Below are positions 1 through 64,000 of a DNA stretch of 64,000 nucleotides, in pieces. Within the stretch, counting starts at the first letter, position 1, and the number at the start of each line of letters is the position of its first letter. The notes beneath the pieces are model-generated. The model ran no database searches. It saw nothing but the letters and a program-made list of their open reading frames with translations, and had not been told where the DNA came from. The translations under genes and the position numbers were made by a program. Where the stretch lies: assembly GCA_001604135.1 (NCBI GenBank), contig LVAT01000018.1, forward strand, positions 1-64,000. The letters are read 5' to 3'. The DNA is from Clostridiales bacterium Firm_14 (GTDB taxonomy: Bacteria; Bacillota; Clostridia; Saccharofermentanales; Saccharofermentanaceae).

Positions 1-155
1 ATAGTTGAATAGTTAACTAAACTTGATGAGTCGTATAATTCCGCTGCTTTGACTGAATGATTGCCTGAAAAAAGATCAGGACAAAAGGTTAATGAACCTA
101 CCACAAACGCGCCAGCCATAAACGCCGACGCTACACGCTTTAAAGAACTGAACAT
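1..155 (-). CDS. Secreted protein, N-terminal fragment (cut by window edge)
   Basis: An open frame of 51 codons runs from an ATG at 155 off the left edge. It is preceded by a GGGGA ribosome binding site. The peptide begins MFSSLKRVASAFMAGAFVVG and continues with a hydrophobic core. An Ala-rich exit near residues 36-39 (VKAA) gives a typical signal peptidase I site, so the product is probably exported. The mature part begins ELYDSSSLVNYST and then leaves the window, so no function can be given. A dyad-symmetric promoter region lies upstream (211-242). Confidence 0.6.
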   Translation of the reverse strand, partial: MFSSLKRVASAFMAGAFVVGSLTFCPDLFSGNHSVKAAELYDSSSLVNYST

Positions 156-210
156 TTGAATTCCCCATTACTTATTCAATTACGCGCATTTTAAGTATTT
201 TCTTTATGGA

Positions 211-242
211 ATTAAAGACATTGGATTTGATTATATCAAATC
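211..242 (-). promoter_or_regulatory. Promoter with palindromic operator upstream of the secreted protein
   Basis: Read on the minus strand there is TTGATA (234-239), a 17-nt spacer and TTTAAT (211-216). A second -10-like TATAAT (230-235) overlaps it. A perfect 7-5-7 palindrome, GATTTGA-TTATA-TCAAATC (224-242), covers the -35 region, as expected of a repressor site. Which of the overlapping -10 elements is used cannot be decided. The rest of 156-388 is AT-rich with no visible gene. Confidence 0.4.
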
Positions 243-388
243 TTTGACAAACAAATCATTTTTCGTTCATTTTTCTTAATCAAACAAAAACTTGTAAAAA
301 TTTGTTTACTCAAAAAGCCTTGATTTATTGCGTTTCAGGGATTTGCAGGTTATCAGAGTTTCCGAACAAAAACCGCCCTGCCGGATAA

Positions 389-423
389 CAAAAAGGCTGT
401 CTCTTTGTAATCGAGACAGCCTT
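389..423 (-). terminator. Rho-independent terminator of the zinc-ribbon gene
   Basis: An 11-bp perfect stem (AAGGCTGTCTC, 393-403, with its complement at 413-423) is followed on the minus strand by a run of five T. It lies just past the stop codon of the gene ending at 451. Confidence 0.85.
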
Positions 424-450
424 GGATGTTTTGATTGATTATCCTGCGGA

Positions 451-1563
451 TCAGTTGCCGAATATGTTGAAAAGTATGATCAAAACGATGATTGCAATGA
501 TGATCGCAATGGCAACCTTGAGAGGTGATACAGGAGCCTCTCCCCTGACCTGACCTGTCTGACCGTTGACAACGATGTTGTAGAGCTTTTCCTTGAACTT
601 GAAGTTAGCGATCCAGATAGGTGCAAGAACATACTTATAAGTTACCTTGGAATAAGCAGTGTTGAATGTAACTTTGGATACGCTGTCAGCATGATGTCTC
701 TTCTTCTCCATGCTGCCGATCTCGCTCTGAAGCTTAGCCTTGATCTGGCCCTTGGCAATATCCCAGCCTTCGTCCAAGCCTACCGTGTAACGCTCAGCAA
801 GGAATCCTGCGATGAACTCAGGAGAGTACTTGCGGAGCTTGCTGAAATCGAATGTGGATGCAGCCTTGATGAAGCGGTTATTTGTCTTCTTGCTGGCATA
901 TACGGTCTCATCGTCGATGAATCTCTCATAGATGCCGCGATAGATCTTATATGTCGTGTAATGGTTGCCCTTTGAGTCTGTGTGATCGAAGCCGAGCTTA
1001 ACCTCATAAGGTGATGTCGTCTGTGAATCGTATGTCCAGTAAGGCAGATATACACCACTGAAGTTCTTTGCTTCGCAGCTCTTCTTTGCTTCGCCGGGTG
1101 CAAAGAGCTTGCCCTTCATCCAGCTCTTGAAAAGCTGTGCAGCCTTTTCCTTTGTGATCTCGAAAGGAACAACGCCGCCCGGAGCAACAACGTCTTCATC
1201 GTTGTCTACAGGCATTACCTGAGTGGAACCGCAGTAAGGGCAGCACTGCGCAGTATCTGCTTCATCCATGATGGTCTCTGCGCCGCAGTTCTTACAAACA
1301 AGTGATTTCTTTGCTTTACCCCAGTCAAGGCTCTCACGGTTCTTAGCAGAAGAGAAATCAAGCTCTTCAACATCCTGTCCATTATCCTCCGGCTTGGGAA
1401 GCTGTCTGGAATATCCGCAGAAAGGGCAACTCATGGCGAGTGTCTCAGGATCGTAAACAACAGTAGCTCCGCAGTTCGGACACTTCTTATCAGTTACGTC
1501 TTCGGTCAATCCCTCTGTTATAACTTCAACCTGCTCTTCGGCATTTCCTAAGTTCTCTGCCAT
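451..1563 (-). CDS. Double zinc-ribbon protein with C-terminal membrane anchor
   Basis: A 370-residue protein with two N-terminal four-cysteine zinc ribbons. The first uses C28/C31 with C46/C49 and the second C90/C93 with C108/C111. A mixed alpha/beta region of about 200 residues follows. A very hydrophobic Ile/Val-rich segment near residues 347-367 ends the chain, so it is probably tail-anchored with the ribbons in the cytoplasm. It resembles proteins annotated as 'TFIIB-type zinc ribbon-containing' in Clostridia, whose role is unknown. It has its own terminator and is separated from pnp by only 27 nt, so it may be read from the pnp transcript. Confidence 0.85.
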   Translation of the reverse strand: MAENLGNAEEQVEVITEGLTEDVTDKKCPNCGATVVYDPETLAMSCPFCGYSRQLPKPEDNGQDVEELDFSSAKNRESLDWGKAKKSLVCKNCGAETIMDEADTAQCCPYCGSTQVMPVDNDEDVVAPGGVVPFEITKEKAAQLFKSWMKGKLFAPGEAKKSCEAKNFSGVYLPYWTYDSQTTSPYEVKLGFDHTDSKGNHYTTYKIYRGIYERFIDDETVYASKKTNNRFIKAASTFDFSKLRKYSPEFIAGFLAERYTVGLDEGWDIAKGQIKAKLQSEIGSMEKKRHHADSVSKVTFNTAYSKVTYKYVLAPIWIANFKFKEKLYNIVVNGQTGQVRGEAPVSPLKVAIAIIIAIIVLIILFNIFGN

Positions 1564-1590
1564 AAGTGTTACCTCTATATTTTAGTTTTA

Positions 1591-3840
1591 TCAGAACTCT
1601 CTTCTTCTGCCCTTCGGATTCTCGGGAGCTTCTTCAGCTTCTTCGTTGAAGTTTCTTCTGGGCTTGTCGTTTCTGCCTGCGAAGCCGCCTCTTCTCTCAC
1701 GGTTAGGTCTGCCTTCTCTTCTTCTGGGCTCTTCTTCTACATAGCCCTCCGGCTTAGGTAAGCAGTCACGGATGGAGAGGTTAAGTCTGCCCTGTGAATC
1801 GATCTCGATGAGCTTAACGTGAACCTTGTCACCTTCCTTAAGAACATCTTCTACCTTCTCTACTCTGTTCCAAGCCATCTTGGAGATGTGTACGAGACCT
1901 TCCTTGCCGGGAAGGAATTCAACGAATGCGCCGAAATCCATAAGTCTTGTAACTGTACCGTCGTACTCTGTGCCAACCTCAGGATCTGAAACGATGCCGT
2001 TGATGATCATCTTAGCCTTCTCAGCCTTCTCGAGGTCAGGTGTGGAGATATAGACCATACCGTCGTCGTTGATGTTGATCTGAGCGCCTGTGTCAGCGAT
2101 GATCTTGTTGATGACCTTTCCGCCGGAACCGATGACTTCTCTGATCTTATCAACAGGTACCTGCATGGAGATGATCCTCGGAGCCCACTTGTTGAGCTCT
2201 GCACGGGGTGCAGGAATGCAAGGGAGAATGATGTCGTTAATGATCTGGAGTCTTCCCTTGTGTGTCATCTCGAAAGCAGCCTTGATGATGTCTAATGTAA
2301 GACCTTCAACCTTGATATCTACCTGGATGGATGTGATACCTTCAGTAGTACCTGCTACCTTGAAGTCCATATCGCCGAAGAAGTCCTCGATGCCCTGGAT
2401 ATCCATGAATACGAGGAAGTTGTCGTCGTTGTCAGGATCTGTGATAAGTCCTGAAGAGATACCTGCAACTGGTCTCTTGATCGGAACGCCTGCGTCCATG
2501 AGTGAAAGTGTGGAAGCGCAAACGGAACCCTGTGATGTGGAACCGTTACTCATTGTGATCTCAGATACTGTTCTGATGGAGTAAGGGAACTCTTCCTCAG
2601 AAGGAAGTACAGGGATGAGTGATCTCTCAGCGAGAGCGCCGTGACCGATCTCACGTCTTCCGGGTGATCTGGAAGGCTTAGCCTCACCTGTGGAGTAACC
2701 CGGGAAGTTGTAGTGGTGAATGTATCTCTTGTATGTCTGCTCATCTAATCCTTCGAGCTTCTGTGCTTCATCAAGAGGAGCAAGAGTACAGATATTCATA
2801 ACCTGTGTCTGACCTCTCTGGAAGAAAGATGAACCGTGAACTCTGGGAAGTACGCCGACTGCTGCAGACAAAGGTCTGATCTCATCAAGAGCTCTGCCGT
2901 CAACTCTGACATGCTCTCTGAAGAGGTAATCTCTTACGACCTTCTTTTCGAGCTTGTAGATAGCATCAGGAGCCCACTTGGAAAGGCCCTCTTCCTTCTC
3001 TTCGAGCATAGCTGCAACTTCTTCCTGGAGAACTGCAACGTTGCCGTCTCTTACTTCCTTATCCTTGGAGAGAACTGCTGCACGCATCTTCTCCCAGCCG
3101 TATTCCTTAACAGCTTCGAAAACATCTTCCGGAACGTCAGCTGACTCGTAAGTGAACTTCTCCTTACCGATCTCAGCAACGATGCTGTTGATGAACTCGC
3201 AGATCTTCTTGATCTCTTCGTGACCTTCAGCGATCGCATTAAGCATTACGTCATCAGGTACTTCGTTAGCGCCTGCCTCAACCATGCAGATCTTTGTAAG
3301 TGTACCTGCAAGAGTAACGTACATATCAGAGATCTCACGCTGCTCCAGTGTAGGGTTGATGATCGTCTTGCCGTCGATGAGTCCAAGAACAACGCCGCCG
3401 ACAGGTCCCTTCCACGGGATATCGGAGATAGCGATCGCGATTGATGTACCGAGCATAGCGGTGATCTCGGGAGAGCAATCAGGGTCAACGGACATAACGA
3501 GGTTGTTTACGCAAACATCGTTTCTTAAGTCCTTAGGGAACAAAGGTCTGATAGGACGGTCGATAACACGTGAAACGAGGATAGCCTTCTCGCCCGGTCT
3601 TCCCTCTCTCTTGAGGAAACCGCCCGGTATCTTACCTACTGCATACATCTTTTCCTCGTAGTCTACAGAAAGCGGGAAGAAATCAATTCCCTCACGAGGA
3701 GTAGCGCTAGCTGTAACAGTGGAAAGCACTGATGTCTCACCATACTTAATGAGAACGGAACCGTTAGCAAACTGCGCGATCTTACCGGTCTCGACTACCA
3801 ACGGTCTGCCGGCGATTTCAGTTCTGAAAATCTTTTCCAT
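1591..3840 (-). CDS. pnp: Polyribonucleotide nucleotidyltransferase (PNPase)
   Basis: Phosphorolytic 3'-to-5' exoribonuclease involved in mRNA turnover and, in many bacteria, degradosome-like complexes. The 749 residues fit the family. Two RNase PH-like cores are joined by the helical linker. A KH domain (about 565-620, GSGG loop in VIGSGGKVINK) and an S1 domain (about 628-695, LMDFGAFVEF) follow. A basic Arg/Gly/Glu-rich tail of about 45 residues ends the chain. The start is fixed by AAAGGAG upstream of the ATG at 3840. A structured leader of about 120 nt precedes it. pnp is usually next to rpsO; here nadE and an SGNH hydrolase lie between. Confidence 0.97.
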   Translation of the reverse strand: MEKIFRTEIAGRPLVVETGKIAQFANGSVLIKYGETSVLSTVTASATPREGIDFFPLSVDYEEKMYAVGKIPGGFLKREGRPGEKAILVSRVIDRPIRPLFPKDLRNDVCVNNLVMSVDPDCSPEITAMLGTSIAIAISDIPWKGPVGGVVLGLIDGKTIINPTLEQREISDMYVTLAGTLTKICMVEAGANEVPDDVMLNAIAEGHEEIKKICEFINSIVAEIGKEKFTYESADVPEDVFEAVKEYGWEKMRAAVLSKDKEVRDGNVAVLQEEVAAMLEEKEEGLSKWAPDAIYKLEKKVVRDYLFREHVRVDGRALDEIRPLSAAVGVLPRVHGSSFFQRGQTQVMNICTLAPLDEAQKLEGLDEQTYKRYIHHYNFPGYSTGEAKPSRSPGRREIGHGALAERSLIPVLPSEEEFPYSIRTVSEITMSNGSTSQGSVCASTLSLMDAGVPIKRPVAGISSGLITDPDNDDNFLVFMDIQGIEDFFGDMDFKVAGTTEGITSIQVDIKVEGLTLDIIKAAFEMTHKGRLQIINDIILPCIPAPRAELNKWAPRIISMQVPVDKIREVIGSGGKVINKIIADTGAQININDDGMVYISTPDLEKAEKAKMIINGIVSDPEVGTEYDGTVTRLMDFGAFVEFLPGKEGLVHISKMAWNRVEKVEDVLKEGDKVHVKLIEIDSQGRLNLSIRDCLPKPEGYVEEEPRRREGRPNRERRGGFAGRNDKPRRNFNEEAEEAPENPKGRRREF

Positions 3841-3940
3841 TTCGAACTCCTTTATAATATTGAATTTTTGTAAAGGAGGTAGTTCGTAGATTCACTGTCC
3901 GGGCAAAATAAAAGGTCCGATGTCCGGGCAGTCAATCTAC
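3841..3940 (-). promoter_or_regulatory. Structured pnp leader: long stem-loop plus RBS-sequestering hairpin
   Basis: Two nested structures lie in the untranslated leader. The first is a 17-bp stem with two mismatches, arms at 3886-3902 and 3924-3940. The second, nearer the gene, pairs CGAACT/CCTTTA (3843-3854, which covers the Shine-Dalgarno region) with TAAAGG/AGTTCG (3871-3886), leaving a 4-nt bulge. The second would hide the pnp ribosome binding site. In E. coli, pnp is autoregulated through an RNase III-cleaved leader hairpin; a similar role here is inferred from position only. Confidence 0.55.
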
Positions 3941-3967
3941 ACACTACACTCCTTCTCGAACCTTTTA

Positions 3968-3995
3968 ATTATATACTAAAAGCTAAATAAGACAA
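3968..3995 (-). promoter_or_regulatory. pnp promoter
   Basis: On the minus strand TTGTCT (3990-3995), a 16-nt spacer and a perfect TATAAT (3968-3973) lie just after the end of the SGNH hydrolase gene. This predicts a leader of about 120 nt ahead of pnp. Confidence 0.6.
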
Positions 3996-4007
3996 ATAAA
4001 ATAAAAG

Positions 4008-4640
4008 CTATATCTTCTGAATTGCCTCACAAACCGCCTCGGCAAGTCCCTTATGCCCGGCCGGGTCAAGGTGAAGTCCGTCTTCGACCGAAGGCTTAAT
4101 GTACTGCTTCGCATCCAGGAACGCGCATCCGTGCTTGTCAGCCACTCTCTTGTAGTACTCGGCAAGGCGCTTGGACTTATCGATCGAAACCTCATTAAAT
4201 GAACCCGCAAAAGGCCCCGTAAGGATATCCGTACTGATTTCCGGCGGAGATACGATAAGGATCTTCGGAACATAGCCCTGCTTAAGATCCATAACCTTCT
4301 CTGCCCTCTGTACGATCTCGTTAAGGCCTGCAGCGATCTCATCCGGTGAAGCATTGTAAACAGTCTTCATGTCATTGGTTCCGAGCATGATGACAAGGTA
4401 GTCAACGGGTCTGTGCGTGCAGAGTATTCCCTTGATGTAATCGACGCCGTTCTTCCAGTCGTCATTGGGGTCGTCGAAAACAGTGGTCCTTCCGTTTAAA
4501 CCCTCTTCGATGACCTTGAAGCCGTCACCTAACAGGTTCTGCAAAAGGCAAGGCCACCTTACTGATTCGGGAAGCCTCTCGCCGTTAACCGGATTATGTC
4601 CGTAAGTATTTGAATCTCCGAAGCAAACTACTGATTTCAT
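4008..4640 (-). CDS. SGNH/GDSL-family hydrolase (esterase-like)
   Basis: A 210-residue cytoplasmic hydrolase of the SGNH superfamily. Block I is FGDSNTYG near residue 6 (nucleophile Ser). Block II holds the Gly in EGLNGRT. Block III is GTND, and block V is DGLHLDPAGH with the catalytic Asp and His near the C-terminus. Members cleave ester bonds of acetylated sugars, aryl esters or lipids; the substrate cannot be read from sequence. The start at 4640 is chosen because AAAGGA sits just upstream; it lies 2 nt after the nadE stop, implying translational coupling. A longer in-frame start at 4676 would sit inside nadE. Confidence 0.88.
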   Translation of the reverse strand: MKSVVCFGDSNTYGHNPVNGERLPESVRWPCLLQNLLGDGFKVIEEGLNGRTTVFDDPNDDWKNGVDYIKGILCTHRPVDYLVIMLGTNDMKTVYNASPDEIAAGLNEIVQRAEKVMDLKQGYVPKILIVSPPEISTDILTGPFAGSFNEVSIDKSKRLAEYYKRVADKHGCAFLDAKQYIKPSVEDGLHLDPAGHKGLAEAVCEAIQKI

Positions 4641-4642
4641 GA

Positions 4643-6571
4643 TCATTCCTTTACTGTCTTTAAATCTTCTATCCATACGTTCTTGGAAGCGTCAGAAGGC
4701 ATTCTCCAGTCGCCTCTCGGGGACAGGGATACCGTGCCGACCTTAGGTCCGTCAGGTACGCAGGAACGCTTGAACTGCTGGGTGAAGAATCTTCTTAAGA
4801 ATGTCTCTTCCCACTTGTAGATCGTCTCCGCATCGTAGCTGCCCTCAAATGCGATGAGAGCCATTCTGTAAATCTTCGAAGGAGTAAATCCGAATCTGAT
4901 CATGTAATAGAGGAAGAAGTCGTGGAGCTCGTAAGGTCCTACTGTCTCTTCGGTCTTCTGGGAGATCCTGCCGTCCTCTGTAGGAGGAAGGAGCTCAGGA
5001 GATACGGGCGTATCAACGATGTCTGCCAGAGCCTTGGAGAGCGTCGGATTGTATTCTGCCGTGCGCTGTGCCTCATAGGATACGAGATATCTTACGAGTG
5101 TCTTAGGGATCGAGCAGTTAACGCCATACATGGACATGTGGTCGCCGTTATATGTAGCCCAGCCCAGAGCGAGCTCAGAAAGGTCGCCTGTACCAACTAC
5201 AAGGCCTCCCTCCTGGTTTGCTATATCCATAAGGATCTGAGTACGCTCTCTTGCCTGGGAGTTCTCATAAGTGATGTCATGGGCATCCATGTCGTGATTG
5301 ATATCCCTGAAGTGCTGGATGACCGCATTGGAGATTGAGATCTCTCTTAATGTGCAGCCGTACTGCTCAGCGATATTTACGGAGTTGTTCTTTGTTCTTG
5401 CCGTCGTACCGAACCCGGGCATCGTGATGCCGATTATGTTCTCTCTGCTGATCCCGAGCTTATCGAAAGCATGGATCGTAACGATAAGAGCGAGCGTGGA
5501 ATCAAGACCGCCGGAAAGACCGATGACAGCCTTCTTGCAGCCGATCGCATTAAGCCTTGTATAAAGGCCTGCTGCCTGCATGTTGAGGATGTCCTCGCAC
5601 CTTGCTTCAAGATCATCCCTGCTCTCAGGAACGAACGGAGTCTTGCTGATCTTCCTCTCAGGTGTAATGTCAGCAAACTCAGCATCAAATTCAACAATGT
5701 CGATCCCGTCATTGCCTGCGATATCGCTTACGAAAGTATTTGCTCTTCTTCTGTCAGCGTCCAGGCGCTCCAGATCGATATCAGCATAGATGATCGCGTC
5801 GTCATCGTTATCGTTTGCAAATCTCTTGCTCTCGTTTAATATCTTACCGTTTTCGGCTATGATGTTGTGGCCTGCGAAAACAAGGTCCTGCGTGGATTCG
5901 CCGAATCCTGCGTCACAGTAAACATAAGCTGCCATGAGCTTGGCGCTCTGCATCTTGACCAAGTCTCTTCGATACTTTGCCTTGCCGATGATCTCGTCCG
6001 AGCAGGACAGATTGAAGATAACCTGTGCGCCGTTCCTGACATAGTCTACGGAAGGGCTGTAAGGCACCCAGAGATCCTCACAGATCTCTACTGCAAAAGT
6101 AAGGTCGTCGCACTTGAAAACAGCATTGCCGAAGCAGATGTCATCTTCAGTCATGATGACACCGTCTTCGTAATAAGGCGTGAAATGCCTCATCTCATAG
6201 AATTCTGAATAGTTAGGAACATTCTGCTTGGGAACGATGCCGATGATGTCGCCCTTATGGATAACTGCTGCGACATTAAAGAGCTTGCCGCCCAGTTCAT
6301 AAGGAAGGCCGACGATGATGACTGAATTAAGGTCACCCGTCTGCTCAGCAAGATCAAAAAGACCGAGCTTAGCCTTGTCGAGGAGCACCTTCTGCTCAAA
6401 AAGATCCCCACAGGTATAACCCGTCAGACCGAGCTCAGGGAAAACTATGACTGCTGTATCCCTGGCTGCCGCTTTCCTGGCAAAACTTATCGTCTGCGCG
6501 ATATTGTGATCAACATCACCGACTTTGATCTTCGGGCTTGCCGCCGCTACTCTGATAAAACCGTCAAGCAT
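4643..6571 (-). CDS. nadE: Glutamine-dependent NAD+ synthetase
   Basis: Last step of NAD+ biosynthesis: deamido-NAD+ is amidated with glutamine nitrogen and ATP. The 642 residues contain an N-terminal nitrilase-like glutaminase domain (about 1-290). Its expected Glu-Lys-Cys triad is visible: Glu46 in FPELGLTGY, Lys in VPKQN, Cys in EICEDLW. A C-terminal ATP-pyrophosphatase synthetase domain carries the P-loop SGGLDSTLALI near residue 354. The ATG follows GGGAGG. It is the first gene of a two-gene unit with the SGNH hydrolase, and rpsO lies upstream behind a terminator. Confidence 0.97.
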   Translation of the reverse strand: MLDGFIRVAAASPKIKVGDVDHNIAQTISFARKAAARDTAVIVFPELGLTGYTCGDLFEQKVLLDKAKLGLFDLAEQTGDLNSVIIVGLPYELGGKLFNVAAVIHKGDIIGIVPKQNVPNYSEFYEMRHFTPYYEDGVIMTEDDICFGNAVFKCDDLTFAVEICEDLWVPYSPSVDYVRNGAQVIFNLSCSDEIIGKAKYRRDLVKMQSAKLMAAYVYCDAGFGESTQDLVFAGHNIIAENGKILNESKRFANDNDDDAIIYADIDLERLDADRRRANTFVSDIAGNDGIDIVEFDAEFADITPERKISKTPFVPESRDDLEARCEDILNMQAAGLYTRLNAIGCKKAVIGLSGGLDSTLALIVTIHAFDKLGISRENIIGITMPGFGTTARTKNNSVNIAEQYGCTLREISISNAVIQHFRDINHDMDAHDITYENSQARERTQILMDIANQEGGLVVGTGDLSELALGWATYNGDHMSMYGVNCSIPKTLVRYLVSYEAQRTAEYNPTLSKALADIVDTPVSPELLPPTEDGRISQKTEETVGPYELHDFFLYYMIRFGFTPSKIYRMALIAFEGSYDAETIYKWEETFLRRFFTQQFKRSCVPDGPKVGTVSLSPRGDWRMPSDASKNVWIEDLKTVKE

Positions 6572-6626
6572 GGTAAATACCTCCCGGAATGTCCTATCTG
6601 TAAATTATAGCACCTTTAATAAGCAA

Positions 6627-6657
6627 TAAAAAAGCGGTCCCCGTAAGGAACCGCTTT
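6627..6657 (-). terminator. rpsO terminator
   Basis: A GC-rich stem (AAGCGGTTCC pairing with GGGGACCGCTT on the minus strand, 4-nt loop) is followed by T6, directly downstream of rpsO. Confidence 0.85.
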
Positions 6658-6679
6658 CTGTTCATAATCCGTTGAAAGA

Positions 6680-6946
6680 TTACTTTCTGATGCCGAGCTT
6701 AGCGATAAGTGTTCTGTAACGCTCGATATCAATGCCTGCAAGATAGTCAAGGATGTTTCTTCTCTTACCAACCATCATAAGAAGACCTCTTCTGCTGTGG
6801 TGGTCGCCCTTGTGAGTCTTGAGGTGTTCTGTGAGGTGATTGATTCTGTAAGTAAGAAGTGCAACCTGAACCTCAGGAGAACCTGTATCGCCCTCAGAAA
6901 GAGCATATTCCTTGATGATAGCCTGCTTGTCGAAAGATGCTGACAT
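6680..6946 (-). CDS. rpsO: 30S ribosomal protein S15
   Basis: An 88-residue S15, the usual length. It binds 16S rRNA and helps nucleate the small-subunit platform. Recognisable S15 sequence includes [29 protein letters not shown] and NILDYL. The start at 6946 is set by a strong AAAGGAGG; an upstream in-frame ATG at 7009 lies inside the leader and is rejected. Confidence 0.97.
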
Positions 6947-7030
6947 AAATCTTTCCTCCTTTAGAATAAATACGCCAAAATCGAAGGTAAGGGTCGGAGT
7001 CTTCCGCAAAACTGCGATTAAGGCAACTTG
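6947..7030 (-). promoter_or_regulatory. rpsO 5' leader (possible S15 autoregulatory element)
   Basis: The roughly 80-nt leader contains a small CGCA/TGCG hairpin and other short complementary stretches before the ribosome binding site. S15 represses its own mRNA through leader structures in several bacteria, but the structures differ between lineages. The regulation here is inferred only. Confidence 0.3.
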
Positions 7031-7033
7031 GTG

Positions 7034-7062
7034 ATAATACCATCAGGTTTGGGTTTTGTAAA
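7034..7062 (-). promoter_or_regulatory. rpsO promoter
   Basis: TTTACA (7057-7062), a 17-nt spacer and TATTAT (7034-7039) on the minus strand, about 90 nt upstream of the rpsO start. Confidence 0.6.
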
Positions 7063-7161
7063 GCGAAAATGCACAAAACCGCTTACAAACAGTGGAATTT
7101 CTCACATATAAAACCGTATGGAGTATATTCCATGCGAAATTATGGTTATCCAAGATCATAT

Positions 7162-7193
7162 AAAAGCGGCTGCCCTTTTTCAAGACAGCCGCC
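7162..7193 (-). terminator. hppA terminator
   Basis: A 7-bp perfect GC-rich stem, GCGGCTG/CAGCCGC (7166-7172 and 7186-7192), is followed by TTTTA on the minus strand, 25 nt past the hppA stop. Confidence 0.8.
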
Positions 7194-7217
7194 AGTTAAG
7201 CAATTATATCTGCACTA

Positions 7218-9362
7218 TTACTTGAAGATATGATATCTGCTGATGATAGGAGAGATTGTATTTGCTACTGTGGACATGAGTTTGATGAAGATGTCCAGAG
7301 CAACGCCTACAACGTCCTTACGTGTGTCACCGATAGTGTCACCTGTAACAGCTGCCTTGTGCGCAGGAGAGCCCTTTGCGTGGCCCTTGAGCATGCCCTG
7401 CTCGATGTACTTCTTAGCGTTGTCGAATGCACCGCCGGAGTTACCCATGAAGATAGCTCTCGGGATAGCAACGATAGTAGCACCTACGAGGATACCGCCT
7501 ACGAACTCAGGTCCGAGGATGAATCCGCCGATTACAGGGATAAGGAGAGCAAGGACAGAAGGAACAACCATTCTGCGGATAGCTTCCTTAGCAGCCATAG
7601 CGATCATCATGTTGTAGTCAGGCTTAGCCTTGCCGTCAAGAACTTCCTGTGTCATCTGCTTGTCGCCGACGTCAGCCATGATCTTAGCAGCATCGATTGT
7701 GTTATCTGTAAGGATAGCGCTGAAGTATTCAACAAGAGCACCACCGAGGATACCGCCTGCAACTACGAAGAATGTAGCGAAGTTGAGTACCGGAACTGCA
7801 ACGTCACCGGAGTAGCTTCCTACGTAAGCCATGATGAGGGAAACTGTAGCGAATGCTGCAGAACCGATTGCGAAGCCCTTACCGATAGCTGCTGTTGTGT
7901 TACCTACTGCGTCGAGCTTATCTGTGATCTTACGAACGTCAGGTGCGAGGTGGCAAGCTTCTGCAAGTCCGCCTGCGTTATCTGCGATAGGACCGAAAGC
8001 ATCGATGGAAACCGTAGCACCAACGAATGCGAGCATACCGAGAGCGGAGATTGCGATACCGTAAGAACCGCCGATGATACCGGAAACGATCAAAGCGATG
8101 ATGATAACGAGTACAGGGAGAAGAACGGATCTTGAACCTACAGCGTCACCCTTTGTAACAACGAAAGCCTCACCCTCTGTGCACATCTCAGCGATCTTCT
8201 GTGTAGGCTTGTGATCTGTGGATGTGTAGTACTCTGTGATGATACCGATAGCAATACCGGAGATGATTCCCATGATGGAAGAAACCCACGGAGAAGCCCA
8301 GCCGAGCTTGAATTCAGTATAGAGAGGAATGTCCTTGAAAATGAAGAAAGAAGCAACACCGCCGAATACGATCGTGCAGCCTGCAGAGATCCATGTGGAG
8401 AGGTCGAGCTCTCTTGACGGATTGTCGCCCATCTTCTTGATGTTAGCGAGGCCCAAGCCGATAAGGCATCCTACAAGGCCGCAGCCTGCAAGGATGACAG
8501 GGAAAAGGATTGTAGCGTTGAATGTAGCGTCTGTGATCTGTGTCTCACCCTCTGCAAGAGCTGTCTTGAAGAGTGTAACGGAGATCATGATGGAAGCAGA
8601 CATTGTAGCAACGAAAGACTCCAAAAGGTCGGAGCAGTTGCCGGCGATATCGTTAACGTTGTCGCCGATGAAGTCAGCGATCGTGTTAGGGATTCTTGAG
8701 TCATCCTCAGGAAGGTCATGTCTGAGCTTACCAAGGATATCTGAAGAAATATCAGCTGCCTTTGTGTAGTTACCGCCTGCAACACGGTTGAACATAGCAA
8801 CAATGGAGCAGCCGAGTGAATATGTTGAGATTCTCATGATGTAGGGGTTGCAGATAAGACCGATCTGGATCAATCCCTGGCTCTCAGCATCGTGCTGAAT
8901 TCCGCCGAAGCAAAGGAGAACTGCAAGGAAACCCAGCATACCGAAGCCCTGAACTGCGAGTCCGCTGATGGAACCGCCGCAGAGAGCAACCTTAACTGTC
9001 TCTCCGATTGAAAGGCTCTCTCTTGCCTTGTTGGATGTACGAACGTTAGCGTATGTAGCGCTCTGCATACCAAGTACGCAAACGATGGAGCTCATCAAAG
9101 CACCGATGAGGAATGTGATACCGCTTGTCTTCTCAACAAAGAGTGTGAAGATAATTGCTACCGCACCAACAACGATGGCGATGCTCTTGTATTCCGTCTT
9201 AAGGAATGTCTGTGCACCGGAACGGATGATTCCTGATAATTCGATCATCTCAGCGGTTCCTTCAGGCATCTTCTTAATACGGAAGTAGTTGAACGCAACG
9301 TAGATGAGCGCAAGCACAACTACGCCGAGTACGATTAACCAGGAAGATGTTAATAATGACAT
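7218..9362 (-). CDS. hppA: Membrane-bound ion-translocating pyrophosphatase (divergent)
   Basis: A 714-residue polytopic membrane protein that couples pyrophosphate hydrolysis to H+ or Na+ export. The spaced aspartates of the active site are kept (DFIGDNVNDIAG, and PEDD just before). GNTTAAIGKGFAIGSAA has Ala where K+-independent enzymes carry Lys, suggesting the K+-dependent type. Several otherwise near-invariant motifs are changed: GADLVGKVE reads SSDILGKLR, GDNVGD reads GDNVND, and the C-terminal KDTSGPSLN reads KDVVGVALD. It is monocistronic, with a consensus promoter and its own terminator. Ion specificity cannot be decided from sequence. Confidence 0.92.
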   Translation of the reverse strand: MSLLTSSWLIVLGVVVLALIYVAFNYFRIKKMPEGTAEMIELSGIIRSGAQTFLKTEYKSIAIVVGAVAIIFTLFVEKTSGITFLIGALMSSIVCVLGMQSATYANVRTSNKARESLSIGETVKVALCGGSISGLAVQGFGMLGFLAVLLCFGGIQHDAESQGLIQIGLICNPYIMRISTYSLGCSIVAMFNRVAGGNYTKAADISSDILGKLRHDLPEDDSRIPNTIADFIGDNVNDIAGNCSDLLESFVATMSASIMISVTLFKTALAEGETQITDATFNATILFPVILAGCGLVGCLIGLGLANIKKMGDNPSRELDLSTWISAGCTIVFGGVASFFIFKDIPLYTEFKLGWASPWVSSIMGIISGIAIGIITEYYTSTDHKPTQKIAEMCTEGEAFVVTKGDAVGSRSVLLPVLVIIIALIVSGIIGGSYGIAISALGMLAFVGATVSIDAFGPIADNAGGLAEACHLAPDVRKITDKLDAVGNTTAAIGKGFAIGSAAFATVSLIMAYVGSYSGDVAVPVLNFATFFVVAGGILGGALVEYFSAILTDNTIDAAKIMADVGDKQMTQEVLDGKAKPDYNMMIAMAAKEAIRRMVVPSVLALLIPVIGGFILGPEFVGGILVGATIVAIPRAIFMGNSGGAFDNAKKYIEQGMLKGHAKGSPAHKAAVTGDTIGDTRKDVVGVALDIFIKLMSTVANTISPIISRYHIFK

Positions 9363-9451
9363 ATACCGGGCCCCTCTCTTTTAAGAATTTTGATATAGAT
9401 TTTGTGAAGCATTTGGGCATAATAACCCTACCTCATTGCAAACCGAAAACG

Positions 9452-9480
9452 ATTATACATATAAAAATATGCTTTGACAA
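9452..9480 (-). promoter_or_regulatory. hppA promoter
   Basis: TTGTCA (9475-9480), a 17-nt spacer and perfect TATAAT (9452-9457) on the minus strand, 90 nt upstream of the start. This is one of the best sigma-A matches in the window and suggests strong expression. Confidence 0.75.
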
Positions 9481-9481
9481 T

Positions 9482-9500
9482 CAAAAAAAATCGGAATTTT
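9482..9500 (-). terminator. Weak terminator after ftsY
   Basis: A short CGGA/TCCG stem with a 4-nt AT loop followed by eight T on the minus strand, 28 nt past the ftsY stop. The long T-run supports termination; the stem is weak. Confidence 0.4.
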
Positions 9501-9527
9501 CCGTATAAAACAGCGATTTTTTACGAA

Positions 9528-10442
9528 TTATTCGTTGATGAGCGAATCGACAAAAAGATCGGGATCGAAATCAGCCAGATCCTCCACGCTCTCACCGAGT
9601 CCGGCAAGTACGATCGGCTTTTTGGACTGGAAAGCTACGGCTATTGCAACGCCGCCCTTTGCGCTTCCGTCGAGCTTTGTGATGCCGATGTAATCAAGTC
9701 CCGTAACCTCGCCGAAGCCCTCCGCCTGGATAACGGCATTCTGGCCTGTCGTGGCATCGATTATGAGCAGCGACTTAATGGCTGCATCAGGAGCTTCACG
9801 CTCGATGACGCGTCTTATTTTCGCGAGCTCTTCCATGAGATTCTTCTTGTTATGGAGACGTCCTGCAGTATCTACGAGGAGCACGTCCGTACCCCTTGCC
9901 TGTGCTGCGTGGATGGCATCGAAAACAACGGATGCGGGATCTGCTCCCTCCTGCTCCTGAGCGATAACGGCCGTTCCGGTCCTCTCGCCCCAAGTCTTAA
10001 GCTGGCCGACAGCAGCCGCACGGAAAGTATCGCAGGCAGCCATAAGGACCTTCTTGCCTTCCTTCTTATATCTTGCAGCGAGCTTGCCGGATGTAGTCGT
10101 CTTACCTGTTCCGTTAACGCCGATCATGAGGATGATGTTGAGCTTGCCGGGTTCGATCTCAACCTTTTGGGGCTCACCTAAGATCTCAAGCATCCTCTCC
10201 TTTACCGATGCAAGGACAGCTTCCTTGCTGTCATCACCGGTCTTTCTGATATTCTGCTTGACCCTGTCCATGATGTCGTCTGCTGCCTGAACACCGCAGT
10301 CAGCCCTTATCATGAGCTCTTCAAGTTCATCTAACATATCCTCATCGAAATGGCCTGAAGATGCGGCAAGCTTTGTGAAGCTTCCGGCAAAGAAACTTCT
10401 GGTCTTTTCGAGTCCTCTTTTAAACAGATCAGCTAATCCCAT
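9528..10442 (-). CDS. ftsY: Signal recognition particle receptor FtsY
   Basis: A 304-residue SRP GTPase that docks ribosome-SRP complexes at the membrane for co-translational insertion. A helical N domain (about 1-85) precedes the G domain, with P-loop GVNGTGKTTTSGKLA near 112-125. Further motifs are DTFRAAAVGQL, DTAGRLHNKKNLM and TKLDGSAKGG. The acidic A domain of longer FtsY proteins is missing, as is common in Gram-positives. Its ATG overlaps the smc stop (TAATG). Confidence 0.97.
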   Translation of the reverse strand: MGLADLFKRGLEKTRSFFAGSFTKLAASSGHFDEDMLDELEELMIRADCGVQAADDIMDRVKQNIRKTGDDSKEAVLASVKERMLEILGEPQKVEIEPGKLNIILMIGVNGTGKTTTSGKLAARYKKEGKKVLMAACDTFRAAAVGQLKTWGERTGTAVIAQEQEGADPASVVFDAIHAAQARGTDVLLVDTAGRLHNKKNLMEELAKIRRVIEREAPDAAIKSLLIIDATTGQNAVIQAEGFGEVTGLDYIGITKLDGSAKGGVAIAVAFQSKKPIVLAGLGESVEDLADFDPDLFVDSLINE

Positions 10443-13400
10443 TATTTAAGCTCCATTGACAATATCTTGGATACGCCGCGCTCAGCCATCGTGACACCGT
10501 ACATCTGGTCGCACGCTTCCATCGTGCCCTTACGGTGCGTAACAAGGATGAACTGGGACTTGGCAGAGTGTCTTCTTACGAAGTCCGTAAATCTCGTGAT
10601 ATTAACGTCGTCTAATGCCGCCTCGACCTCGTCTAATATAACGAACGGAGAAGGCTTCAATTCCTGAATTGCGAACAGGAGTCCGATAGCCGTAAGGCAG
10701 CGCTCACCGCCTGACAGGAGTGAGAGATTCTGGAGTTTCTTTCCCGGTGGCTGTGCCTTGATGTCGATGGCGCACTCCAGTACGTCCTCCGAATCGTTGC
10801 CCAGGATTATCTCAGCAGTACCGCCGCCGAAGAGATCGGTGAAGACCTGGCTGAAGTTCTTGTTGATCGTATCGAAATGCTCCGTGAATTCGGATCTCAT
10901 CTTTGTGAGGAGGTCATCTATTACCTTCTCCAGATCCTTTTTAGCAGCTTCGATGTCGTCTCTTTGCTTGGTCATGAAATCGAGTCGCTCGGAAAGCTCT
11001 GAGAATTCCTGGAGAGCACCGAGGTTAACAGGACCCAGCGCCTTAATGGCATTCTTCAAAGTCTGTATCCTCTTCGTCTGCTCGCCGATCTTTGTAACGG
11101 GCTCAACGGAATCTTTGATGTTGTCATATGTTGTCTCGTAATCTTCCCAGAGCCTGTTCTTGTTCTGGTCGATCTCGAAAATGATCTTATCGTATTTGGA
11201 TACGTGGGCATTGAGCTTAGCCTGAAGTTCGCTTATCTCATTGCCGCTTGCAGCAAGCCTGTCACCGAAGGAAGAAAGGTCACCCGAGAGGTTCGATCTC
11301 TGCTCGAAGAGCTTTGAGATAACGTCCTCTAATACCTTCTGCTGCTTGGAATTCTCATCGAGCTTGGCATCAAGGTCATTGATCTCCTTGGTAATGCTGT
11401 TGACAGTATCCTTGGCTTCCCGGATCTGGGAATCGAACTTGTCTCTTCCCTGTTTTGCCTCTTCGATCTGCTTCTTGATGTGGCCTGCGAGATCCAAGAT
11501 ACCGCTTCTTTCAGTGAGCTTGCGCTCAGCAAGGGAAGCTGCCTCCCTGACCTTTGCTACGATCTGCTCGAGCTTTACAGCCTGCTCTTCAGAGAGCTTC
11601 TGCTGCTCTTCGATCTCTTCCTGGAAATCTGCGAGCTCGCCGTTGATATCTCTTTCGATGCGTGTGAGTTCTTCCATATCCTCTTCAAGTCTCAACTTGG
11701 ACTTGGATACCGACTGCATGTTCTCATCGAAGTTTGCAAGGGTCTCCTCAGTCTCTTCAAGTCTCGTCTTGGTATTGTTGTATTCGCCTTCAGCCTTTAC
11801 TTCCTCTAACTGATAGAACTTAAGCTGCTCGCCTAACTGTGCAAGTTCACGCTTGATCGTTCCGATGTCATCGTCAACTTCCTGACGCTGGTCTTCGGAA
11901 TCAGCAAGCTTAGCTTCAAGTTCTGCAACGACTTTGGTAAGTGATTCGATCTCTGCCCTTCTGCCGATAACGCCTGTTCCTGCGCCGGTCTTCTTAATCG
12001 AACCGCCCGTAAGTGATCCGCCCGGGTTAACGGAATCGCCTTCCAATGTCATGACCTTATAGGCACGGCCTGTCTTGGAAGCGATTATTCTTGCGCTGTC
12101 TAAGTCGTGAGCAACGATTATCCTGCCTAAAAGGTTTGCGACGATATCTTCAAGGTCACGGCTTGACTTAACAAGGTCTGAAGCAACACCGATATATCCG
12201 TTGACGCTCTTTGCCTTGCGCAGATCATCCTCGTCCACATATCTTGCCCTGATGTTCTCGATAGGCAGGAAAGTAACTCTTCCGAGACGTTTTTCCTTAA
12301 GATATCCGATGAGTTCGGCAGCATCAGCTTCGCTCTTGGTTACTATGTTGTTGAGCGCATTTCCCAGAGCTGTCTCAATTGCAGTCTCATACTTGCTGTC
12401 AGTATTGATAAGATCTCCCAAGACGCCTACCATGAGACGCTTAACTGATCTGTCACTGTCAGCAGCATCCAAAAGGCGCTTTACGGATTCCTGATATCCT
12501 TCCTTACGCCTCTCAATATCCTTCAAAGTCTGAAGCTTTGACTCTTCAGCAGAAAGTTTCTTATTGTTTACTTCGAAAAACTGGTTAAGTTCGACCTGGC
12601 GGCCTCTTAACTCCTCAAGTTTCTTGTTGCGGACATCGATGTCCTTCGTGACATCGCCCTTGATCTTCTTTATCTCGTCTAAGGCCTTCTCTTCATCCTG
12701 GAGCTTCGTGCTTAATTCAGCCTTGCCGCTCTCGGATTGCGCTCTTGCCTCCTGCATGTCCCTGATCTTATCGTCAAGGGCAGAGATTCCGGCCTGGCAC
12801 TCTGTGAGCTTCTTCCTTGTCTCGAAGAGCTCTTCGGTCTTGGCCTTTACCTTTGAATCGGCTTTGCCGGCTTCCTTTCTGCTGGCTTCGTACTCTTCAA
12901 ACTTTGCAAGACGCTCCTTATCGAGCTCCTCGCTTAAGAGCTTGGCATCGTTGGCAGCTTTTAAGAGGCTGTCGGCCTTGGCTTTCTTCTCATTTAACTC
13001 ATTAGTGAGCTTCTCGACCGTCTCATCCGTGGACTCCATGTCGGACTTGAGTTCTTCGATCCTCTGGTTAGTCTGGTTAAGCCTTTCAATTGAGACCTTC
13101 TTATCAGTCTGTGTCTCGTGCTCGAACTCGGTGAGGTCAGAAAGCTCCTGTCTCTTATCCTCGATCTCGTTCTCCAGAGTCTCAGTCTTCGAGATTATCT
13201 CCTGGTGGCTCTTACGAAGATTCAGGTATTCGTCTTCACGCTCCTTGATCTCCTTTTCGAGCTGCTCCTTAAGACCGGCGGAATCGCCCATCTCGCGGTT
13301 TGCTTCCGTGATCTTATGGACAAGCAGTGAAGTCTCAAGTCTCTTGAGCTCCTCATAATTCTCATTAAACTTACGCGCCTTTCCGGCCTGCTCTTCGAGA

Positions 13401-14011
13401 GGTCCCTTGCGCTCTTCGAGTTCGCCTAAGATGTCATTGATCCTGACAAGGTTCTGCTCAGTGCTGTTGAGCTTTCTCTGAGCCTCGTCCTTTCTGACAC
13501 GGTATTTAACGATACCGGACGCTTCCTCGATGACCCTTCTTCTGTCCTCGGACTTCGTAGAGAGGATATCATCGACTCGGCCCTGTCCTACGAGCGAATA
13601 GCCGTCACGGCCAAGACCCGTATCAAGGAAAAGGACCGTAATGTCCTTAAGACGGCAGTTTACCTTATTGATCTGGTATTCAGACTCGCCGGAACGGTAA
13701 AGTCTTCTGGTGATGCAGATCTCAGGGAAACCGTAATCTATATATCCGTCGGAATTATCGAAAGTGATGGATACTTCGGCATAGTTCATGGAACGCCTTG
13801 CGGATGTACCGTTGAAGATGACGTCCTCCATCTTGCCGCCACGGAGCTGCTTGACGCTCTGCTCGCCCAAAACCCAGCGGACAGCGTCACTGATATTGGA
13901 CTTACCTGATCCGTTAGGTCCAACCACGGCCGTAAGACCGCGGTCAAAGTCAATACAGGTATAGTCGGGGAATGATTTGAACCCCTGAAGCTCTAATTTC
14001 TTTAGATACAT
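10442..14011 (-). CDS. smc: Chromosome segregation protein SMC
   Basis: A 1189-residue condensin ATPase with the full SMC plan. The N-terminal Walker A is GPNGSGKSNISDAVRW (about 32-47). Long coiled coils follow (about 165-500 and 680-1020). The hinge lies around 515-665. The C-terminal signature LSGGERCLTAIGLL and Walker B FVILDEVEAALDD close the ATPase. It compacts and segregates the chromosome with ScpA/ScpB, which are not in this window. The gene lies in the conserved rnc-smc-ftsY order, 83 nt after rnc. A possible TATAAT in that gap suggests a second promoter. Confidence 0.97.
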   Translation of the reverse strand: MYLKKLELQGFKSFPDYTCIDFDRGLTAVVGPNGSGKSNISDAVRWVLGEQSVKQLRGGKMEDVIFNGTSARRSMNYAEVSITFDNSDGYIDYGFPEICITRRLYRSGESEYQINKVNCRLKDITVLFLDTGLGRDGYSLVGQGRVDDILSTKSEDRRRVIEEASGIVKYRVRKDEAQRKLNSTEQNLVRINDILGELEERKGPLEEQAGKARKFNENYEELKRLETSLLVHKITEANREMGDSAGLKEQLEKEIKEREDEYLNLRKSHQEIISKTETLENEIEDKRQELSDLTEFEHETQTDKKVSIERLNQTNQRIEELKSDMESTDETVEKLTNELNEKKAKADSLLKAANDAKLLSEELDKERLAKFEEYEASRKEAGKADSKVKAKTEELFETRKKLTECQAGISALDDKIRDMQEARAQSESGKAELSTKLQDEEKALDEIKKIKGDVTKDIDVRNKKLEELRGRQVELNQFFEVNNKKLSAEESKLQTLKDIERRKEGYQESVKRLLDAADSDRSVKRLMVGVLGDLINTDSKYETAIETALGNALNNIVTKSEADAAELIGYLKEKRLGRVTFLPIENIRARYVDEDDLRKAKSVNGYIGVASDLVKSSRDLEDIVANLLGRIIVAHDLDSARIIASKTGRAYKVMTLEGDSVNPGGSLTGGSIKKTGAGTGVIGRRAEIESLTKVVAELEAKLADSEDQRQEVDDDIGTIKRELAQLGEQLKFYQLEEVKAEGEYNNTKTRLEETEETLANFDENMQSVSKSKLRLEEDMEELTRIERDINGELADFQEEIEEQQKLSEEQAVKLEQIVAKVREAASLAERKLTERSGILDLAGHIKKQIEEAKQGRDKFDSQIREAKDTVNSITKEINDLDAKLDENSKQQKVLEDVISKLFEQRSNLSGDLSSFGDRLAASGNEISELQAKLNAHVSKYDKIIFEIDQNKNRLWEDYETTYDNIKDSVEPVTKIGEQTKRIQTLKNAIKALGPVNLGALQEFSELSERLDFMTKQRDDIEAAKKDLEKVIDDLLTKMRSEFTEHFDTINKNFSQVFTDLFGGGTAEIILGNDSEDVLECAIDIKAQPPGKKLQNLSLLSGGERCLTAIGLLFAIQELKPSPFVILDEVEAALDDVNITRFTDFVRRHSAKSQFILVTHRKGTMEACDQMYGVTMAERGVSKILSMELK

Positions 14012-14094
14012 CCTATAGTCAGTTCCGTCTTATCAGAAATAATTAACCTTAGCATTATAACAAAAACAACGCCTTTTTGTAGGACAATCTGTTA

Positions 14095-14805
14095 TCAGCA
14101 GCCCTCAGGGTAAAGGCGCATATACTCCTTCAAACCCTTCTCGGCACCTTTCTGCTCGGCATCCTTCTTGCTGTGTCCCGTAGCCGAAGCCAGGAGCACG
14201 TCATCGGAATAAACACTGACGTCGAATTCTTTCATATGGGCAGGGCCGCGCTCTCCGGTCACTTCAAATCTGATCTTATGCTGGAAGCCTCTGGTCTGCG
14301 CGAGTTCTAAAAGCCTGCTCTTGTAATCCAGGAAGATCTCTCCGTTAACGGCCTTGTTGACCGTTTCGGTAAGATTTTTCAGGATACATTTCTTCGCCTG
14401 TTCGAATCCGCCGTCGAAATATACCGCCGCGATAACTGACTCAAAGCAGTCAGCAAGCGTCGAATCCTTATCGTTGCCGCCGCTCTGCGCTTCGCCCTTT
14501 CCGAGGAGCAGATAATCGCCCAGATGGAGCTTTCTGGCTACTTCGGCAAAAGACTTCTCGCAAACGGAGACACTTCTCATCTTTGAGAGATATCCTTCAT
14601 CAGCCTGAGGCTTTAACTCATAGATCATCTGGCCGACAACAACGTCCAAAACCGCGTCACCTATGAACTCAAGTCTCTGGTTGGACTCCCAATGACCTCT
14701 TCCCATCTCGAAAACGTAGGTCGTATGTGTAAAAGCCGTCTCAAGGAGAGACTTATTCACAAAGGTATAACCCAAATCCTGTTCTAATCTTGAATAGTCT
14801 GTCAT
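14095..14805 (-). CDS. rnc: Ribonuclease III
   Basis: A 236-residue double-strand-specific endonuclease that processes rRNA precursors and structured mRNAs. The RNase III signature near residue 45 is NQRLEFIGDAVLDVVVG, with the acidic catalytic residues; a further acidic position lies in DCFESVIAAVYFDGG. A C-terminal double-stranded RNA-binding domain (about 165-235) ends in DAEQKGAEKGLKEYM. The start at 14805 (MTDYSRLEQDLGYTF) matches family N-termini. The extension to 14856 runs through a hairpin and is less likely. It is a natural candidate enzyme for the pnp leader stem. Confidence 0.95.
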   Translation of the reverse strand: MTDYSRLEQDLGYTFVNKSLLETAFTHTTYVFEMGRGHWESNQRLEFIGDAVLDVVVGQMIYELKPQADEGYLSKMRSVSVCEKSFAEVARKLHLGDYLLLGKGEAQSGGNDKDSTLADCFESVIAAVYFDGGFEQAKKCILKNLTETVNKAVNGEIFLDYKSRLLELAQTRGFQHKIRFEVTGERGPAHMKEFDVSVYSDDVLLASATGHSKKDAEQKGAEKGLKEYMRLYPEGC

Positions 14806-14821
14806 AGTCTTATTTACAATA

Positions 14822-14853
14822 ACGGCTGAATGCATTGATTTGCACCCAGCCGT
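14822..14853 (-). terminator. Hairpin between acpP and rnc (partial terminator)
   Basis: ACGGCTG (14822-14828) pairs with CAGCCGT (14847-14853), with an inner TGCA/TGCA extension. The T-run is poor, so it may only attenuate read-through from the highly expressed acpP into rnc. Confidence 0.5.
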
Positions 14854-14896
14854 CAAAACTTTTGAAGTTAATTCAGAGATTTAAATCTCCGGTATA

Positions 14897-15142
14897 TTAG
14901 CCCTCTGTGAGGCTCTGAATATACTCGACTGCATCCTTGACGGTAACAACCTTCTCAGCTACATCATCAGGGATCTCAATATCAAACTCCTGCTCCATAG
15001 CCATAACGAGCTCAACCATGTCAAGAGAATCAGCGTTAAGATCATCTACGAAAGAGGAATCCTCTGTGATTGTATCCTCATCTACACCGAGCTGATCAAC
15101 GATCATCTGCTTAATCGAGTTGAAAAGTTCTTCATTTGACAT
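14897..15142 (-). CDS. acpP: Acyl carrier protein
   Basis: An 81-residue acidic carrier for fatty-acid and phospholipid synthesis. The phosphopantetheine attachment site is the Ser in [17 protein letters not shown], near residue 40, and the EFDIEIPDD helix follows. The gene has a strong GGAGG ribosome binding site and its own promoter. It precedes rnc-smc-ftsY, an order common in Firmicutes. Confidence 0.97.
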
Positions 15143-15185
15143 AAATTTGTACCTCCGTACGATTCATTAGAAAATCTACAAGTTG

Positions 15186-15214
15186 TTTTTAATGTAAGAC
15201 ACGACTTTTGTCAA
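15186..15214 (-). promoter_or_regulatory. acpP promoter
   Basis: Perfect TTGACA (15209-15214), a 17-nt spacer and TAAAAA (15186-15191) on the minus strand, about 45 nt before the acpP start. Confidence 0.55.
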
Positions 15215-15247
15215 TAGGTTATTTTGACTATCGAAGTTCTTTGACAT

Positions 15248-15865
15248 TTAGCCTTTCAGATACTGCTTACCTTTAATAAGATAGTCAATGCCTGAAACAA
15301 TAGTCATAATAACACATATTGCGAAAAGTATATCCCCAATTATCGTGACCGCATTTATCGCGATCGGATAACCATTAAAACCTAAACCGAAGATCTTAAG
15401 GAGCAAAGGCTCAAACATAAGGTAGATGAGGGCTATCATCTGGATCACGGTCTTGACCTTGCCGATCATTTTTGCTGCAATTACCTCGCCTTTTGCCGCA
15501 GCGATCATACGAAGACCGGATACTGCGAACTCTCTTAAGATGATGATCATTACCGCCCAAGCGGAAATCCTTCCTAAACCGATAAATGCCAGCATGATGC
15601 TTATGACAAGGATCTTATCTGCCAGAGAATCAAGGAATTTGCCCAGATCCGTGATGAGATTGTACTTTCTGGCTATCTTGCCGTCGAACATATCCGTAAA
15701 TGAAGCGATAATAAAGACGACCGCAGCAACTATCATGCCGTAGGAATTGATAAAACTGTTCCAGCCGGAAGGCTCCCAGCCGAATAAATTTATCGGGAGC
15801 ATAAAAAGAAGCGTGACCGGCACAAGAACGATCCTCAAGATAGATAACTTGTTTGGAAGATTCAT
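15248..15865 (-). CDS. pgsA: CDP-diacylglycerol-glycerol-3-phosphate 3-phosphatidyltransferase
   Basis: Makes phosphatidylglycerol phosphate from CDP-diacylglycerol and glycerol-3-phosphate, the committed step to anionic phospholipids. The full CDP-alcohol phosphotransferase motif is present near residues 58-85: DMFDGKIAR, eight residues, then GKFLDSLAD. About six hydrophobic segments surround it in 205 residues. It lies downstream of rimO in the same orientation, a common pairing in Clostridia. Confidence 0.95.
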   Translation of the reverse strand: MNLPNKLSILRIVLVPVTLLFMLPINLFGWEPSGWNSFINSYGMIVAAVVFIIASFTDMFDGKIARKYNLITDLGKFLDSLADKILVISIMLAFIGLGRISAWAVMIIILREFAVSGLRMIAAAKGEVIAAKMIGKVKTVIQMIALIYLMFEPLLLKIFGLGFNGYPIAINAVTIIGDILFAICVIMTIVSGIDYLIKGKQYLKG

Positions 15866-15941
15866 GACCTATTGCTCCTTTATTACTAAATATGAAGTCT
15901 TCAAAGACAACACACTAATAATACACAGAAATCCCTATCCG

Positions 15942-17315
15942 TCAAATCGTAACCGCCGTCATGTCATATTCATCAGAACAATCCACGATCTTTGCGTCTA
16001 CAAAATCACCGATATGGAGTTCTTCTTCCTGAGAAGCAATGTATATTACAGGATCGACCTCAGGAGACTCGCCGTAGCTCCTGCCCACATAGAAGATCCC
16101 GTCATCTGATACGGAACAGATATTGACCCTGGTAACGGTTCCCAGACGCTTTTGGGACTGTTCTTCTGAGATCTGCTTCTGGAGCTCATAGATCTCGTCA
16201 TATCTTCTCTGCTTGGTCTCCTCATCGATCTGGTCAGGCATGTCGTAAGCCTTTGTCCCCTCTTCAGGCGAGAAGATAAAGCATCCCAGTCTGTCGAACT
16301 TCCACTTCTTAAGATTGTCCTTAAGCTCCTGAAAGTCCTCTTCCGTCTCTCCGGGGAAGCCTACCATTACAGTAGTTCTAATAATGCAGTCAGGCATAGC
16401 CTTACGGATCATCTCAAGTCTTGAGGTAATAAGCTCAACAGTATCCTTCCTGAACATTGCCTTCAAGATCTTGTTGCAGCCATGCTGTATCGGTATATCA
16501 AGATAGTGGGCAACCTTGGGATTCTGTGCCATCTCTTCGATCAGATCGGGCGTAATCCCGTCCATATAGCCGTACATTACGCGGATCAATTCGATACCGT
16601 CTATCTCAGAAAGAGCCTTTAAAAGCCTGGTAAGAGATCTCTCTTTATAAAGTTCGATTCCGTAGTTAGTCGTATCCTGAGCTGCAAGAACGAGCTCTTT
16701 TACGCCTCTAGCAGCAATGAGTCTTGCCTCTTCAACGATATCTTCCATCGGACGGGATACAAAAGAACCTCTGATGAGAGGGATAGCACAGAAACTGCAT
16801 CTGTGAAGGCATCCCTCACCGATCTTGATCCAGGCATATGCTCCGGTAGAGAGTTCCCTCTCCTTAACCAGATGCTTATAACCGCCTACGCCGGTCGTGA
16901 GGTTTATTTTCTCTGATTCGACATCAAACTCTGTAACAAGCTTGGCAACAACATCAACGATATCACCGTAATGGGCTGTTCCGAGAACAGCATCAACTTC
17001 CGGAAGATCTTTCAGGATATCCTCAGGGTATCTCTGTGAAAGGCACCCTGAGACGATTATCTTCTTAACATTCCCGTTTGGTGCCTTGAAATCAGCTACA
17101 TCAAGAATCGCATCAATAGCTTCCTTCTTGGCAGACTCAATAAAACCACAGGTATTGATAACAACGATGTCCGAATTCTCTACATCGTTGATAACATTGT
17201 ATCCTGCTTCTTTAAGTTGCGTGGACATATTCTCACAGTCAATGAGATTCTTGGAGCAACCCAGAGCTATAAGAGTGATCTTAATATCAAAATTATTCAC
17301 AGCCGTATTATTCAT
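15942..17315 (-). CDS. rimO: Ribosomal protein S12 methylthiotransferase RimO
   Basis: A 457-residue radical-SAM methylthiotransferase modifying an aspartate of ribosomal protein S12. The N-terminal MTTase domain has cysteines in GCSKNLIDCENM, NTCGF and VSGCLSQRYP. The radical SAM core carries the CX3CX2C iron-sulfur motif in CLHRCSFCAIPLIRG, and a C-terminal TRAM-like domain follows (about 385-457). The S12-type lineage, rather than MiaB, is judged from SKNLID and IPLIRG. Confidence 0.94.
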   Translation of the reverse strand: MNNTAVNNFDIKITLIALGCSKNLIDCENMSTQLKEAGYNVINDVENSDIVVINTCGFIESAKKEAIDAILDVADFKAPNGNVKKIIVSGCLSQRYPEDILKDLPEVDAVLGTAHYGDIVDVVAKLVTEFDVESEKINLTTGVGGYKHLVKERELSTGAYAWIKIGEGCLHRCSFCAIPLIRGSFVSRPMEDIVEEARLIAARGVKELVLAAQDTTNYGIELYKERSLTRLLKALSEIDGIELIRVMYGYMDGITPDLIEEMAQNPKVAHYLDIPIQHGCNKILKAMFRKDTVELITSRLEMIRKAMPDCIIRTTVMVGFPGETEEDFQELKDNLKKWKFDRLGCFIFSPEEGTKAYDMPDQIDEETKQRRYDEIYELQKQISEEQSQKRLGTVTRVNICSVSDDGIFYVGRSYGESPEVDPVIYIASQEEELHIGDFVDAKIVDCSDEYDMTAVTI

Positions 17316-17364
17316 AGCAACGAATATAACACGCCAAGAAAAGAATTAAAAGTCAGGTCATTAC

Positions 17365-17841
17365 TTAAGATTCGTTAACAAGTTTTCCGGTCATGTGTTC
17401 CGGAACGAGAACCAAGCATTGAACACGAGGCAGAGCGTGTGTAAGTTCATGCTGAATATATTCCTCATCATCTGTAAACTTCAGACAAAGATTTCTGCAG
17501 ATGATCTTGGCTTTCTCAATATCGTCAACCTTTTTGATACGGCCGAATACAACAACGCTGCTTATATTAAGAGCCCATTCGCCTTCCTTGCGGAAACCTT
17601 CATTGATTACACAATAGCTGACCTTGTCACAAGCGGTAATAGAATCGATCTTATGACCTTCCTTAGCTCCGTGAAAATAGATATTGCCATCATCTTCACA
17701 ATACCAGTGATCAAGCGGAATACCGTATGGATAACCATCATCGCCTATCATCGAAAGAACGCCTCTGGGTTGTTCTTTAAGTATTGCGACACAATCTTCA
17801 TCACTTAGCTGCTGCTTGAACCTGCGCATCGGTCTGAACAT
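17365..17841 (-). CDS. Pyridoxamine 5'-phosphate oxidase-family (FMN split-barrel) protein
   Basis: A 158-residue protein of the NimA-like branch of flavin split-barrel proteins. It starts MFRPMRRFKQQLS and carries the characteristic GVLSMIGDDGYPYGIPL strand and IYFHGAKEGHKID segment. These are typical flavin-phosphate and subunit-interface regions. Members reduce small molecules such as nitroimidazoles or have unknown substrates. It stands between recX and rimO with no sign of functional linkage. Confidence 0.85.
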   Translation of the reverse strand: MFRPMRRFKQQLSDEDCVAILKEQPRGVLSMIGDDGYPYGIPLDHWYCEDDGNIYFHGAKEGHKIDSITACDKVSYCVINEGFRKEGEWALNISSVVVFGRIKKVDDIEKAKIICRNLCLKFTDDEEYIQHELTHALPRVQCLVLVPEHMTGKLVNES

Positions 17842-17892
17842 ATGAATTCTCCTGGAGATAAGTTATCAGACAAGTATCATGAGATGTTCCCA

Positions 17893-18354
17893 TTAACCGT
17901 CCATATATTTCCGGAAAGCAGCCCGGGCTGATTCAAGGCTGTATCCGCGCAATTGAGCTAACTTGATAAACTCAGTTTCCCTTTCAAATGCTCCTTCATC
18001 AGGAGCACCAAAGGAAGCTTCATATAGCTCTTTGCATGTATCTGCATCACTGCCTAATTCAGATACAACGAGTTCAGCACAGTCATCATCTATACCTGCC
18101 TCAAGAAGACGCTGGTATATAAAATTACGGCTCTCCTGCTTCTTGCCTGAACGGACCGCTAAAACCTTACGCGATGCACGCAGATCGTCAATATAGCCGG
18201 ACTCTGTCAGAAGCTTTACCGCTTCTGCAGCAACAGCTTCCGAATAGCCCCTCTGCATAAGATAAAGCCTTATCTTGCCTGAAGAGTATATGCCCGTACC
18301 GATATGCCTGATCGCGCAGGTTACGGCTTCCTTGGTCCTGGTATTATCAGACAT
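17893..18354 (-). CDS. recX: Regulatory protein RecX
   Basis: A 153-residue, mostly helical protein of tandem three-helix repeats that caps and inhibits RecA filaments. RecX-type sequence includes [35 protein letters not shown]-like repeats and [16 protein letters not shown]. Its ATG lies within the last codons of recA (8-nt overlap, ATGTCTGA), a classical recA-recX coupled pair. It is therefore co-regulated with recA under the LexA-type box. Confidence 0.9.
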
Positions 18355-19471
18355 CGATACCTAAGATATCGTCGTCATCAGATTCTTCTTCGGGTGCAGC
18401 ATCTGCTGCAGCACCTGCCTGGATATCGTCATCATCAGCAGGCATATAGGAATCTCTGATCTTATCCTCGATCTCGTCCTTGATATCAGGATGGTCAATG
18501 AGGTACTGCTTGGCAGCGTCTCTGCCCTGAGCGATCTTAGCGCCGTTATAAGCGAACCAGGATCCGCTCTTATCGATGATGTTATTCTCAACACCAAGGT
18601 CGATAATGCAGCCTTCTGAAGAAACGCCCTTACCATACATGATATCGAACTCAGCTTCCTTAAACGGAGGAGCTACTTTATTCTTAACTACCTTAACTCT
18701 GGTGTGGCTTCCGACTACGTCTGTACCGTTACGGAGTGTCTCAACCTTTCTTACATCGAGTCTGACTGATGCATAGAACTTAAGTGCACGGCCGCCGGGT
18801 GTGGTCTCAGGGTTACCGAACATAACACCGACCTTCTCACGGAGCTGGTTGATGAAGATACAGATAGTATTTGACTTGGAAACGACAGGAGCGAGCTTTC
18901 TCAAAGCCTGGCTCATGAGGCGGGCCTGAAGACCAACGTGGGAATCACCCATCTCGCCCTCGATCTCTGCTCTCGGTACGAGTGCTGCAACAGAGTCGAT
19001 AACTACTACATCAATGCATCCGCTTCTTACGAGTGTCTCGCAGATCTCGAGTGCCTGCTCACCTGTGTCAGGCTGGGATAAAAGGAGATTATCAACATCA
19101 ACGCCGATATTACCAGCATAAACCGGATCTAATGCGTGCTCTGCATCGATGAATGCGCATGTACCGCCCATCTTCTGTGCTTCTGCAACACAGTGGAGAG
19201 CAACTGTCGTCTTACCTGAAGATTCAGGTCCATAGATCTCAATGATTCTTCCTCTGGGAAGTCCGCCGATACCGAGTGCGATATCAAGTGTCAGAGCACC
19301 TGTTGGAATGGTATCGATCTCTACCTGTGACTTATCGCCCAAACGCATTACGGCACCCTGGCCGAACTGCTTCTCTATCTGTGCCATAGCGGCATCAAGG
19401 GCTTTCCTTCTCTCGTCCTTATCCTGTACCTGGGCAACTGAGCCCTTACCGGCATTCTTACTCTTAGCCAT
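18347..19471 (-). CDS. recA: Recombinase RecA
   Basis: A 374-residue recombinase that forms filaments on single-stranded DNA, drives strand exchange and promotes LexA self-cleavage. Walker A is [13 protein letters not shown] (about 80-92). Walker B is the [18 protein letters not shown] region. Loop L2 is in [21 protein letters not shown]. The acidic Asp/Glu-rich C-terminus is typical. AGGAGG precedes the ATG, with a sigma-A promoter and a LexA-type site upstream. Confidence 0.98.
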
Positions 19472-19493
19472 ATTGTTCCTCCTGAAAAGAATT

Positions 19494-19505
19494 GAACATT
19501 TGTTC
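19494..19505. promoter_or_regulatory. LexA-type SOS box of recA
   Basis: A perfect dyad GAAC-AAAT-GTTC. This matches the GAAC-N4-GTTC core of Gram-positive LexA sites (CGAACATATGTTCG in Bacillus). It sits about 15 nt downstream of the recA -10 box, where repressor would block transcription. Confidence 0.75.
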
Positions 19506-19519
19506 TCATTTATGAGTTA

Positions 19520-19548
19520 ATTCTATTGTTATGATACACTTTTGTCAA
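19520..19548 (-). promoter_or_regulatory. recA promoter
   Basis: Perfect TTGACA (19543-19548), a 17-nt spacer and TAGAAT (19520-19525) on the minus strand, upstream of the LexA-type box. Confidence 0.75.
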
Positions 19549-19774
19549 CAAAATTTACCTTACAAATTCGAACAAAAGCAAACAAGTCCCGTTAATCGGA
19601 CAGCAGATTTCAAAAAGCCTTTATTTCAGCGGTTTTTGGCATTTCAGGACAATCAAAAAAGCACTTAAAATGCACCAAAACCGACAAGATACGACAAAAG
19701 CCTGCAATAAACGTCTTCAAACCGACATAAAAACCGACAAGGAATTACTGTTCCGGGTTTACTTTGCACCCTTC
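19549..19774. other. Intergenic stretch between recA and the dehydrogenase
   Basis: No gene is seen. The heptamer ACCGACA occurs three times (19680, 19721, 19733) close to the end of the dehydrogenase gene. The stretch also holds several poly-A/T tracts, and minus-strand GCAT/GTGC followed by T6 could act as a weak terminator for the dehydrogenase. Nothing stronger can be supported. Confidence 0.3.
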
Positions 19775-20734
19775 TCAATAACCCTTATTCCTGTCGATCA
19801 GATTATTAAGAGGCATGCCTTTCGCATAATTAATAAGATTCTTACAGAACATATCCACATTAACATTAAGCGTATGTTCGAGCGTCAGGTTGCCAGCCAC
19901 ATGAGGCGTTATGAGAAGATTCTTCGTATTCCAGAGTCTGCTGTCAGAAGGAAGCGGCTCCGTCTTAAATACGTCAAGTGCAGCTCCTCCGAGCCTGCCG
20001 TTGTTAAGGCTCTCGCAAAGGGCATCCTCGTCAATGGCTGAACCTCTTCCCACATTGACTATGTAAGCACCTTCAGGAAGAAGCGCTAACCTCTCGCGGC
20101 TTAAGATATCCCTTGTCTCGGGAGTATCAGGAAGGCTCATTACAAGAAGGTCAGCCGAAGGAAGCAGCGAATCCAGCTCGGACACCTTCTTCATTGAATC
20201 AAAAGAAGGATCGGAACAATACCCGCTTCTTGATACTCCTGTTATGCTCTCAGGTTCAAATGCCTTTGCCCTTCTGGCAAAGCAGCATCCGATGTCACCT
20301 GTTCCGAGAACAAGTATCCTGCAGTCTTTAAGGGACTTCTGAGGCTGAGGTGAGCTCCAGCTGCCTTTAATAGACTCGCTGTAGGAATAATCCAGTTTCC
20401 GCATCATCATGAGGCTTACCGCAATGATATGTTCGGCGATGGTAACGCCGTATGCGCCAGAAGAATTGGTAACAAGGCATTCTTCGTTGGCAAAACAGCC
20501 GGGCTTCATAAGATAATCGACGCCTGCAGACGGAACGGCAAGCCACTTTAAGTTTTTATTAACCTTGGCATTGCCCATTCCGAAGCCGTAGATGATCTCA
20601 CAATCTGCCCACTCTTGAGGGATATCATTTTCGGACTCAGCAAAGAAAAGGCTGCCGCCAACCAGAGCCGCAGTCTTCCTTATCTGTTCTTTATGGGTAT
20701 CTTTCAACAACTTGTTTATGATAACTATCTTCAT
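19775..20734 (-). CDS. D-isomer-specific 2-hydroxyacid dehydrogenase
   Basis: A 319-residue NAD(P)-dependent oxidoreductase interconverting 2-hydroxy and 2-keto acids; the substrate is unknown. The nucleotide-binding GTGDIGCCFARR lies near residues 144-155. Catalytic Arg is expected in VGRGSAIDEDAL, Glu in KTEPLPSDS and His in TPHVAGN. The N-terminal catalytic part has diverged from phosphoglycerate dehydrogenase. Its ATG overlaps the stop of the upstream L,D-transpeptidase by 4 nt, so the two are translated together. No serine- or lactate-pathway gene is nearby. Confidence 0.88.
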   Translation of the reverse strand: MKIVIINKLLKDTHKEQIRKTAALVGGSLFFAESENDIPQEWADCEIIYGFGMGNAKVNKNLKWLAVPSAGVDYLMKPGCFANEECLVTNSSGAYGVTIAEHIIAVSLMMMRKLDYSYSESIKGSWSSPQPQKSLKDCRILVLGTGDIGCCFARRAKAFEPESITGVSRSGYCSDPSFDSMKKVSELDSLLPSADLLVMSLPDTPETRDILSRERLALLPEGAYIVNVGRGSAIDEDALCESLNNGRLGGAALDVFKTEPLPSDSRLWNTKNLLITPHVAGNLTLEHTLNVNVDMFCKNLINYAKGMPLNNLIDRNKGY

Positions 20735-21753
20735 ACAGTCTTTACCGATGTTCTTAACGGAATATTCTTATAGATCCAGTAAGCGACGTCTTTGTTAAGT
20801 CTTATGCAGCCGGCTGATACATGCTGGCCGAGTCTGCCGTCCTGGATGGTGCCGTTGTAGTTATAGGTGACGCTGTGGAAATAATACGGTCCGTTCCACT
20901 GGGTTGCGTGGTAGCAGAGAGACCCGTGTGAATAGAAATGCGTCAGTTTCTTTGTGACCTTGTAGTTTCCCCTGGGTGTGGAATGACCCTTCTTGCCGCA
21001 GGACATCGGATAGATCTTATAGAGCTTCCATTTGCCTACACTTCCTTTGAAGATCATGATATAGCAGTTATCGATGTCGGCGATTATGAAAAAGTCCGTC
21101 TCGCTCCTGAACAGCTGCTCATTTATGCAGCGGACGTGCTTGGCGGCATTGGTGTATTTCCAGCCGAGGTTCCCCTTCTTATCAAGATCGTAATAGTCAT
21201 CACCGATACATGTCATGCCGTCCAGGTGATCGATATAGTTGCTAAGAAGGATCTTCTTTATGCGGATGTTATAGGAAGCACAGAGCTGCGCGAATTCATT
21301 GGAAGATACGAACTCCCTGAATACGAGATATCTGCTTGTACCTTTTTCGAGCTTTTTAACTACGGCAGCCTTGCCCTTGGCATCAGCATATCTTCCGTAA
21401 CAGCCTGTATAAAGGTCTTCTGCAAACTGTTCGTCAGATGTATGGAGGGCTCTGTACTCCGGAGAGAAATAGAAGTGATAGAGAACGTTATATGCTTCAG
21501 TGATACCGCCCTTAAGGCTTCTTGCGAGCTTTTCCTTCTCTTCAGGGTCACAGGTATCGCGGCGCGTAACTATGGAATAGAGTCTTCCCACAAACTGATA
21601 ATGCTTGGGATCGATCTCATCGGGTTCCACGATATCGGCTTCACCGACCGTATCGGCGGCAACCTGCGTCGCCGGAAGACCGTCCAACAGACAGAATACC
21701 GATATAAAGATAATTACGATGCATAACAATCTGATAAGGCGGGTCTTCAACAT
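20731..21753 (-). CDS. L,D-transpeptidase (YkuD) with N-terminal DUF4214-like domain
   Basis: A 340-residue exported protein. The signal peptide or anchor is at about 8-30 (IRLLCIVIIFISVFCLL). A DUF4214-like helical region (about 48-160, YQFVGRLYSIVTRR, YNVLYHFYFSPEYR) follows. A YkuD catalytic domain (about 215-340) carries the signature QHVSAGCIRLNKDVAYWI with nucleophile Cys. YkuD enzymes make 3-3 peptidoglycan crosslinks or attach proteins to the wall. The DUF4214 part may aid surface localisation; that is inference. It is coupled to the dehydrogenase and is the second L,D-transpeptidase within 1 kb. Confidence 0.88.
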   Translation of the reverse strand: MLKTRLIRLLCIVIIFISVFCLLDGLPATQVAADTVGEADIVEPDEIDPKHYQFVGRLYSIVTRRDTCDPEEKEKLARSLKGGITEAYNVLYHFYFSPEYRALHTSDEQFAEDLYTGCYGRYADAKGKAAVVKKLEKGTSRYLVFREFVSSNEFAQLCASYNIRIKKILLSNYIDHLDGMTCIGDDYYDLDKKGNLGWKYTNAAKHVRCINEQLFRSETDFFIIADIDNCYIMIFKGSVGKWKLYKIYPMSCGKKGHSTPRGNYKVTKKLTHFYSHGSLCYHATQWNGPYYFHSVTYNYNGTIQDGRLGQHVSAGCIRLNKDVAYWIYKNIPLRTSVKTV

Positions 21754-21868
21754 CGATGTCTCTCATTCACAAGGATTATAAAGACATAATATCACTTATT
21801 TTTGCGGATTATTCAAGAGCGCTGCGATCGTCATAAGAAGGATTCGCGAAATGCAGATCAAATCAGGT

Positions 21869-22792
21869 TCAGGCACCGAGACCGGATTTTGTATCTATAA
21901 TGACTACGCAGTAAGGATCGACACTTTTCATTATCTGAACCATAGAATCCTTAGGCACTGCTACGCAGCCTGCAGTATATTTGTTATTTCCCGTGCAATG
22001 GAGGAATATCGCAGACCCTCTGCCCGGCGTACACTCTTCATTGAAGCTTATGTTAAGGCAGTACTGATATGCCTTTGAATAGTCGATCAGATGTTCGCTG
22101 TTCTTCTTATCAAGATCGGGATAATCGTTAATGCTTACCATCTCGTTATAGTGCATGCCTTCGCGCATATCGCTTGACCAGTATAGGTCTTTTGTTACTT
22201 TGACATAAGGGATCACGCAGCCCGGATCATCAGCGATTCCGAAGGCTTTATTGAAATGGTATACGCCTATCGGTGTCTTACCGCAGCCTTCTTTCCGCTC
22301 TGAGTCAAAGACCATTCCGTTCTTACCGACATAACCGTCTACCGATAAGATCTGTATCCAGTTTCCGTGATCGTCACGCTGATGCATCGAAACAGTGCAA
22401 GTAGTCTTGGTTATACCGGATGCCGCTACTATGAGCATCTGGTTGGTTCCGAAATCCTGTGCCTGAGGCAGAGCCCTTACCCATTCGGGAGAAAGGTTCT
22501 CTATGACGGTTTCTTCAGTTGTCTCAGAAGTTGTCGTTGCGGCTGTGGTGGTTGTTGTAGTTACTTCTTCAGTGGTCTCGCTTGTCGTCGTCTCAGCAAG
22601 GACCGGTCCCAATTCCGTCTGTGACTCTGAAGGCGCCTGAGTCTCTGTTGTTCCGATGATCTCAGAACTGTTTACGACAACATTTATATCGGTCTCAACT
22701 GTGGAATTTACGTGACAAGAGGATACACCAAACAGAACGCTTGTGACTGCCAAAACAGTTATAAGCTTTAATGTCAGTCCTTTGGTCTTCAT
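21869..22792 (-). CDS. L,D-transpeptidase-like lipoprotein
   Basis: A 307-residue lipoprotein with a hydrophobic N-terminus ending in a lipobox-like GVSSC (Cys26). A long Thr/Glu/Ser-rich linker (about 60-100), probably crossing the wall, follows. The C-terminal YkuD-fold domain has the active site motif FLHCTGNNKYTAGCVAVP, where His and the second Cys are the expected catalytic residues. SAGCIR of canonical enzymes is TAGCVA here, a variant seen in ErfK-type proteins without PG-binding modules. Its ATG overlaps the murJ stop by 4 nt, so it ends the envelope operon. Confidence 0.87.
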   Translation of the reverse strand: MKTKGLTLKLITVLAVTSVLFGVSSCHVNSTVETDINVVVNSSEIIGTTETQAPSESQTELGPVLAETTTSETTEEVTTTTTTAATTTSETTEETVIENLSPEWVRALPQAQDFGTNQMLIVAASGITKTTCTVSMHQRDDHGNWIQILSVDGYVGKNGMVFDSERKEGCGKTPIGVYHFNKAFGIADDPGCVIPYVKVTKDLYWSSDMREGMHYNEMVSINDYPDLDKKNSEHLIDYSKAYQYCLNISFNEECTPGRGSAIFLHCTGNNKYTAGCVAVPKDSMVQIMKSVDPYCVVIIDTKSGLGA

Positions 22793-24423
22793 ACCTTTTT
22801 CGCAGCGCTCTTCTTAAACACCTTTGATTTAAACTTGTTGATCCACTCTGTGGCTTCCTGCATACGGAGAAGTACTGCCATTCCGAAATATACAAGAACG
22901 GCAACTACGCCCTTCATAGAGATTATAAGAAGCTGGAGGATTTTTCCACCCATTGCAGGAACAAATCTGTCAAGAACAAAGACTACAACTGACATTACAA
23001 CTGCGCAGACACCTGCTTTTATCAGGAACTTGATAATGCCGTAAGGTGCAAGTTCCTTGCGTCTGCAGTATGTTATCGCGAGGATTATCATTTGGCAGAT
23101 ATTGGTAAATGAATATGCCAGTGAAAGTGACAGCGGGCCGACGCCGCAGACTATCATGAAGTGGCAGGCAACAGGATTTATAACAAGTCCGATGACGCCT
23201 GCGATAAGCGGAAGCTTTGTCTGGCCGATCGCGTAGAACGCCTGGTTGAATACATGGACTACCGTTGCCGTGATGATGGCACTGCAGAATCCCAGAAGGA
23301 ATGTTGCAGCTACTTGAGCCTGCGCATCAGTATAGTTTGAATGCCACTGGTATACGGCCTTAACCACATCTACATTTAAGACTGCCATGAATACGGCAGA
23401 GGGGATCGTCATGAACAAAGCACTCTTCATGGAGTGGGAGATAAGTGTCGAAGCCTTCTGGAATCTCTTCGATTCGTAATCGCCGGAAAGCTCAGGCGTC
23501 ATTACCGTAGTAATCGCAACAACGAATACCGAGTAAGGGATCTGCCAGATCGATGAAGCATTTCTGAATGCGAAAACGCTTCCCTCGTCGAACTGGAGAG
23601 CAAAGCTGTTAAGAACGATATTGTTGATCTGGATTACGGATGCGGAAATAAGGATCGGGATCGCACGCACGAACAGCTTCAGGCACTCCCTGTCAGCCAG
23701 GTGAAAATTAAGCCTGAACTGCTTCATCTGCCTGAAGCCCAATGTGTACTGGAAAAGGAAATAGAAGATCGATGCTACGAGGATTCCGCCCGTTGTCATC
23801 ATCAATCTGTTAAGTGAGTTGCCTCCGAAAATAAAGATCGCTGCAATAACCAGGATGTTATAAAAGACCGGAGCAAACGATGTGATCGTGAACTTTCTGT
23901 ATGCGATAAGGATGCCGTTACAGAGTGCGGCAAGCATGATGAAGAATATCTGCGGGAATAACAATTTCGATGCCTGCGCTGCAAGCGGGATCGTCTCAGG
24001 ATTCTTAACATCATTGAACAAACCGTAGACAACATATAAGGGCTCGGAGAACACTGTGCCGATTGTACAGCAGACGATCATTACGATGCATACGACTGTT
24101 ATGAACTTGCTTACGGTCCTGATTCCTTCTTTCTCCCTGCCTACGGCGAGCTGCGCGCTCATATAAGGTGCGATCGTCGAATAGATCGCGCCGCCGACAA
24201 GAAGGTTATAGAAAAGGTCAGGGATATTGAAAGCGAGCGTATATGCGTCACGGAAAATTCCCTGGCTGAATCTCAATGATACGATGACGTCACGGATAAG
24301 GCCGGATCCCTTTGTGATGATAAGACCTATGCCGACGATGATCGCCGATAAAGCAAAACTCATGCCCTTCTTCTTAGCAGGGGATTGAGTAGTCTTATTC
24401 TCTATTTCCGTATTCTCAGCCAC
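22789..24423 (-). CDS. murJ: Lipid II flippase MurJ
   Basis: A 544-residue membrane protein of the MOP superfamily with about 14 transmembrane helices. It exports lipid-linked peptidoglycan precursor across the membrane. Family sequence includes GSGLIRDVIVSLRFSQG at helix 1 (the functionally important Arg region), NIPDLFYNLLVGGAIYS and NIVLNSFALQF. It starts immediately after the pncC stop and precedes an L,D-transpeptidase, so flippase and crosslinking enzyme are co-expressed. Confidence 0.94.
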   Translation of the reverse strand: MAENTEIENKTTQSPAKKKGMSFALSAIIVGIGLIITKGSGLIRDVIVSLRFSQGIFRDAYTLAFNIPDLFYNLLVGGAIYSTIAPYMSAQLAVGREKEGIRTVSKFITVVCIVMIVCCTIGTVFSEPLYVVYGLFNDVKNPETIPLAAQASKLLFPQIFFIMLAALCNGILIAYRKFTITSFAPVFYNILVIAAIFIFGGNSLNRLMMTTGGILVASIFYFLFQYTLGFRQMKQFRLNFHLADRECLKLFVRAIPILISASVIQINNIVLNSFALQFDEGSVFAFRNASSIWQIPYSVFVVAITTVMTPELSGDYESKRFQKASTLISHSMKSALFMTIPSAVFMAVLNVDVVKAVYQWHSNYTDAQAQVAATFLLGFCSAIITATVVHVFNQAFYAIGQTKLPLIAGVIGLVINPVACHFMIVCGVGPLSLSLAYSFTNICQMIILAITYCRRKELAPYGIIKFLIKAGVCAVVMSVVVFVLDRFVPAMGGKILQLLIISMKGVVAVLVYFGMAVLLRMQEATEWINKFKSKVFKKSAAKKV

Positions 24424-24930
24424 TTAAGCCTTACCTTCCTTAATCAGCAGGATCGCCTGATTCAATGCCTCCAGAACCGTGCAGGTACGTATAGTATCCC
24501 TATCTCCTTCAAAGTTCAACCTCAAAGATCCCGAAATATCGCGGAAACAATACCCCATATAAACCGTTCCCACAGGTTTGCCGGGCAGTTCGCCCGTAGG
24601 ACCTGCAATACCGGTCACGGAAATGGCGAGATCCACGCCCAGAACGGACATGGCGCCTTCTGCCATAGCCTTTGCGCACTCTGCGGAGACTTCGGTATGT
24701 GTGGAGATAATGTCCGCAGGAACTCCGAGGACATTTTCCTTTACTTCATTCGTATATGAGACAACAGATCCCTTGAATACAGCAGATGCACCGGGAACGG
24801 CAACAACAGTTGAAGATATCAGGCCGCCTGTAAGGCTCTCGGCAAATCCTACCGTGATACCTTCAAACCTTGCTATGGTAACAAGCTCTTCTGCCCTGCT
24901 GAAAATGAGTTCAGTGATATTAGCCATCAC
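24424..24930 (-). CDS. pncC: CinA C-terminal-domain protein, nicotinamide-nucleotide amidohydrolase
   Basis: A 168-residue stand-alone CinA_C domain. It converts NMN to nicotinate mononucleotide in pyridine-nucleotide salvage. Motifs: AESLTGGLISSTVVAVPGAS near residues 30-49, FKGSVVSYTNEVKENVLGV, and AISVTGIAGPTGELPGKPVGTVYMG. The amino-terminal molybdopterin-binding half of full CinA is missing, as in E. coli PncC. It overlaps ftsK by 11 nt. Either of two ATG codons at 24930 or 24927 could start it. Confidence 0.92.
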   Translation of the reverse strand: MMANITELIFSRAEELVTIARFEGITVGFAESLTGGLISSTVVAVPGASAVFKGSVVSYTNEVKENVLGVPADIISTHTEVSAECAKAMAEGAMSVLGVDLAISVTGIAGPTGELPGKPVGTVYMGYCFRDISGSLRLNFEGDRDTIRTCTVLEALNQAILLIKEGKA

Positions 24931-27919
24931 TGTTCCTCGCCTGCATTTCGAGCCATTCGGTCTCTGTTATAAGGATCTTTCTCGGTTTGCTGCCCTCGAA
25001 AGGTCCGATGATCTTCTTCTTTTCGAGCTCATCAACAAGCCTTGCAGCTCTCGGATATCCGATACCGAGTCTTCTCTGAAGGACAGATACGCTCGCGCTG
25101 CCATACTCAATTACTGTCTGAACTGCCTGGTTGAAGAGGTCGTCAGCACCTGAACCTCCGCCGGAAGCTCCGCCTGATGACGAACCGCCGGAAGACTGGT
25201 CTTCGCCTGCCGTAACCCTGTCGATATCCTTGATGATCGACTCATCGTACATAGCGCCGTACTGCTTCTTAAGGCAGTCGACAACGGCCTCGACTTCCTC
25301 GTCCTTAAGGAATGCGCCCTGGCCTCTTACAGGCTGCGGAGCGCTCATCGGTGCATAGAGCATGTCGCCCTTACCAAGGAGCTTTTCTGCGCCGTAAGAA
25401 TCAAGGATCGTTCTGGAGTCTACGCCTGATGTAACGGCAAATGCGATTCTCGAACCGATATTTGCCTTGATAACACCCGTGATGACGTCAACTGAAGGTC
25501 TCTGTGTTGCAATGAGCAAATGGATGCCGGCAGCTCTTGCGAGTGCGGCAAGTCTGGAGATATATGTCTCGACTTCCTTTGCCGCAACCATCATGAGTTC
25601 GGCAAGCTCGTCGATTACGATGAGGATGAGCGGAAGATGCTCGACTTCCGGATCATTCTTATACTTCTCGTTAAAGCCCTTGATGTCTCTTACCTGGCCC
25701 TCTTCGAAGAGCTTATATCTTCTCTGCATCTCGGTAACTGCCCAGTTAAGAGCGCCTGCCGCCTTCTTAGGGTCCGTGATGACAGGCATGATGAGATGGG
25801 GAACTCCATTATAAACAGAGAGCTCTACGACCTTAGGGTCGACGAGGATCATGCGTACTTCTTCAGGAGAAGAGTGCACGAGGATACTTGTAAGGATCGA
25901 GTTAATACATACTGATTTACCTGAACCCGTAGAACCTGCGATCATGAGGTGAGGCATCTTGGCAAGATCGCAATAGATAGGTCTTCCCGGAATGTCTCTT
26001 CCCAGAGCAACCGTAAGAGGTGTCGATGCCTTGAATTCCTTGGTCTCAACGAGGCCTCTGAGCTGAACTGCAGTGGGAACATCGTTAGGGATCTCGATAC
26101 CGATGGCGCTCTTTCCGGGGATAGGAGCTTCGATCCTTATGGAGATCGCAGCCATTGCGAGCATGATGTCATCCTGAAGGTTTGTAACTCTCGATACCTT
26201 TGTACCGGTCTCAAGCGTAAGCTCGAATCTTGTGATCGAAGGTCCGTGTGTAATATTAACGACTTCAGCTACGATGCCGAAGCTCTTCAGTGCATCTTCC
26301 AGCTTATGTGCCTTTGCCTTAAGCTTCTTCTCAAGATCAGCATCTGCACGCTGCTTGATATCAGGCGCGAGGATCGATGTAGGAGCAGGCTTGTAATTTC
26401 TGAGCTTTCTCTTCTGGGCGCGGAGCTGGGCTTCGTGCTGCTTTGTCTCTTCGGCAAATTCGATATCAGGCTTCTTAGGCTCAGATGTATCGCGTGAGGA
26501 TGTCTTGATGATCCTGCCTTCTGTCCTGCTGAAGCCTTCTGTATTGTCATTTCCAGCATTGATGGTTATTCCGTCACCTGATACAGGCTGAACTGCAGCA
26601 GGAACCTTCTCTGCCTTGCTCTCTTTATTGCCATACATCGAGAGGTCGATGTTGGGCTCTCTTACTGTTCTTGCAGGTTCGGAATAATCGTAGCCTGAAC
26701 CTTCGCTTTCTTCCCTGATCTCATAAGGATCTTCGGTGCCGCTGTAGATATCAGTCTCTTCTGCAGGTTTCTTATTCTCCACAGGAGTAAAGTCATAGAA
26801 ATCTTCCTTTTTACCGGGATCCAAGAACGATAATCTCTTCTTCTCTTTCTTTACCTTGGCAGCTCCGGGGATATTCAGAGGATCTGTGATGTATCCGAAA
26901 TCAGCATCGTTATCTGATCCGCCAGAGACATCATATTCTTTCTCGTTATAAGCGAGCTTGCCGGGTTCCTGCTGTACGGGATGGATCTGTCCGCCTGTAA
27001 GCTTCTCGACATCTGTAAAACCTGACTGGCCGTCGATGGGAAGGCTCGTCATGAAGGGGCCCTGCTTCTCGGAATAAGGGCCTCTGGTCACCTTCTTTTC
27101 GCTCTGAACGAAGCGTGAAGCGCCGTAATCAGGATATTCAGGTGTTGCTGAAGGAGGAATGACGCCGCCTTCGCCGTAAGTTATGAATGTAGTACCGCCG
27201 GCATTCTGTGCCGGTCTCTGCGGCTCAGGTCTTGCGTAATTGTTGCCGGAATAGATCCTGTAATTCGGATCATTCTGTCTCTGTGTCTTATGGCTTACGA
27301 CACTGTTATAGACCTTGCCGGATGCCGTGCTGATGGCTTGGGCTGTCTTCTTAGCCGTAGCCTTAATGGATACTCTGAATACGAGCAGGATCTGGGTAAG
27401 AAGGAATACAACGATAGCGAGGATTCCGATAACATTGCCCGTAACTTCAAAAAGGGCAACTGCGATGGCTCCTCCGACGATACCGCCGGGGAGAACGATC
27501 GAAGTAGATGCAGGATTCTTGATAAGGCTTCCGTCAACGCCGGACTCCCACAACAGCGAGAGCGCCTTAAGTGCAGATGTCTTTCCTTCCGGATTCTGGC
27601 ACAAGCCCTCGAAATGGGTCATATCCATGGTAATGAGGGCCAGGAGAGCCGAGACGGATACCAGAAGGAGGATTATGCTTCTGACTCTGATTCCTGATAC
27701 GCCCTGTCTCTTCTCGAAAAAGACATCAAGCGCAACATAAAGGATATAAACCGGAATGGCATATGCAGCCACACCGATGAGTCCTAAGAAAAAACTCTTT
27801 ACGGCGCTGCCGATAATGCCCGTCAAAGCAACAGGAAGATAGAAGATCAGTATTATCGCTATCGCAACGAAGAACAGAACGATTCCCGCTGCTTCTTTGC
27901 GTGAAGTATCTCTGCTCAA
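24920..27919 (-). CDS. ftsK: DNA translocase FtsK/SpoIIIE
   Basis: A 999-residue hexameric ATPase that pumps chromosomal DNA through the division septum. Four hydrophobic segments lie in the first 200 residues. A Gly/Pro/charged linker of about 330 residues precedes the motor (about 560-900), with Walker A MIAGSTGSGKSVCINSIL and Walker B LILIVIDELAELMM. A Ser/Gly-rich hinge leads to the gamma winged-helix domain (about 935-999, RRLGIGYPRAARLVDELEKK) that reads polar DNA motifs. It overlaps the nudix gene by 4 nt and pncC by 11 nt. Confidence 0.97.
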   Translation of the reverse strand: MSRDTSRKEAAGIVLFFVAIAIILIFYLPVALTGIIGSAVKSFFLGLIGVAAYAIPVYILYVALDVFFEKRQGVSGIRVRSIILLLVSVSALLALITMDMTHFEGLCQNPEGKTSALKALSLLWESGVDGSLIKNPASTSIVLPGGIVGGAIAVALFEVTGNVIGILAIVVFLLTQILLVFRVSIKATAKKTAQAISTASGKVYNSVVSHKTQRQNDPNYRIYSGNNYARPEPQRPAQNAGGTTFITYGEGGVIPPSATPEYPDYGASRFVQSEKKVTRGPYSEKQGPFMTSLPIDGQSGFTDVEKLTGGQIHPVQQEPGKLAYNEKEYDVSGGSDNDADFGYITDPLNIPGAAKVKKEKKRLSFLDPGKKEDFYDFTPVENKKPAEETDIYSGTEDPYEIREESEGSGYDYSEPARTVREPNIDLSMYGNKESKAEKVPAAVQPVSGDGITINAGNDNTEGFSRTEGRIIKTSSRDTSEPKKPDIEFAEETKQHEAQLRAQKRKLRNYKPAPTSILAPDIKQRADADLEKKLKAKAHKLEDALKSFGIVAEVVNITHGPSITRFELTLETGTKVSRVTNLQDDIMLAMAAISIRIEAPIPGKSAIGIEIPNDVPTAVQLRGLVETKEFKASTPLTVALGRDIPGRPIYCDLAKMPHLMIAGSTGSGKSVCINSILTSILVHSSPEEVRMILVDPKVVELSVYNGVPHLIMPVITDPKKAAGALNWAVTEMQRRYKLFEEGQVRDIKGFNEKYKNDPEVEHLPLILIVIDELAELMMVAAKEVETYISRLAALARAAGIHLLIATQRPSVDVITGVIKANIGSRIAFAVTSGVDSRTILDSYGAEKLLGKGDMLYAPMSAPQPVRGQGAFLKDEEVEAVVDCLKKQYGAMYDESIIKDIDRVTAGEDQSSGGSSSGGASGGGSGADDLFNQAVQTVIEYGSASVSVLQRRLGIGYPRAARLVDELEKKKIIGPFEGSKPRKILITETEWLEMQARNSDG

Positions 27920-28476
27920 ATTCCCAACCTCCTGGCAGCCTTATATAACAACACCAATGTCTTGGAGTCTTCGATCTCCTGATCGTCCGCCATCCTGACT
28001 GCTTCTTTAAGCGGCATCTTAACCGTGGATATGTATTCATTGAGATCCGGATTGGCATCACCATGTTCAAGACCCGTTCCGATAAAGAGCGTTATGACCT
28101 CACTGCAATAACCGGGAGTTGCCATAACGGCACCGACACACTCGATGTTCTTTGCTACAAAACCCGTCTCTTCGGTGATCTCTCTTGAAGCACAGGCCAG
28201 GGGCTCCTCGCCCTCTTCGATCTTTCCTGCAGGAGCTTCCAGCATTACCTTCTCAAAAGGGCTCCTGAACTGCTTTACAAGGTAGCAGTTGCCTTCATCA
28301 TCTATCGGAAGGATGCATGCACCGCCGTGGTGCTTTACGATCTCCCTTGTGCTCTCTCTGCCTTCCGGCGTGATTATCTTCTTTATCTCAACGTCAAAGA
28401 CATGACCTTCGAAAACTGTCTTAGAATCAACAGTCTTCTCGAAAAGCATCTCATCATTGCAATTGATCTTACCCAT
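27916..28476 (-). CDS. NUDIX hydrolase, ADP-ribose pyrophosphatase type
   Basis: A 186-residue hydrolase of nucleoside-diphosphate-linked substrates. The complete Nudix box GKIEEGEEPLACASREITEE (from about residue 82) matches GX5EX7REUXEE. Upstream FRSPFEKVMLEAPAG is typical of ADP-ribose pyrophosphatases, so hydrolysis of ADP-ribose to AMP and ribose-5-phosphate is the likely activity. The ATG overlaps the rnhA stop by one base. Confidence 0.92.
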   Translation of the reverse strand: MGKINCNDEMLFEKTVDSKTVFEGHVFDVEIKKIITPEGRESTREIVKHHGGACILPIDDEGNCYLVKQFRSPFEKVMLEAPAGKIEEGEEPLACASREITEETGFVAKNIECVGAVMATPGYCSEVITLFIGTGLEHGDANPDLNEYISTVKMPLKEAVRMADDQEIEDSKTLVLLYKAARRLGI

Positions 28477-28940
28477 TATTCGTGTCCTTTACCTTCGCTG
28501 ATCTTCTTCCATTCCTTTACTGCGAGCTCATCACAGCGGTTGTTAAATTCATTATCCGCATGTCCCTTGACCTTATGGAAAGTGACATTATGCATTGTCG
28601 TAAGGCTTAGAAGTTCCTTCCACAGATCGCTGTTGGCGACTTCCGCCTTGGCACTGTTCTTCCAGCCGTTCTTTGTCCACTTATCAAGCCAGTTCTGTTC
28701 GAAAGCATTGACTACATAAGCACTGTCACTGTAGATATCCACTGTGCAGGGGCGCTTTAATGCTCTAAGACCTTCTATGACCGCCATCAGTTCCATACGG
28801 TTATTGGTCGTATCCGCTTCACCGCCTGAAAGCTCTTTCTTGGCTCCGCCTGCCATGAGGATAGCTGCCCATCCGCCGGGACCGGGATTGCCCGAACAAG
28901 CTCCGTCAGTATAGATTGTAACTTCGCTGATCACTGCCAT
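28476..28940 (-). CDS. rnhA: Ribonuclease HI
   Basis: A 154-residue endonuclease cutting RNA in RNA-DNA hybrids. The four catalytic carboxylates are visible: Asp in YTDGACSGNPGPGG (near 12), Glu in NNRMELMAVIEGL, Asp in IYSDSAYVV, and Asp in KGHADNEFNNRCDELA with the nearby His. It starts 18 nt after proC without a clear ribosome binding site, consistent with coupled translation. Confidence 0.96.
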   Translation of the reverse strand: MAVISEVTIYTDGACSGNPGPGGWAAILMAGGAKKELSGGEADTTNNRMELMAVIEGLRALKRPCTVDIYSDSAYVVNAFEQNWLDKWTKNGWKNSAKAEVANSDLWKELLSLTTMHNVTFHKVKGHADNEFNNRCDELAVKEWKKISEGKGHE

Positions 28941-28958
28941 ATCGATACGGACAAGGGC

Positions 28959-29762
28959 TTACTTATTGCCCTTCATCTCCTGGGTCTTGTCGTAAGCTGC
29001 AGTAACGGACTTGATAACCGCATTCCTCAGACCGTTCTCTTCAAGTGCCATAACACCTGCGATCGTTGTGCCGCCGGGAGAGCATACCATATCCTTAAGC
29101 ACTGCAGGATGCGTGCCTGTCTCAAGAGCGAGCTTGCCGGATCCTGCAACGGTTGCTGCAGCGATCTTAAGAGCATCTGCTCTCTTGATGCCGAGGCTTA
29201 CTGCCGCATCCGCCATAGCCTCAATGAAGAGCATGACATAAGCAGGGCCTGTGCCGGAAACGCAGCCTATCGCATCCAATGTATTCTCATCGCAGAGGAT
29301 AGTCTCTCCGCAAGTATTAAGGAGCTTCAAAACAAAATCAGATTCCTCAGAGTCTAAGCCTACGGGGCAGACTGCAGCTACGCCAAGTCCTACCTGAGCA
29401 GGAGTATTCGGCATGATCCTTACGAACTTCCTGCCTTCACCAAGGATCCCTCCGATCCTTGCACATGTAACTGCTGCTGCAATGGAAAGAACGATAGCAC
29501 CGGGCTTTAAGCTGTCCTTGATGCTCTTCAATGCATCGTCAAAGTGAATGGGCTTGACTGCCATAAGGACATAATCAGCATCCGTTACCGCTTCCACAGC
29601 GGAAGAAGCTGCATTGACACCAAGATCTTCAGCGCACTTTCTGCAGGCTTCAGTATATACATCAAAGCACCAGGCATCGGAAGGATTTATGACTCCGCCC
29701 TTAACAAAACCGCCCAAAAGGGCCTTTCCCATGTTGCCTGTACCGATAACTGCCAATCTCAT
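28959..29762 (-). CDS. proC: Pyrroline-5-carboxylate reductase
   Basis: A 267-residue enzyme for the last step of proline biosynthesis. The N-terminal Rossmann motif is AVIGTGNMGKALLGG. MAVKPIHFDDAL, VRIMPNTPAQVG and the C-terminal signature SPGGTTIAGVMALEENGLR are diagnostic. The start at 29762 follows AAGGAG; an upstream in-frame ATG at 29834 would run into the tRNA promoter region. It appears to head the run proC-rnhA-nudix-ftsK-pncC-murJ-L,D-transpeptidase. Confidence 0.95.
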   Translation of the reverse strand: MRLAVIGTGNMGKALLGGFVKGGVINPSDAWCFDVYTEACRKCAEDLGVNAASSAVEAVTDADYVLMAVKPIHFDDALKSIKDSLKPGAIVLSIAAAVTCARIGGILGEGRKFVRIMPNTPAQVGLGVAAVCPVGLDSEESDFVLKLLNTCGETILCDENTLDAIGCVSGTGPAYVMLFIEAMADAAVSLGIKRADALKIAAATVAGSGKLALETGTHPAVLKDMVCSPGGTTIAGVMALEENGLRNAVIKSVTAAYDKTQEMKGNK

Positions 29763-29815
29763 AGAGCTGCACTCCTTATATATTAAAATATAACGAGACA
29801 ATCTTAACATTACCC

Positions 29816-29844
29816 TTGACATAGTGCAAACCAACTATTAAACT
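29816..29844 (+). promoter_or_regulatory. tRNA-Trp promoter
   Basis: Perfect TTGACA (29816-29821), a 17-nt spacer and TAAACT (29839-29844), ending 15 nt before the mature tRNA 5' end. It is divergent from proC. Confidence 0.7.
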
Positions 29845-29859
29845 GTTCGTTGCAAACAC

Positions 29860-29934
29860 AGGGGAGTGGCTCAACGGTAGAGCAGCGGTCTCCAAAACCG
29901 CCGGTTGCGCGTTCAAATCGTGTCTCCCCTGCCA
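29860..29934 (+). tRNA. tRNA-Trp (anticodon CCA)
   Basis: A cloverleaf can be drawn by eye. The acceptor AGGGGAG pairs with CTCCCCT, then G discriminator and encoded CCA. The D arm is GCTC/GAGC. The anticodon stem is GCGGT/ACCGC with 7-nt loop CTCCAAA, giving anticodon CCA for UGG. The T arm is GCGCG/CGTGT (two G-U pairs) around TTCAAAT. It is the only RNA gene in the window and is expressed alone. Confidence 0.95.
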
Positions 29935-29940
29935 AAATTA

Positions 29941-29973
29941 AAGGAGTTCTTAAGTTTAAGAACTCCTTTTTTT
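29941..29973 (+). terminator. tRNA-Trp terminator, probably bidirectional
   Basis: A 12-bp perfect stem (AAGGAGTTCTTA, 29941-29952, with its complement at 29957-29968), 4-nt loop, then T7. It lies between the tRNA and the convergent end of the paralog operon at 29994, and A-rich sequence on the other side lets it serve both. Confidence 0.92.
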
Positions 29974-29993
29974 GTTTCCATTTTGTCCCTATA

Positions 29994-31022
29994 TCAGGGT
30001 TTGATCCAGTGATACTCCTTTTCCTTTTTTGCCTCTTTTACTGGTTTTGTATCTTCCGCTAATGTTAAGCGGTGTACGGCACCCGGGGCGCCCGTCTTGA
30101 AAGAATCAACTTCCAGCGAAGTTCCGCAGTGTTTGCAGCTCTTAAGAGCATAATCAGCCAATGCACCGCAGTTTGGACAATTGTTGTAATACCACTTTTT
30201 GCTGAGTTTCCTGTCGATATTTCTTTCGATCAGCTTCTTATGATCTTTTGCCTGGTTGTCCGCCACGATCCTGACAGCGCATTTGTATAACAGTCCGTCT
30301 TTGACCTTAATAAATACCAAGCTCAAAACAGCAAAAGTGATCGCCAGCATAGAAGGCAGAAATTCGATCAGGAAATCAAAGAAGAAAAATGCCTGATCAG
30401 TTAAACGTGCCCTCTCGAATACCGGAATAACAAGCTCGTAGAAGAAAAAATTGCAAACCGCAGAAATAATGGCGAATGTGAGCCATGTTACAGGACTCAG
30501 CCAGATGATACGGGAAGTTCTTTTAACCGTCTCTCTACATGCTTTTTTATTGTCTTCGCCGTGTTCTTCATCATAAAAAGAAATTGAATAGTTCTTATCA
30601 AATCTTCCATACCATGTATGTTCATCACCAACACGGTGGTCAGAATAATCAGAACTCCATACGCTTTGATGGGATGACAACGGTTTGTATTTTATGATCT
30701 GGCGGATCGCAGTAAATCTCTTTCTCTCCTTCATGCTCGGAACGAATATGATGAATGCTATTAAAAACAATACAAAGTTTGCAATGTTATATCCGGGAAT
30801 CAATCCGCCATATACTGCTTCTATAAGGAAGATGCAGAAAAAGATAAGGAGCTGAAAGATGTCCATAAAGCCCAAGGCTCTGCCTGAGCCGCTTCCTCCG
30901 CCATAACTGTCGGAATAGCCGTAATCGGAACCGCTGCCGCTGCTAAAACCGCCAAAGCTGCCGCCTGAATCGTGGAAACTTCCGGTATGAGTGTCGGTAT
31001 CGAAAAAATCACCGCTCGCCAT
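29994..31022 (-). CDS. Gly/Ser-rich zinc-ribbon membrane protein, paralog 1
   Basis: 342 residues; family not recognised. A Gly/Ser/Asp-rich N-terminus (about 1-48) is followed by a transmembrane hairpin (about 52-95) and a cytosol-type segment with HTWYGRFDKNYSISFYDEE and KRTSRIIWLSP. A second transmembrane hairpin starts at NFFFYELVIPVFE, then comes LLYKCAVRIVADN. The C-terminal four-Cys zinc ribbon is CPNCGALADYALKSCKHCG, and a basic tail ends the chain. An even helix number would put both ends on the same side, presumably inside. It is the last of six tandem paralogs, its ATG overlapping the stop of paralog 2 (TAATG). Its N-terminus has lost most of the His residues seen in the others. 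Confidence 0.8.
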   Translation of the reverse strand: MASGDFFDTDTHTGSFHDSGGSFGGFSSGSGSDYGYSDSYGGGSGSGRALGFMDIFQLLIFFCIFLIEAVYGGLIPGYNIANFVLFLIAFIIFVPSMKERKRFTAIRQIIKYKPLSSHQSVWSSDYSDHRVGDEHTWYGRFDKNYSISFYDEEHGEDNKKACRETVKRTSRIIWLSPVTWLTFAIISAVCNFFFYELVIPVFERARLTDQAFFFFDFLIEFLPSMLAITFAVLSLVFIKVKDGLLYKCAVRIVADNQAKDHKKLIERNIDRKLSKKWYYNNCPNCGALADYALKSCKHCGTSLEVDSFKTGAPGAVHRLTLAEDTKPVKEAKKEKEYHWIKP

Positions 31023-32017
31023 TACTCTTCCTCCTTTAAGGATATCCTGTGAACCGGAACCTGAATGCCGCTGTCAAAGGACTCGACTTCCAACGAAGTG
31101 CCGCAGTGATCACAGTGCTTGAGCACCTGTGAGGGAAATGCTCCGCAGTTCGGACAGATATTGTAGTACCATTTTCTGCTGAGTTTTGCGCTTATCGCAG
31201 TTTCTTTCTCAAGTTTTTCCAAAGCAGATTTGTTGTCTTCAACCACTCTGACTGCGCACTCGTATAAAAGGTTGTCTTTTACCTTTGTCAGAACAAAGCT
31301 TCCGACTGCAAAAACCATACAGAGGACCGCCGGAAAATAGAATACAAGATGGTCAATAAACGCAAATGCGAGATCTGTCATTTCCGCTTTCTCGAAAACC
31401 GGAATTATAGCTTCATAAAAAAAGAACGTGCTGATAAGACAGAGGATCGAGAAAAGCATCCACCAATATGGACTGACCCATACGATCTTCGGCGTTCTTT
31501 TCATCGTCTCGTATGCTTTTTTAGCATTCTCATCTCCGAAATCCTTATCATAAAAAGCTATGAAATAGCGCTTGTTATAGCCATACCATGACTTGGAATC
31601 AGTCGCGGTCTTTGATACGGAATCACCTTTCCATATATAGCTCAGATTCTTGGCCGGCCCGTATTTCTTAAAAACCGTCAGAGCTTTGGTCCTATGGTAT
31701 TCACTGATGCTCTTGATCAAGAACATGCTGCTTGCAAGAAACATAACAAGATTATCGAGGTTTAACCCTGGAATCTCGTGATGAGCAACCTTCGCCAAAA
31801 AAACAAAGATACCTCCGACTGCGGCCACTGCCAGATAAGCAAAAACGAAAGCAGCATCTTCGCCGGGATCTCCGACAAAGTCGTTGTCGGAATAACTACC
31901 GTCACCGCCACCGCCGCCGCTGCTGAAAGAACCGCCGCTGCTGAAGGAACTGCTGTCACTTGAGCTGTGGAAACTTCCCGAATGAGAATCACTGTCATGA
32001 AATCCGCCGCTGGCCAT
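31022..32017 (-). CDS. Gly/Ser/His-rich zinc-ribbon membrane protein, paralog 2
   Basis: 331 residues with the family plan. The N-terminus is MASGGFHDSDSHSGSFHSS and then a Ser/Gly run (about 1-45). Helices lie at about 55-75 and 85-103. The central segment has KSWYGYNKRYFIAFYDKDF, then MKRTPKIVWVSPYWW entering hairpin 2. FFYEAIIPVFEKAEMTDLAF and LLYECAVRVVEDN follow. The C-terminal ribbon is CPNCGAFPSQVLKHCDHCG. It follows the short paralog 3 by 20 nt. Function unknown; the ribbon suggests metal or protein binding on the inner face. Confidence 0.8.
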   Translation of the reverse strand: MASGGFHDSDSHSGSFHSSSDSSSFSSGGSFSSGGGGGDGSYSDNDFVGDPGEDAAFVFAYLAVAAVGGIFVFLAKVAHHEIPGLNLDNLVMFLASSMFLIKSISEYHRTKALTVFKKYGPAKNLSYIWKGDSVSKTATDSKSWYGYNKRYFIAFYDKDFGDENAKKAYETMKRTPKIVWVSPYWWMLFSILCLISTFFFYEAIIPVFEKAEMTDLAFAFIDHLVFYFPAVLCMVFAVGSFVLTKVKDNLLYECAVRVVEDNKSALEKLEKETAISAKLSRKWYYNICPNCGAFPSQVLKHCDHCGTSLEVESFDSGIQVPVHRISLKEEE

Positions 32018-32037
32018 CTTCTGCTCCTATCTGCAGT

Positions 32038-32481
32038 TTACGATTTATTGTCCTTGCTGCCTTCAATTATCAGCGAAGCGCCGCAGAAAGAACATTCTGA
32101 TTTATTCTCTTCTCTCGGGGCACCGCATTTCGGACAGTTGGTGTAATACTTGTGCTTAAAGAACTCTGCCTTGGCATCGAGTTCTTTCTGAATCTTTTCA
32201 TTTTTCTCGATGACTTTTTCAGTCACTTTTTCCTCGACCTTTTCGTGATGCTTCTTTATGTAGATCTGACCTGAGACAATATATGCCACGAACAAAGAAG
32301 CTATGATCAAGGGCGTATAGTACGTAAGATGATCAATGGCGCTGAAAGCCGGTCCGTCCTCCATGGATCTCTCGAAAACCGGGATTACCCATTCATAGTA
32401 CAGATTCGTCGCAAAAAGGATAAGACTTAAGACTATTCCCGCTATGCCTATCGGCATAGAAAACTTGAAAAACTTATACAT
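32038..32481 (-). CDS. Half-length zinc-ribbon membrane protein, paralog 3
   Basis: Only 147 residues. It corresponds to the second half of its neighbours: a transmembrane hairpin with LYYEWVIPVFERSMEDGPAF, a charged probable coiled coil (about 75-108, EKVEEKVTEKVIEKNEKIQK) and a C-terminal ribbon (CPKCGAPREENKSECSFCG). The Gly/Ser/His-rich N-terminus, first hairpin and WxG segment are absent. The ATG overlaps the stop of paralog 4 by 8 nt, so the short form looks like a translated gene and not a fragment. It may partner with the long forms; this is inference. Confidence 0.72.
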   Translation of the reverse strand: MYKFFKFSMPIGIAGIVLSLILFATNLYYEWVIPVFERSMEDGPAFSAIDHLTYYTPLIIASLFVAYIVSGQIYIKKHHEKVEEKVTEKVIEKNEKIQKELDAKAEFFKHKYYTNCPKCGAPREENKSECSFCGASLIIEGSKDNKS

Positions 32482-33508
32482 CTAAATCCTCCCATCTCAA
32501 ATCAAGATACCTTGTAGAATTGTCGTTTTCTTCTCTTACACGTCTTATGGAACTGAGGTTCTTATCACCTTCCATGACCTCCAGAGAGCTTCCGCAGCTT
32601 ATGCATGTCTTGAGAGAAGCCGTGGCTTTTGCTCCGCAGTTAGGACAAAACGTGTGGAACCACTTCTTGCCGATCTCGGTCTTGATGAAATTCTCCGTCT
32701 CGGCAAACTTTTCTTCCGTATTGATATCAGAAGCCAGTCTTACTGCACACTCATAAAGTATATTATCCCTGACCTTAACAAAAACAAAGCTTAAGATAGG
32801 ACATCCGAGCGCCAGAACGGACGGCAGATAGAAAATGAATTCATCGAAAAACTTAAAAGCAAAATCGCTCATGATCATATTCTCGAAGATCGGAATAATG
32901 CACTCGTAGAAAAAGAAATTCACGGCAAAGATCATAATAGCGATCCAAAGCCATGTGCCGGGTCTTAGCCATACGATCCTCGGCGTTCTCTTCATGGTCT
33001 TAAGCACTTCCTCACAGTTCTTTACGCCCTGCGCCTTGGTATAAAAGTCGATCCTGTAAGCCTTGCTGTTCTTACCCGCCCAGGTTTTCTCGTCTCCTAT
33101 CCTCTCACGTGAATATATATCACTGTATACGTAATTATTTGAATAACCGCGTTTGCGGAGACTGTCCAGTGCAGAAGTCCTAACGGATTGTTTAAAACTC
33201 ATTGGGAACAGGAAACCAGCCAAAGTGAATATGCCGAGATTAAGAAGATTAAGACCCGGAACCTCGCCGTGTGCAATCGATGAAAGAACGGAAATAATAC
33301 CGTACAGCACTGCTCCGAGAACGTAGAGTACAATCAATGCCAAGCCGGAAAGGTCACCCCCGCCGCCACCGCCGCCGTAATGACCGCCGCCTCCGTAATG
33401 GCCACCGCCACCGCCGCCGGAACGTCCGCCGCCACCCGAATGGTGTCCGCCACCGGAATGGTGTCCGCCTGAATGTGAACTGCCTCCGTGAAAACTACCC
33501 CTTGCCAT
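32474..33508 (-). CDS. His/Gly-rich zinc-ribbon membrane protein, paralog 4
   Basis: 344 residues; the most His-rich N-terminus of the family (about 1-50, repeats such as HSGGHHSGGGHHSGGG, potentially metal-binding). Hairpin 1 follows (about 52-98), then KTWAGKNSKAYRIDFYTK, MKRTPRIVWLRPGTW, hairpin 2 with FFYECIIPIFENMIMSDFAF, ILYECAVRLASD and ribbon CPNCGAKATASLKTCISCG. It leads the second transcription unit of the array (paralogs 4-3-2-1) behind its own promoter. The ribosome binding site GGGGG is identical in context to that of paralog 6. Confidence 0.8.
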   Translation of the reverse strand: MARGSFHGGSSHSGGHHSGGGHHSGGGGRSGGGGGGHYGGGGHYGGGGGGGDLSGLALIVLYVLGAVLYGIISVLSSIAHGEVPGLNLLNLGIFTLAGFLFPMSFKQSVRTSALDSLRKRGYSNNYVYSDIYSRERIGDEKTWAGKNSKAYRIDFYTKAQGVKNCEEVLKTMKRTPRIVWLRPGTWLWIAIMIFAVNFFFYECIIPIFENMIMSDFAFKFFDEFIFYLPSVLALGCPILSFVFVKVRDNILYECAVRLASDINTEEKFAETENFIKTEIGKKWFHTFCPNCGAKATASLKTCISCGSSLEVMEGDKNLSSIRRVREENDNSTRYLDLRWEDLDV

Positions 33509-33546
33509 AATCTACCCCCGCAAACTATGCCTACACCTACAATTCT

Positions 33547-33575
33547 AGAATAAATACCCTCTCAGGTTTTGTAAA
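33547..33575 (-). promoter_or_regulatory. Promoter of paralog unit 4-3-2-1
   Basis: TTTACA (33570-33575), a 17-nt spacer and TATTCT (33547-33552) on the minus strand. The same -35, spacing, -10 and GGGGGTAG ribosome-binding region recur upstream of paralog 6. Confidence 0.6.
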
Positions 33576-33604
33576 TAGACATCATGGAAATGCTGCCCCT
33601 TGTG

Positions 33605-34414
33605 TTATTGTGCTGCTTCAGTTTCAGGTTGTGCTTTGCTTTCAGGCTCTAATTCTTTCTCGATTTCATCTACGATATTTGCAGCGCATTTATACAGAAG
33701 TTTCTCTCTGACCTTTACAAAAACTGCACTTAAGATCGGAAAAACAAGTGCGAGACCTGCCTGGACATAGGAAACGATATTAACAATGTGGTCGATTTCC
33801 TTAACGCTTATGGGCTTTGGAATCAAGAGATCTTTGACAAATACAGATACAGGCGTCTGCAAAAGAAACCAGAGAATAGTTATGATCAGAAACACCTTAG
33901 GCCATAACAGGAAAGTAACCGGTTTGGTCTTCATAAATTCTTTTACTCTCATAAGATTTCTGTCCCCAAAGCGTTCTTCGCTGAATGAGATACTGAAATT
34001 CTTATCATGCTTACCGACCCATGTCTCCTTCGTGCCGCGGCGTTCGGGAGATTTGAATTCACTCCGCACGCCGGAATAGGATCTGACTACATGCTTTCTG
34101 CGGACACGTTCTAATTCCTTTACCCTTTTATGGCCTTTAAAGCTGATGATAAAGGCAAACCCGGTTATGACGTAAATACTCACACTGACAAGATTTATTC
34201 CCGGTATAGTGCCCTTCTGAAGATGAGCTAAAATATAAAAAGTTACGGCAAGGATTATAAGGCCGATCATCATAAGACCTTCTTCAGCGCTGCCGTTAAA
34301 GCCGTAGTGGCCGAAGCCTCCGGAAGAACGGCCGCCGCCGCCAAAGCCTCCGCCACCTGAACTGTGATATCCGCCTGAATGGGAACTGCCGCCGTGAAAT
34401 CCGCCTGTTGCCAT
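33605..34414 (-). CDS. Gly/Ser/His-rich membrane protein without zinc ribbon, paralog 5
   Basis: 269 residues. It has the shared N-terminus MATGGFHGGSSHSGGYHSSG, two hydrophobic segments (about 50-95), ETWVGKHDKNFSISFSEERF, a degenerate second hairpin and LLYKCAANIVDEIE. It then ends in an acidic Glu-rich tail with no cysteine ribbon. The FFYE motif of the other paralogs has also been lost. It starts 1 nt after the stop of paralog 6 and closes the first transcription unit of the array. Loss of the ribbon is by a complete stop, with no visible ribbon sequence downstream. Confidence 0.75.
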   Translation of the reverse strand: MATGGFHGGSSHSGGYHSSGGGGFGGGGRSSGGFGHYGFNGSAEEGLMMIGLIILAVTFYILAHLQKGTIPGINLVSVSIYVITGFAFIISFKGHKRVKELERVRRKHVVRSYSGVRSEFKSPERRGTKETWVGKHDKNFSISFSEERFGDRNLMRVKEFMKTKPVTFLLWPKVFLIITILWFLLQTPVSVFVKDLLIPKPISVKEIDHIVNIVSYVQAGLALVFPILSAVFVKVREKLLYKCAANIVDEIEKELEPESKAQPETEAAQ

Positions 34415-34415
34415 A

Positions 34416-35402
34416 CTATTTCTCCTTATTGCCTTCAGAAATGCGGTGGAATCCGCTGTAGCTGTTGCCGTTAAATGAATTCATTTCGAGAGAAGAACCG
34501 CATTTATTGCAGAATCTGCCGGAAAGACCGGCTTCTGCTCCGCAGTTCGGACATATATTGTAATACCATTTTTTGCTTAACCTGTCTGCTATGGAAGTTT
34601 CCGTTCTTATCCTCATCTCAGCAGCTTTATTCTCCTGTACGATCCTTACCGCGCATTTATAGAGCAGACTGTCCTTGATCCACATGGTTATAAGAGCAGC
34701 TGCGGCACATAAGGCACATAAGATCGAAGGGAAATAGAATGTAAGATTATCGAAAAAAGCGAATGCCTCATCACTCATAATTGCGTTTTCGAATACAGGG
34801 ATGACCAGTTCATAAAAGAACACCGAGCTGAAAAAGGCAAGAACGCCTATGAATACCCAGACTTTATAGCTCATCCAGATGATCTTGGGAGTCCTGTCGA
34901 TTACTTCCCTGACCTTAAGAACGTTATCCTCGCCAAATTCCCTGTCATCGAAAACTATCCGGTAATAACCGTATGCTCCGGCCCAGCTCTTCTTGTCTGT
35001 ACCGCTCAAACTTGAGGCATATGAACCGTTCCAGACACAGCCTAAGACCCTGTGACGGCAGTCACGCTTGATCTCTTGGGTAACAGCCGTTCTCTCGCTT
35101 TGCTTACCGACAATATAAAATACGATTCCGCTGACCCAGAACACAAATATGTTCAAGTAGTTAAAGCCCCATAGAACGGATTGGTTATACGCCGCCAACA
35201 TCCACATGATGAGCGGGCCCCACGCAAAGATCAACCAAACAGAACCTGCGCCGGAGCCACCGCCGCCGCCGTAATAATGTCCTCCGGAACTGTAATGCGA
35301 ACTGCCGCCCGAATAGCCACCGCCACCGGAAAAACCTCCGCCGCCGGAACTGTGAAAACTGCCAGAATGTGAGCTTCCGCCGTGGAATCCGCCACTTGCC
35401 AT
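34416..35402 (-). CDS. Gly/Ser/His-rich zinc-ribbon membrane protein, paralog 6
   Basis: 328 residues with the full plan. MASGGFHGGSSHSGSFHSSG begins a Gly/Ser/Tyr-rich stretch (about 1-52). Two helices, KSWAGAYGYYRIVFDDREF, IDRTPKIIWMSYKVW, FFYELVIPVFENAIMSDEAF, LLYKCAVRIVQEN and ribbon CPNCGAEAGLSGRFCNKCG follow. It is first in the array, behind a TTTACA/TATTCT promoter, with GGGGG as ribosome binding site. Its organisation is the best reference for the family. Confidence 0.8.
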   Translation of the reverse strand: MASGGFHGGSSHSGSFHSSGGGGFSGGGGYSGGSSHYSSGGHYYGGGGGSGAGSVWLIFAWGPLIMWMLAAYNQSVLWGFNYLNIFVFWVSGIVFYIVGKQSERTAVTQEIKRDCRHRVLGCVWNGSYASSLSGTDKKSWAGAYGYYRIVFDDREFGEDNVLKVREVIDRTPKIIWMSYKVWVFIGVLAFFSSVFFYELVIPVFENAIMSDEAFAFFDNLTFYFPSILCALCAAAALITMWIKDSLLYKCAVRIVQENKAAEMRIRTETSIADRLSKKWYYNICPNCGAEAGLSGRFCNKCGSSLEMNSFNGNSYSGFHRISEGNKEK

Positions 35403-35438
35403 AAAACTACCCCCGCCAAATCTGATCCCTGTACTTCA

Positions 35439-35467
35439 AGAATAAGATTTAACGGGGGCTTTGTAAA
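35439..35467 (-). promoter_or_regulatory. Promoter of paralog unit 6-5
   Basis: TTTACA (35462-35467), a 17-nt spacer and TATTCT (35439-35444) on the minus strand, in the short gap after the acidic membrane protein gene. It is the twin of the promoter at 33547-33575. Confidence 0.6.
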
Positions 35468-35490
35468 TACTTCAGTAATCAGAACGTCTT

Positions 35491-36549
35491 TTATGTCGTT
35501 GCTGCGGAAGTCTCTGCAACTGATTCGGATGCCGCGGTCTCGAACATTGCATCGATGTTCTCCCTGATCTGTGACTCGTTGAGAATTGATTTCGGAACAC
35601 AGTCAACGACGATGTAAACGATCTCTCCGCCGCCGTCAGCAGCCTTCTTTACCGCTACAAGCCTGAAAGCATAATCGCCCTTTACATAGAATCTGGCATC
35701 ACCGTCATATTCCTTCATTGCCTTCATGGCAACATCCATGGCCTGATACATGGTAAGGTCAGGATAAAGCGCACATATGACATTAGATGCATAAAGCCAC
35801 ACGGTGTTGAATTCCTCGTCGCCATACTGGACATAGACTCTTACATAAGACAGATTTCCGTCACTCTTTCTGGTAGCGCCTTCAACGCCTCCGACGGAAT
35901 AATACTTGAACGGGCCGTCAAAGAAATCAGCATACGCTCTGTTTGCCGTAATAACGGCCTTGTCTCCGAGGACGCTCGGATGCGTTGTGCTGTCAACATA
36001 TTCAGGTGCTCTGAAAGTAAAATCCACACCGTTGTTTATCAGTGACTGGGCAACTCCGCCGTCATTAAATCTTGTCTGGAATTCCGGAAGAGTCATGCCC
36101 ATTGAAGGCGTTGTCGCATTAGGGAGCATGAAATAGATTCCCGCAACGATCAAGGCCAGGATTGCAAGGATTACGCATACCGGAATGAGCGGATCTTTCT
36201 TGCATTTCTCGATGAAATGGAGTTTTCTGAACTCTTCGTTTGCTTTGGATTCTTCAGCAGATACGAGCGGCTCGGTCTCTTTTTCCGGAGCTTTCTCAGA
36301 TTTCTCTTCCTTATCTTCCCCCGATTCATCCGCCTCAGCCTCTACTGCGGCCTCTTCGATGATCTCAGCTTCAGCCTCTTCCGCAGTCTCTTCTGCGGTC
36401 TCTTCTGCCATCTCTTCAGCTTCTTGAGCGGCCTCTTCATCAGTCACTTCAACAGCTGTATCAACGGTCTCCTCAGCTTTGATCTCAAGTTCTTCAGTTT
36501 TATTTTCATTCTGCTGGGGCTTTTTGCCCTTGTTCTTAGATTTAGACAT
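35491..36549 (-). CDS. Acidic-domain single-pass membrane protein, unknown
   Basis: 352 residues, not recognised. A Lys-rich start is followed by a strikingly Glu/Ala-rich N-terminal stretch (about 20-110, repeats of AEETAEE). A short basic patch and one transmembrane helix (about 122-145, PVCVILAILALIVAGIYFML) come next. A folded-looking extracytoplasmic domain of about 190 residues (YYSVGGVEG, YVQYGDEEFNTVWLY, AMKEYDGDARFYVKG) follows, then a Ser/Thr/Ala tail. The type II orientation is inferred. It sits directly upstream of the paralog array but is separately promoted. Confidence 0.72.
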   Translation of the reverse strand: MSKSKNKGKKPQQNENKTEELEIKAEETVDTAVEVTDEEAAQEAEEMAEETAEETAEEAEAEIIEEAAVEAEADESGEDKEEKSEKAPEKETEPLVSAEESKANEEFRKLHFIEKCKKDPLIPVCVILAILALIVAGIYFMLPNATTPSMGMTLPEFQTRFNDGGVAQSLINNGVDFTFRAPEYVDSTTHPSVLGDKAVITANRAYADFFDGPFKYYSVGGVEGATRKSDGNLSYVRVYVQYGDEEFNTVWLYASNVICALYPDLTMYQAMDVAMKAMKEYDGDARFYVKGDYAFRLVAVKKAADGGGEIVYIVVDCVPKSILNESQIRENIDAMFETAASESVAETSAATT

Positions 36550-36578
36550 AACTAGGAATCCTCCGATTTAACCCTGAT

Positions 36579-36607
36579 ATTATAAAGATAAAGAGCGCTC
36601 TTGTAAA
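36579..36607 (-). promoter_or_regulatory. Promoter of the acidic membrane protein, with 12-bp palindrome
   Basis: TTTACA (36602-36607), a 17-nt spacer and perfect TATAAT (36579-36584) on the minus strand. The perfect palindrome AAGAGCGCTCTT (36591-36602) fills the spacer and touches the -35, a likely operator. Confidence 0.6.
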
Positions 36608-36691
36608 ACAAAAGTCCCTCAAAGTCTGCAAGGTTCTTCAGAATCGTGTACAATATCTGCTATAGGAATTGATTTTAAGGGGGATAATACA

Positions 36692-37396
36692 ATGCCGCAT
36701 CTTTTGATCTCAGGAGGTACCAGAGGGATCGGCAGAGCATGTGCGGAGCTTTTCGCAGGACAGGGATATAAGGTAACTTCGCTCAGCCGTTACGGCAAGC
36801 CGGACAACGCGCTGGAAGGCGTGGATTACTATGCCTGCGACATCAGAGATTTCGAGAACGTTGCTTCAGCGGTAAGCAGTGCGATCGAGAAGAACGGCGA
36901 TATCGACGTTCTCATCTCCAATGCCGGAATATCCGTAACAGGCCTTGCCCAGGACATGAAGTACCAGGACTACAGGGCTGTCATGGATACTAATTTCGGC
37001 GGACTCTTCAATCTCGCAAATGCAGTAATACCTGACATGGTCAAGCAAAAACACGGAGTCATTCTTGCCGTATCTTCAATGTGGGGACAGACAGGAGCAT
37101 CATGTGAATCTTTATACTCGGCAAGCAAAGGTGCCGTGGATTCGTATATCAAGGCGCTTGCCAAGGAATTGGGACCTTCCGGCATCAGGGTCAATGCCGT
37201 ATCACCCGGAGCTACTGAAACAGACATGATGAAGTGCTTTGGCGAAGACGACAGAAGAGCCATCTGTGAGGACACTCCCGTCGGCAGGCTCGGTGAACCC
37301 GAAGAGATCGCCGAGACGCTGTTTTTCCTCCAGTCCGATAAGGCTTCTTTCATAACGGGCCAGATCATCGGCGTAAACGGCGGATACCTCATTTAA
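36692..37396 (+). CDS. SDR-family oxidoreductase (FabG-like)
   Basis: A 234-residue short-chain dehydrogenase/reductase. The nucleotide-binding GGTRGIGRACAELF is near residue 8, NAGIS near 72, the catalytic Ser lies in AVSSMWG, YSASKGA holds the Tyr and Lys, and VSPGATETDM follows. It ends INGGYLI-like (GVNGGYLI), typical of FabG relatives. GGGGGA ribosome binding site. Isolated from fatty-acid synthesis genes, so the substrate is open; it is divergent from the acidic membrane protein gene. Confidence 0.9.
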   Translation: MPHLLISGGTRGIGRACAELFAGQGYKVTSLSRYGKPDNALEGVDYYACDIRDFENVASAVSSAIEKNGDIDVLISNAGISVTGLAQDMKYQDYRAVMDTNFGGLFNLANAVIPDMVKQKHGVILAVSSMWGQTGASCESLYSASKGAVDSYIKALAKELGPSGIRVNAVSPGATETDMMKCFGEDDRRAICEDTPVGRLGEPEEIAETLFFLQSDKASFITGQIIGVNGGYLI

Positions 37397-37425
37397 TTGA
37401 ATAATCTCTTTTGAGAATATAAAAT
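37397..37425 (+). promoter_or_regulatory. Citrate synthase promoter and leader hairpin
   Basis: TTGAAT (37397-37402), a 17-nt spacer and TAAAAT (37420-37425). A CGTGTC/GACACG hairpin (37435-37453) follows in the leader before the GGAGAGG ribosome binding site. Confidence 0.5.
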
Positions 37426-37482
37426 ATTAGGAGTCGTGTCTCTACCGGACACGTTCACTATGCCTCAGAAAGGAGAGGACTT

Positions 37483-38847
37483 ATGGCTACAAACAACTAT
37501 TCCAAGATTACTCCTGAGATCCAGCGTCTTGCTGAGATCTGCAAATCTAATGCCATAGATCCTGAGCTCTACACCACCTATGATGTCAAGCGCGGCCTGA
37601 GAGACATTAACGGTAAAGGAGTTCTTACAGGACTTACCAGGATATCTGAAGTCAACGCAACGAAAACCGTTGACGGCAAGACAGTTCCTGCACCCGGCGA
37701 ACTGTTCTATCGCGGAATCAACGTTAAAGAAATAATCAAGGGACAGCCCGAGGAGATGCACTGCGGCTTCGAAGAGACCACATATCTTCTTCTGTTCGGC
37801 AAGCTCCCTAACGAAGATGAATTAAGGAATTTCAGAAACCTTCTTGCAGAATCACGTTCGAAGATGCCCAAAAACTTCTTCAGAGACGTCATCATGCAGA
37901 AGCCATCTTCTGACCTCATGAACAACATTCAGAGAGGCGTTCTTAACCTTTATGCTTACGACACGCAGGCTGCAGAAACTTCAATCCCCAATGTCTTAAG
38001 ACAGTCACTGGAATTGATCTCCATCTTCCCGAGCCTTGCCGTACACAGCTACAACGCAATGAAATATTACCTGGACCGTGACTCACTCGTAGTTCACAGA
38101 CCGAGACCTGATCTTTCCATTGCAGAGAACTTCCTCTACATGTTAAGACCTGACAATAAATTCACGCCGCTCGAAGCAAAGATCTTAGACGTATCCCTCA
38201 TGCTTCACGCAGAGCACGGCGGCGGTAACAACTCTACATTTACGACTCACGTTGTAACGAGTTCCGGCACAGACACCTATGCTGCAGTCGTAGCTGCACT
38301 TAGTTCCCTTAAAGGACCTAAGCACGGCGGCGCCAACATCATGGTCGTCAAGATGTTTAAAGAACTCGAGAGGAGCATCTCTGACTGGGAAGACAACGAT
38401 GAGATCCTCGCATATCTCGAGAGGATCCTGCATAAGGATGCTTTCGACCGTTCCGGCGTTATCTACGGTATGGGTCATGCGATCTATTCGATCTCCGATC
38501 CCAGAGCCCAGATCTTCAAGCGTTATGTTAAGGATCTTTCCGCGGAGAAGGGCCGCACGAAGGAATTCGAATTCTATGAGAGAGTCGAGAAGCTCTCCGC
38601 TGAACTTATCGCCGCAGAGCGCAAGATATACAAGGGCGTTTCCGCCAACATCGACTTCTACAGCGGCTTTGTATATTCGATGCTCGGAATCCCGATGGAG
38701 CTCTACACTCCCCTCTTTGCGATTGCCAGGATCTCCGGCTGGTCAGCTCACCGCATCGAAGAGCTGAACGGCAAGGGCAAGATCATAAGACCTGCTTACA
38801 AGAGCGTTCAGGAAAGAGTCGAATACCATCCGATAGACGAGAGATAA
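37483..38847 (+). CDS. gltA: Citrate synthase
   Basis: 454 residues; condenses oxaloacetate and acetyl-CoA to citrate. Active-site regions are visible: MLHAEHGGGNNSTF (His, near 244), GMGHAIYSISDPRA (His, near 330) and IDFYSGF (Asp, near 392). A 2-methylcitrate activity cannot be excluded from sequence. No aconitase or isocitrate dehydrogenase is nearby. In a fermentative anaerobe it probably feeds 2-oxoglutarate and glutamate synthesis. Confidence 0.95.
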   Translation: MATNNYSKITPEIQRLAEICKSNAIDPELYTTYDVKRGLRDINGKGVLTGLTRISEVNATKTVDGKTVPAPGELFYRGINVKEIIKGQPEEMHCGFEETTYLLLFGKLPNEDELRNFRNLLAESRSKMPKNFFRDVIMQKPSSDLMNNIQRGVLNLYAYDTQAAETSIPNVLRQSLELISIFPSLAVHSYNAMKYYLDRDSLVVHRPRPDLSIAENFLYMLRPDNKFTPLEAKILDVSLMLHAEHGGGNNSTFTTHVVTSSGTDTYAAVVAALSSLKGPKHGGANIMVVKMFKELERSISDWEDNDEILAYLERILHKDAFDRSGVIYGMGHAIYSISDPRAQIFKRYVKDLSAEKGRTKEFEFYERVEKLSAELIAAERKIYKGVSANIDFYSGFVYSMLGIPMELYTPLFAIARISGWSAHRIEELNGKGKIIRPAYKSVQERVEYHPIDER

Positions 38848-38866
38848 ATAGAAATGTACTGTTTCT

Positions 38867-38903
38867 AGCCCACTGAGCTTTCTGCTTGGTGGGCTATTAT
38901 TTT
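38867..38903 (+). terminator. Citrate synthase terminator
   Basis: AGCCCAC (38867-38873) pairs with GTGGGCT (38889-38895), followed by ATTATTTT, 20 nt past the stop codon. Confidence 0.8.
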
Positions 38904-38908
38904 GCAAA

Positions 38909-39104
38909 TGTATCTCATAACTCTCGCTACGGCCCTTTTGAGATACAAAAAACTAATAATTGTATCTCAAAAAACCTCATTATCGGCCTCAGGAGATACA
39001 TTTCTATCAGATCTGTGTCTCAAAACGTTCACTCCGCCCAACTTAAGATACACTTCAAGGAAAATTGTATCTCAAATTATCATTTGGGCCTCATTGAAGA
39101 TACA
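38909..39104. repeat. Array of four inverted-end repeat units, 52-53 bp period
   Basis: Four units, each beginning TGTATCTCA (TGTGTCTCA in the third) and ending in TGAGATACA or a variant (GGAGATACA, TAAGATACA, GAAGATACA). Positions are 38909-38947, 38961-39000, 39014-39052 and 39066-39104 (39, 40, 39, 39 nt). Spacers are exactly 13 nt each and unrelated to one another. Unit interiors share a partly conserved C/T-rich run then GGCC or GCCC. Each unit can fold as a hairpin. No open frame crosses it. The unit period (52, 53, 52) is close to five DNA turns. The remainder of 39105-39209 carries only the GGAGGG ribosome binding site of the next gene. Confidence 0.85.
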
Positions 39105-39209
39105 TAAAGATAAGCTTATAGATTGCGGCTCTTTTCGCCTGACATCTACTGCAACATCTTCCTCATACTAACTGTATTTAGTTTAAGCAACTGATTCGGA
39201 GGGATAACT

Positions 39210-39920
39210 ATGCTCAGGAAAAAGTATGTAAGGCCCATTGCCATTGTATTAACTGCCGCAGCTTTGTTTTCCGGCTGCAATGCAAAAGATACAGTGCCAT
39301 CTTCCTCAATGACTGCCGGTAACACAACCGGATCATCAGAAGAAGAACATGAGACTGAGATAACCGGCACTTTCAACCACGGACATTCAATAACTGAAGC
39401 TTCCGGAAACAGGCCTTACGAGATAAAGCGTTCTGATGATGTCCTTACAAATAAGGACCAGGCTTTAGAATACCTGAAAACTTGCGTTGAACTTCCCGGA
39501 AAAGATTTCGAATTCGTACTGACAGATACATCAGAAAACGACCCCGGCGCATATATGTGGTATGAGTTCACATTAAGCTATAAAGACTTTATTGTCATGA
39601 ACGCTGAATTCAGGGTTATCACTTTTACCGACGGAACTATCTGCGAAGGCAGGTCAGAAGTCCTTACATGTACTTTTGCCGATCCCACTGACGTGATCGA
39701 TAAGGATGAAGCGCTCAAGATATATGCCGGAAACTATAAAGATGACCGCGAATACAAATACCTGGAAAAAATCTATTATTTCTCAGGCAAAGGAAACAAT
39801 GAATGTCCTTTCGTATATAAATTCAAATACGACTGCGGTAATGATCTGGAAAACAACACTATATTGATAAATGCGAAAACCGGAGATATGATCGGCTGCT
39901 GGCCGGATGCTATTGATTAA
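39210..39920 (+). CDS. Lipoprotein of unknown function
   Basis: 236 residues with a clear lipoprotein signal (hydrophobic 8-20, lipobox LFSGC, Cys23). A Ser/Thr/Glu-rich linker (about 30-55) is followed by a globular region of about 170 residues. The end INAKTGDMIGCW is reminiscent of PepSY-type closing strands, but this is weak. Strong GGAGGG ribosome binding site. It lies immediately after the inverted-repeat array, which could bear on its expression. Confidence 0.75.
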   Translation: MLRKKYVRPIAIVLTAAALFSGCNAKDTVPSSSMTAGNTTGSSEEEHETEITGTFNHGHSITEASGNRPYEIKRSDDVLTNKDQALEYLKTCVELPGKDFEFVLTDTSENDPGAYMWYEFTLSYKDFIVMNAEFRVITFTDGTICEGRSEVLTCTFADPTDVIDKDEALKIYAGNYKDDREYKYLEKIYYFSGKGNNECPFVYKFKYDCGNDLENNTILINAKTGDMIGCWPDAID

Positions 39921-39924
39921 ACGG

Positions 39925-39953
39925 AAAGAGGCTGCCACTAGGGCAGCCTCTTT
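39925..39953 (+). terminator. Bidirectional terminator between the lipoprotein and a convergent gene
   Basis: An AAAGAGGCTGCC arm (39925-39936) pairs perfectly with GGCAGCCTCTTT (39942-39953). The T-runs are short on both sides. It lies in the 70-nt convergent gap. Confidence 0.75.
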
Positions 39954-39990
39954 GAGAAACTAAAAACTTACTAATAGGTTATTGCCTGGA

Positions 39991-40248
39991 TTAAGCTTCC
40001 TCGTCAACCTTTCCGAAAAGGTTAAGTCTGAAAAGCATTGCCTCGTCGTCAGGATCAGAGCAGGAGATCTTTGCATTGCAAACGATACCGCCTTCGATGA
40101 GCTTCATGATGCCTGTGATCTGGCTGAGCTTGCTCTTAAGGTTGAAACGGTCGCCCTCGTCTGTAAGAAGGATTACGTTTCCCTTGCACTCGTCAAGTGC
40201 CTTCATAAGTGTTGCAACATCAATGTTGTCTAAGTAAAATGCTTTCAT
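39991..40248 (-). CDS. Small conserved protein of unknown function
   Basis: An 85-residue acidic, soluble protein (FYLDNIDVATLMKALDECKG, LTDEGDRFNLKSKLSQ). It has alternating beta/alpha character and no recognised motif. I believe similar small proteins occur across Clostridia but cannot name the family. Strong AGGAGG ribosome binding site, a good promoter and a hairpin leader argue that it is a real, well-expressed gene. Confidence 0.75.
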   Translation of the reverse strand: MKAFYLDNIDVATLMKALDECKGNVILLTDEGDRFNLKSKLSQITGIMKLIEGGIVCNAKISCSDPDDEAMLFRLNLFGKVDEEA

Positions 40249-40289
40249 TATGTAATACCTCCTAAGTATCAGTTTTATGTCCTTTTACT

Positions 40290-40349
40290 ATCCCCAAAGG
40301 CTTTTCCTTTGGACAGCCTAATAGTACACTTACTCCCCATTTCAGACAA
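40290..40349 (-). promoter_or_regulatory. Promoter and leader hairpin of the small conserved protein
   Basis: TTGTCT (40344-40349), a 17-nt spacer and TACTAT (40321-40326) on the minus strand. The transcript would begin almost at a 7-bp CCAAAGG/CCTTTGG hairpin with 5-nt loop, about 45 nt before the ribosome binding site. Confidence 0.55.
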
Positions 40350-40376
40350 TGGATTTGTTGAACAGATTGCATAATC

Positions 40377-40419
40377 AAAAGGCCTTGTTTTTGTGCATTT
40401 TGCACATAACAAGGCCTTT
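40377..40419 (-). terminator. lysA terminator
   Basis: A 12-bp stem (AAAGGCCTTGTT arm and AACAAGGCCTTT arm) with an inner GTGCA/TGCAC stem, followed by T4 on the minus strand, 38 nt after the lysA stop. Confidence 0.85.
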
Positions 40420-40457
40420 AAAACAATCTAAGTGACAAATAGTCAGAATCCGCTAAA

Positions 40458-41726
40458 TTACTCGCTTATAAGCTTTCTTGCGTACTTGCCGTTATCTAAT
40501 GTAGCGAAGTAATCGTTGAGCGTCTGTGCTCTTCTGATCTGCTCTACGGAACCATCTTCCTTAAGGAGCAATTCCTCGCACCAGAGTCTTCCGTTGTAGT
40601 TATATCCCATGGCGGATCCGTGAGCACCTGCATCGTGGATTCCGAGGATATCACCCATGTCGATCTTAGGAAGCATTCTGTCTATTGCGAACTTATCGTT
40701 ATTCTCGCACAGGCTTCCCGTAATATCGTACTTGTGGTCACAAGGCTCATTCTCCTTGCCGAATACCGTGATGTGGTGGTATGCGCCGTACATTGCAGGT
40801 CTCATGAGGTTAGCAGCGCATGCATCAACGCCGATATATTCCTTATAGATATGCTTCTCGTGAATAGCCTTTGTGATGAGCATTCCGTAGGGAGCCAACA
40901 TGAATCTGCCCATCTCCGTGTAGATAGCAACGTCGCCCATGCCTGCGGGAACAAGAACTCGCTCGAACTGCTTTCTTACGCCCTCGCCTATTACCATGAT
41001 GTCATTTTCAGAATCTTCAGGTCTGTATCCGATTCCGACGCCGCCGGAGAGGTTTACGAATGCGAATTCAATGCCTACCTTCTCTGCGATCTCTACCACG
41101 AGCTCGAAAAGCTGGCCTGCAAGAGTCGGATAATACTCGTTTGTAACAGTGTTACTTGCGAGGAATGCGTGGATACCGAACTTCTTTACGCCGTGAGCCT
41201 TAAGCTGCGTATAAGCGTCAATGAGCTGTTCCTTTGTCATTCCGTACTTGGAATCACCCGGGTTATCCATGATGCCGTTGCTGAGCTTAAAGACTCCGCC
41301 CGGATTATATCTGCAGCTCATGACTTCAGGGAACTGGGGTCCTAAGATCTGCTCTAAGAAAGGGATATGAGTGATGTCATCGAGATTGATGATGCCGCCT
41401 AAGTTAGCGCAGAGCGCATATTCTCTGGCGGGAGTGTCATTTGAAGAGAACATGATCGGTCCGCCAACGGCGTCAGCGAGGATGAGCTCCGCCTCAGATG
41501 AACAGTCAAAGCCGAATCCGTAATCGTTGATGATGTCCATAATATAAGGATTAGGTGTGGCCTTTACTGCGAAATACTCTCTAAAACCCTTATTCCAGGC
41601 AAAAGCCTTCTTTACACGCTCGCAATTCTCGCGGATTCCCTTCTCATCGTAAAGATAGAAAGGCGTGTGGTGTGTTCTTGCGATCTCTTCGACCTGATTC
41701 TTGGTTACAAAAGGCTTCTTTTCCAT
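40458..41726 (-). CDS. lysA: Diaminopimelate decarboxylase
   Basis: A 422-residue PLP enzyme of the alanine-racemase/ornithine-decarboxylase fold III. It converts meso-diaminopimelate to lysine. The PLP lysine is in YFAVKATPNP (about 50-59), NLSGGVGIGYRPE forms the phosphate site, and GSLCENNDKF supplies the active-site Cys. It carries the HAFLASNT variant in place of the common HxGSQ, as in a known LysA subgroup. An ODC-type specificity is less likely because of CENND. Monocistronic. Confidence 0.9.
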   Translation of the reverse strand: MEKKPFVTKNQVEEIARTHHTPFYLYDEKGIRENCERVKKAFAWNKGFREYFAVKATPNPYIMDIINDYGFGFDCSSEAELILADAVGGPIMFSSNDTPAREYALCANLGGIINLDDITHIPFLEQILGPQFPEVMSCRYNPGGVFKLSNGIMDNPGDSKYGMTKEQLIDAYTQLKAHGVKKFGIHAFLASNTVTNEYYPTLAGQLFELVVEIAEKVGIEFAFVNLSGGVGIGYRPEDSENDIMVIGEGVRKQFERVLVPAGMGDVAIYTEMGRFMLAPYGMLITKAIHEKHIYKEYIGVDACAANLMRPAMYGAYHHITVFGKENEPCDHKYDITGSLCENNDKFAIDRMLPKIDMGDILGIHDAGAHGSAMGYNYNGRLWCEELLLKEDGSVEQIRRAQTLNDYFATLDNGKYARKLISE

Positions 41727-41876
41727 ATGTTTTCATTCCTTAGTTAATAATCAGTATGAGGTAAATTAACATTTTATCAGACGAAATACAAGGCATTTGT
41801 GCTATATTTACTTTCGAAGAAAAGCTAGACTTTCTTCAGCATTTTTAGTGCTTTTTGAATAAGGGAGGATTAACAA

Positions 41877-42134
41877 ATGGACAATCTTAACATTCCTGAG
41901 GAGTACCGTCCGATATCAATGTGGGGCTACTTCGGCTATGAGATCTTATTCTCTATCCCGATCGTAGGTTTCATCTGCCTCATCATTTTCGCGATCGGCG
42001 CAAAGAACGTCAACAAGAAGAACTTCGCAAGATCTCATTTCTGCTATACGATCATCTGCTTCACGGTCTTCCTGGTAGCATTGGCGATCGTTCTTGCTAC
42101 GGGAGCTGTAGAATCAGTCCAGTCCTGGTTCTGA
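41877..42134 (+). CDS. Small two-helix membrane protein
   Basis: 85 residues with two hydrophobic helices (about 22-42 and 58-78) separated by a basic loop (KNVNKKNFARSHF). The N-terminus NIPEEYRPISMWGYFGYEIL is a pattern I associate with a conserved clostridial family of unknown function. GGGAGG ribosome binding site. It converges on the DUF975-like gene with only a 1-nt gap, so no terminator separates them. Confidence 0.75.
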   Translation: MDNLNIPEEYRPISMWGYFGYEILFSIPIVGFICLIIFAIGAKNVNKKNFARSHFCYTIICFTVFLVALAIVLATGAVESVQSWF

Positions 42135-42135
42135 T

Positions 42136-43998
42136 CTAACCGTCTTCAAGAACGGTTTCTATAGTCACATCATCCTCGTTATCGAAATTACCCGTAATGC
42201 CGTAACCGGTATTGGGCACGAAGTTCGAATAGACGAAGTCACCGGCCATTATCAGCACAAGGATCAAGGCCAGAGGCACAAGAACCTTTCTGTTTATTTT
42301 ACGGATCAGATTATCGAGGAGCGGGGCAAGGACATAGATGAACGCAAGTCCGCATACACCGAATACAAAGAGGCCCTCAGCGCAGATCCTGCTGTTGAGG
42401 TTAAGGAAATAACCGCTGTAATCCCACCACTTCTTGTCGAAGGCGACTTCCAGAAGCCAGCTAGTGAAATACTCTACCGCACCGCATGAGATGATCGTTG
42501 AGAAGAAGAAGACTACGGGTCTCTTTCTTACGCGGTGAAGGCCCATGAGAACGATAAGGCCGCCAAAACCGTAGATAGGAAGCCACGGTCCGTGGTTAAA
42601 GCCTCTGTTTATGAGCTGTCCCTTCATGAGGAAGTAATAGAAAAGCTCCCATGTCCAGCCGAAGTTAGAGAAGATAACGAACAGCATGGCAATAGATGAC
42701 AGCGAATAGTGCCTCATGTAGTGAATGTTGTCCAATGCCTTTATCCTGCGCTGCTCAGGTATCGGAGAAAGCCTCGACGGATAGACAAGGCCCGTCGCTT
42801 CCTTCTCATAAGCGAGCATTTTCATTCTGTGAGCCTGACGGTTCTCATATTCGATCTCTTCTTTGCTGTTCCAGAGGATAACGCCGAAATTCTTTGCAAA
42901 GAACTTCTCGCGGCGTCCTTCAAGGTTCTCAAGTGAGTACTCAGGCTTGGAGATCTCGACGAGAACATCAGAATATACATCTGCAAGCTTATTGGAATCG
43001 GCTCTGATGAACAGGAATTCATCGTTAAGCAGCTCCGTACCGGCAATACCCTTCTCCTTTGCATGCTTTCTGATCTTGGCATAATACTCGGAATAGCAGC
43101 AAATCATGTAGGGGTTGGAGAAGAAGATATTGGACATGCCGAACGTGAAGCTTCCCAAAACATACCATCCCATGAAGCTCAAACTCATGACAAAGAGCTT
43201 CCACTTATTGCCCCTCATCATGAGCCATGAAAGCTTTGCGGCTTCGAAAGGCTTGATATCAGGGTTCTCGGCAATGATGTAAGGCATCAGGAAAAAGCCA
43301 AAGTGAACGACCGGGAATCCTATGATCGTGGACATGCCGAGCAGTTCGATCACGGTTCTTAAGGCCATCGTAAAGGAAGCTCTGATCCATCTCTTCACCC
43401 TGATGAAGAACAGGTATCTCGAGAAAGGAATCCTCTTATAAATGCGGCCTTCGAGGAATATCCTTCGGTTGACGGCAATATATACATTACGGACGAACAT
43501 CCATGCGAATAACGCCATTACCGCAAGCAGTATGATAAGCAGGAGTTTCCCCACATTGCCGAATGCTATGAACTGTATAACGATCGAATAGAGATTGGAG
43601 ATGATCGTCTCTTCCGTTATGTAATTAATGATCTGGTTGAGCGTTCCCTTTGTCCTGCCGAATATCTTGTTGGCATCGTCATTTTCAAGAGTCTTGCTGT
43701 AGAGATACTGCTTAACGTCATTGTATAGAGAGTCTGCATCAGAGTCAATGGAATTATAAGCATTCTCGAGCCTTCTGACATCTTCCATTCCGGTAAGCTC
43801 GCAAAAAGCATTGACCGCGTCTGAAACAACCTGTCTTCTTACAGAGATGAGATTATCGGACGTAAAGAATTCCGCCTGGATGATGAGCGAGAAAAGACAG
43901 GCAACAACATACATCAGATAATGATGCTTGAGATTGCTCTTCGCCTCCCGCTTCAGTTCTTTGCGCGAGAATATAAAACTGTCTTTTGACTTCTCCAA
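42136..43998 (-). CDS. DUF975-like plus CmpB-type (putative ABC transporter permease) membrane protein
   Basis: About 620 residues. The N-terminal half (about 1-300) looks like DUF975: FSRKELKREAKSNLKHHYL then several helices and a Phe/Gly-rich membrane core. The C-terminal part (about 430-600) carries the pattern of the CmpB-like family (RGFNHGPWLPIYGFGG, KKWWDYSGYFLNLNSRIC). It is called a putative ABC transporter permease, but transport is unproven. I prefer a TTG start at 43998, because AAGGGG lies 7 nt upstream, whereas the ATG at 44025 abuts a terminator T-run and has no binding site. Confidence 0.8.
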   Translation of the reverse strand: MEKSKDSFIFSRKELKREAKSNLKHHYLMYVVACLFSLIIQAEFFTSDNLISVRRQVVSDAVNAFCELTGMEDVRRLENAYNSIDSDADSLYNDVKQYLYSKTLENDDANKIFGRTKGTLNQIINYITEETIISNLYSIVIQFIAFGNVGKLLLIILLAVMALFAWMFVRNVYIAVNRRIFLEGRIYKRIPFSRYLFFIRVKRWIRASFTMALRTVIELLGMSTIIGFPVVHFGFFLMPYIIAENPDIKPFEAAKLSWLMMRGNKWKLFVMSLSFMGWYVLGSFTFGMSNIFFSNPYMICCYSEYYAKIRKHAKEKGIAGTELLNDEFLFIRADSNKLADVYSDVLVEISKPEYSLENLEGRREKFFAKNFGVILWNSKEEIEYENRQAHRMKMLAYEKEATGLVYPSRLSPIPEQRRIKALDNIHYMRHYSLSSIAMLFVIFSNFGWTWELFYYFLMKGQLINRGFNHGPWLPIYGFGGLIVLMGLHRVRKRPVVFFFSTIISCGAVEYFTSWLLEVAFDKKWWDYSGYFLNLNSRICAEGLFVFGVCGLAFIYVLAPLLDNLIRKINRKVLVPLALILVLIMAGDFVYSNFVPNTGYGITGNFDNEDDVTIETVLEDG

Positions 43999-44026
43999 CA
44001 GGTCACCCCTTCCAACGCATATCATA

Positions 44027-44078
44027 ACAAAAAAAGCCGTGCAAATCTTTATTAAAAATAAAAGAATTGCACGGGCTT
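44027..44078 (-). terminator. Terminator of the SDR gene
   Basis: AAGCCCGTGCAA pairs with TTTGCACGGCTT (one bulge) and AT-rich extensions, followed by T7 on the minus strand. It separates the SDR gene from the DUF975-like gene downstream. Confidence 0.85.
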
Positions 44079-44122
44079 ATATGGTTAAGAGCTCCGGACG
44101 GTTTCACATCCGGAAGGCATGA

Positions 44123-44896
44123 TTACATTGCTGTGTATCCGCCGTCAACAGGGAGATTTACGCCAGTTACATATGTTGTAGCGGGAGATGCGAGGAAGCA
44201 GACAGCTGTATCGAGCTCGCCGTCGTTGCCGTATCTCTCGAGAGGGATCATTGTTCTTGCATTAGCCTGGAAGAAGTCAGAATCCAATGTCTCCTTTGTA
44301 AGAGGGCTGTAGAAATAGCCGGGGCAGATGGAGTTTACTGTGATGCCGTACTTACCCCACTCGGAAGCTAAAGCTCTTGTAAGGTTTACAACGCCGCCCT
44401 TAGCTGCGTGATAAGGAGATGCGGGAGCTACCTTGTTGCCTACAAGACCATACATGGAAGCGATGTTGATGACTCTGCCGAACTTAGCAGGGATCATAGC
44501 CTTCTTTGCGATGGCTCTTGCCATTCTGAAAGAACCGAAGAGGTCGATGTCGATCTCGTTCATGAACTGCTCATCCGTGATGTCCTCTGCAGGAGCAACA
44601 GCGCCTGTGCCTGCATTGTTTACGAGGATGTCGATCCTGCCCATCTTAGAGAGAATCTCATCTGTAGCAGCGTCAACTGCTGCCGTATCTGTAATGTCGA
44701 GCTTGACTGCGAGTGTCTTTACACCATATGTCTTCTCGATATCTGCACAAACTTCGTCGAGCAGATTCTGGCGGCGTGCAATGGCTACGATATTACAGCC
44801 CTGATTTGCAAGAGCCTTAGCCATCTGAACACCGAGTCCTGTGGAGCAACCTGTAACAACAGCAACTCTACCCGTTAAATCAAAAATGTTAGCCAT
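44123..44896 (-). CDS. SDR-family oxidoreductase (gluconate 5-dehydrogenase-like)
   Basis: 257 residues of a classical SDR. TGCSTGLGVQMAK is near residue 15 and NNAGTG near 88. The catalytic Ser lies in INIASMYG, YHAAKGG holds Tyr/Lys, ICPGYFYSPLT follows, and the end is PVDGGYTAM. The closest remembered relatives are gluconate 5-dehydrogenase and 2-deoxy-D-gluconate 3-dehydrogenase. No uronate-pathway gene is adjacent, although GH115 (releasing methyl-glucuronate) is 9 kb away. The start at 44896 gives a 6-nt spacing from AGGTGG. Confidence 0.88.
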   Translation of the reverse strand: MANIFDLTGRVAVVTGCSTGLGVQMAKALANQGCNIVAIARRQNLLDEVCADIEKTYGVKTLAVKLDITDTAAVDAATDEILSKMGRIDILVNNAGTGAVAPAEDITDEQFMNEIDIDLFGSFRMARAIAKKAMIPAKFGRVINIASMYGLVGNKVAPASPYHAAKGGVVNLTRALASEWGKYGITVNSICPGYFYSPLTKETLDSDFFQANARTMIPLERYGNDGELDTAVCFLASPATTYVTGVNLPVDGGYTAM

Positions 44897-44951
44897 ATTC
44901 ATTCCACCTCATCTGATATTTTTGGCCGGAGTCTTTCTCAACTCCACGGAA

Positions 44952-44980
44952 ATTATACAAAAGCCCCATGATCTCATTAA
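44952..44980 (-). promoter_or_regulatory. Promoter of the SDR gene
   Basis: TTAATG (44975-44980), a 17-nt spacer and perfect TATAAT (44952-44957) on the minus strand. A GGAGT/ACTCC hairpin lies in the leader (about 44932-44949). Confidence 0.5.
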
Positions 44981-45159
44981 GTCAAAAACTCTTTCTTTTT
45001 ACGCAAAAATGGGCTTGCCTGTGATGTTTCCATTAAGTTTTACTCTCGTTTATATATAAAACTCTCATAATGATTTTCAATTCACTCAGAAAAGGAACCT
45101 TTGCGGTGAAAATGTTATAATGGTTTTACATATTAAATTCAGTAGGAGGATTTAGAGTT

Positions 45160-45519
45160 ATGAAGTTTTTTATTGGTAAGTGCGGAACCGTTGTAACCAA
45201 GCTTTTCGAGACCGATTGCGAAGGTGGTCATCTTGAAGAACTCATCCCCAACACTACTGATGCTGCAGGCGAGAAGCATGTACCCGTAATCAGCGTTAAC
45301 GGACAGGAAGTTACCGTTGCAGTCGGCGAAGTCGCTCACCCCATGATGGATGCACACTACATCACATTCATCGCTCTGGAGACTGACAAGGGTGCGGTCG
45401 TAAGACAGCTTAAGCCCGGCAGCGAACCGAAGGCTGTTTTCACTATCGGCGCAGACGAGAAAGTCATTGCCGCTTACGAATACTGCAACCTCCACGGTCT
45501 GTGGAAGGCTGAAGCATAA
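45160..45519 (+). CDS. Superoxide reductase (desulfoferrodoxin-like, centre I lost)
   Basis: 119 residues. Reduces superoxide to peroxide at a mononuclear iron site in anaerobes. The centre II ligands are present: Glu-Lys-His in EKHVPVI, two His in VAHPMMDAHYI, and Cys/His in EYCNLHGLW. The N-terminal desulforedoxin-like region that normally binds a second iron through four Cys has only C8 and C20. It is therefore degenerate, comparable to spirochaete enzymes that lack centre I. GGAGG ribosome binding site; TATAAT lies at 45116-45121. Confidence 0.92.
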   Translation: MKFFIGKCGTVVTKLFETDCEGGHLEELIPNTTDAAGEKHVPVISVNGQEVTVAVGEVAHPMMDAHYITFIALETDKGAVVRQLKPGSEPKAVFTIGADEKVIAAYEYCNLHGLWKAEA

Positions 45520-45540
45520 ACTTAAGGCAGCCGGCAATTC

Positions 45541-47088
45541 ATGAGATCTACGGAACTGAACGCTAAAGGCAAACTTACAAAGAAGGAGCTTGCCCTACTG
45601 ATAATATCGGCAACTGTCACGATAACGGTCGTGTCAGCATGTTCCCCCCTTTATCCGTTCAATCCCTGGAACGACGCAAACTGCTTTTTCACTTTAGGCC
45701 GCGGTATCAAGCACGGTCTGGTTCCTTACAGGGACCTTTACGAACAAAAAGGCCCTCTTCTCTACTTTATCTATGCACTGGCAGCTCTTATATCGGAGAA
45801 GTCATTTACGGGTGCATGGATCGCTGAGTGCGTGTTCGCTTCTTTGTTCGCAGTATTCTCATGGAAGACCGCAAAGCTTTTTACAGAGCCCTCGAAATAT
45901 TCGATTGCGGTCATGCCTTTATTTCTGGGTCTCACTTATACGACAAGGATATTTAACTTCGGAGGAAACGCCGAAGAAATCTGCTTTCCGCTCCTTGCAA
46001 TAGTTCTTTACTTCGGACTGAAAGCAATAGTTAACGGCAATGCACTGCCTTCCAGGAACGAAGCGCTCATATGCGGCCTCATCACAGGAGCGCTCTTCTG
46101 GATTAAATATACTTTTATCGGCTTCATGATCGGCTTCTGCTTGTATATCCTCATCACGGCCATCAGGCAGAAAGAATTCAAACTGCTGGGAGCATTGATC
46201 TTAAGGTTCATTTTGGGATTCGTTATCCTCTCGGCGCCCATCCTCATTTATTTCGCTGCAACAGGATCCCTGAAATATCTTTGGGAAGCATACTTCTATA
46301 ACAACATGTTCCTGTATCATGCGGGCGAAGCGAAAAGCAAATTAGCCTCAATACCCGTGGTAAAGAACATCTATATCCCCATCTATGCCGCAGTTAATCT
46401 TTGCTGCAAGTATCCGAAGTTCGGCGTCATGCTTGTCTTATCCATCGTATCCCTTTTCTTCATCAAAAAGGAATACCGAAAGAAAACGGTATTCCTTTTC
46501 GTGATAACTCTCGCATTATCTTTAGGGTTTATCTTTACAAAGAGTTCTTTTATCTATTACTACATCTACCTTGATGCCTGCTACTTCTGCCTGATCCTGA
46601 TCCCCTGCATTACAGGTCTTAACCTTTTATCCAAGACCTTCAAGCAGAATCCCGGATTCATGCAGGGGATCATAACAGGTGCGCTGGTTATTCTTTATCT
46701 TGTAACTGCATTGCTCAATAAGAACACTTATCTTATTTTCCAGAAAAAGGATTTCCTGGCTCAGTACCGGTATGCCGAGATAATCAATCAGACTCCTGAT
46801 GCGAAGATCCTGACTTACGATGTCATGGATTCAGGCTTCTACACTGCTGCAGGCCTTCTTCCGCAGAATAGGTTCTTCTGCTATCTCAACATTGAATCAA
46901 ATTACCCTGCAATTCTTGAAGAGAAGGACAGACTGATCGAAGCTGGATATTTCGACTTCATCGTCACGAGCTACTTCTGTGAGAGAAACTGGGATAATTA
47001 TGTTCTCATCAGAGAGGAAGCAGATACTTACATTGACTATACCGGAGAGAAAACTCTGGACGGGTACAGACTTTATAAACGAGTTTAA
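45541..47088 (+). CDS. GT-C/GT39-like membrane glycosyltransferase
   Basis: 515 residues with about 10-12 transmembrane helices and a C-terminal soluble domain of about 100 residues. The first outer loop has NPWNDANCFFTLGRGIKHG then PYRDLYEQKGPLLY. The acidic residue in the first loop and the YEQKGP pattern are typical of polyprenyl-phosphate-sugar-dependent GT-C enzymes of the GT39-like group. The acceptor is unknown. It starts 21 nt after the superoxide reductase stop, probably co-transcribed by chance. Confidence 0.8.
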   Translation: MRSTELNAKGKLTKKELALLIISATVTITVVSACSPLYPFNPWNDANCFFTLGRGIKHGLVPYRDLYEQKGPLLYFIYALAALISEKSFTGAWIAECVFASLFAVFSWKTAKLFTEPSKYSIAVMPLFLGLTYTTRIFNFGGNAEEICFPLLAIVLYFGLKAIVNGNALPSRNEALICGLITGALFWIKYTFIGFMIGFCLYILITAIRQKEFKLLGALILRFILGFVILSAPILIYFAATGSLKYLWEAYFYNNMFLYHAGEAKSKLASIPVVKNIYIPIYAAVNLCCKYPKFGVMLVLSIVSLFFIKKEYRKKTVFLFVITLALSLGFIFTKSSFIYYYIYLDACYFCLILIPCITGLNLLSKTFKQNPGFMQGIITGALVILYLVTALLNKNTYLIFQKKDFLAQYRYAEIINQTPDAKILTYDVMDSGFYTAAGLLPQNRFFCYLNIESNYPAILEEKDRLIEAGYFDFIVTSYFCERNWDNYVLIREEADTYIDYTGEKTLDGYRLYKRV

Positions 47089-47122
47089 TCCTGACTTCTT
47101 CTTGTTAACCATAGTTTTCATG

Positions 47123-48241
47123 TCAGACCACCAGCCTTTCTACATAAGGGTGAACCAGTAAAGGATTTACGCCGATCTTTACGATATCTCCTTCCTTTAC
47201 CTTGTTTTCTGTTACATCGACAGTCATGTGCGATACGCCTATCCTGCCGATCACCGGACTCTTCTTTCCATTTATCCACACATTTAAAACGGGATCGTCG
47301 TTAATTCTCTTAAGAATGTTCTTTAAGATATTAATGAACGAGAAATCCATTGCGCTCTTCTGAATGAGGCCTACGCCGCATCCTGTACCGATCCTGACTA
47401 CTGCAAGGGAACTGTCTCTTTTGAGGTATGCCTCGCCGCTGTATCCGATATGTTCGCCTTCGAGTCTCTCATATACGGAAAACACTTTGGATTCGAGCCA
47501 TACGGCCTCCTCGAGTTCGCTGTTGTCACCGACTTTGCCAAGGATAGCGCTTCCGACTCTTACAGCGTCGTAGCCCAATGCACCGAATGTCATTGCTGCC
47601 TTGGAATTTGCAATGTGGCAGATACCGGGCTCTACGCCTGCTGCCCTGATCTTCTCCAATGCCAGATTAAACACACGGACCTGGTTCTCAACGCTCTTCT
47701 TGTAGTTATGAGTGCTGCCTGCAAGGTGAGAAAAGCATCCTTCAATGGAGATGCAGTCCTTGATCTTGCTGAAATCGAGCATGTCGTCAGCGTTAAAGCC
47801 GTATCTTCCGAGTCCTGAATCGATCTGGATATGAACTCTCGGCTTCTTGCCTACGAGCTTATATACGTCGAGCAATTCAGGGATCTGGTTCTCATTTCCC
47901 AATGCGATTACGACACCGAGAGATACCATCGTTACGAGCTCGCTGAAATCAGAGATAGGAGTAAGCATAAGGATATCTTCCTTGCATCCTTCTTTTCTCA
48001 ATGCTATCGCTTCACATGGAGCCGTTACGGCATACATGAAAATGCCCTGATCCTGGATGATATGGTAAAGATTAGCTACGCCCAATCCGTAACCATTCTC
48101 CTTAACGACGGCGATGATCTTTGCGCCTGTCTTTTCCTTTATATATTTAACGTTGTTGATAATTGCTTCCTCCTTAATAACAAGAGTCGCATTCTTATCA
48201 AAACAACTGTTATTCTGTTCATTTAAGATCTCATTGCACAT
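47123..48241 (-). CDS. Alanine-racemase-like PLP protein, catalytic residues altered
   Basis: 372 residues of fold III. The PLP-lysine strand is present (IIAVVKENGYGLG, near 42), as are VHIQIDSGLGRYGF, CFSHLAGS and HIANSKAAM. The C-terminal beta domain departs from alanine racemase. The strand that carries the second catalytic base, usually GYADG, reads RIGTGCGVGLIQ with no Tyr. The usual MDQ motif is replaced by GVSHMTVDV. It may act on another amino acid or be a non-catalytic relative. The start at 48241 uses GCGAGG. Confidence 0.82.
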   Translation of the reverse strand: MCNEILNEQNNSCFDKNATLVIKEEAIINNVKYIKEKTGAKIIAVVKENGYGLGVANLYHIIQDQGIFMYAVTAPCEAIALRKEGCKEDILMLTPISDFSELVTMVSLGVVIALGNENQIPELLDVYKLVGKKPRVHIQIDSGLGRYGFNADDMLDFSKIKDCISIEGCFSHLAGSTHNYKKSVENQVRVFNLALEKIRAAGVEPGICHIANSKAAMTFGALGYDAVRVGSAILGKVGDNSELEEAVWLESKVFSVYERLEGEHIGYSGEAYLKRDSSLAVVRIGTGCGVGLIQKSAMDFSFINILKNILKRINDDPVLNVWINGKKSPVIGRIGVSHMTVDVTENKVKEGDIVKIGVNPLLVHPYVERLVV

Positions 48242-48365
48242 AATGCAAACCTCGCTTTCTGTATACAAGGTTATTACGTGGATTTTTCAAATCATCTTCA
48301 TATCAGCATCAAAACGACAACAAGATTGTGAGAAAAAATCGGCTAAATTGTGTGAAAGAGATCAG

Positions 48366-48400
48366 TAAAAAACGCCGCTGAGATATATTCTCAGGGCGTT
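48366..48400 (-). terminator. Terminator of the RlmI-like gene
   Basis: AACGCC plus CTGAG arms pair across a 7-nt AT-rich loop with small mismatches, followed by T6 on the minus strand, 35 nt after the stop. The rest of 48242-48365 shows nothing. Confidence 0.75.
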
Positions 48401-48435
48401 TCAGGGTTTTCAAACACATCCGGAAATCCGGCAAA

Positions 48436-49650
48436 TCAAACAACTTGGAAAATATAAAATTTTAAATACTCTGTCTCAGGAACATTCCAAAGTATCGGGT
48501 GATCCGGCGCCTGTGTTCTCGCTTCGATCTGCCTTAAGCTGACGCTCGCATCCCTTGCCGCAGAAGAGAGCATCTTCCTGAACAATTCATCGCTCATGAA
48601 GTGTGAGCACGAGCATGTGGCAAGATATCCGCCTCTGGGAAGGAGCTTCATCGCCTTAAGATTGATCTCCTTATATCCCCTGCCTGCCGAATCAACGGTA
48701 TCTCTGGATTTTGTGAATGCCGGCGGATCTAAGATTATGTAATCAAATGAGTGATCTTTCTTTTCTGCCATCTTTGTCAGCAGCTCGAAAACATCCTCAC
48801 ATACATAATCGATCTTATTAAGCAGTCCGTTGCGCTCTGCGTTCGCTCTGGCCATCTCTATGGCCTGTGATGATATGTCGACACTAGTAACGTGTTTGGC
48901 GCCGTTATACGCGCAATTAAGGCCGAATGAGCCCGTGTGCGTGAAGCAGTCTAATACATTTTTATCCTTGGCGATCTTTGCAGCAGCCAGTCTGTTATAT
49001 TTCTGGTCCAAAAAGAATCCTGTCTTCTGGCCGTTCTCGACATCAACCGAATACCTGATGCCGTTCTCGACGATCTCAGTTATGCAGGAATAATCCTTGC
49101 CGTCATACCAGCCCTTGTAGAGCTCCAGACCTTCCTTCTCACGAAGGGCAAGTTCATTTCTCTCATATATGCCCTTAAGAGGCTCTCCGAGCTCTTCGAA
49201 AACATCCATCACGGCCTTATAGATGACATCCTTATTAAGCTCAACGCCGAGGCATGCGATCTGTGTTACGGCGATATCTCCGTATCTGTCACAGGTAAAG
49301 CCCGGAATCTGGTCTGCCTCGCCGTGGATCAGTCTGCAGCACTTGAAGTCATCTCCCGGCATAACCGTCTTTCTGTACGAAACAGCATAGAGGATGCGCC
49401 TGTACCAGAACTTATAATCGAATACATCATTGCTGTTACGCGAAATGATCCTTACCGCGATCTTCGAATTTGAGTTATAGAAACCTGCTCCCTGCCAGCT
49501 TGATCCTTCGAAGCAGTCGACGATACAGCCGTCAGCAAGCTCGGCTTCTGTCTTTATCTCATCCGCATAGACCCAGGGGTGACCGTTCTTAAGAGACCGG
49601 GCAGCCTTCTGGGATATTAAAACTTTGGGAAATAATCTCTCTGTCTTCAT
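48436..49650 (-). CDS. Class I SAM-dependent rRNA cytosine methyltransferase (RlmI-like)
   Basis: 404 residues. An N-terminal PUA domain (about 1-75, RSLKNGHPWVYADEI), a linker and a Rossmann methyltransferase domain follow: VLDCFTHTGSFGLNCAYNGAKHVTSVDIS for SAM, then DYIILDPPAFTKSRD for base and catalysis. The RlmI/RlmK family methylates 23S rRNA cytosines at C5. The target position in this lineage cannot be read from sequence. It lies 15 nt after the unknown gene ending at 49666. Confidence 0.9.
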   Translation of the reverse strand: MKTERLFPKVLISQKAARSLKNGHPWVYADEIKTEAELADGCIVDCFEGSSWQGAGFYNSNSKIAVRIISRNSNDVFDYKFWYRRILYAVSYRKTVMPGDDFKCCRLIHGEADQIPGFTCDRYGDIAVTQIACLGVELNKDVIYKAVMDVFEELGEPLKGIYERNELALREKEGLELYKGWYDGKDYSCITEIVENGIRYSVDVENGQKTGFFLDQKYNRLAAAKIAKDKNVLDCFTHTGSFGLNCAYNGAKHVTSVDISSQAIEMARANAERNGLLNKIDYVCEDVFELLTKMAEKKDHSFDYIILDPPAFTKSRDTVDSAGRGYKEINLKAMKLLPRGGYLATCSCSHFMSDELFRKMLSSAARDASVSLRQIEARTQAPDHPILWNVPETEYLKFYIFQVV

Positions 49651-49665
49651 GCCGTTACGACCTTA

Positions 49666-50151
49666 TCAAGCCCAGGGATCAGCTGACTTCGGCTCTCTGA
49701 TCATGCCGAGGATCATCTGCTCTTCTACAAACCACTGGTTGGTGGAAGGCTTATGACGCATGGTAATAAAGCGCTTTGTATCAGCTCCGGATGATGTAAG
49801 AAGGATCCTCATCCTTCCATCGGTTTCCTGATCAAAACCTCTCTCAGTTACGATCGTATAAGGCATAGAGGGGGTGTAATCATTCTCCGGTGACGTGCCT
49901 GCGAAGAATGAACGAACTACATGATCGCCTTCAGCCATCCTGTCAGCAATAAACTGCTTCTGGTACTGTGTTACCTCATAAGGTCCGTTAAGGAAATCCA
50001 GCATCCCGAATGTCTCATCCTTATTAACGGAATAATGCATCATGGCTGCGACAAAGAGAGCCGCACCGTATTCGGGTTCATTTAAGGATGCGATCGGCAT
50101 CGCCTTAAGCTCTTCAACATTAGAGGGAAGCTTATCGAAAGTAATGGTCAT
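49666..50151 (-). CDS. Conserved protein of unknown function (DUF6935-like)
   Basis: 161 residues, soluble and no signal peptide. Features: LPSNVEELKAMPIASLNEPEYGAALF near the N-terminus, FLNGPYEVTQYQKQFIADRM, FFAGTSPENDYTPSMPY and a C-terminal W/FVEEQMILGMI. From memory this pattern fits a family named DUF6935; I am not certain. The start at 50151 is chosen because GGAGG lies 8 nt upstream. It is likely co-transcribed with the RlmI-like gene. Confidence 0.75.
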   Translation of the reverse strand: MTITFDKLPSNVEELKAMPIASLNEPEYGAALFVAAMMHYSVNKDETFGMLDFLNGPYEVTQYQKQFIADRMAEGDHVVRSFFAGTSPENDYTPSMPYTIVTERGFDQETDGRMRILLTSSGADTKRFITMRHKPSTNQWFVEEQMILGMIREPKSADPWA

Positions 50152-50205
50152 ATAAAGATCCTCCATTATTCTTTGCGTAAGTTTAAGCAGTTAAGATTAT
50201 AACAT

Positions 50206-50246
50206 TAAGACAGAGTATTCGCGCTTTAAGTGAACACTCTGTCTTA
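50206..50246 (-). terminator. Inverted repeat after the orphan two-helix-turn-helix gene
   Basis: An 11-bp perfect stem (TAAGACAGAGT, 50206-50216, with ACTCTGTCTTA, 50236-50246) with a 19-nt loop, 25 nt after the stop. There is no proper T-run, so termination strength is uncertain. It also lies upstream of the DUF6935-like gene. Confidence 0.5.
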
Positions 50247-50270
50247 ATGCATACGGAGGTTATTAATACC

Positions 50271-50852
50271 TTAAACTACGCTGAGATCCTCAGCAGGAAT
50301 GTCATAGACTGTAAGAACGGAATCGAAGGCACTAACGATCTTCTTCACCTTGTCGCTTCCCATGGAATATGTGCTGCAGACGTAATTTACCGACTTCCTC
50401 TCATAGCAGCAGAGAATTACTACGCAGGCATTCTCAATGCTGTCATGCATCAGAGAATCCACCTTATCCCAGAACGTTCCGGGTGCGATATCACACTTTA
50501 CGGATCTCGTATCCACCGGAAGGAGCTTTATGTCCATCTCCTTAAGATAGTATTCGCTGATAAGGTCACATGCCTTACGCACATAACGTCTTATCGTCCT
50601 GTGGGTATAGTAAGTCATCTTCGCAATCGTCTGCTCTGAATGTCTGGATTCCAGATAGCTGATCGCTACGTTATACTCGTAGTCCTTCATCTTGCCGGAT
50701 GCATAAGCAAGCGCATTAAAAATATTGTCCCTTAATCTGGTATAGGTAACGGCGTGCTCTGCATATCCCTTATCCGCGAGATCTCTTACCGCCTTATCGA
50801 TCATGTTCGGTCTTCTGAAAATGTCCTTCACTGTGCAATTAAACTCAACCAT
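50271..50852 (-). CDS. Putative DNA-binding protein with two helix-turn-helix-like regions
   Basis: 193 residues, mostly helical, not recognised. Two segments look like helix-turn-helix units: about 95-120 (HSEQTIAKMTYYTHRTIRRYVRK region) and about 160-185 (CSTYSMGSDKVKKIVSAF region). The layout recalls phage-type late regulators or degenerate sigma-like proteins, but no conserved motif proves either. It is flanked by a long inverted repeat and AT-rich DNA. AAGGAG ribosome binding site. Confidence 0.6.
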   Translation of the reverse strand: MVEFNCTVKDIFRRPNMIDKAVRDLADKGYAEHAVTYTRLRDNIFNALAYASGKMKDYEYNVAISYLESRHSEQTIAKMTYYTHRTIRRYVRKACDLISEYYLKEMDIKLLPVDTRSVKCDIAPGTFWDKVDSLMHDSIENACVVILCCYERKSVNYVCSTYSMGSDKVKKIVSAFDSVLTVYDIPAEDLSVV

Positions 50853-50988
50853 ACTAATAACTCCTTAAAAAACACGAAAATACACTTGTCAAAAACGAAC
50901 AAATGTATGTTATTCTTATGGAGTAATCATAACACCAAGGTCAGGTAAAGTAAACAGATTTTGTGTGACATTTTACTACATATTGGGT

Positions 50989-51004
50989 TTTGTAATATTA
51001 CAAA
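50989..51004. repeat. 16-bp perfect AT-rich palindrome
   Basis: TTTGTAATATTACAAA in the 284-nt gap upstream of the helix-turn-helix gene. It could be an operator or a replication/structural element. The surrounding gap is AT-rich and otherwise empty. Confidence 0.4.
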
Positions 51005-51068
51005 TCTCTAAAAATAACTATTGTCTTTACATTTCTTAATATTATATATTTATATTATAGTATATACT

Positions 51069-51102
51069 AAGGGCTGTCCGGAAATCTTCCCGGACAGCCC
51101 TT
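51069..51102 (-). terminator. Strong hairpin after the polytopic membrane gene
   Basis: A 13-bp perfect stem, AAGGGCTGTCCGG (51069-51081) with CCGGACAGCCCTT (51090-51102), 8-nt loop, 35 nt past the stop at 51137. The following sequence is AT-rich rather than a clean T-run. Confidence 0.75.
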
Positions 51103-51136
51103 ATTCATTGATCCCTATTCCTCTAAACCTTCTATC

Positions 51137-52486
51137 TTAGGCTCCGATTGCTACAAGTACTGCCGACAGGATGCAGATCGAAATATAAGAAATCGTCGTA
51201 AAGATGACTCCTGCCCTGAAATGCGGCTTTCCGCGAAGAACCGTGATAATGGTCATCAAAGCTGCAAATCCCAGAGAGAGTGTTGCCCACATTGCAAGGA
51301 TCCTCTTAGGCGTATATCCGTAAATGCTGTAATAGAGAGCGATCTTACTCATAGAAATAACAGAGAAAATGATGTTCTCGATCATGAGAAGCGTAACAAG
51401 GATCTTTGCAGGCAGAGCGAACTTGCCGTCAGAATCCGTTTTGCCGAGAAGGATGATAGCAATGTAAACACACATATTCACTGCCGCGATTCCCACCATC
51501 TGCCAGAAGCCTTCCTGCGCATAACGCGATACGAGCATTCCGTCAGGAACATCACCTGCAAAGCCTCCCAGCATATAAGTAATTCTCTTAATAAAGAAAA
51601 GTATATATCCGACTACAAATATGCCAGCGGCAACATATACAATGGCTGATGAGACCGTCTTGCCCTTGCCCTTGAGATTAATGAGCCAGGATGAAAAACG
51701 CTTCTCTCTTAATCCGTCTGACTTGGCACTTCTGGACATGAGTCCATACAGGTAGAAGCAGATGGGGATCGCGAAGATAAGGCGCGTAATTATCTCATCT
51801 ACTCTTAAGTGGATCAGATAACGGCCGAAATCGGCGAAGATGTTATCGAAGAACTTTCCGATATCCTTATCGATCGAAGACATCAGACTGATCGAAATGA
51901 CCAACAGTACAAACATTATTATGATGAACAATATTGCACTGACAGGATTCTTCTTACGTACCGTTTCAGTTCCGGCTTCGCCCTCTACTCGGGGTTTTGC
52001 AAAGCACTTCCAGTCAACGACAAAGTTCGGGAAGCCTGCAAAAGACTTTACATAGAGACCGTGAATGAGGTCTGCCGGTATGAATCCGGATGTCTTTCCG
52101 CCGAGCAAAAGGTCGTTGGATACCAATACGGAATATACGGCTGAAAGGTGCATAGCGAATACAGAAACCACTTCGATGTCGCTCATTATTTCTTCAGAAG
52201 CGATGGTAGCCGTAAGTCCTGCAAGGAAAGTTATGACATACCAGAATATCGTACCTGAAGAGGGCTTCTTTCCGGCTCCCCGCCTGCCCTGTCTTACTAT
52301 CTCGTTAACTGCGATAAAGATAAGTGCTAATATCGGGTATGCAATGTTGTATTTAAAATCACCACAACCGATCGTTGTATATATGTAAAACTCACCGTTA
52401 AATGATATCAAAAGCCTTAAATATAGGTAAGCTAAGGGATAGGCAAGGATTACTCCCAGCCTTTGCAGCGTGATTTTCTTATCCAT
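51137..52486 (-). CDS. Polytopic membrane protein, DUF4153/DUF4173-like
   Basis: 449 residues with about 11 hydrophobic helices. The C-terminal part SRYAQEGFWQMVGIAAVN and KIALYYSIYGYTPKRILAMW matches the remembered DUF4153/DUF4173 pattern (YA-x-GF-x-ELV and YG-T-x-R). Function unknown. It lies 6 nt after a small XRE regulator and 200 nt after a DUF2975 protein, and is probably the last gene of that unit. Confidence 0.78.
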   Translation of the reverse strand: MDKKITLQRLGVILAYPLAYLYLRLLISFNGEFYIYTTIGCGDFKYNIAYPILALIFIAVNEIVRQGRRGAGKKPSSGTIFWYVITFLAGLTATIASEEIMSDIEVVSVFAMHLSAVYSVLVSNDLLLGGKTSGFIPADLIHGLYVKSFAGFPNFVVDWKCFAKPRVEGEAGTETVRKKNPVSAILFIIIMFVLLVISISLMSSIDKDIGKFFDNIFADFGRYLIHLRVDEIITRLIFAIPICFYLYGLMSRSAKSDGLREKRFSSWLINLKGKGKTVSSAIVYVAAGIFVVGYILFFIKRITYMLGGFAGDVPDGMLVSRYAQEGFWQMVGIAAVNMCVYIAIILLGKTDSDGKFALPAKILVTLLMIENIIFSVISMSKIALYYSIYGYTPKRILAMWATLSLGFAALMTIITVLRGKPHFRAGVIFTTISYISICILSAVLVAIGA

Positions 52487-52492
52487 TTGTGA

Positions 52493-52696
52493 TTAGTCCT
52501 CCCTGTACTCGAGGATGTCCCCGGGCTGGCAATCCAATGCCTTACAGATATCGTTAAGTGTTGAGAACCTTACGGCCTTTGCCTTCTGATTCTTAAGGAT
52601 CGACAGGTTCGCCTGCGTGATCCCTACCTTGGCAGCCAGATCGCCGGAGGAGATCTTGCGTTTAGCCATCATTACATCAAGATTTACTATGATCAT
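52493..52696 (-). CDS. Small XRE-family HTH regulator
   Basis: 67 residues, a single Cro/CI-type helix-turn-helix: ISSGDLAAKVGITQANLSILKNQ (about 16-38), with C-terminal CKALDCQPGDILEY. This is the short YozG-like form that usually accompanies a DUF2975 protein. It sits 16 nt after that gene. It likely regulates its own operon through the direct repeats at 53230-53261. Confidence 0.92.
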   Translation of the reverse strand: MIIVNLDVMMAKRKISSGDLAAKVGITQANLSILKNQKAKAVRFSTLNDICKALDCQPGDILEYRED

Positions 52697-52712
52697 GTTT
52701 CTCCTCCTTTCT

Positions 52713-53165
52713 TTAGATCGTAAGATCCATTTCTTCCTTCATCGTGATAGCCTTGGAAAAAACAACTCTGATGCTGAGCACGACAAGCGACATGAACAGA
52801 GCTACGATTGCCAGTATCCAGCCGCCGTTCCAGATGAATCCGCATACAGTACAATCAACAGCGATTCCTAAAAGAGCGCATGTAATGATCGTCATGATCT
52901 TTGTATTCTCTCTGTCGAAGACCTTGTCTTTGCTCATGTTGGATAACATCTTAAAGAGCGGGATAAGTACCAGATACCCGCCGATGGTTCCAAGATAGAA
53001 GATAACCGTGAGTGCGACTACTCTCGGGAGATCGAAAACTCCAGCCCAGACGTACGCAATATATTTAATAATGACTACACCGAAGATATCGGCAACAACA
53101 GCCATGGCGGTAAAAAGGGCCGTGGCTATCTTTGCCCATCTCAAAATCACGTCGTCATATTTCAT
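52713..53165 (-). CDS. DUF2975 membrane protein
   Basis: 150 residues with four hydrophobic helices (about 10-32, 45-68, 92-112, 118-138). The N-terminal RWAKIATALFTAMAVVADIFGV and a middle loop DREN fit DUF2975, a family that is nearly always followed by a small XRE regulator. The pair is often thought to form a membrane-linked sensing module; that is inference. GGAGG ribosome binding site. Confidence 0.85.
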   Translation of the reverse strand: MKYDDVILRWAKIATALFTAMAVVADIFGVVIIKYIAYVWAGVFDLPRVVALTVIFYLGTIGGYLVLIPLFKMLSNMSKDKVFDRENTKIMTIITCALLGIAVDCTVCGFIWNGGWILAIVALFMSLVVLSIRVVFSKAITMKEEMDLTI

Positions 53166-53211
53166 CTGTTTTTCCTCCTAGAAAACTATAAAAGCATGCC
53201 TTACAGCAAGA

Positions 53212-53261
53212 ATACTAACATAGTGATTTTCGTTTTTCAAGAGTTATTTATCGTTTTTCAA
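53212..53261 (-). promoter_or_regulatory. Promoter with paired direct repeats upstream of the DUF2975-XRE operon
   Basis: On the minus strand, TTGAAA (53235-53240), a 17-nt spacer and TAGTAT (53212-53217). The 11-mer TTGAAAAACGA occurs twice (53230-53240 and 53251-53261), 21 bp apart, that is two helical turns. The first copy contains the -35. This is the layout of tandem activator or repressor sites for the XRE protein. Confidence 0.6.
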
Positions 53262-53544
53262 TAAATATTTGCTGATTAGGGGAATGTGTTTTGCGTCATT
53301 AACCCGTACGCGACAAAGAAGATACTATGAAATTGTTTATGTCTGTTGCCCGCTGCCGTCTACAGCCTTCCCGGTTGATCACCGGCACCAAACAAACCAA
53401 GTGTGCCATCGATCACCTTTGCATGCATCACCATTATTTGCCGTTAATTGCGAATATTAATAAAATAAATCATAGTAATTGTGATATATTAGCTTTAGCA
53501 AGTGTTGTATGCTTGTATGGAAGTTATCAATCAGAGGTTTGCTT
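53262..53544. other. Gap upstream of GH115, no gene seen
   Basis: A mixture of short frames without ribosome binding sites, one CCGGT/ACCGG hairpin (about 53372-53387) and AT-rich sequence with no convincing -35/-10 pair for the plus-strand GH115 gene. AGAGG at 53533 is that gene's ribosome binding site. Confidence 0.4.
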
Positions 53545-56445
53545 ATGGACTTTATTATTTCTTCTTCAAAGCTCAAAAACAAGGATATCGAGATCGTTTG
53601 CGGCAAGGACACATTAAGCGGTGTCAGGAAGATCGCAGAAAAGGTCTCAGGCGACATAAAGGCAGTATTCGGCTCGGCACCCTCCGTTGTCGGATCAGTA
53701 AACTGCAAATACCCGATCTTAGTCGGCCTTACAGGCGACAAGCTCATTAAGGATACCGGCGTCGACACAACCGATATCGAAGGCAAACGCGAAGTCTATA
53801 AGATTGAAGTTAAGGATTCTTCTCTTGTAATTACGGGAAGCGACAAGCGCGGCACCATCTATGGTCTCTTCAAACTTTCAGAGATGCTGGGTGTCTCCCC
53901 TTTCATCGACTGGCTCGACATAAAGCCTCCGAGAATGACGACCTTCAAGATCCCTTCTGACTACTGCATGGTATCGAAAGAGCCTTCCGTAAAATACAGA
54001 GGCTTCTTCATCAACGACGAGTGGCCCGCATTCGGCAACTTCTGCATGCACAATTTCGGCGGCTTCAACGCAAAGATGTATGAACATGTTTTCGAGCTCC
54101 TGTTAAGACTCAAAGGAAACTATCTCTGGCCTGCAATGTGGGCTGAGATCTTCCCTGACGACGGTCCCGGCCTTGCTAATGCAGAGCTCGCAGATGAGCT
54201 CGGTGTCGTAATGGGAATGAGCCACCACGAGCCGTGCTTAAGACAAGGCGAGGAATATAAGCATTTAAGAGGTCCCAAGTCGATCTACGGAGATGCCTGG
54301 AACTTCCTTAAGAACGAGAAAGGCATCACGAGATTCTGGGAAGACGGCCTTAAGAGAAGCGGCAAGTTCGAAAATGTCATCACCGTCGGTATGCGCGGCG
54401 AAGCCGATACCGCGATCATGGGCAAGGATGCGACGCTCAAGGACAATATCGACCTGCTCCGCAAGGTATTGAAGACACAGAATAAGCTCATCAGAAAATA
54501 CGTAAACAAGGACCTTGATAAAGTACCGAGAATGCTCGCTCTTTATAAGGAAGTTGAGCCTTATTTCTACGGCGATGAGAAGACGCCCGGCCTTATGGGC
54601 GATCCTGAGCTTGACGGCGTAACCCTGATGCTCTGCGACGATAACTTCGGCAATCTCCGTACGGTTCCGACACCTGAGATGCGCAGTCACAAGGGCGGCT
54701 ACGGAATGTACTATCACTTCGACTATCACGGCTTGCCGATCTCTTTCGAATGGTTCAACACATCCAATCTCGCAAAGACCTGGGAACAGATGACCACAGC
54801 TTATGACTTCGGCATCAGAGACCTCTGGATCGTCAATGTCGGCGATATCTTCAGCACCGAATATCCGCTGTCATTCTTCCTCGATCTCGCTTACGACTTC
54901 GACCGCTGGGGAACAACGAATCCGGACGCTCCGGCCGAATACACGAAGCTCATCGTTGACCGTGTATTCAGTTCGAACATCTCAGCATCTGACAAGCGTG
55001 CCATCCGCGAAATGCTCTCAGGCTATACCCGCATTACTTCCGCACGCCGCACAGAGGCGATGAACGACAAAGTCTACAATGCATTTAACTATAATGAGAC
55101 TTTCGATCTTCTTGAGGATATCGATGCGCTCATGAAGAAGTGCGACAAGATCAAGGCCAAGTTCACAGGCAACACGGAATTCGCTTTCTATGAATTAGTC
55201 TGGCTTCCTCTGACAGCAAATCTCAATGTTCAGAGGATGTGGCTCCTGACCACTTTGAACCACGCGTTCTGTGAGCTTGGAAGCACTTACGCAATGACGC
55301 TCGCCAAGGAGATCAACAAGTGCATCGCATACGACAAGATCATCGTCGATGAGCTTCACAAGATACATGGCGGCAAGTGGTACGGAATGGGCTTATCCGA
55401 GCACATCGGCTTCAACAACTGGTGTGAGGAAGGCTGCAAATATCCTGTAGTAGGCACTTTCGAGCCTGCCAATAAAGAAAGACTCATTACAACCATTAAA
55501 GGTTCATGTCAGAGCACAGAAGGCAAGTTCTGGACAGGCAGAGTCCTTCTTCTCGATCAGTTCCTTGATCCTTCCTGCGATGAAGCTACACTGCTCCTCA
55601 GCACAGCATGCGACAAGGACGTTAAGTTCTCCGTAGAAAACCCATGCAAGGGATTGATCTTCTCTTCTTTAGAAGGCACCATCAAGCCTTACACACTTAA
55701 CGAACTTAAGGTTAAGATCGACCGCTCTGCTATAAAGAAAGGCGACTCTACAGAATTCTGCATCCACAGCGCTGACGGATATACGGTAGTCAAGGTTCCT
55801 TTCAACAGAGCTTCCGCATTTAAGGGCGAGAAGGTCCATCACTGGGTCGGCAGAAAAGACTACGGCGAGGACATCATCAAGGCTAATATTTTCGACAGAT
55901 CACTCGAAAAGAACGCTTTCGGAATGAACTACATCTCCATCCTGCCTTTAGACTACAGCAAAGCGTATTCTTCACCTTCATTTGCCGCCTACGGCGTTAT
56001 CCGTGATTACAGCCGCGGCATAGATGTGATCAAGGCATATCCGCAGGATGAAGTCCTTGGCGTAAAGAACGCTCCTTATCTTGAATATAAGATAAACGTT
56101 CCTGAAGAAGGCAAATACGATGTAACGCTCTATACCAACCCGAGCAATCCGTTCTCCAGAGAACCGAAGATCCTGGTCGGCATCAGCGTCAACGAAGGCA
56201 AGCTTAAGAAGATCAACATGATCCCTGAAGGCTTTGCCGTAGGAGATGGCAATCCGTACTGGTCACAGGGCGTTCTCGACAATGTCCGCAAGACGACATT
56301 TACGGTCGATCTGAAAGCAGGACTTAATACCTTGAGCATACACGCCATCAATCCGAATCTCGTATTGCAGAAGATCGTGATATGCGAGGAAGGCGCCAAG
56401 ATCCCTGAATCGTACTTAGGACCCAAACCGACTTACATGACTTAA
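53545..56445 (+). CDS. GH115 family xylan alpha-glucuronidase
   Basis: 966 residues. GH115 enzymes remove (4-O-methyl)glucuronic acid side chains from xylan. Recognisable: YGLFKLSEMLGVSPFIDW near residue 95, VKYRGFFINDEWPAFGNF, LLLRLKGNYLWPAMWAEIF, GMSHHEPCLRQGEEY and VGMRGEADTAIMG. A C-terminal beta-rich domain ends the chain. No signal peptide is present, so it probably acts on imported xylo-oligosaccharides in the cytoplasm. The start at 53545 (MDFIISSSKL) follows AGAGG; an upstream ATG at 53509 is less likely. No transporter or xylanase genes lie adjacent. Confidence 0.92.
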   Translation: MDFIISSSKLKNKDIEIVCGKDTLSGVRKIAEKVSGDIKAVFGSAPSVVGSVNCKYPILVGLTGDKLIKDTGVDTTDIEGKREVYKIEVKDSSLVITGSDKRGTIYGLFKLSEMLGVSPFIDWLDIKPPRMTTFKIPSDYCMVSKEPSVKYRGFFINDEWPAFGNFCMHNFGGFNAKMYEHVFELLLRLKGNYLWPAMWAEIFPDDGPGLANAELADELGVVMGMSHHEPCLRQGEEYKHLRGPKSIYGDAWNFLKNEKGITRFWEDGLKRSGKFENVITVGMRGEADTAIMGKDATLKDNIDLLRKVLKTQNKLIRKYVNKDLDKVPRMLALYKEVEPYFYGDEKTPGLMGDPELDGVTLMLCDDNFGNLRTVPTPEMRSHKGGYGMYYHFDYHGLPISFEWFNTSNLAKTWEQMTTAYDFGIRDLWIVNVGDIFSTEYPLSFFLDLAYDFDRWGTTNPDAPAEYTKLIVDRVFSSNISASDKRAIREMLSGYTRITSARRTEAMNDKVYNAFNYNETFDLLEDIDALMKKCDKIKAKFTGNTEFAFYELVWLPLTANLNVQRMWLLTTLNHAFCELGSTYAMTLAKEINKCIAYDKIIVDELHKIHGGKWYGMGLSEHIGFNNWCEEGCKYPVVGTFEPANKERLITTIKGSCQSTEGKFWTGRVLLLDQFLDPSCDEATLLLSTACDKDVKFSVENPCKGLIFSSLEGTIKPYTLNELKVKIDRSAIKKGDSTEFCIHSADGYTVVKVPFNRASAFKGEKVHHWVGRKDYGEDIIKANIFDRSLEKNAFGMNYISILPLDYSKAYSSPSFAAYGVIRDYSRGIDVIKAYPQDEVLGVKNAPYLEYKINVPEEGKYDVTLYTNPSNPFSREPKILVGISVNEGKLKKINMIPEGFAVGDGNPYWSQGVLDNVRKTTFTVDLKAGLNTLSIHAINPNLVLQKIVICEEGAKIPESYLGPKPTYMT

Positions 56446-56452
56446 AAGCAAA

Positions 56453-56485
56453 CAGGCTGCCTCACGCAAGAGACAGCCTGATTTC
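56453..56485 (+). terminator. GH115 terminator (bidirectional)
   Basis: CAGGCTGCCTC (56453-56463) pairs with GAGACAGCCTG (56470-56480), one mismatch, then ATTTCTT. It lies between GH115 and the convergent DUF3592-like gene. Confidence 0.8.
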
Positions 56486-56503
56486 TTATTGCCTGATGAT
56501 TAT

Positions 56504-57700
56504 TTAAGGAAGCCCTTTTACTTCATGCGTGCCGGTATACTCCCATTCTTCAGCCCTGAAGTTAAGGCTGGCAGAACCGTCTACAGGATAAACGACATAA
56601 ATTTCTGTACCTACAGGATACTTGTCCTTCTCTTTTTCCTGTAGTATTAACCCTCTGCCGTTGGACAGATTCACAGCAGGCATACCATTTGTCTCATGTG
56701 TGCCGGTGACCTTAACATATTCTATCGTATAGTCCACGGTGATGTATTTCGCAATGGTCTTATCGTCAAACTTAGCCTTGGCAAGCCTTGTCTGTCCGCC
56801 CATGGTATTAACCACAAAGCCTCCGTTGTCATTTATGGAAGGCAGCATACAGAACACGAAAATGCCCGCAGCGAGAACAACGACCGACATCACTATGGCA
56901 AAGATCTTTGCCCCCGTATTCTTGTGATAGAAAACAGCATAAGGATCGTCCGGCATAACACCGAGCTCTACCGTGTCACCGACATAAGGCGTAAGCTTGC
57001 CAGTCCTCATATTGTCTTCCTGGAAAGCCTGATATGTAACGCCGTTTATCGTGTATTCGAAAACAGGAGTTCCGGTAATGTAATACCTGGGATGATTGAT
57101 AGTGCTGCTGTTATTATTGTCCCCGTCAACCATCTTGATATAGCCGATGCATTTGCCCTGCACCGTATTTTTCGAAGCCTTCGAAAACCTCAAGTAGCCA
57201 ACGATCGTATAGACGATAAAGAAGAGTCCGCCAAGAACGAACCATGTTCCGCAGCCTGCTGCCATTGCCTTTGCATAGCCTATCGACGGTGCAAAAACTG
57301 CAGGGACGATTACGCCCAGTCCAAACGCTATGATGGCAGCTCCGGGAATAGCCTTGGGAACCTTGGAGTGCTGTGGAAGTTCCGGCGTTTCTTCATCTTT
57401 ATTGCCCGGCAGGAAGAAAGCTATGCCGAAGAGAATGAACACTCCTCCAAAGGTAAATATCAGAGCGGAAATCATCTTGTTTATTGAGAAGATGATCAGG
57501 AGTACAACAGCGATGGCAAATATAACTATCGGCAGGAACTTCTTAACAGTTCCTCCGGTTGTATCTGCAGGTTTAAATGTGGTGTGAAGATACCCCTTCA
57601 GATAATCCTTAGTCTGCTCATAGATGATCGAGCGCTCTTCTGAATCAGTCTCATGATTCGTGCTGAAATAGTAAGCCTTAAGATCCTCACGGAATCTCAT
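56504..57700 (-). CDS. DUF3592-like multi-helix membrane protein
   Basis: 398 residues. The N-terminal soluble part (about 1-48) precedes helices at about 53-70, 75-95, 118-135, 142-165 and 268-290. Between them lies a beta-type segment (PRYYITGTPVFEYTINGVTYQAF, VGDTVELGVMPDDP). That last pattern is typical of DUF3592, where a covalent or lipid-like role is unknown. The C-terminal domain has a second beta segment (YVKVTGTHETNGM, YPVGTEIYVVYPV) that looks like an internal repeat of the first. Monocistronic. Confidence 0.72.
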   Translation of the reverse strand: MRFREDLKAYYFSTNHETDSEERSIIYEQTKDYLKGYLHTTFKPADTTGGTVKKFLPIVIFAIAVVLLIIFSINKMISALIFTFGGVFILFGIAFFLPGNKDEETPELPQHSKVPKAIPGAAIIAFGLGVIVPAVFAPSIGYAKAMAAGCGTWFVLGGLFFIVYTIVGYLRFSKASKNTVQGKCIGYIKMVDGDNNNSSTINHPRYYITGTPVFEYTINGVTYQAFQEDNMRTGKLTPYVGDTVELGVMPDDPYAVFYHKNTGAKIFAIVMSVVVLAAGIFVFCMLPSINDNGGFVVNTMGGQTRLAKAKFDDKTIAKYITVDYTIEYVKVTGTHETNGMPAVNLSNGRGLILQEKEKDKYPVGTEIYVVYPVDGSASLNFRAEEWEYTGTHEVKGLP

Positions 57701-57762
57701 AAAAAATTCCCCCTATTCACTTATTCCTGAGACTCATTATATCAGAAATAATTGACAGTGCA

Positions 57763-58749
57763 TTACAACGTCAGCGGCAGCACATTTTTCTCAATAAACT
57801 CGACCCTGTCGAATATCATCGGCTTAAATGTCCCGGTCACGCCAACTGCAACATTCTCTTCTCTGTTCACATAGATAATGTTTCCGCAGTCGCCAATTGC
57901 TGCATATACTTCCCGTTCCTCATAGGGCTTATACCATAGGTAACCGTAATACATATTACCGAATCTCTCACCGAGTTTCCGGAAAGGCGTGAGCATTCCG
58001 CTGATCCAGTCAGAAGATACTATCTGAGAGCCGTTAAAGCGGCCTTCATTAAGCACCATATCACCAATCTTGGCGAGATCTTTTGCAGATGCGCACAAAC
58101 CCCAACCGGCCGTTACTGTACCCTGAGGATCAGAATACCATTCATTCTTCCTGGGACCTTTGTTCATAAAGAAATCGAACTGGTCTTCCTTGCTGCTGTC
58201 ACCATGAATAACATGCTCCGGGATCCCCAAAGGAATGAAGAGATTCTTATTCGCAAAATCTATAAGCTTCTCACCTGACGCTCTCTCGATAATGCCGGCT
58301 AAGATCTGTATTCCCAAAGTCGCATATCTGAATTCACCGGTAATGCCGGCACGGCCTCCCAGAAAATCCAAAGCAGCCTTGGTCCAGTCATTTGAAGTGC
58401 ACACCTTTTTCCAAGGTTCAGACTTGCCTTTATAAGGCGCTGTCATTGTAAGCAGGTGTCTTACGGTAACATCGTAGATCGTCTTCTCGCCGCGCTTCAC
58501 CTGATAATCAGGGAAATAATCCATAACCTTATCGCTAACGCTTATAAAGCCCTTGTCAGCTGCAATGCCGGCAAGCAGAGCCATAACGCCTTTGGTCACG
58601 GAATTAACGTTGACCGGATCTTCTGCCGTAAAGCCTCTCCAGCAATCTTCATAGACAACAGAGCCGCCTTTTATCGCGCATATCTGGCATATGTTACTCT
58701 CGTTTCCTTTGCTCTTGGAAACGAATGCATGAAACTCTTTCCGTTCCAC
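57763..58749 (-). CDS. Beta-lactamase-fold serine hydrolase
   Basis: 328 residues of the class C beta-lactamase/esterase fold (PBP4*-like). The nucleophile motif is SVTK (near 55) in NVNSVTKGVMALLAGIA. The second motif is YATLGIQ (Tyr, near 155). The KTG-like third motif is unclear. No signal peptide, so likely intracellular; esterase or peptidase substrate unknown. The start is a GTG at 58749 with GAGGAGG 5 nt upstream; the ATG at 58791 has none. Confidence 0.87.
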   Translation of the reverse strand: MERKEFHAFVSKSKGNESNICQICAIKGGSVVYEDCWRGFTAEDPVNVNSVTKGVMALLAGIAADKGFISVSDKVMDYFPDYQVKRGEKTIYDVTVRHLLTMTAPYKGKSEPWKKVCTSNDWTKAALDFLGGRAGITGEFRYATLGIQILAGIIERASGEKLIDFANKNLFIPLGIPEHVIHGDSSKEDQFDFFMNKGPRKNEWYSDPQGTVTAGWGLCASAKDLAKIGDMVLNEGRFNGSQIVSSDWISGMLTPFRKLGERFGNMYYGYLWYKPYEEREVYAAIGDCGNIIYVNREENVAVGVTGTFKPMIFDRVEFIEKNVLPLTL

Positions 58750-58849
58750 ATTAGCCTCCTCTAAAAGTAAGATTTGGACGTCCAAAAACAAGGCTAATAT
58801 GATTAAAAATTGTTTTCAAGAGTTTTTTCAAGAAAGGAAAACTTTTACT

Positions 58850-61186
58850 TTAAGCTCTCTCGGATAATATCGTTGTCACCCTGTTTTTAATGATCGGCAG
58901 GATATCATCAAGGCTCTTCTGGTCAACAAAATAAGGCGGAACTTCTTCTCTTATTACGATCAATACAGCAGGATCTGTATTATCGATTACCGCCCCTGAC
59001 ATAAGAACCTTCTTGTAGGATTCTATGATCGATTCATCAATTTTAGTCGACGGATTAGCTTTATTAAAGCTCTCGACAGTATTCTTGGAGAGTGACTCAC
59101 ATGCCTTAATGCTCAGAGGATTGCTGACGATCTTGCCAAGTGTATTCTGAACATCATCGCTTAAGCAGACCTTAATAAATTCCCAGGCACCGTCAGCAAC
59201 AACTGAAGGCACAGAAGCGGAAATTCCGACAGATATTCCTATATGTATAAGCGGACCGCGTCCGTCAACTGAAGGATAGCCCAAAAGTGTCAGGTTTTTT
59301 GCTTTTACCCCGTTACGGTACAATAAATCATCTAAGCCGCTATAATACGCACCGACGGCGTCTTGAGACATGTTAAAGGATTTATCGTTAATATTTTTCT
59401 TTACATAGTCGCAAACAGCCCTGAATGATTCATTGTCAAAGTCAGCAGTTTTCCCGTTTATACAGGAATCACCTGCATATGAATACAAAGTCGTAAGGAC
59501 TTCCAGCTGCGTCCCGCTCAGCGGATTGCCGCCGTTGCATGCCTCAGAAACGAATTTAATGTATTCATCGAAAGTAAATCCCGTCTGTCCGTCTCTGACA
59601 TTGGATCTGTCTGTTAATATGCCTTCTACAGAAAAGTCCATTGGAATATAAAACAGTTTATCGTCAACTTTAGCTGCTTCGATTACATTCGAGAAATAAT
59701 CTGCTTCATTGATCCCGCTATTTCCTTTGACATACCTGTTCAAGTCAACAAGGTATTCTTCCGTATGGATCTGTCTGTAATTACCTGCATACAGAACTAT
59801 ATCCGGACCGTCGCCCGAGAGCATGTCTGTGGCCAGCTGATTGCTGAGTTCAGAAGAACCGCTGTAAAAGATTCCGTTAACTGCATCATTGTTATCAGCA
59901 TTGCTGTAATCCACATAATCAAGGATATTGAGTTTGTTTTCCAACTGCACATAATACTTTTTATTTGTCTCATTAAATACTCTGACTGCTTCACAGACAG
60001 GATATTCCAATTCAAATCTTCCGACTGTGCCGGCCGAGAGGATTATCCTTCCGGCATTCGGATTTTTATCAGCTTTCTCAAGAACGATTATTTCAGGTAT
60101 ATCTTTAGTTTTCTCAAAATCTTGAGAAAATGGTTCAAGGTCACTTGTTATTCGCGCGAACACATACTTATCATCTTTAACATAAAGCAGATCCGATTGC
60201 GTCAAATCTATTCTGTTGACGCTACAATCGTTAAAAGATAAAACCTCTGTCAATTCGTTCGATGCAAAATTAATATATTTCACACCGTAAGCATCTTTAA
60301 CATATGTCTTCCCGCCAAACGATGACAGTCTGGTAAAAAACTTGATCTTCTTAAGCCACTTGTATTCTTCGTCTTTATTCTTAACTTCTCCCGTCTCCAG
60401 GTTCAAATAGATAAAGGCGGCTTTATCGGAAAAATTAACCAAAAGGATTTCAGTTTCTGAAACAACTATGTAGTCATGGATATCTGCATCTGAAAATTGA
60501 GGATCCACAGACAGATCAACCGTCTTACTTTTACCGTCTTTAGATATTACAAATAATTGTCCTCTGCTCTTACTGTATCGGGATACCGTAAAATCTCCGA
60601 TAACCCCGGTTCCTTCATAAAAAATGCCATTCTGATCCAGGCCGTTGAATGTGCCTGCCGGAACACTTTCAATCTCTTTTAATTCGCCAACAGTCCCTGT
60701 CTCAGGATCTATACTCAGCTGATAACGTTTGCTTTCCTTTTCACCCTCAAAAAGAACACTTTTATGCATTATGAAGACAACTTCCGAGTCACAGATAATA
60801 ACATCGTCGATTTCTTTGTCTAATAGCAGTTCACGGGCATCGAAAGAAGCAATCGGTTTTCCTGAAAAACTGTAGTAATCAATACTATCAAGCTGGTTAT
60901 CAGGGTCATATTCTATATTTAAAATGTCAACTGTTCCTTGTGACCTTATAAGAACGCCGTCCTTATATACTCCAAGGAATTCACAGTAAAAACTGTCCAT
61001 CTTCTTGTCTTTGTACTTTCCATTCATCGCGCTTACTTTCGCATTAAACCAGGTGGAATCCCTGGATACTCTTTTGACTCCATCCTCGTCTTTGCTTTTG
61101 CAGCCTGCAACGGATATGATCTGTGTAAAAACCAGAAGCAGTGAAACCAGCACACTGACCGTTCTTTTAATCCTATTTTTTCCCAT
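58850..61186 (-). CDS. Large lipoprotein: N-terminal beta-rich domain fused to ABC solute-binding domain
   Basis: 778 residues. Lipoprotein signal with lipobox VAGC (Cys29). The first 380 residues are rich in short strands with repeated patterns such as YNLETGEV and GVKYINFASNE, suggesting a propeller-like fold. From about 400 to the end it resembles family 1 extracellular solute-binding proteins (EAVRVFNETNKKYYV, LATDMLSGDGPDIVLYAG, FYIPMDFSVEGI, GAWEFIKVCLSDDVQ). No permease or ATPase is nearby. The gene follows the anti-sigma gene by 50 nt. The start at 61186 follows GGGAG. Confidence 0.82.
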   Translation of the reverse strand: MGKNRIKRTVSVLVSLLLVFTQIISVAGCKSKDEDGVKRVSRDSTWFNAKVSAMNGKYKDKKMDSFYCEFLGVYKDGVLIRSQGTVDILNIEYDPDNQLDSIDYYSFSGKPIASFDARELLLDKEIDDVIICDSEVVFIMHKSVLFEGEKESKRYQLSIDPETGTVGELKEIESVPAGTFNGLDQNGIFYEGTGVIGDFTVSRYSKSRGQLFVISKDGKSKTVDLSVDPQFSDADIHDYIVVSETEILLVNFSDKAAFIYLNLETGEVKNKDEEYKWLKKIKFFTRLSSFGGKTYVKDAYGVKYINFASNELTEVLSFNDCSVNRIDLTQSDLLYVKDDKYVFARITSDLEPFSQDFEKTKDIPEIIVLEKADKNPNAGRIILSAGTVGRFELEYPVCEAVRVFNETNKKYYVQLENKLNILDYVDYSNADNNDAVNGIFYSGSSELSNQLATDMLSGDGPDIVLYAGNYRQIHTEEYLVDLNRYVKGNSGINEADYFSNVIEAAKVDDKLFYIPMDFSVEGILTDRSNVRDGQTGFTFDEYIKFVSEACNGGNPLSGTQLEVLTTLYSYAGDSCINGKTADFDNESFRAVCDYVKKNINDKSFNMSQDAVGAYYSGLDDLLYRNGVKAKNLTLLGYPSVDGRGPLIHIGISVGISASVPSVVADGAWEFIKVCLSDDVQNTLGKIVSNPLSIKACESLSKNTVESFNKANPSTKIDESIIESYKKVLMSGAVIDNTDPAVLIVIREEVPPYFVDQKSLDDILPIIKNRVTTILSERA

Positions 61187-61235
61187 ATATAACTCCCCGA
61201 AAAGATTATGCACTAAACGCTCGTGCAAGCGAAGA

Positions 61236-62249
61236 TCATTTCTCCATATATTTTACTCCGTTGATCTCAACACCGCTTACGTTATCTAAATCAAAAGCAG
61301 TTCCAAAACGGATGGAAAATTTACCTCTGTTAATGTCGCCTGAAAGCTCTATCGTATATCCGTTAGAAGAGATAATACTTACGCCGCCCGCACTCATAGA
61401 TATTGCGGATAAGCCAAGTTCTGACATGAGATCATAACGTTCGCCATCTGAAGCTATGATAACCAGACTGTTGATCGTTGAGAAAGTTATTTCTTCAACG
61501 GGTTCATCCTTATTCTCATCGATCATACTCATACCAAAATGAGATAACACTATCTCTGTACCATCTTCTGACCGGAGTGTTTTTGTCGGAATGTTCGGTT
61601 CGGTAATGAGATCGAAGTAGATACCTTCATAATAAGTAAAGTCTCCGGTAAATGTATGTCCATCATAATGGAACGGTTCACCTGTCTTAAAATCTTCGAA
61701 AAAGATAACTCTCATCGGGCGTGATTCATCAATAGCTTTGCCACGAACCGGATATCTGAAACTCCAAGAGATCTCGTCTTCAGTCCAGGTTGACCCGTCT
61801 GAGGATCCAGATCCTCCTGCACCCCACATATATTCGTAGTCATCTGCATATACACGATAACCGGAAACAGTGTGAAGATGTTCCTTTGCATCTTCCGTCA
61901 ACGCAGTCAGGGTATAGATACCCTCTACGTAATTACCGTCACATATCTGAACATCTACAGTCAAGCGGATCTTACCGTTTTCGACAGTATATCCATCTGT
62001 CAGATGATTCTCTTCAAGTAAGCGTACGCCTTCTTCGCTGTAGTAAATGCTGACTTTATCGCGGTGGGTCAATTGTGTGAAAGCAAATACGCCTGCAGGT
62101 ATCATCAGTGCAACAGCCGCAGCAATGGCAATAGCGATACCGATCCTTCTCCTGGAGCTTACGACACGTCTTCCCGGATAATCCGCATATTCTGCAACAA
62201 AGCGCTCATCGATGCCGCCGGTTATCTTCATATAGTCCTGTTCGTTCAT
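61236..62249 (-). CDS. Membrane-anchored anti-sigma factor (DUF4179-like)
   Basis: 337 residues. A short cytoplasmic N-terminus (about 1-35), one transmembrane helix (about 37-57, IGIAIAIAAAVALMIPAGV) and an extracytoplasmic beta-rich domain of about 270 residues. The layout and position right after an ECF sigma gene (4-nt overlap) mark it as the cognate anti-sigma factor. There is no zinc-binding HxxxCxxC motif. DUF4179 membership is remembered, not verified. It probably senses an envelope signal. Confidence 0.8.
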   Translation of the reverse strand: MNEQDYMKITGGIDERFVAEYADYPGRRVVSSRRRIGIAIAIAAAVALMIPAGVFAFTQLTHRDKVSIYYSEEGVRLLEENHLTDGYTVENGKIRLTVDVQICDGNYVEGIYTLTALTEDAKEHLHTVSGYRVYADDYEYMWGAGGSGSSDGSTWTEDEISWSFRYPVRGKAIDESRPMRVIFFEDFKTGEPFHYDGHTFTGDFTYYEGIYFDLITEPNIPTKTLRSEDGTEIVLSHFGMSMIDENKDEPVEEITFSTINSLVIIASDGERYDLMSELGLSAISMSAGGVSIISSNGYTIELSGDINRGKFSIRFGTAFDLDNVSGVEINGVKYMEK

Positions 62250-62809
62250 AGGGCGCCTTCCTTTCGTTCAATGTAAGCTCTTAAACTCTCTCTCATGCGG
62301 TGCAGCATTGTTTTGACATTGCTCTGGGAAAAGCCGGTGCGTTTTGCGATATCCGCGATCGACTCGTTGTACCAGTAGCGTCCCAGAAAGACTGCGCGCT
62401 TGTCTTTTGGGAGCTCTGCCAGAAACCCGTTGATGCATTCAGAGAGTTCCTCACTTCGTTCGTCAGTTATGTTGCTGTTATCAGGAATGCACTCATTCAT
62501 TTCCTGAGTCAGTTCCACAAGCTGGGCCGAACGCTTCTGAGCTGTGTTTTTCTTAATTACGTCAAGAGCTGCATTGCGGCAGAGCGCTGCAAGATAGGCA
62601 AAAAAATTATCCGGACGATTAGGCGGAATGGTATCCCAGGCGCGCACATAGGTATCATTGACACATTCTTCTGCGTCTCTTTTGTCCGAGAGAAAATGCA
62701 TAGCGAACCTGAGCAGCCGGCCGTTGTAGCTTTTCATGGTCTCGCTGACCGCATTTTCGTCTCTTTCAAAATACAATTCTATAATGCCTTTATCGTCCAT
62801 TATCCCCAT
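62246..62809 (-). CDS. ECF-type RNA polymerase sigma factor
   Basis: 187 residues. Region 2 (about 25-90, RLLRFAMHFLSDKRDAEECVNDTYVRAWDTIPP) and region 4 (about 125-180, LPKDKRAVFLGRYWYNESIADIAKRTGFSQSNVKTMLHRMR) are both complete. It would direct transcription of its own operon and perhaps others. First gene of the unit sigma, anti-sigma, solute-binding lipoprotein. MGIM at 62809 or MDDK at 62800 could be the start. Confidence 0.93.
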   Translation of the reverse strand: MGIMDDKGIIELYFERDENAVSETMKSYNGRLLRFAMHFLSDKRDAEECVNDTYVRAWDTIPPNRPDNFFAYLAALCRNAALDVIKKNTAQKRSAQLVELTQEMNECIPDNSNITDERSEELSECINGFLAELPKDKRAVFLGRYWYNESIADIAKRTGFSQSNVKTMLHRMRESLRAYIERKEGAL

Positions 62810-62835
62810 ATTTGCCTTTAGCTCTTTCCCTATAA

Positions 62836-62862
62836 GTAGAGAACCGGGCTGAAAAGGTTACA
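62836..62862 (-). promoter_or_regulatory. ECF-type promoter of the sigma operon
   Basis: On the minus strand TGTAACCTTTT (62852-62862), 16 nt from AACC, then CTAC followed by TTATAGGG. The AAC-plus-T-run -35 is typical of extracytoplasmic-function sigma promoters and suggests autoregulation. Confidence 0.6.
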
Positions 62863-62901
62863 CAAATTTCGAAAAAAATTTTCCGTTTAAAACAATCCTT
62901 A

Positions 62902-63774
62902 TCAGGCGTGTGACAGATCAGGGAAATAAAGCTTATCCCTCTCGATAGCTTCCAATTCCGCTCCCCTGTAGAAGAGCCTGTAATCATCCGCGCCGTCATA
63001 AAGCTCAGAAGTACAAAGATACAGATCTTCATCAAGCGGCGTAAACCCGAGTCTCAACTGACCGTTTTCCGGAGCGAGGCGTCCGACGACATCCGCTAGA
63101 GATATCTTCTCTTTGCACAAAACAGACTGGAGAGCCATGCCGTCATCATCATCTATCACGGCAAAGCAGTCTGTGTCTTCAGCATAATAAACAGTATCAA
63201 AGCCTGCTGTATAGAACATCTGCAGGCCATATTTATTTATCTGCTCAAAAGATGAGATGTAATAAGAATCTCTAACCAGCTGCAGATACTTGTTCTTAAT
63301 GTCTTCACCCATTTCATTAACGGATACGAATCTGCTTCCTTCAGTCTTATTTAAGTATTCTTCTTTTACGAAATATCTGTACTGGTTTATTATGCGGAAA
63401 CCATTCTTCAGATAGAAATCAACTGCACTTAAGTTTCCGAACAGGTATATGCCGTCACACTCATTTTCGTATGTGCTGATAACATGCTCCATGAGCTTTC
63501 TTGCAAGACCCTGTTTGCGATATAGCTCGTCAGTCATGACGGTGCCTAACTGGATGTAATTCTTTTCGACACCTCGCTGAAGGAAGTGCATCTTATTGGC
63601 CGATACATTTGATATCATCCTGCCGTCTTCCACCAGCGAATACGGTATATAATCGCCTTCGAAATAGCCGCCTTCGACCCAGTCATCAAAACCAAAACCG
63701 AATGTCTTATATGTCAGTTCATTAAGCATCTTCCTTGAAATGTCATCTGTCATGTAATTACTTATAAGTTCCAT
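62902..63774 (-). CDS. GNAT-family N-acetyltransferase
   Basis: 290 residues. The N-terminal GNAT fold (about 1-145) has motif A in LGTVMTDELYRKQGLARKLM (the acetyl-CoA pyrophosphate loop RKQGLA) and YLKNGFRIINQYRYFVKEE as the closing strands. The C-terminal half of about 140 residues has no recognised domain. Substrate unknown. The start at 63774 follows AGGAG, 4 nt after the stop of the upstream acetyltransferase. Confidence 0.87.
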   Translation of the reverse strand: MELISNYMTDDISRKMLNELTYKTFGFGFDDWVEGGYFEGDYIPYSLVEDGRMISNVSANKMHFLQRGVEKNYIQLGTVMTDELYRKQGLARKLMEHVISTYENECDGIYLFGNLSAVDFYLKNGFRIINQYRYFVKEEYLNKTEGSRFVSVNEMGEDIKNKYLQLVRDSYYISSFEQINKYGLQMFYTAGFDTVYYAEDTDCFAVIDDDDGMALQSVLCKEKISLADVVGRLAPENGQLRLGFTPLDEDLYLCTSELYDGADDYRLFYRGAELEAIERDKLYFPDLSHA

Positions 63775-63778
63775 TTTC

Positions 63779-64000
63779 TTACTCCTGAACACTTCTTACA
63801 TATCGGATCTCACGCTTGTTCCATCTCTTAAATATCTTGTCTTTGCCGTCTGAATGGTAGTTTTGCTTCTCATAGAAATTCCTGCCCATTCCGTTTTCTT
63901 CCAGAACCCAGATAACATATTCAGAGCAGCCTCTTTCTCTTCCCTTTTCTTCGAAGAACTTAAGCATTTCAGTGCCGGTACCTGCTCTCACATAACCGGG
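63779..64000 (-). CDS. GNAT-family N-acetyltransferase, C-terminal part (cut by window edge)
   Basis: The frame is open to the window end; the part seen begins GYVRAGTGTEMLKFF. RAGTGTEM is the acetyl-CoA-binding R-x-x-G-x-G/A motif, and NGMGRNFYEKQNY is the usual closing motif. The N-terminal half lies outside. It is upstream of, and very close to, a second GNAT gene. Confidence 0.8.
   Translation of the reverse strand, partial: PGYVRAGTGTEMLKFFEEKGRERGCSEYVIWVLEENGMGRNFYEKQNYHSDGKDKIFKRWNKREIRYVRSVQE

Follow-up and report, generated by a model that had tools for sequence, protein, structure and literature searches.

An apparently new family of large and small membrane proteins with zinc ribbons, encoded by a gene array of Clostridiales bacterium Firm_14

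The array and its two kinds of protein

The window (the whole stretch analyzed, positions 1 to 64,000 of contig LVAT01000018.1, 64,000 nucleotides) holds six minus-strand open reading frames between 29994 and 35402, whose coordinates and strand an earlier note, made from the sequence, gives exactly. From first gene to last they encode P0006 (328 aa; 34416..35402), P0005 (269 aa; 33605..34414), P0004 (344 aa; 32474..33508), P0003 (147 aa; 32038..32481), P0002 (331 aa; 31022..32017) and P0001 (342 aa; 29994..31022), all on the minus strand. The first 8 nt of P0003 lie within the end of P0004, and P0001 and P0002 overlap by 1 nt. P0006 consists of a head, a first membrane hairpin, a mid domain, a second hairpin, a stalk and a zinc ribbon. 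It shares with P0001, P0002 and P0004 (39%, 44% and 41% identical to it, respectively) all of the named modules, including the WxG...FxD segment, the RTPKIVW lead-in, the FFYE..IPVFE signature of hairpin 2 and the LLYKCAVR motif. P0005 is headed, has no ribbon, lacks the FFYE..IPVFE signature and carries Val at the position of D222 (P0002 numbering); a ribbon-less copy resembling it is present in genome G005. P0003 has hairpin 2, the 66-residue spacing described below and the zinc ribbon, and is without head, hairpin 1, WxG...FxD segment, RTPKIVW lead-in and LLYKCAVR.

All six proteins are related (in its own genome, P0002 as query returns the five others, with E from 8e-87 to 1e-16), and in this the description of six paralogs with one ordered set of modules stands; the full set is confined to P0001, P0002, P0004 and P0006, and the array is really five large subunits and one small. 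P0003 is, on sequence comparison, a separate and highly conserved subunit; the truncated-copy reading has been dropped because it has 16 relatives of similar length (140-147 aa), which are 53-69% identical to it. Six equal copies are ruled out, the 147-aa gene being its own orthologous group. Recent tandem duplication is ruled out by a tree in which groups are common to different species: orthologous groups persist, and the P0004 clade takes in array gene 1 of four other loci (L046, L048, L052 and L054).

A promoter-like site, TTTACA-17-TATTCT, precedes P0006 (35439..35467, minus strand) and is kept, as judged by eye, in the leaders of other arrays; a second precedes P0004 (33547..33575, minus strand). 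The promoter scan found 8 sites where shuffles lead one to expect 11.1, and because this is no excess the scan alone lends no support; terminator-like sites number 9 (6.9 expected). A hairpin of -32.2 kcal/mol (z -7.7; 35409..35459, minus strand) overlaps the promoter spacer, the -10 element and the ribosome-binding site. It is strong in all six leaders folded from the window's location and in none of the four from the metH location, these stretches having been picked after the inverted repeat had been noticed. (The names proC, rnhA and metH, and the types of transporter, are presumptive assignments from sequence.)

Two further candidates at the locus were rejected. P0007 (35491-36549), which lies upstream of the array and has one apparent membrane span, is ruled out as a member of the system, being present in 72 of the 85 genus genomes, the array in 29. 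The idea of an integration at tRNA-Trp that left a duplicated end was also discarded: 29301-36700 contains no second copy of the tRNA end.

Family and distribution

Apart from a zinc ribbon below threshold, Pfam, NCBIfam, PHROGs and PADLOC yielded no family for the six window proteins. Their Pfam zinc-ribbon matches all lie below cut-off (best, 24.3 against 25 bits), and the PHROGs and PADLOC matches fall in the ribbon region or are weak and partial. The ribbon, with four cysteines as CxxC...CxxC in five of the six proteins (P0005 is without), resembles Zn_Ribbon_1, Zn_ribbon_3 and DZR of Pfam in its C-terminal CPxCG...CxxCG form; it is small and generic, and these sub-cut-off matches are uninformative on the body. 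Scans with single members produced a few matches outside the ribbon, such as MFS_1 (5 of 42 bodies, best 3e-4) and DUF3754 (three bodies), which we read as generic membrane-helix matches. No relatives of the P0002 body were found in IMG/VR viral contigs, plasmids or phages. In the AlphaFold2 model of P0002, 160 residues have a pLDDT of 90 or more and head residues 1-48 are below 50. The single-chain model of P0003 is poor (pLDDT 66), and a structure search with this low-confidence model, which gave mostly zinc-finger and helical matches, was set aside. Among the structure matches listed, none provides a known fold for the mid domain. The earlier statement that no named family has this architecture thus holds in the four profile libraries, a PDB profile search and the structure searches. 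In titles and abstract openings, mostly from outside subscription journals, neither a description of the family nor anything joining Saccharofermentans with a zinc ribbon was found. As far as sequence can tell, this is a new family, whose body is without a relative in the libraries searched.

At the chosen threshold the loci examined contain no head-like open reading frame outside the family. Searched with the P0004 head, the own genome returned, besides the query, only the heads of P0005 and P0006; as those of P0001 and P0002 escaped it, this search lacks the sensitivity to rule out further proteins with such heads.

Of 85 genomes from the window's genus, 29 have the body, as does one outlier genome; it was not found in the other Bacillota sampled. 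A cultured isolate, Ruminococcaceae bacterium YAD3003 (L039), is among the carriers of the array. A wider spread, suggested by a first phylum scan (75 of 398 genomes positive), was rejected: all the matches listed outside the own genome fall on the end of the stalk and on the ribbon (profile positions 172-285). With a ribbon-less profile, 4 of 391 class genomes match, all within the genus (380 of the 391 are from elsewhere, judging by order of listing), as does 1 of the 398 phylum genomes, the own genome. (These wide scans scored up to 6 or 7 candidates per genome, so that very distant relatives of the body could escape.)

Of the 85 genus genomes, the 29 with large genes are also the 29 with small genes, the two sets having been matched by eye. 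G021, with weak small-profile matches only, is counted as having neither; G497 has its small gene cut by a contig end, G475 only a large fragment, also at a contig end, and G007 a small gene kept beside broken large genes with no intact one. Together the 29 genomes have 30 small copies, two of them in G016, which has two clusters, so that each cluster has one small gene. The small gene is closely placed: 22 of 24 distinct small genes start -11 to +13 nt from the end of an upstream same-strand large gene. (Nine of the 33 listed rows have no counted upstream large gene: starts are too early in L051, L011, L025 and L052; L097 is a cut copy; the small gene comes first in L019 and L030, of G013, and is alone in L152, of G478; the neighbor of L012 is outside the stretch or uncounted, and its region is counted via L035.) In G478 the genes are dispersed. 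Zinc-ribbon proteins lie near some arrays, and a scan of them gave no consistent pattern.

Conserved residues, topology and stalk

The expectation that conservation extends beyond the low-complexity head is confirmed by body dN/dS values of 0.20-0.33 in 10 of 11 large-gene pairs (the eleventh pair is nearly identical and its 0.92 rests on almost no changes). The small gene gives 0.05-0.17 (three pairs) and the head 0 to 0.47 (42-48 codons), indels notwithstanding. Judged by these ratios, the genes are under purifying selection. The heads are rich in Gly, Ser and His, with aromatic residues, and a His triad stands at positions 7, 12 and 17 in 40 of 43 headed members (from 45 rows, with L036 and L045:2995, start past the head motif, omitted). 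In a larger set it is at exactly these positions in 55 of 63; of the eight exceptions, five are reading frames whose start was placed too far upstream.

Read from charge, the topology places acidic loops outside (K+R 1-3.5%, D+E 13-21%) and the mid domain and stalk (K+R 18-22%) in the cytoplasm. The outer-face acidic cluster comprises, in P0002 numbering, Y201, E202, P206, E209, D215 and D222. Inspection by eye puts the conserved acids at the outward-facing ends of helices 3 and 4, and finds no conserved charged residue or His in mid-membrane.

The spacing from the conserved Asp of helix 4 to the ribbon is 66 residues in every large protein with both head and ribbon (60 of 60, a count that omits three headed sequences without ribbon) and in 28 of 28 small proteins, all of these sequences being related to one another. 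L125, which has a gap at the D column, measured 55. The mid domain varies in length from 61 to 68. Large and small stalk sequences differ (r = 0.18 in register, below the 0.38 at a shift of -4 and the 0.30 at +2). Of the periods tested, a heptad-like one (103 degrees) comes out strongest in the small stalk only. Because helices of common ancestry are often free of indels, the invariant register may in part be inheritance.

One lone paralog, represented by 15 sequences, departs from this pattern. A composition filter marked 21 of 84 large sequences as headless: these 15 and six others, which comprise sequences with misplaced starts, fragments and one divergent copy and which all have a spacing of 66. 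In the lone paralog the head is absent, E202N, E209A and D222R are each found in 13 of 15 sequences, and the spacing is 59 in 14 of 15, i.e., the stalk is seven residues shorter; R109, W144, F155, D248 and C254 are retained in all 15. Because the lone paralogs are orthologs, these co-losses may have been a single event.

A possible assembly and its alternatives

The array may encode a hetero-oligomeric membrane assembly, scaffold or sensor, in which variable large subunits share a common small one; we hold this reading as a tentative one, at somewhat less than even chances. The complex proposed in the earlier note gains indirect support from the co-occurrence of large and small genes, the single small gene per cluster and the equal stalk length. 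Against it speak the dispersed genes of G478, the leading small gene of G013, the small gene of G007 beside broken large ones, the single copy of Firm_16 (L058) without a small gene, and large and small stalks that match in register no better than at some shifts. The roles that the earlier note suggested, metal sensing, envelope stress or membrane remodeling, are conjectural. To the observed parts, charge topology, co-occurrence, register and co-loss we add by inference the physical contact of large and small chains and the input and output of their complex. In each chain hairpin 2 would present the acidic cluster at the outer face, and helix 4 would run on as a long cytoplasmic stalk, keeping the ribbon at a constant distance from the membrane on its inner side. 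The large subunits would bring the extra hairpin, the cytoplasmic mid domain and the disordered Gly/Ser/His head led by its His triad; the small subunit would nucleate assembly. In-register stalks would gather the ribbons into a platform for docking or output, and multivalent clustering, possibly metal-dependent, would come from the heads. The input might be a cation or cationic peptide bound at the acidic outer face. The outer-face acidic cluster of PhoQ-like sensors could likewise bind such ligands; in the array proteins, by contrast, an enzymatic output domain is not recognized and there are several paralogous subunits. TPM-domain and DUF2207 proteins have Gly-rich disordered tails of a Gly/Ser-rich low complexity like that of the heads, which differ in being N-terminal, with a fixed His triad and on a body without Pfam match. 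In a more elaborate and distinctly improbable version, interchangeable large subunits would surround the small core, their His-triad heads would form a metal-tunable brush or condensate on the inner face, and the fixed-height stalks would couple this to an acidic sensor ring on the outside.

Alternatively, each large paralog might act alone, for example as a homo-oligomer, the array recording a history of duplication and exchange. That headed large genes also occur alone elsewhere, that Firm_16 (L058) has a single headed ribbon-less copy and no small gene, and that DNA identity between L046 and L048 runs from 0.84 to 0.99 along the array (the flanks vary as well) speak for such a family; co-occurrence, one small gene per cluster, tight spacing and the common stalk length count against it, and we give it perhaps one chance in a few. 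A device for metal uptake, efflux or buffering, in which an acidic mouth, a membrane bundle and inner His-rich heads and ribbons would pass Zn or Ni, appears unlikely. It would account for the His triad, the acidic outer loops and the zinc-ribbon tails, and what we take to be an ABC transporter of iron/cobalamin type lies a few genes downstream in the metH location on open reading frame maps. However, the conserved acids lie outermost on helices 3 and 4 and the mid-membrane is, by eye, bare of conserved charge or His, an unsystematic look at the neighbors in the other locations noticed no metal gene, and a single zinc ribbon per chain is usually structural.

The heads could instead do the main work, as a membrane-tethered condensate scaffold held by weak multivalent Gly/Ser/His/Phe contacts and sensing nothing. 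Their predicted disorder in P0002, composition and dN/dS are in keeping with this, but the outer acidic cluster and the stalk with its ribbon are also strictly kept and a head-only role leaves them unexplained; we consider it improbable. A proton-driven motor or energy transducer of the MotA/TolQ/ExbB kind is suggested by a membrane hairpin, a cytoplasmic part and a second hairpin whose last helix extends far into the cytoplasm, a layout shared with ZorA. Of 46 weak Foldseek matches (E 2-10), 31 are TolQ, ExbB, ZorA or PomA chains, and the best VIA-align result has Z 5.8 (rmsd 10.5 over 175 residues). No Foldseek match reaches E <= 0.001, however, query TM is at most 0.24 and Z below 8 is common for helical models; MotA and ExbB are absent from the Pfam and NCBIfam matches of the six window proteins at E <= 1. 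The array proteins differ further in their disordered head and ribbon, and the array contains no MotB/ExbD-like gene, the upstream P0007 being independent. We regard such a motor as very improbable indeed.

With a body that has no relatives in the libraries, function is not predictable from anything known. If the shared-register reading of the proposed assembly is true, these genes would specify a simple, testable bacterial complex in which large subunits are varied round a fixed core, and conserved disordered cytoplasmic heads would have a place in a bacterial membrane complex. It would also give a function to genes carried by about a third (29/85) of the genomes sampled from this gut and rumen genus.

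Composition and distribution of the array

The six minus-strand genes lie where the earlier note placed them, at 29994-35402. The module set that it had ascribed to all six is complete in four of the large proteins (P0001, P0002, P0004 and P0006), which have a Gly/Ser/His head, hairpin 1, mid domain, hairpin 2, stalk and C-terminal zinc ribbon. It does not extend to P0005, whose translated reading frame has the head and a C-terminus without ribbon, or to the small protein P0003 (32038-32481, minus strand; 147 aa), which is composed of hairpin 2, stalk and ribbon only. The 3.12-Mb genome holds two more homologs outside the array: a headless lone paralog of 272 aa on contig C10 (L036:2928-3746, minus strand; orthologs in L028, L098, L113-L115 and L117-L126) and a fragment on contig C6. 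The fragment (G000:C6:243707-244048; L037:8750-9043) is a decayed large gene with an internal TAG.

The phyletic spread, which the earlier note proposed to check, is nearly genus-restricted. (Related records found by name come from Saccharofermentans, Ruminococcaceae, Oscillospiraceae, Clostridia and Clostridiales genomes, mostly MAGs.) A single-sequence search was positive in 12 of 59 genomes, this one included, every one in the genus, and in 0 of 24 genomes of other genera of the order. A ribbon-free profile of the body matched 4/391 genomes in a class scan (each within the genus) and, in a phylum scan, 1/398, the genome studied here. Within the genus 29/85 genomes match the large profile. 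No relatives were found in the viral contigs, plasmids and phages searched. A scan of genomes picked by name gave 21 loci, the outlier being L058 of Clostridiales bacterium Firm_16; that genome has a single headed copy without ribbon, which is also the sole match there of the small-gene profile.

The arrays are old and portable. A tree built from 42 large bodies puts the types P0004, P0002 and P0001 into well-supported clades that also hold sequences of other genomes, though just 20 of its 39 inner branches have good support and the positions of P0005 and P0006 are not firm. Among 22 places (the window and the 21 loci), judged by eye from the part of the gene maps listed, 6 are flanked by P0007 and tRNA-Trp/proC, the arrangement of the window, 10 are beside metH and 5 elsewhere, L051 being put in none of these (metH and proC are presumptive names, given from sequence). 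Of four genomes inspected at the P0007/proC site, three (L109, L110, L112) have it empty, with tRNA-Trp and proC coming within 300 bases after P0007; in L111 a different gene occupies it. Between the loci L046 and L048 (7198-11766 of L046) DNA identity runs, gene by gene, 0.84, 0.99, 0.90, 0.94 and 0.97, jumps that may reflect exchange of single genes between strains; identity of the flanking genes is also variable (0.85-0.996).

The array adjoins tRNA-Trp (window 29860-29934). A duplicated tRNA-Trp end was searched for near the array and not found, and no integrase was noticed at it. P0007 (35491-36549, minus strand) was considered as a member of the system and rejected, being found in 72/85 genus genomes; its N-terminal stretch is acidic, it appears to span the membrane once, and its outer part is of no recognised kind. 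It matches no Pfam or NCBIfam family above cut-off. Other zinc-ribbon-like proteins occur near some arrays (L039, L044, L047, L049) in no consistent pattern; one, L044:4167-5825, combines Zn_Ribbon_1 with a near-threshold DUF4190.

Comparison with known families and folds

The earlier note knew of no named family with this architecture, and none emerges for the body from Pfam, NCBIfam, PHROGs, PADLOC, a PDB profile search or structure searches. For the six window proteins, Pfam and NCBIfam (E <= 1) yield sub-threshold zinc ribbons and scattered weak matches only, and PHROGs and PADLOC matches are either in the ribbon region or weak and partial. Scanned singly, 42 bodies and 17 small proteins match mainly ribbon families (among the best 25 of 35 and the best 25 of 31 families, respectively), with a few generic membrane matches, such as MFS_1 in 5/42 bodies. 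The body profile finds 29 PDB sequences (E <= 1), ribosomal L32 at the top, at profile positions 200-271, that is, the stalk end and ribbon.

The AlphaFold2 model of P0002 has pLDDT >= 90 for 160/331 residues, with residues 1-48 disordered. Foldseek searches with it against PDB and viral models gave no match at E <= 0.001. TolQ/ExbB/ZorA/PomA chains make up 31 of 46 weak PDB matches; on realignment the rmsd is near 10 for most, and the resemblance is read as a common helix layout.

Conserved features and the probable common small subunit

The proteins share a package of features in the head, the outer face and the stalk (counts here are of related sequences, hence not of independent events). 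His7, His12 and His17 are found in 40/43 headed members, and His17 and Gly14 in all 43. On the outer face Y201, E202, P206, E209, D215 and D222 (P0002 numbering) are each retained in 57-60 of 63 headed proteins, and Pro34, Glu37 and Asp50 are invariant in the matching stretch of the small subunit. Between D222 and the first ribbon cysteine the spacing is 66 residues in 60/60 headed ribbon-bearing large proteins and 28/28 small ones. Large and small stalk sequences are hardly alike (r = 0.18 when aligned in register, and between -0.32 and 0.38 when offset by up to 5). Unlike the fixed stalk, the mid domain varies in length from 61 to 68. In the lone paralog (15 sequences) the head is absent, E202N, E209A and D222R each occur in 13/15, and the stalk spacing is 59, seven fewer, in 14/15; R109, W144, F155, D248 and C254 are retained in 15/15. 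Valine replaces D222 in P0005, which has no ribbon, and in the corresponding ribbon-less protein of genome G005.

Lysine and arginine make up 1-3.5% of the outer loops (Asp+Glu 13-21%) and 18-22% of the mid domain and stalk. Positively charged segments of membrane proteins tend to remain inside (the positive-inside rule), and on this charge distribution head, mid domain and ribbon are predicted to be cytoplasmic.

The small gene probably encodes a common subunit. It is present in 29/85 genus genomes (the G497 copy is interrupted by a contig end); compared by eye, these are the very genomes matched by the large profile. Its 30 copies include two in G016, on two contigs each also with large genes. 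Copy number, another proposed check, comes to one small gene per cluster and at most five headed large genes per genome (G000, studied here, and G005), some dispersed; lone headless copies, at most two per genome, are additional. The small gene starts -11 to +13 nt from the end of the upstream large gene in 22 of the 24 distinct small genes for which an upstream large gene was counted. Exceptions are G013 (small gene in first place), G478 (small gene alone in the stretch taken, large copies dispersed) and G007 (large genes all broken). Its dN/dS, 0.05-0.17 (3 pairs), is below that of the large bodies, 0.20-0.33 (10/11 pairs).

A 60-base stretch upstream of P0006 (window 35409-35467, minus strand) combines three overlapping elements: a promoter-like site, a hairpin of high stability and a ribosome-binding site. 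The promoter-like site, TTTACA-17-TATTCT, occurs a second time upstream of P0004; in a promoter scan the number of sites was not in excess over shuffles. By eye the same layout, with spacing 16-17, is seen in 7/7 P0007/proC-type leaders (counting L051 with these) and 7/8 metH-type leaders. The hairpin of the P0007/proC leaders covers the promoter spacer, -10 and ribosome-binding site and is strong in 6/6 folded (z -7.7, -6.0, -5.3, -7.3, -6.3, -4.5); it is strong in 0/4 metH-location leaders folded (z -0.35, 0.75, -1.24, -0.34). Covariation is modest, with two-sided change in 2/13 pairs and several pairs broken in one or two sequences. Should this promoter be used, the left arm of the hairpin would fall between its -35 and its -10, and only read-through RNA from upstream could form the structure, which is therefore read as a putative insulator or terminator towards P0007.

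A possible mixed assembly

The shared register, the co-occurrence and the co-loss are consistent with chains standing side by side, and a mixed large-small assembly is somewhat likely. Hairpin 2 and the stalks would be packed together, with ribbons level and the acidic cluster facing outward; the small subunit would be the nucleus of assembly, and the large ones would vary mid domain and head. The seven residues by which the stalk of the lone paralog is shorter make up one heptad, as might be expected of a coiled stalk; since only in the small stalk was a heptad-like period the strongest of those tested, the coil is something that we infer. The input might be a cation or a cationic peptide; as output, partners might dock to the ribbons and the heads might bring about clustering. 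Both are guesses, and the scaffold/sensor reading as a whole is tentative, at somewhat less than an even chance.

Lineage-restricted families without assigned function are common. This one is real, conserved, nearly genus-restricted, provided with a common small partner, and new as a family; its architecture and its package of co-varying features are unusual and testable.
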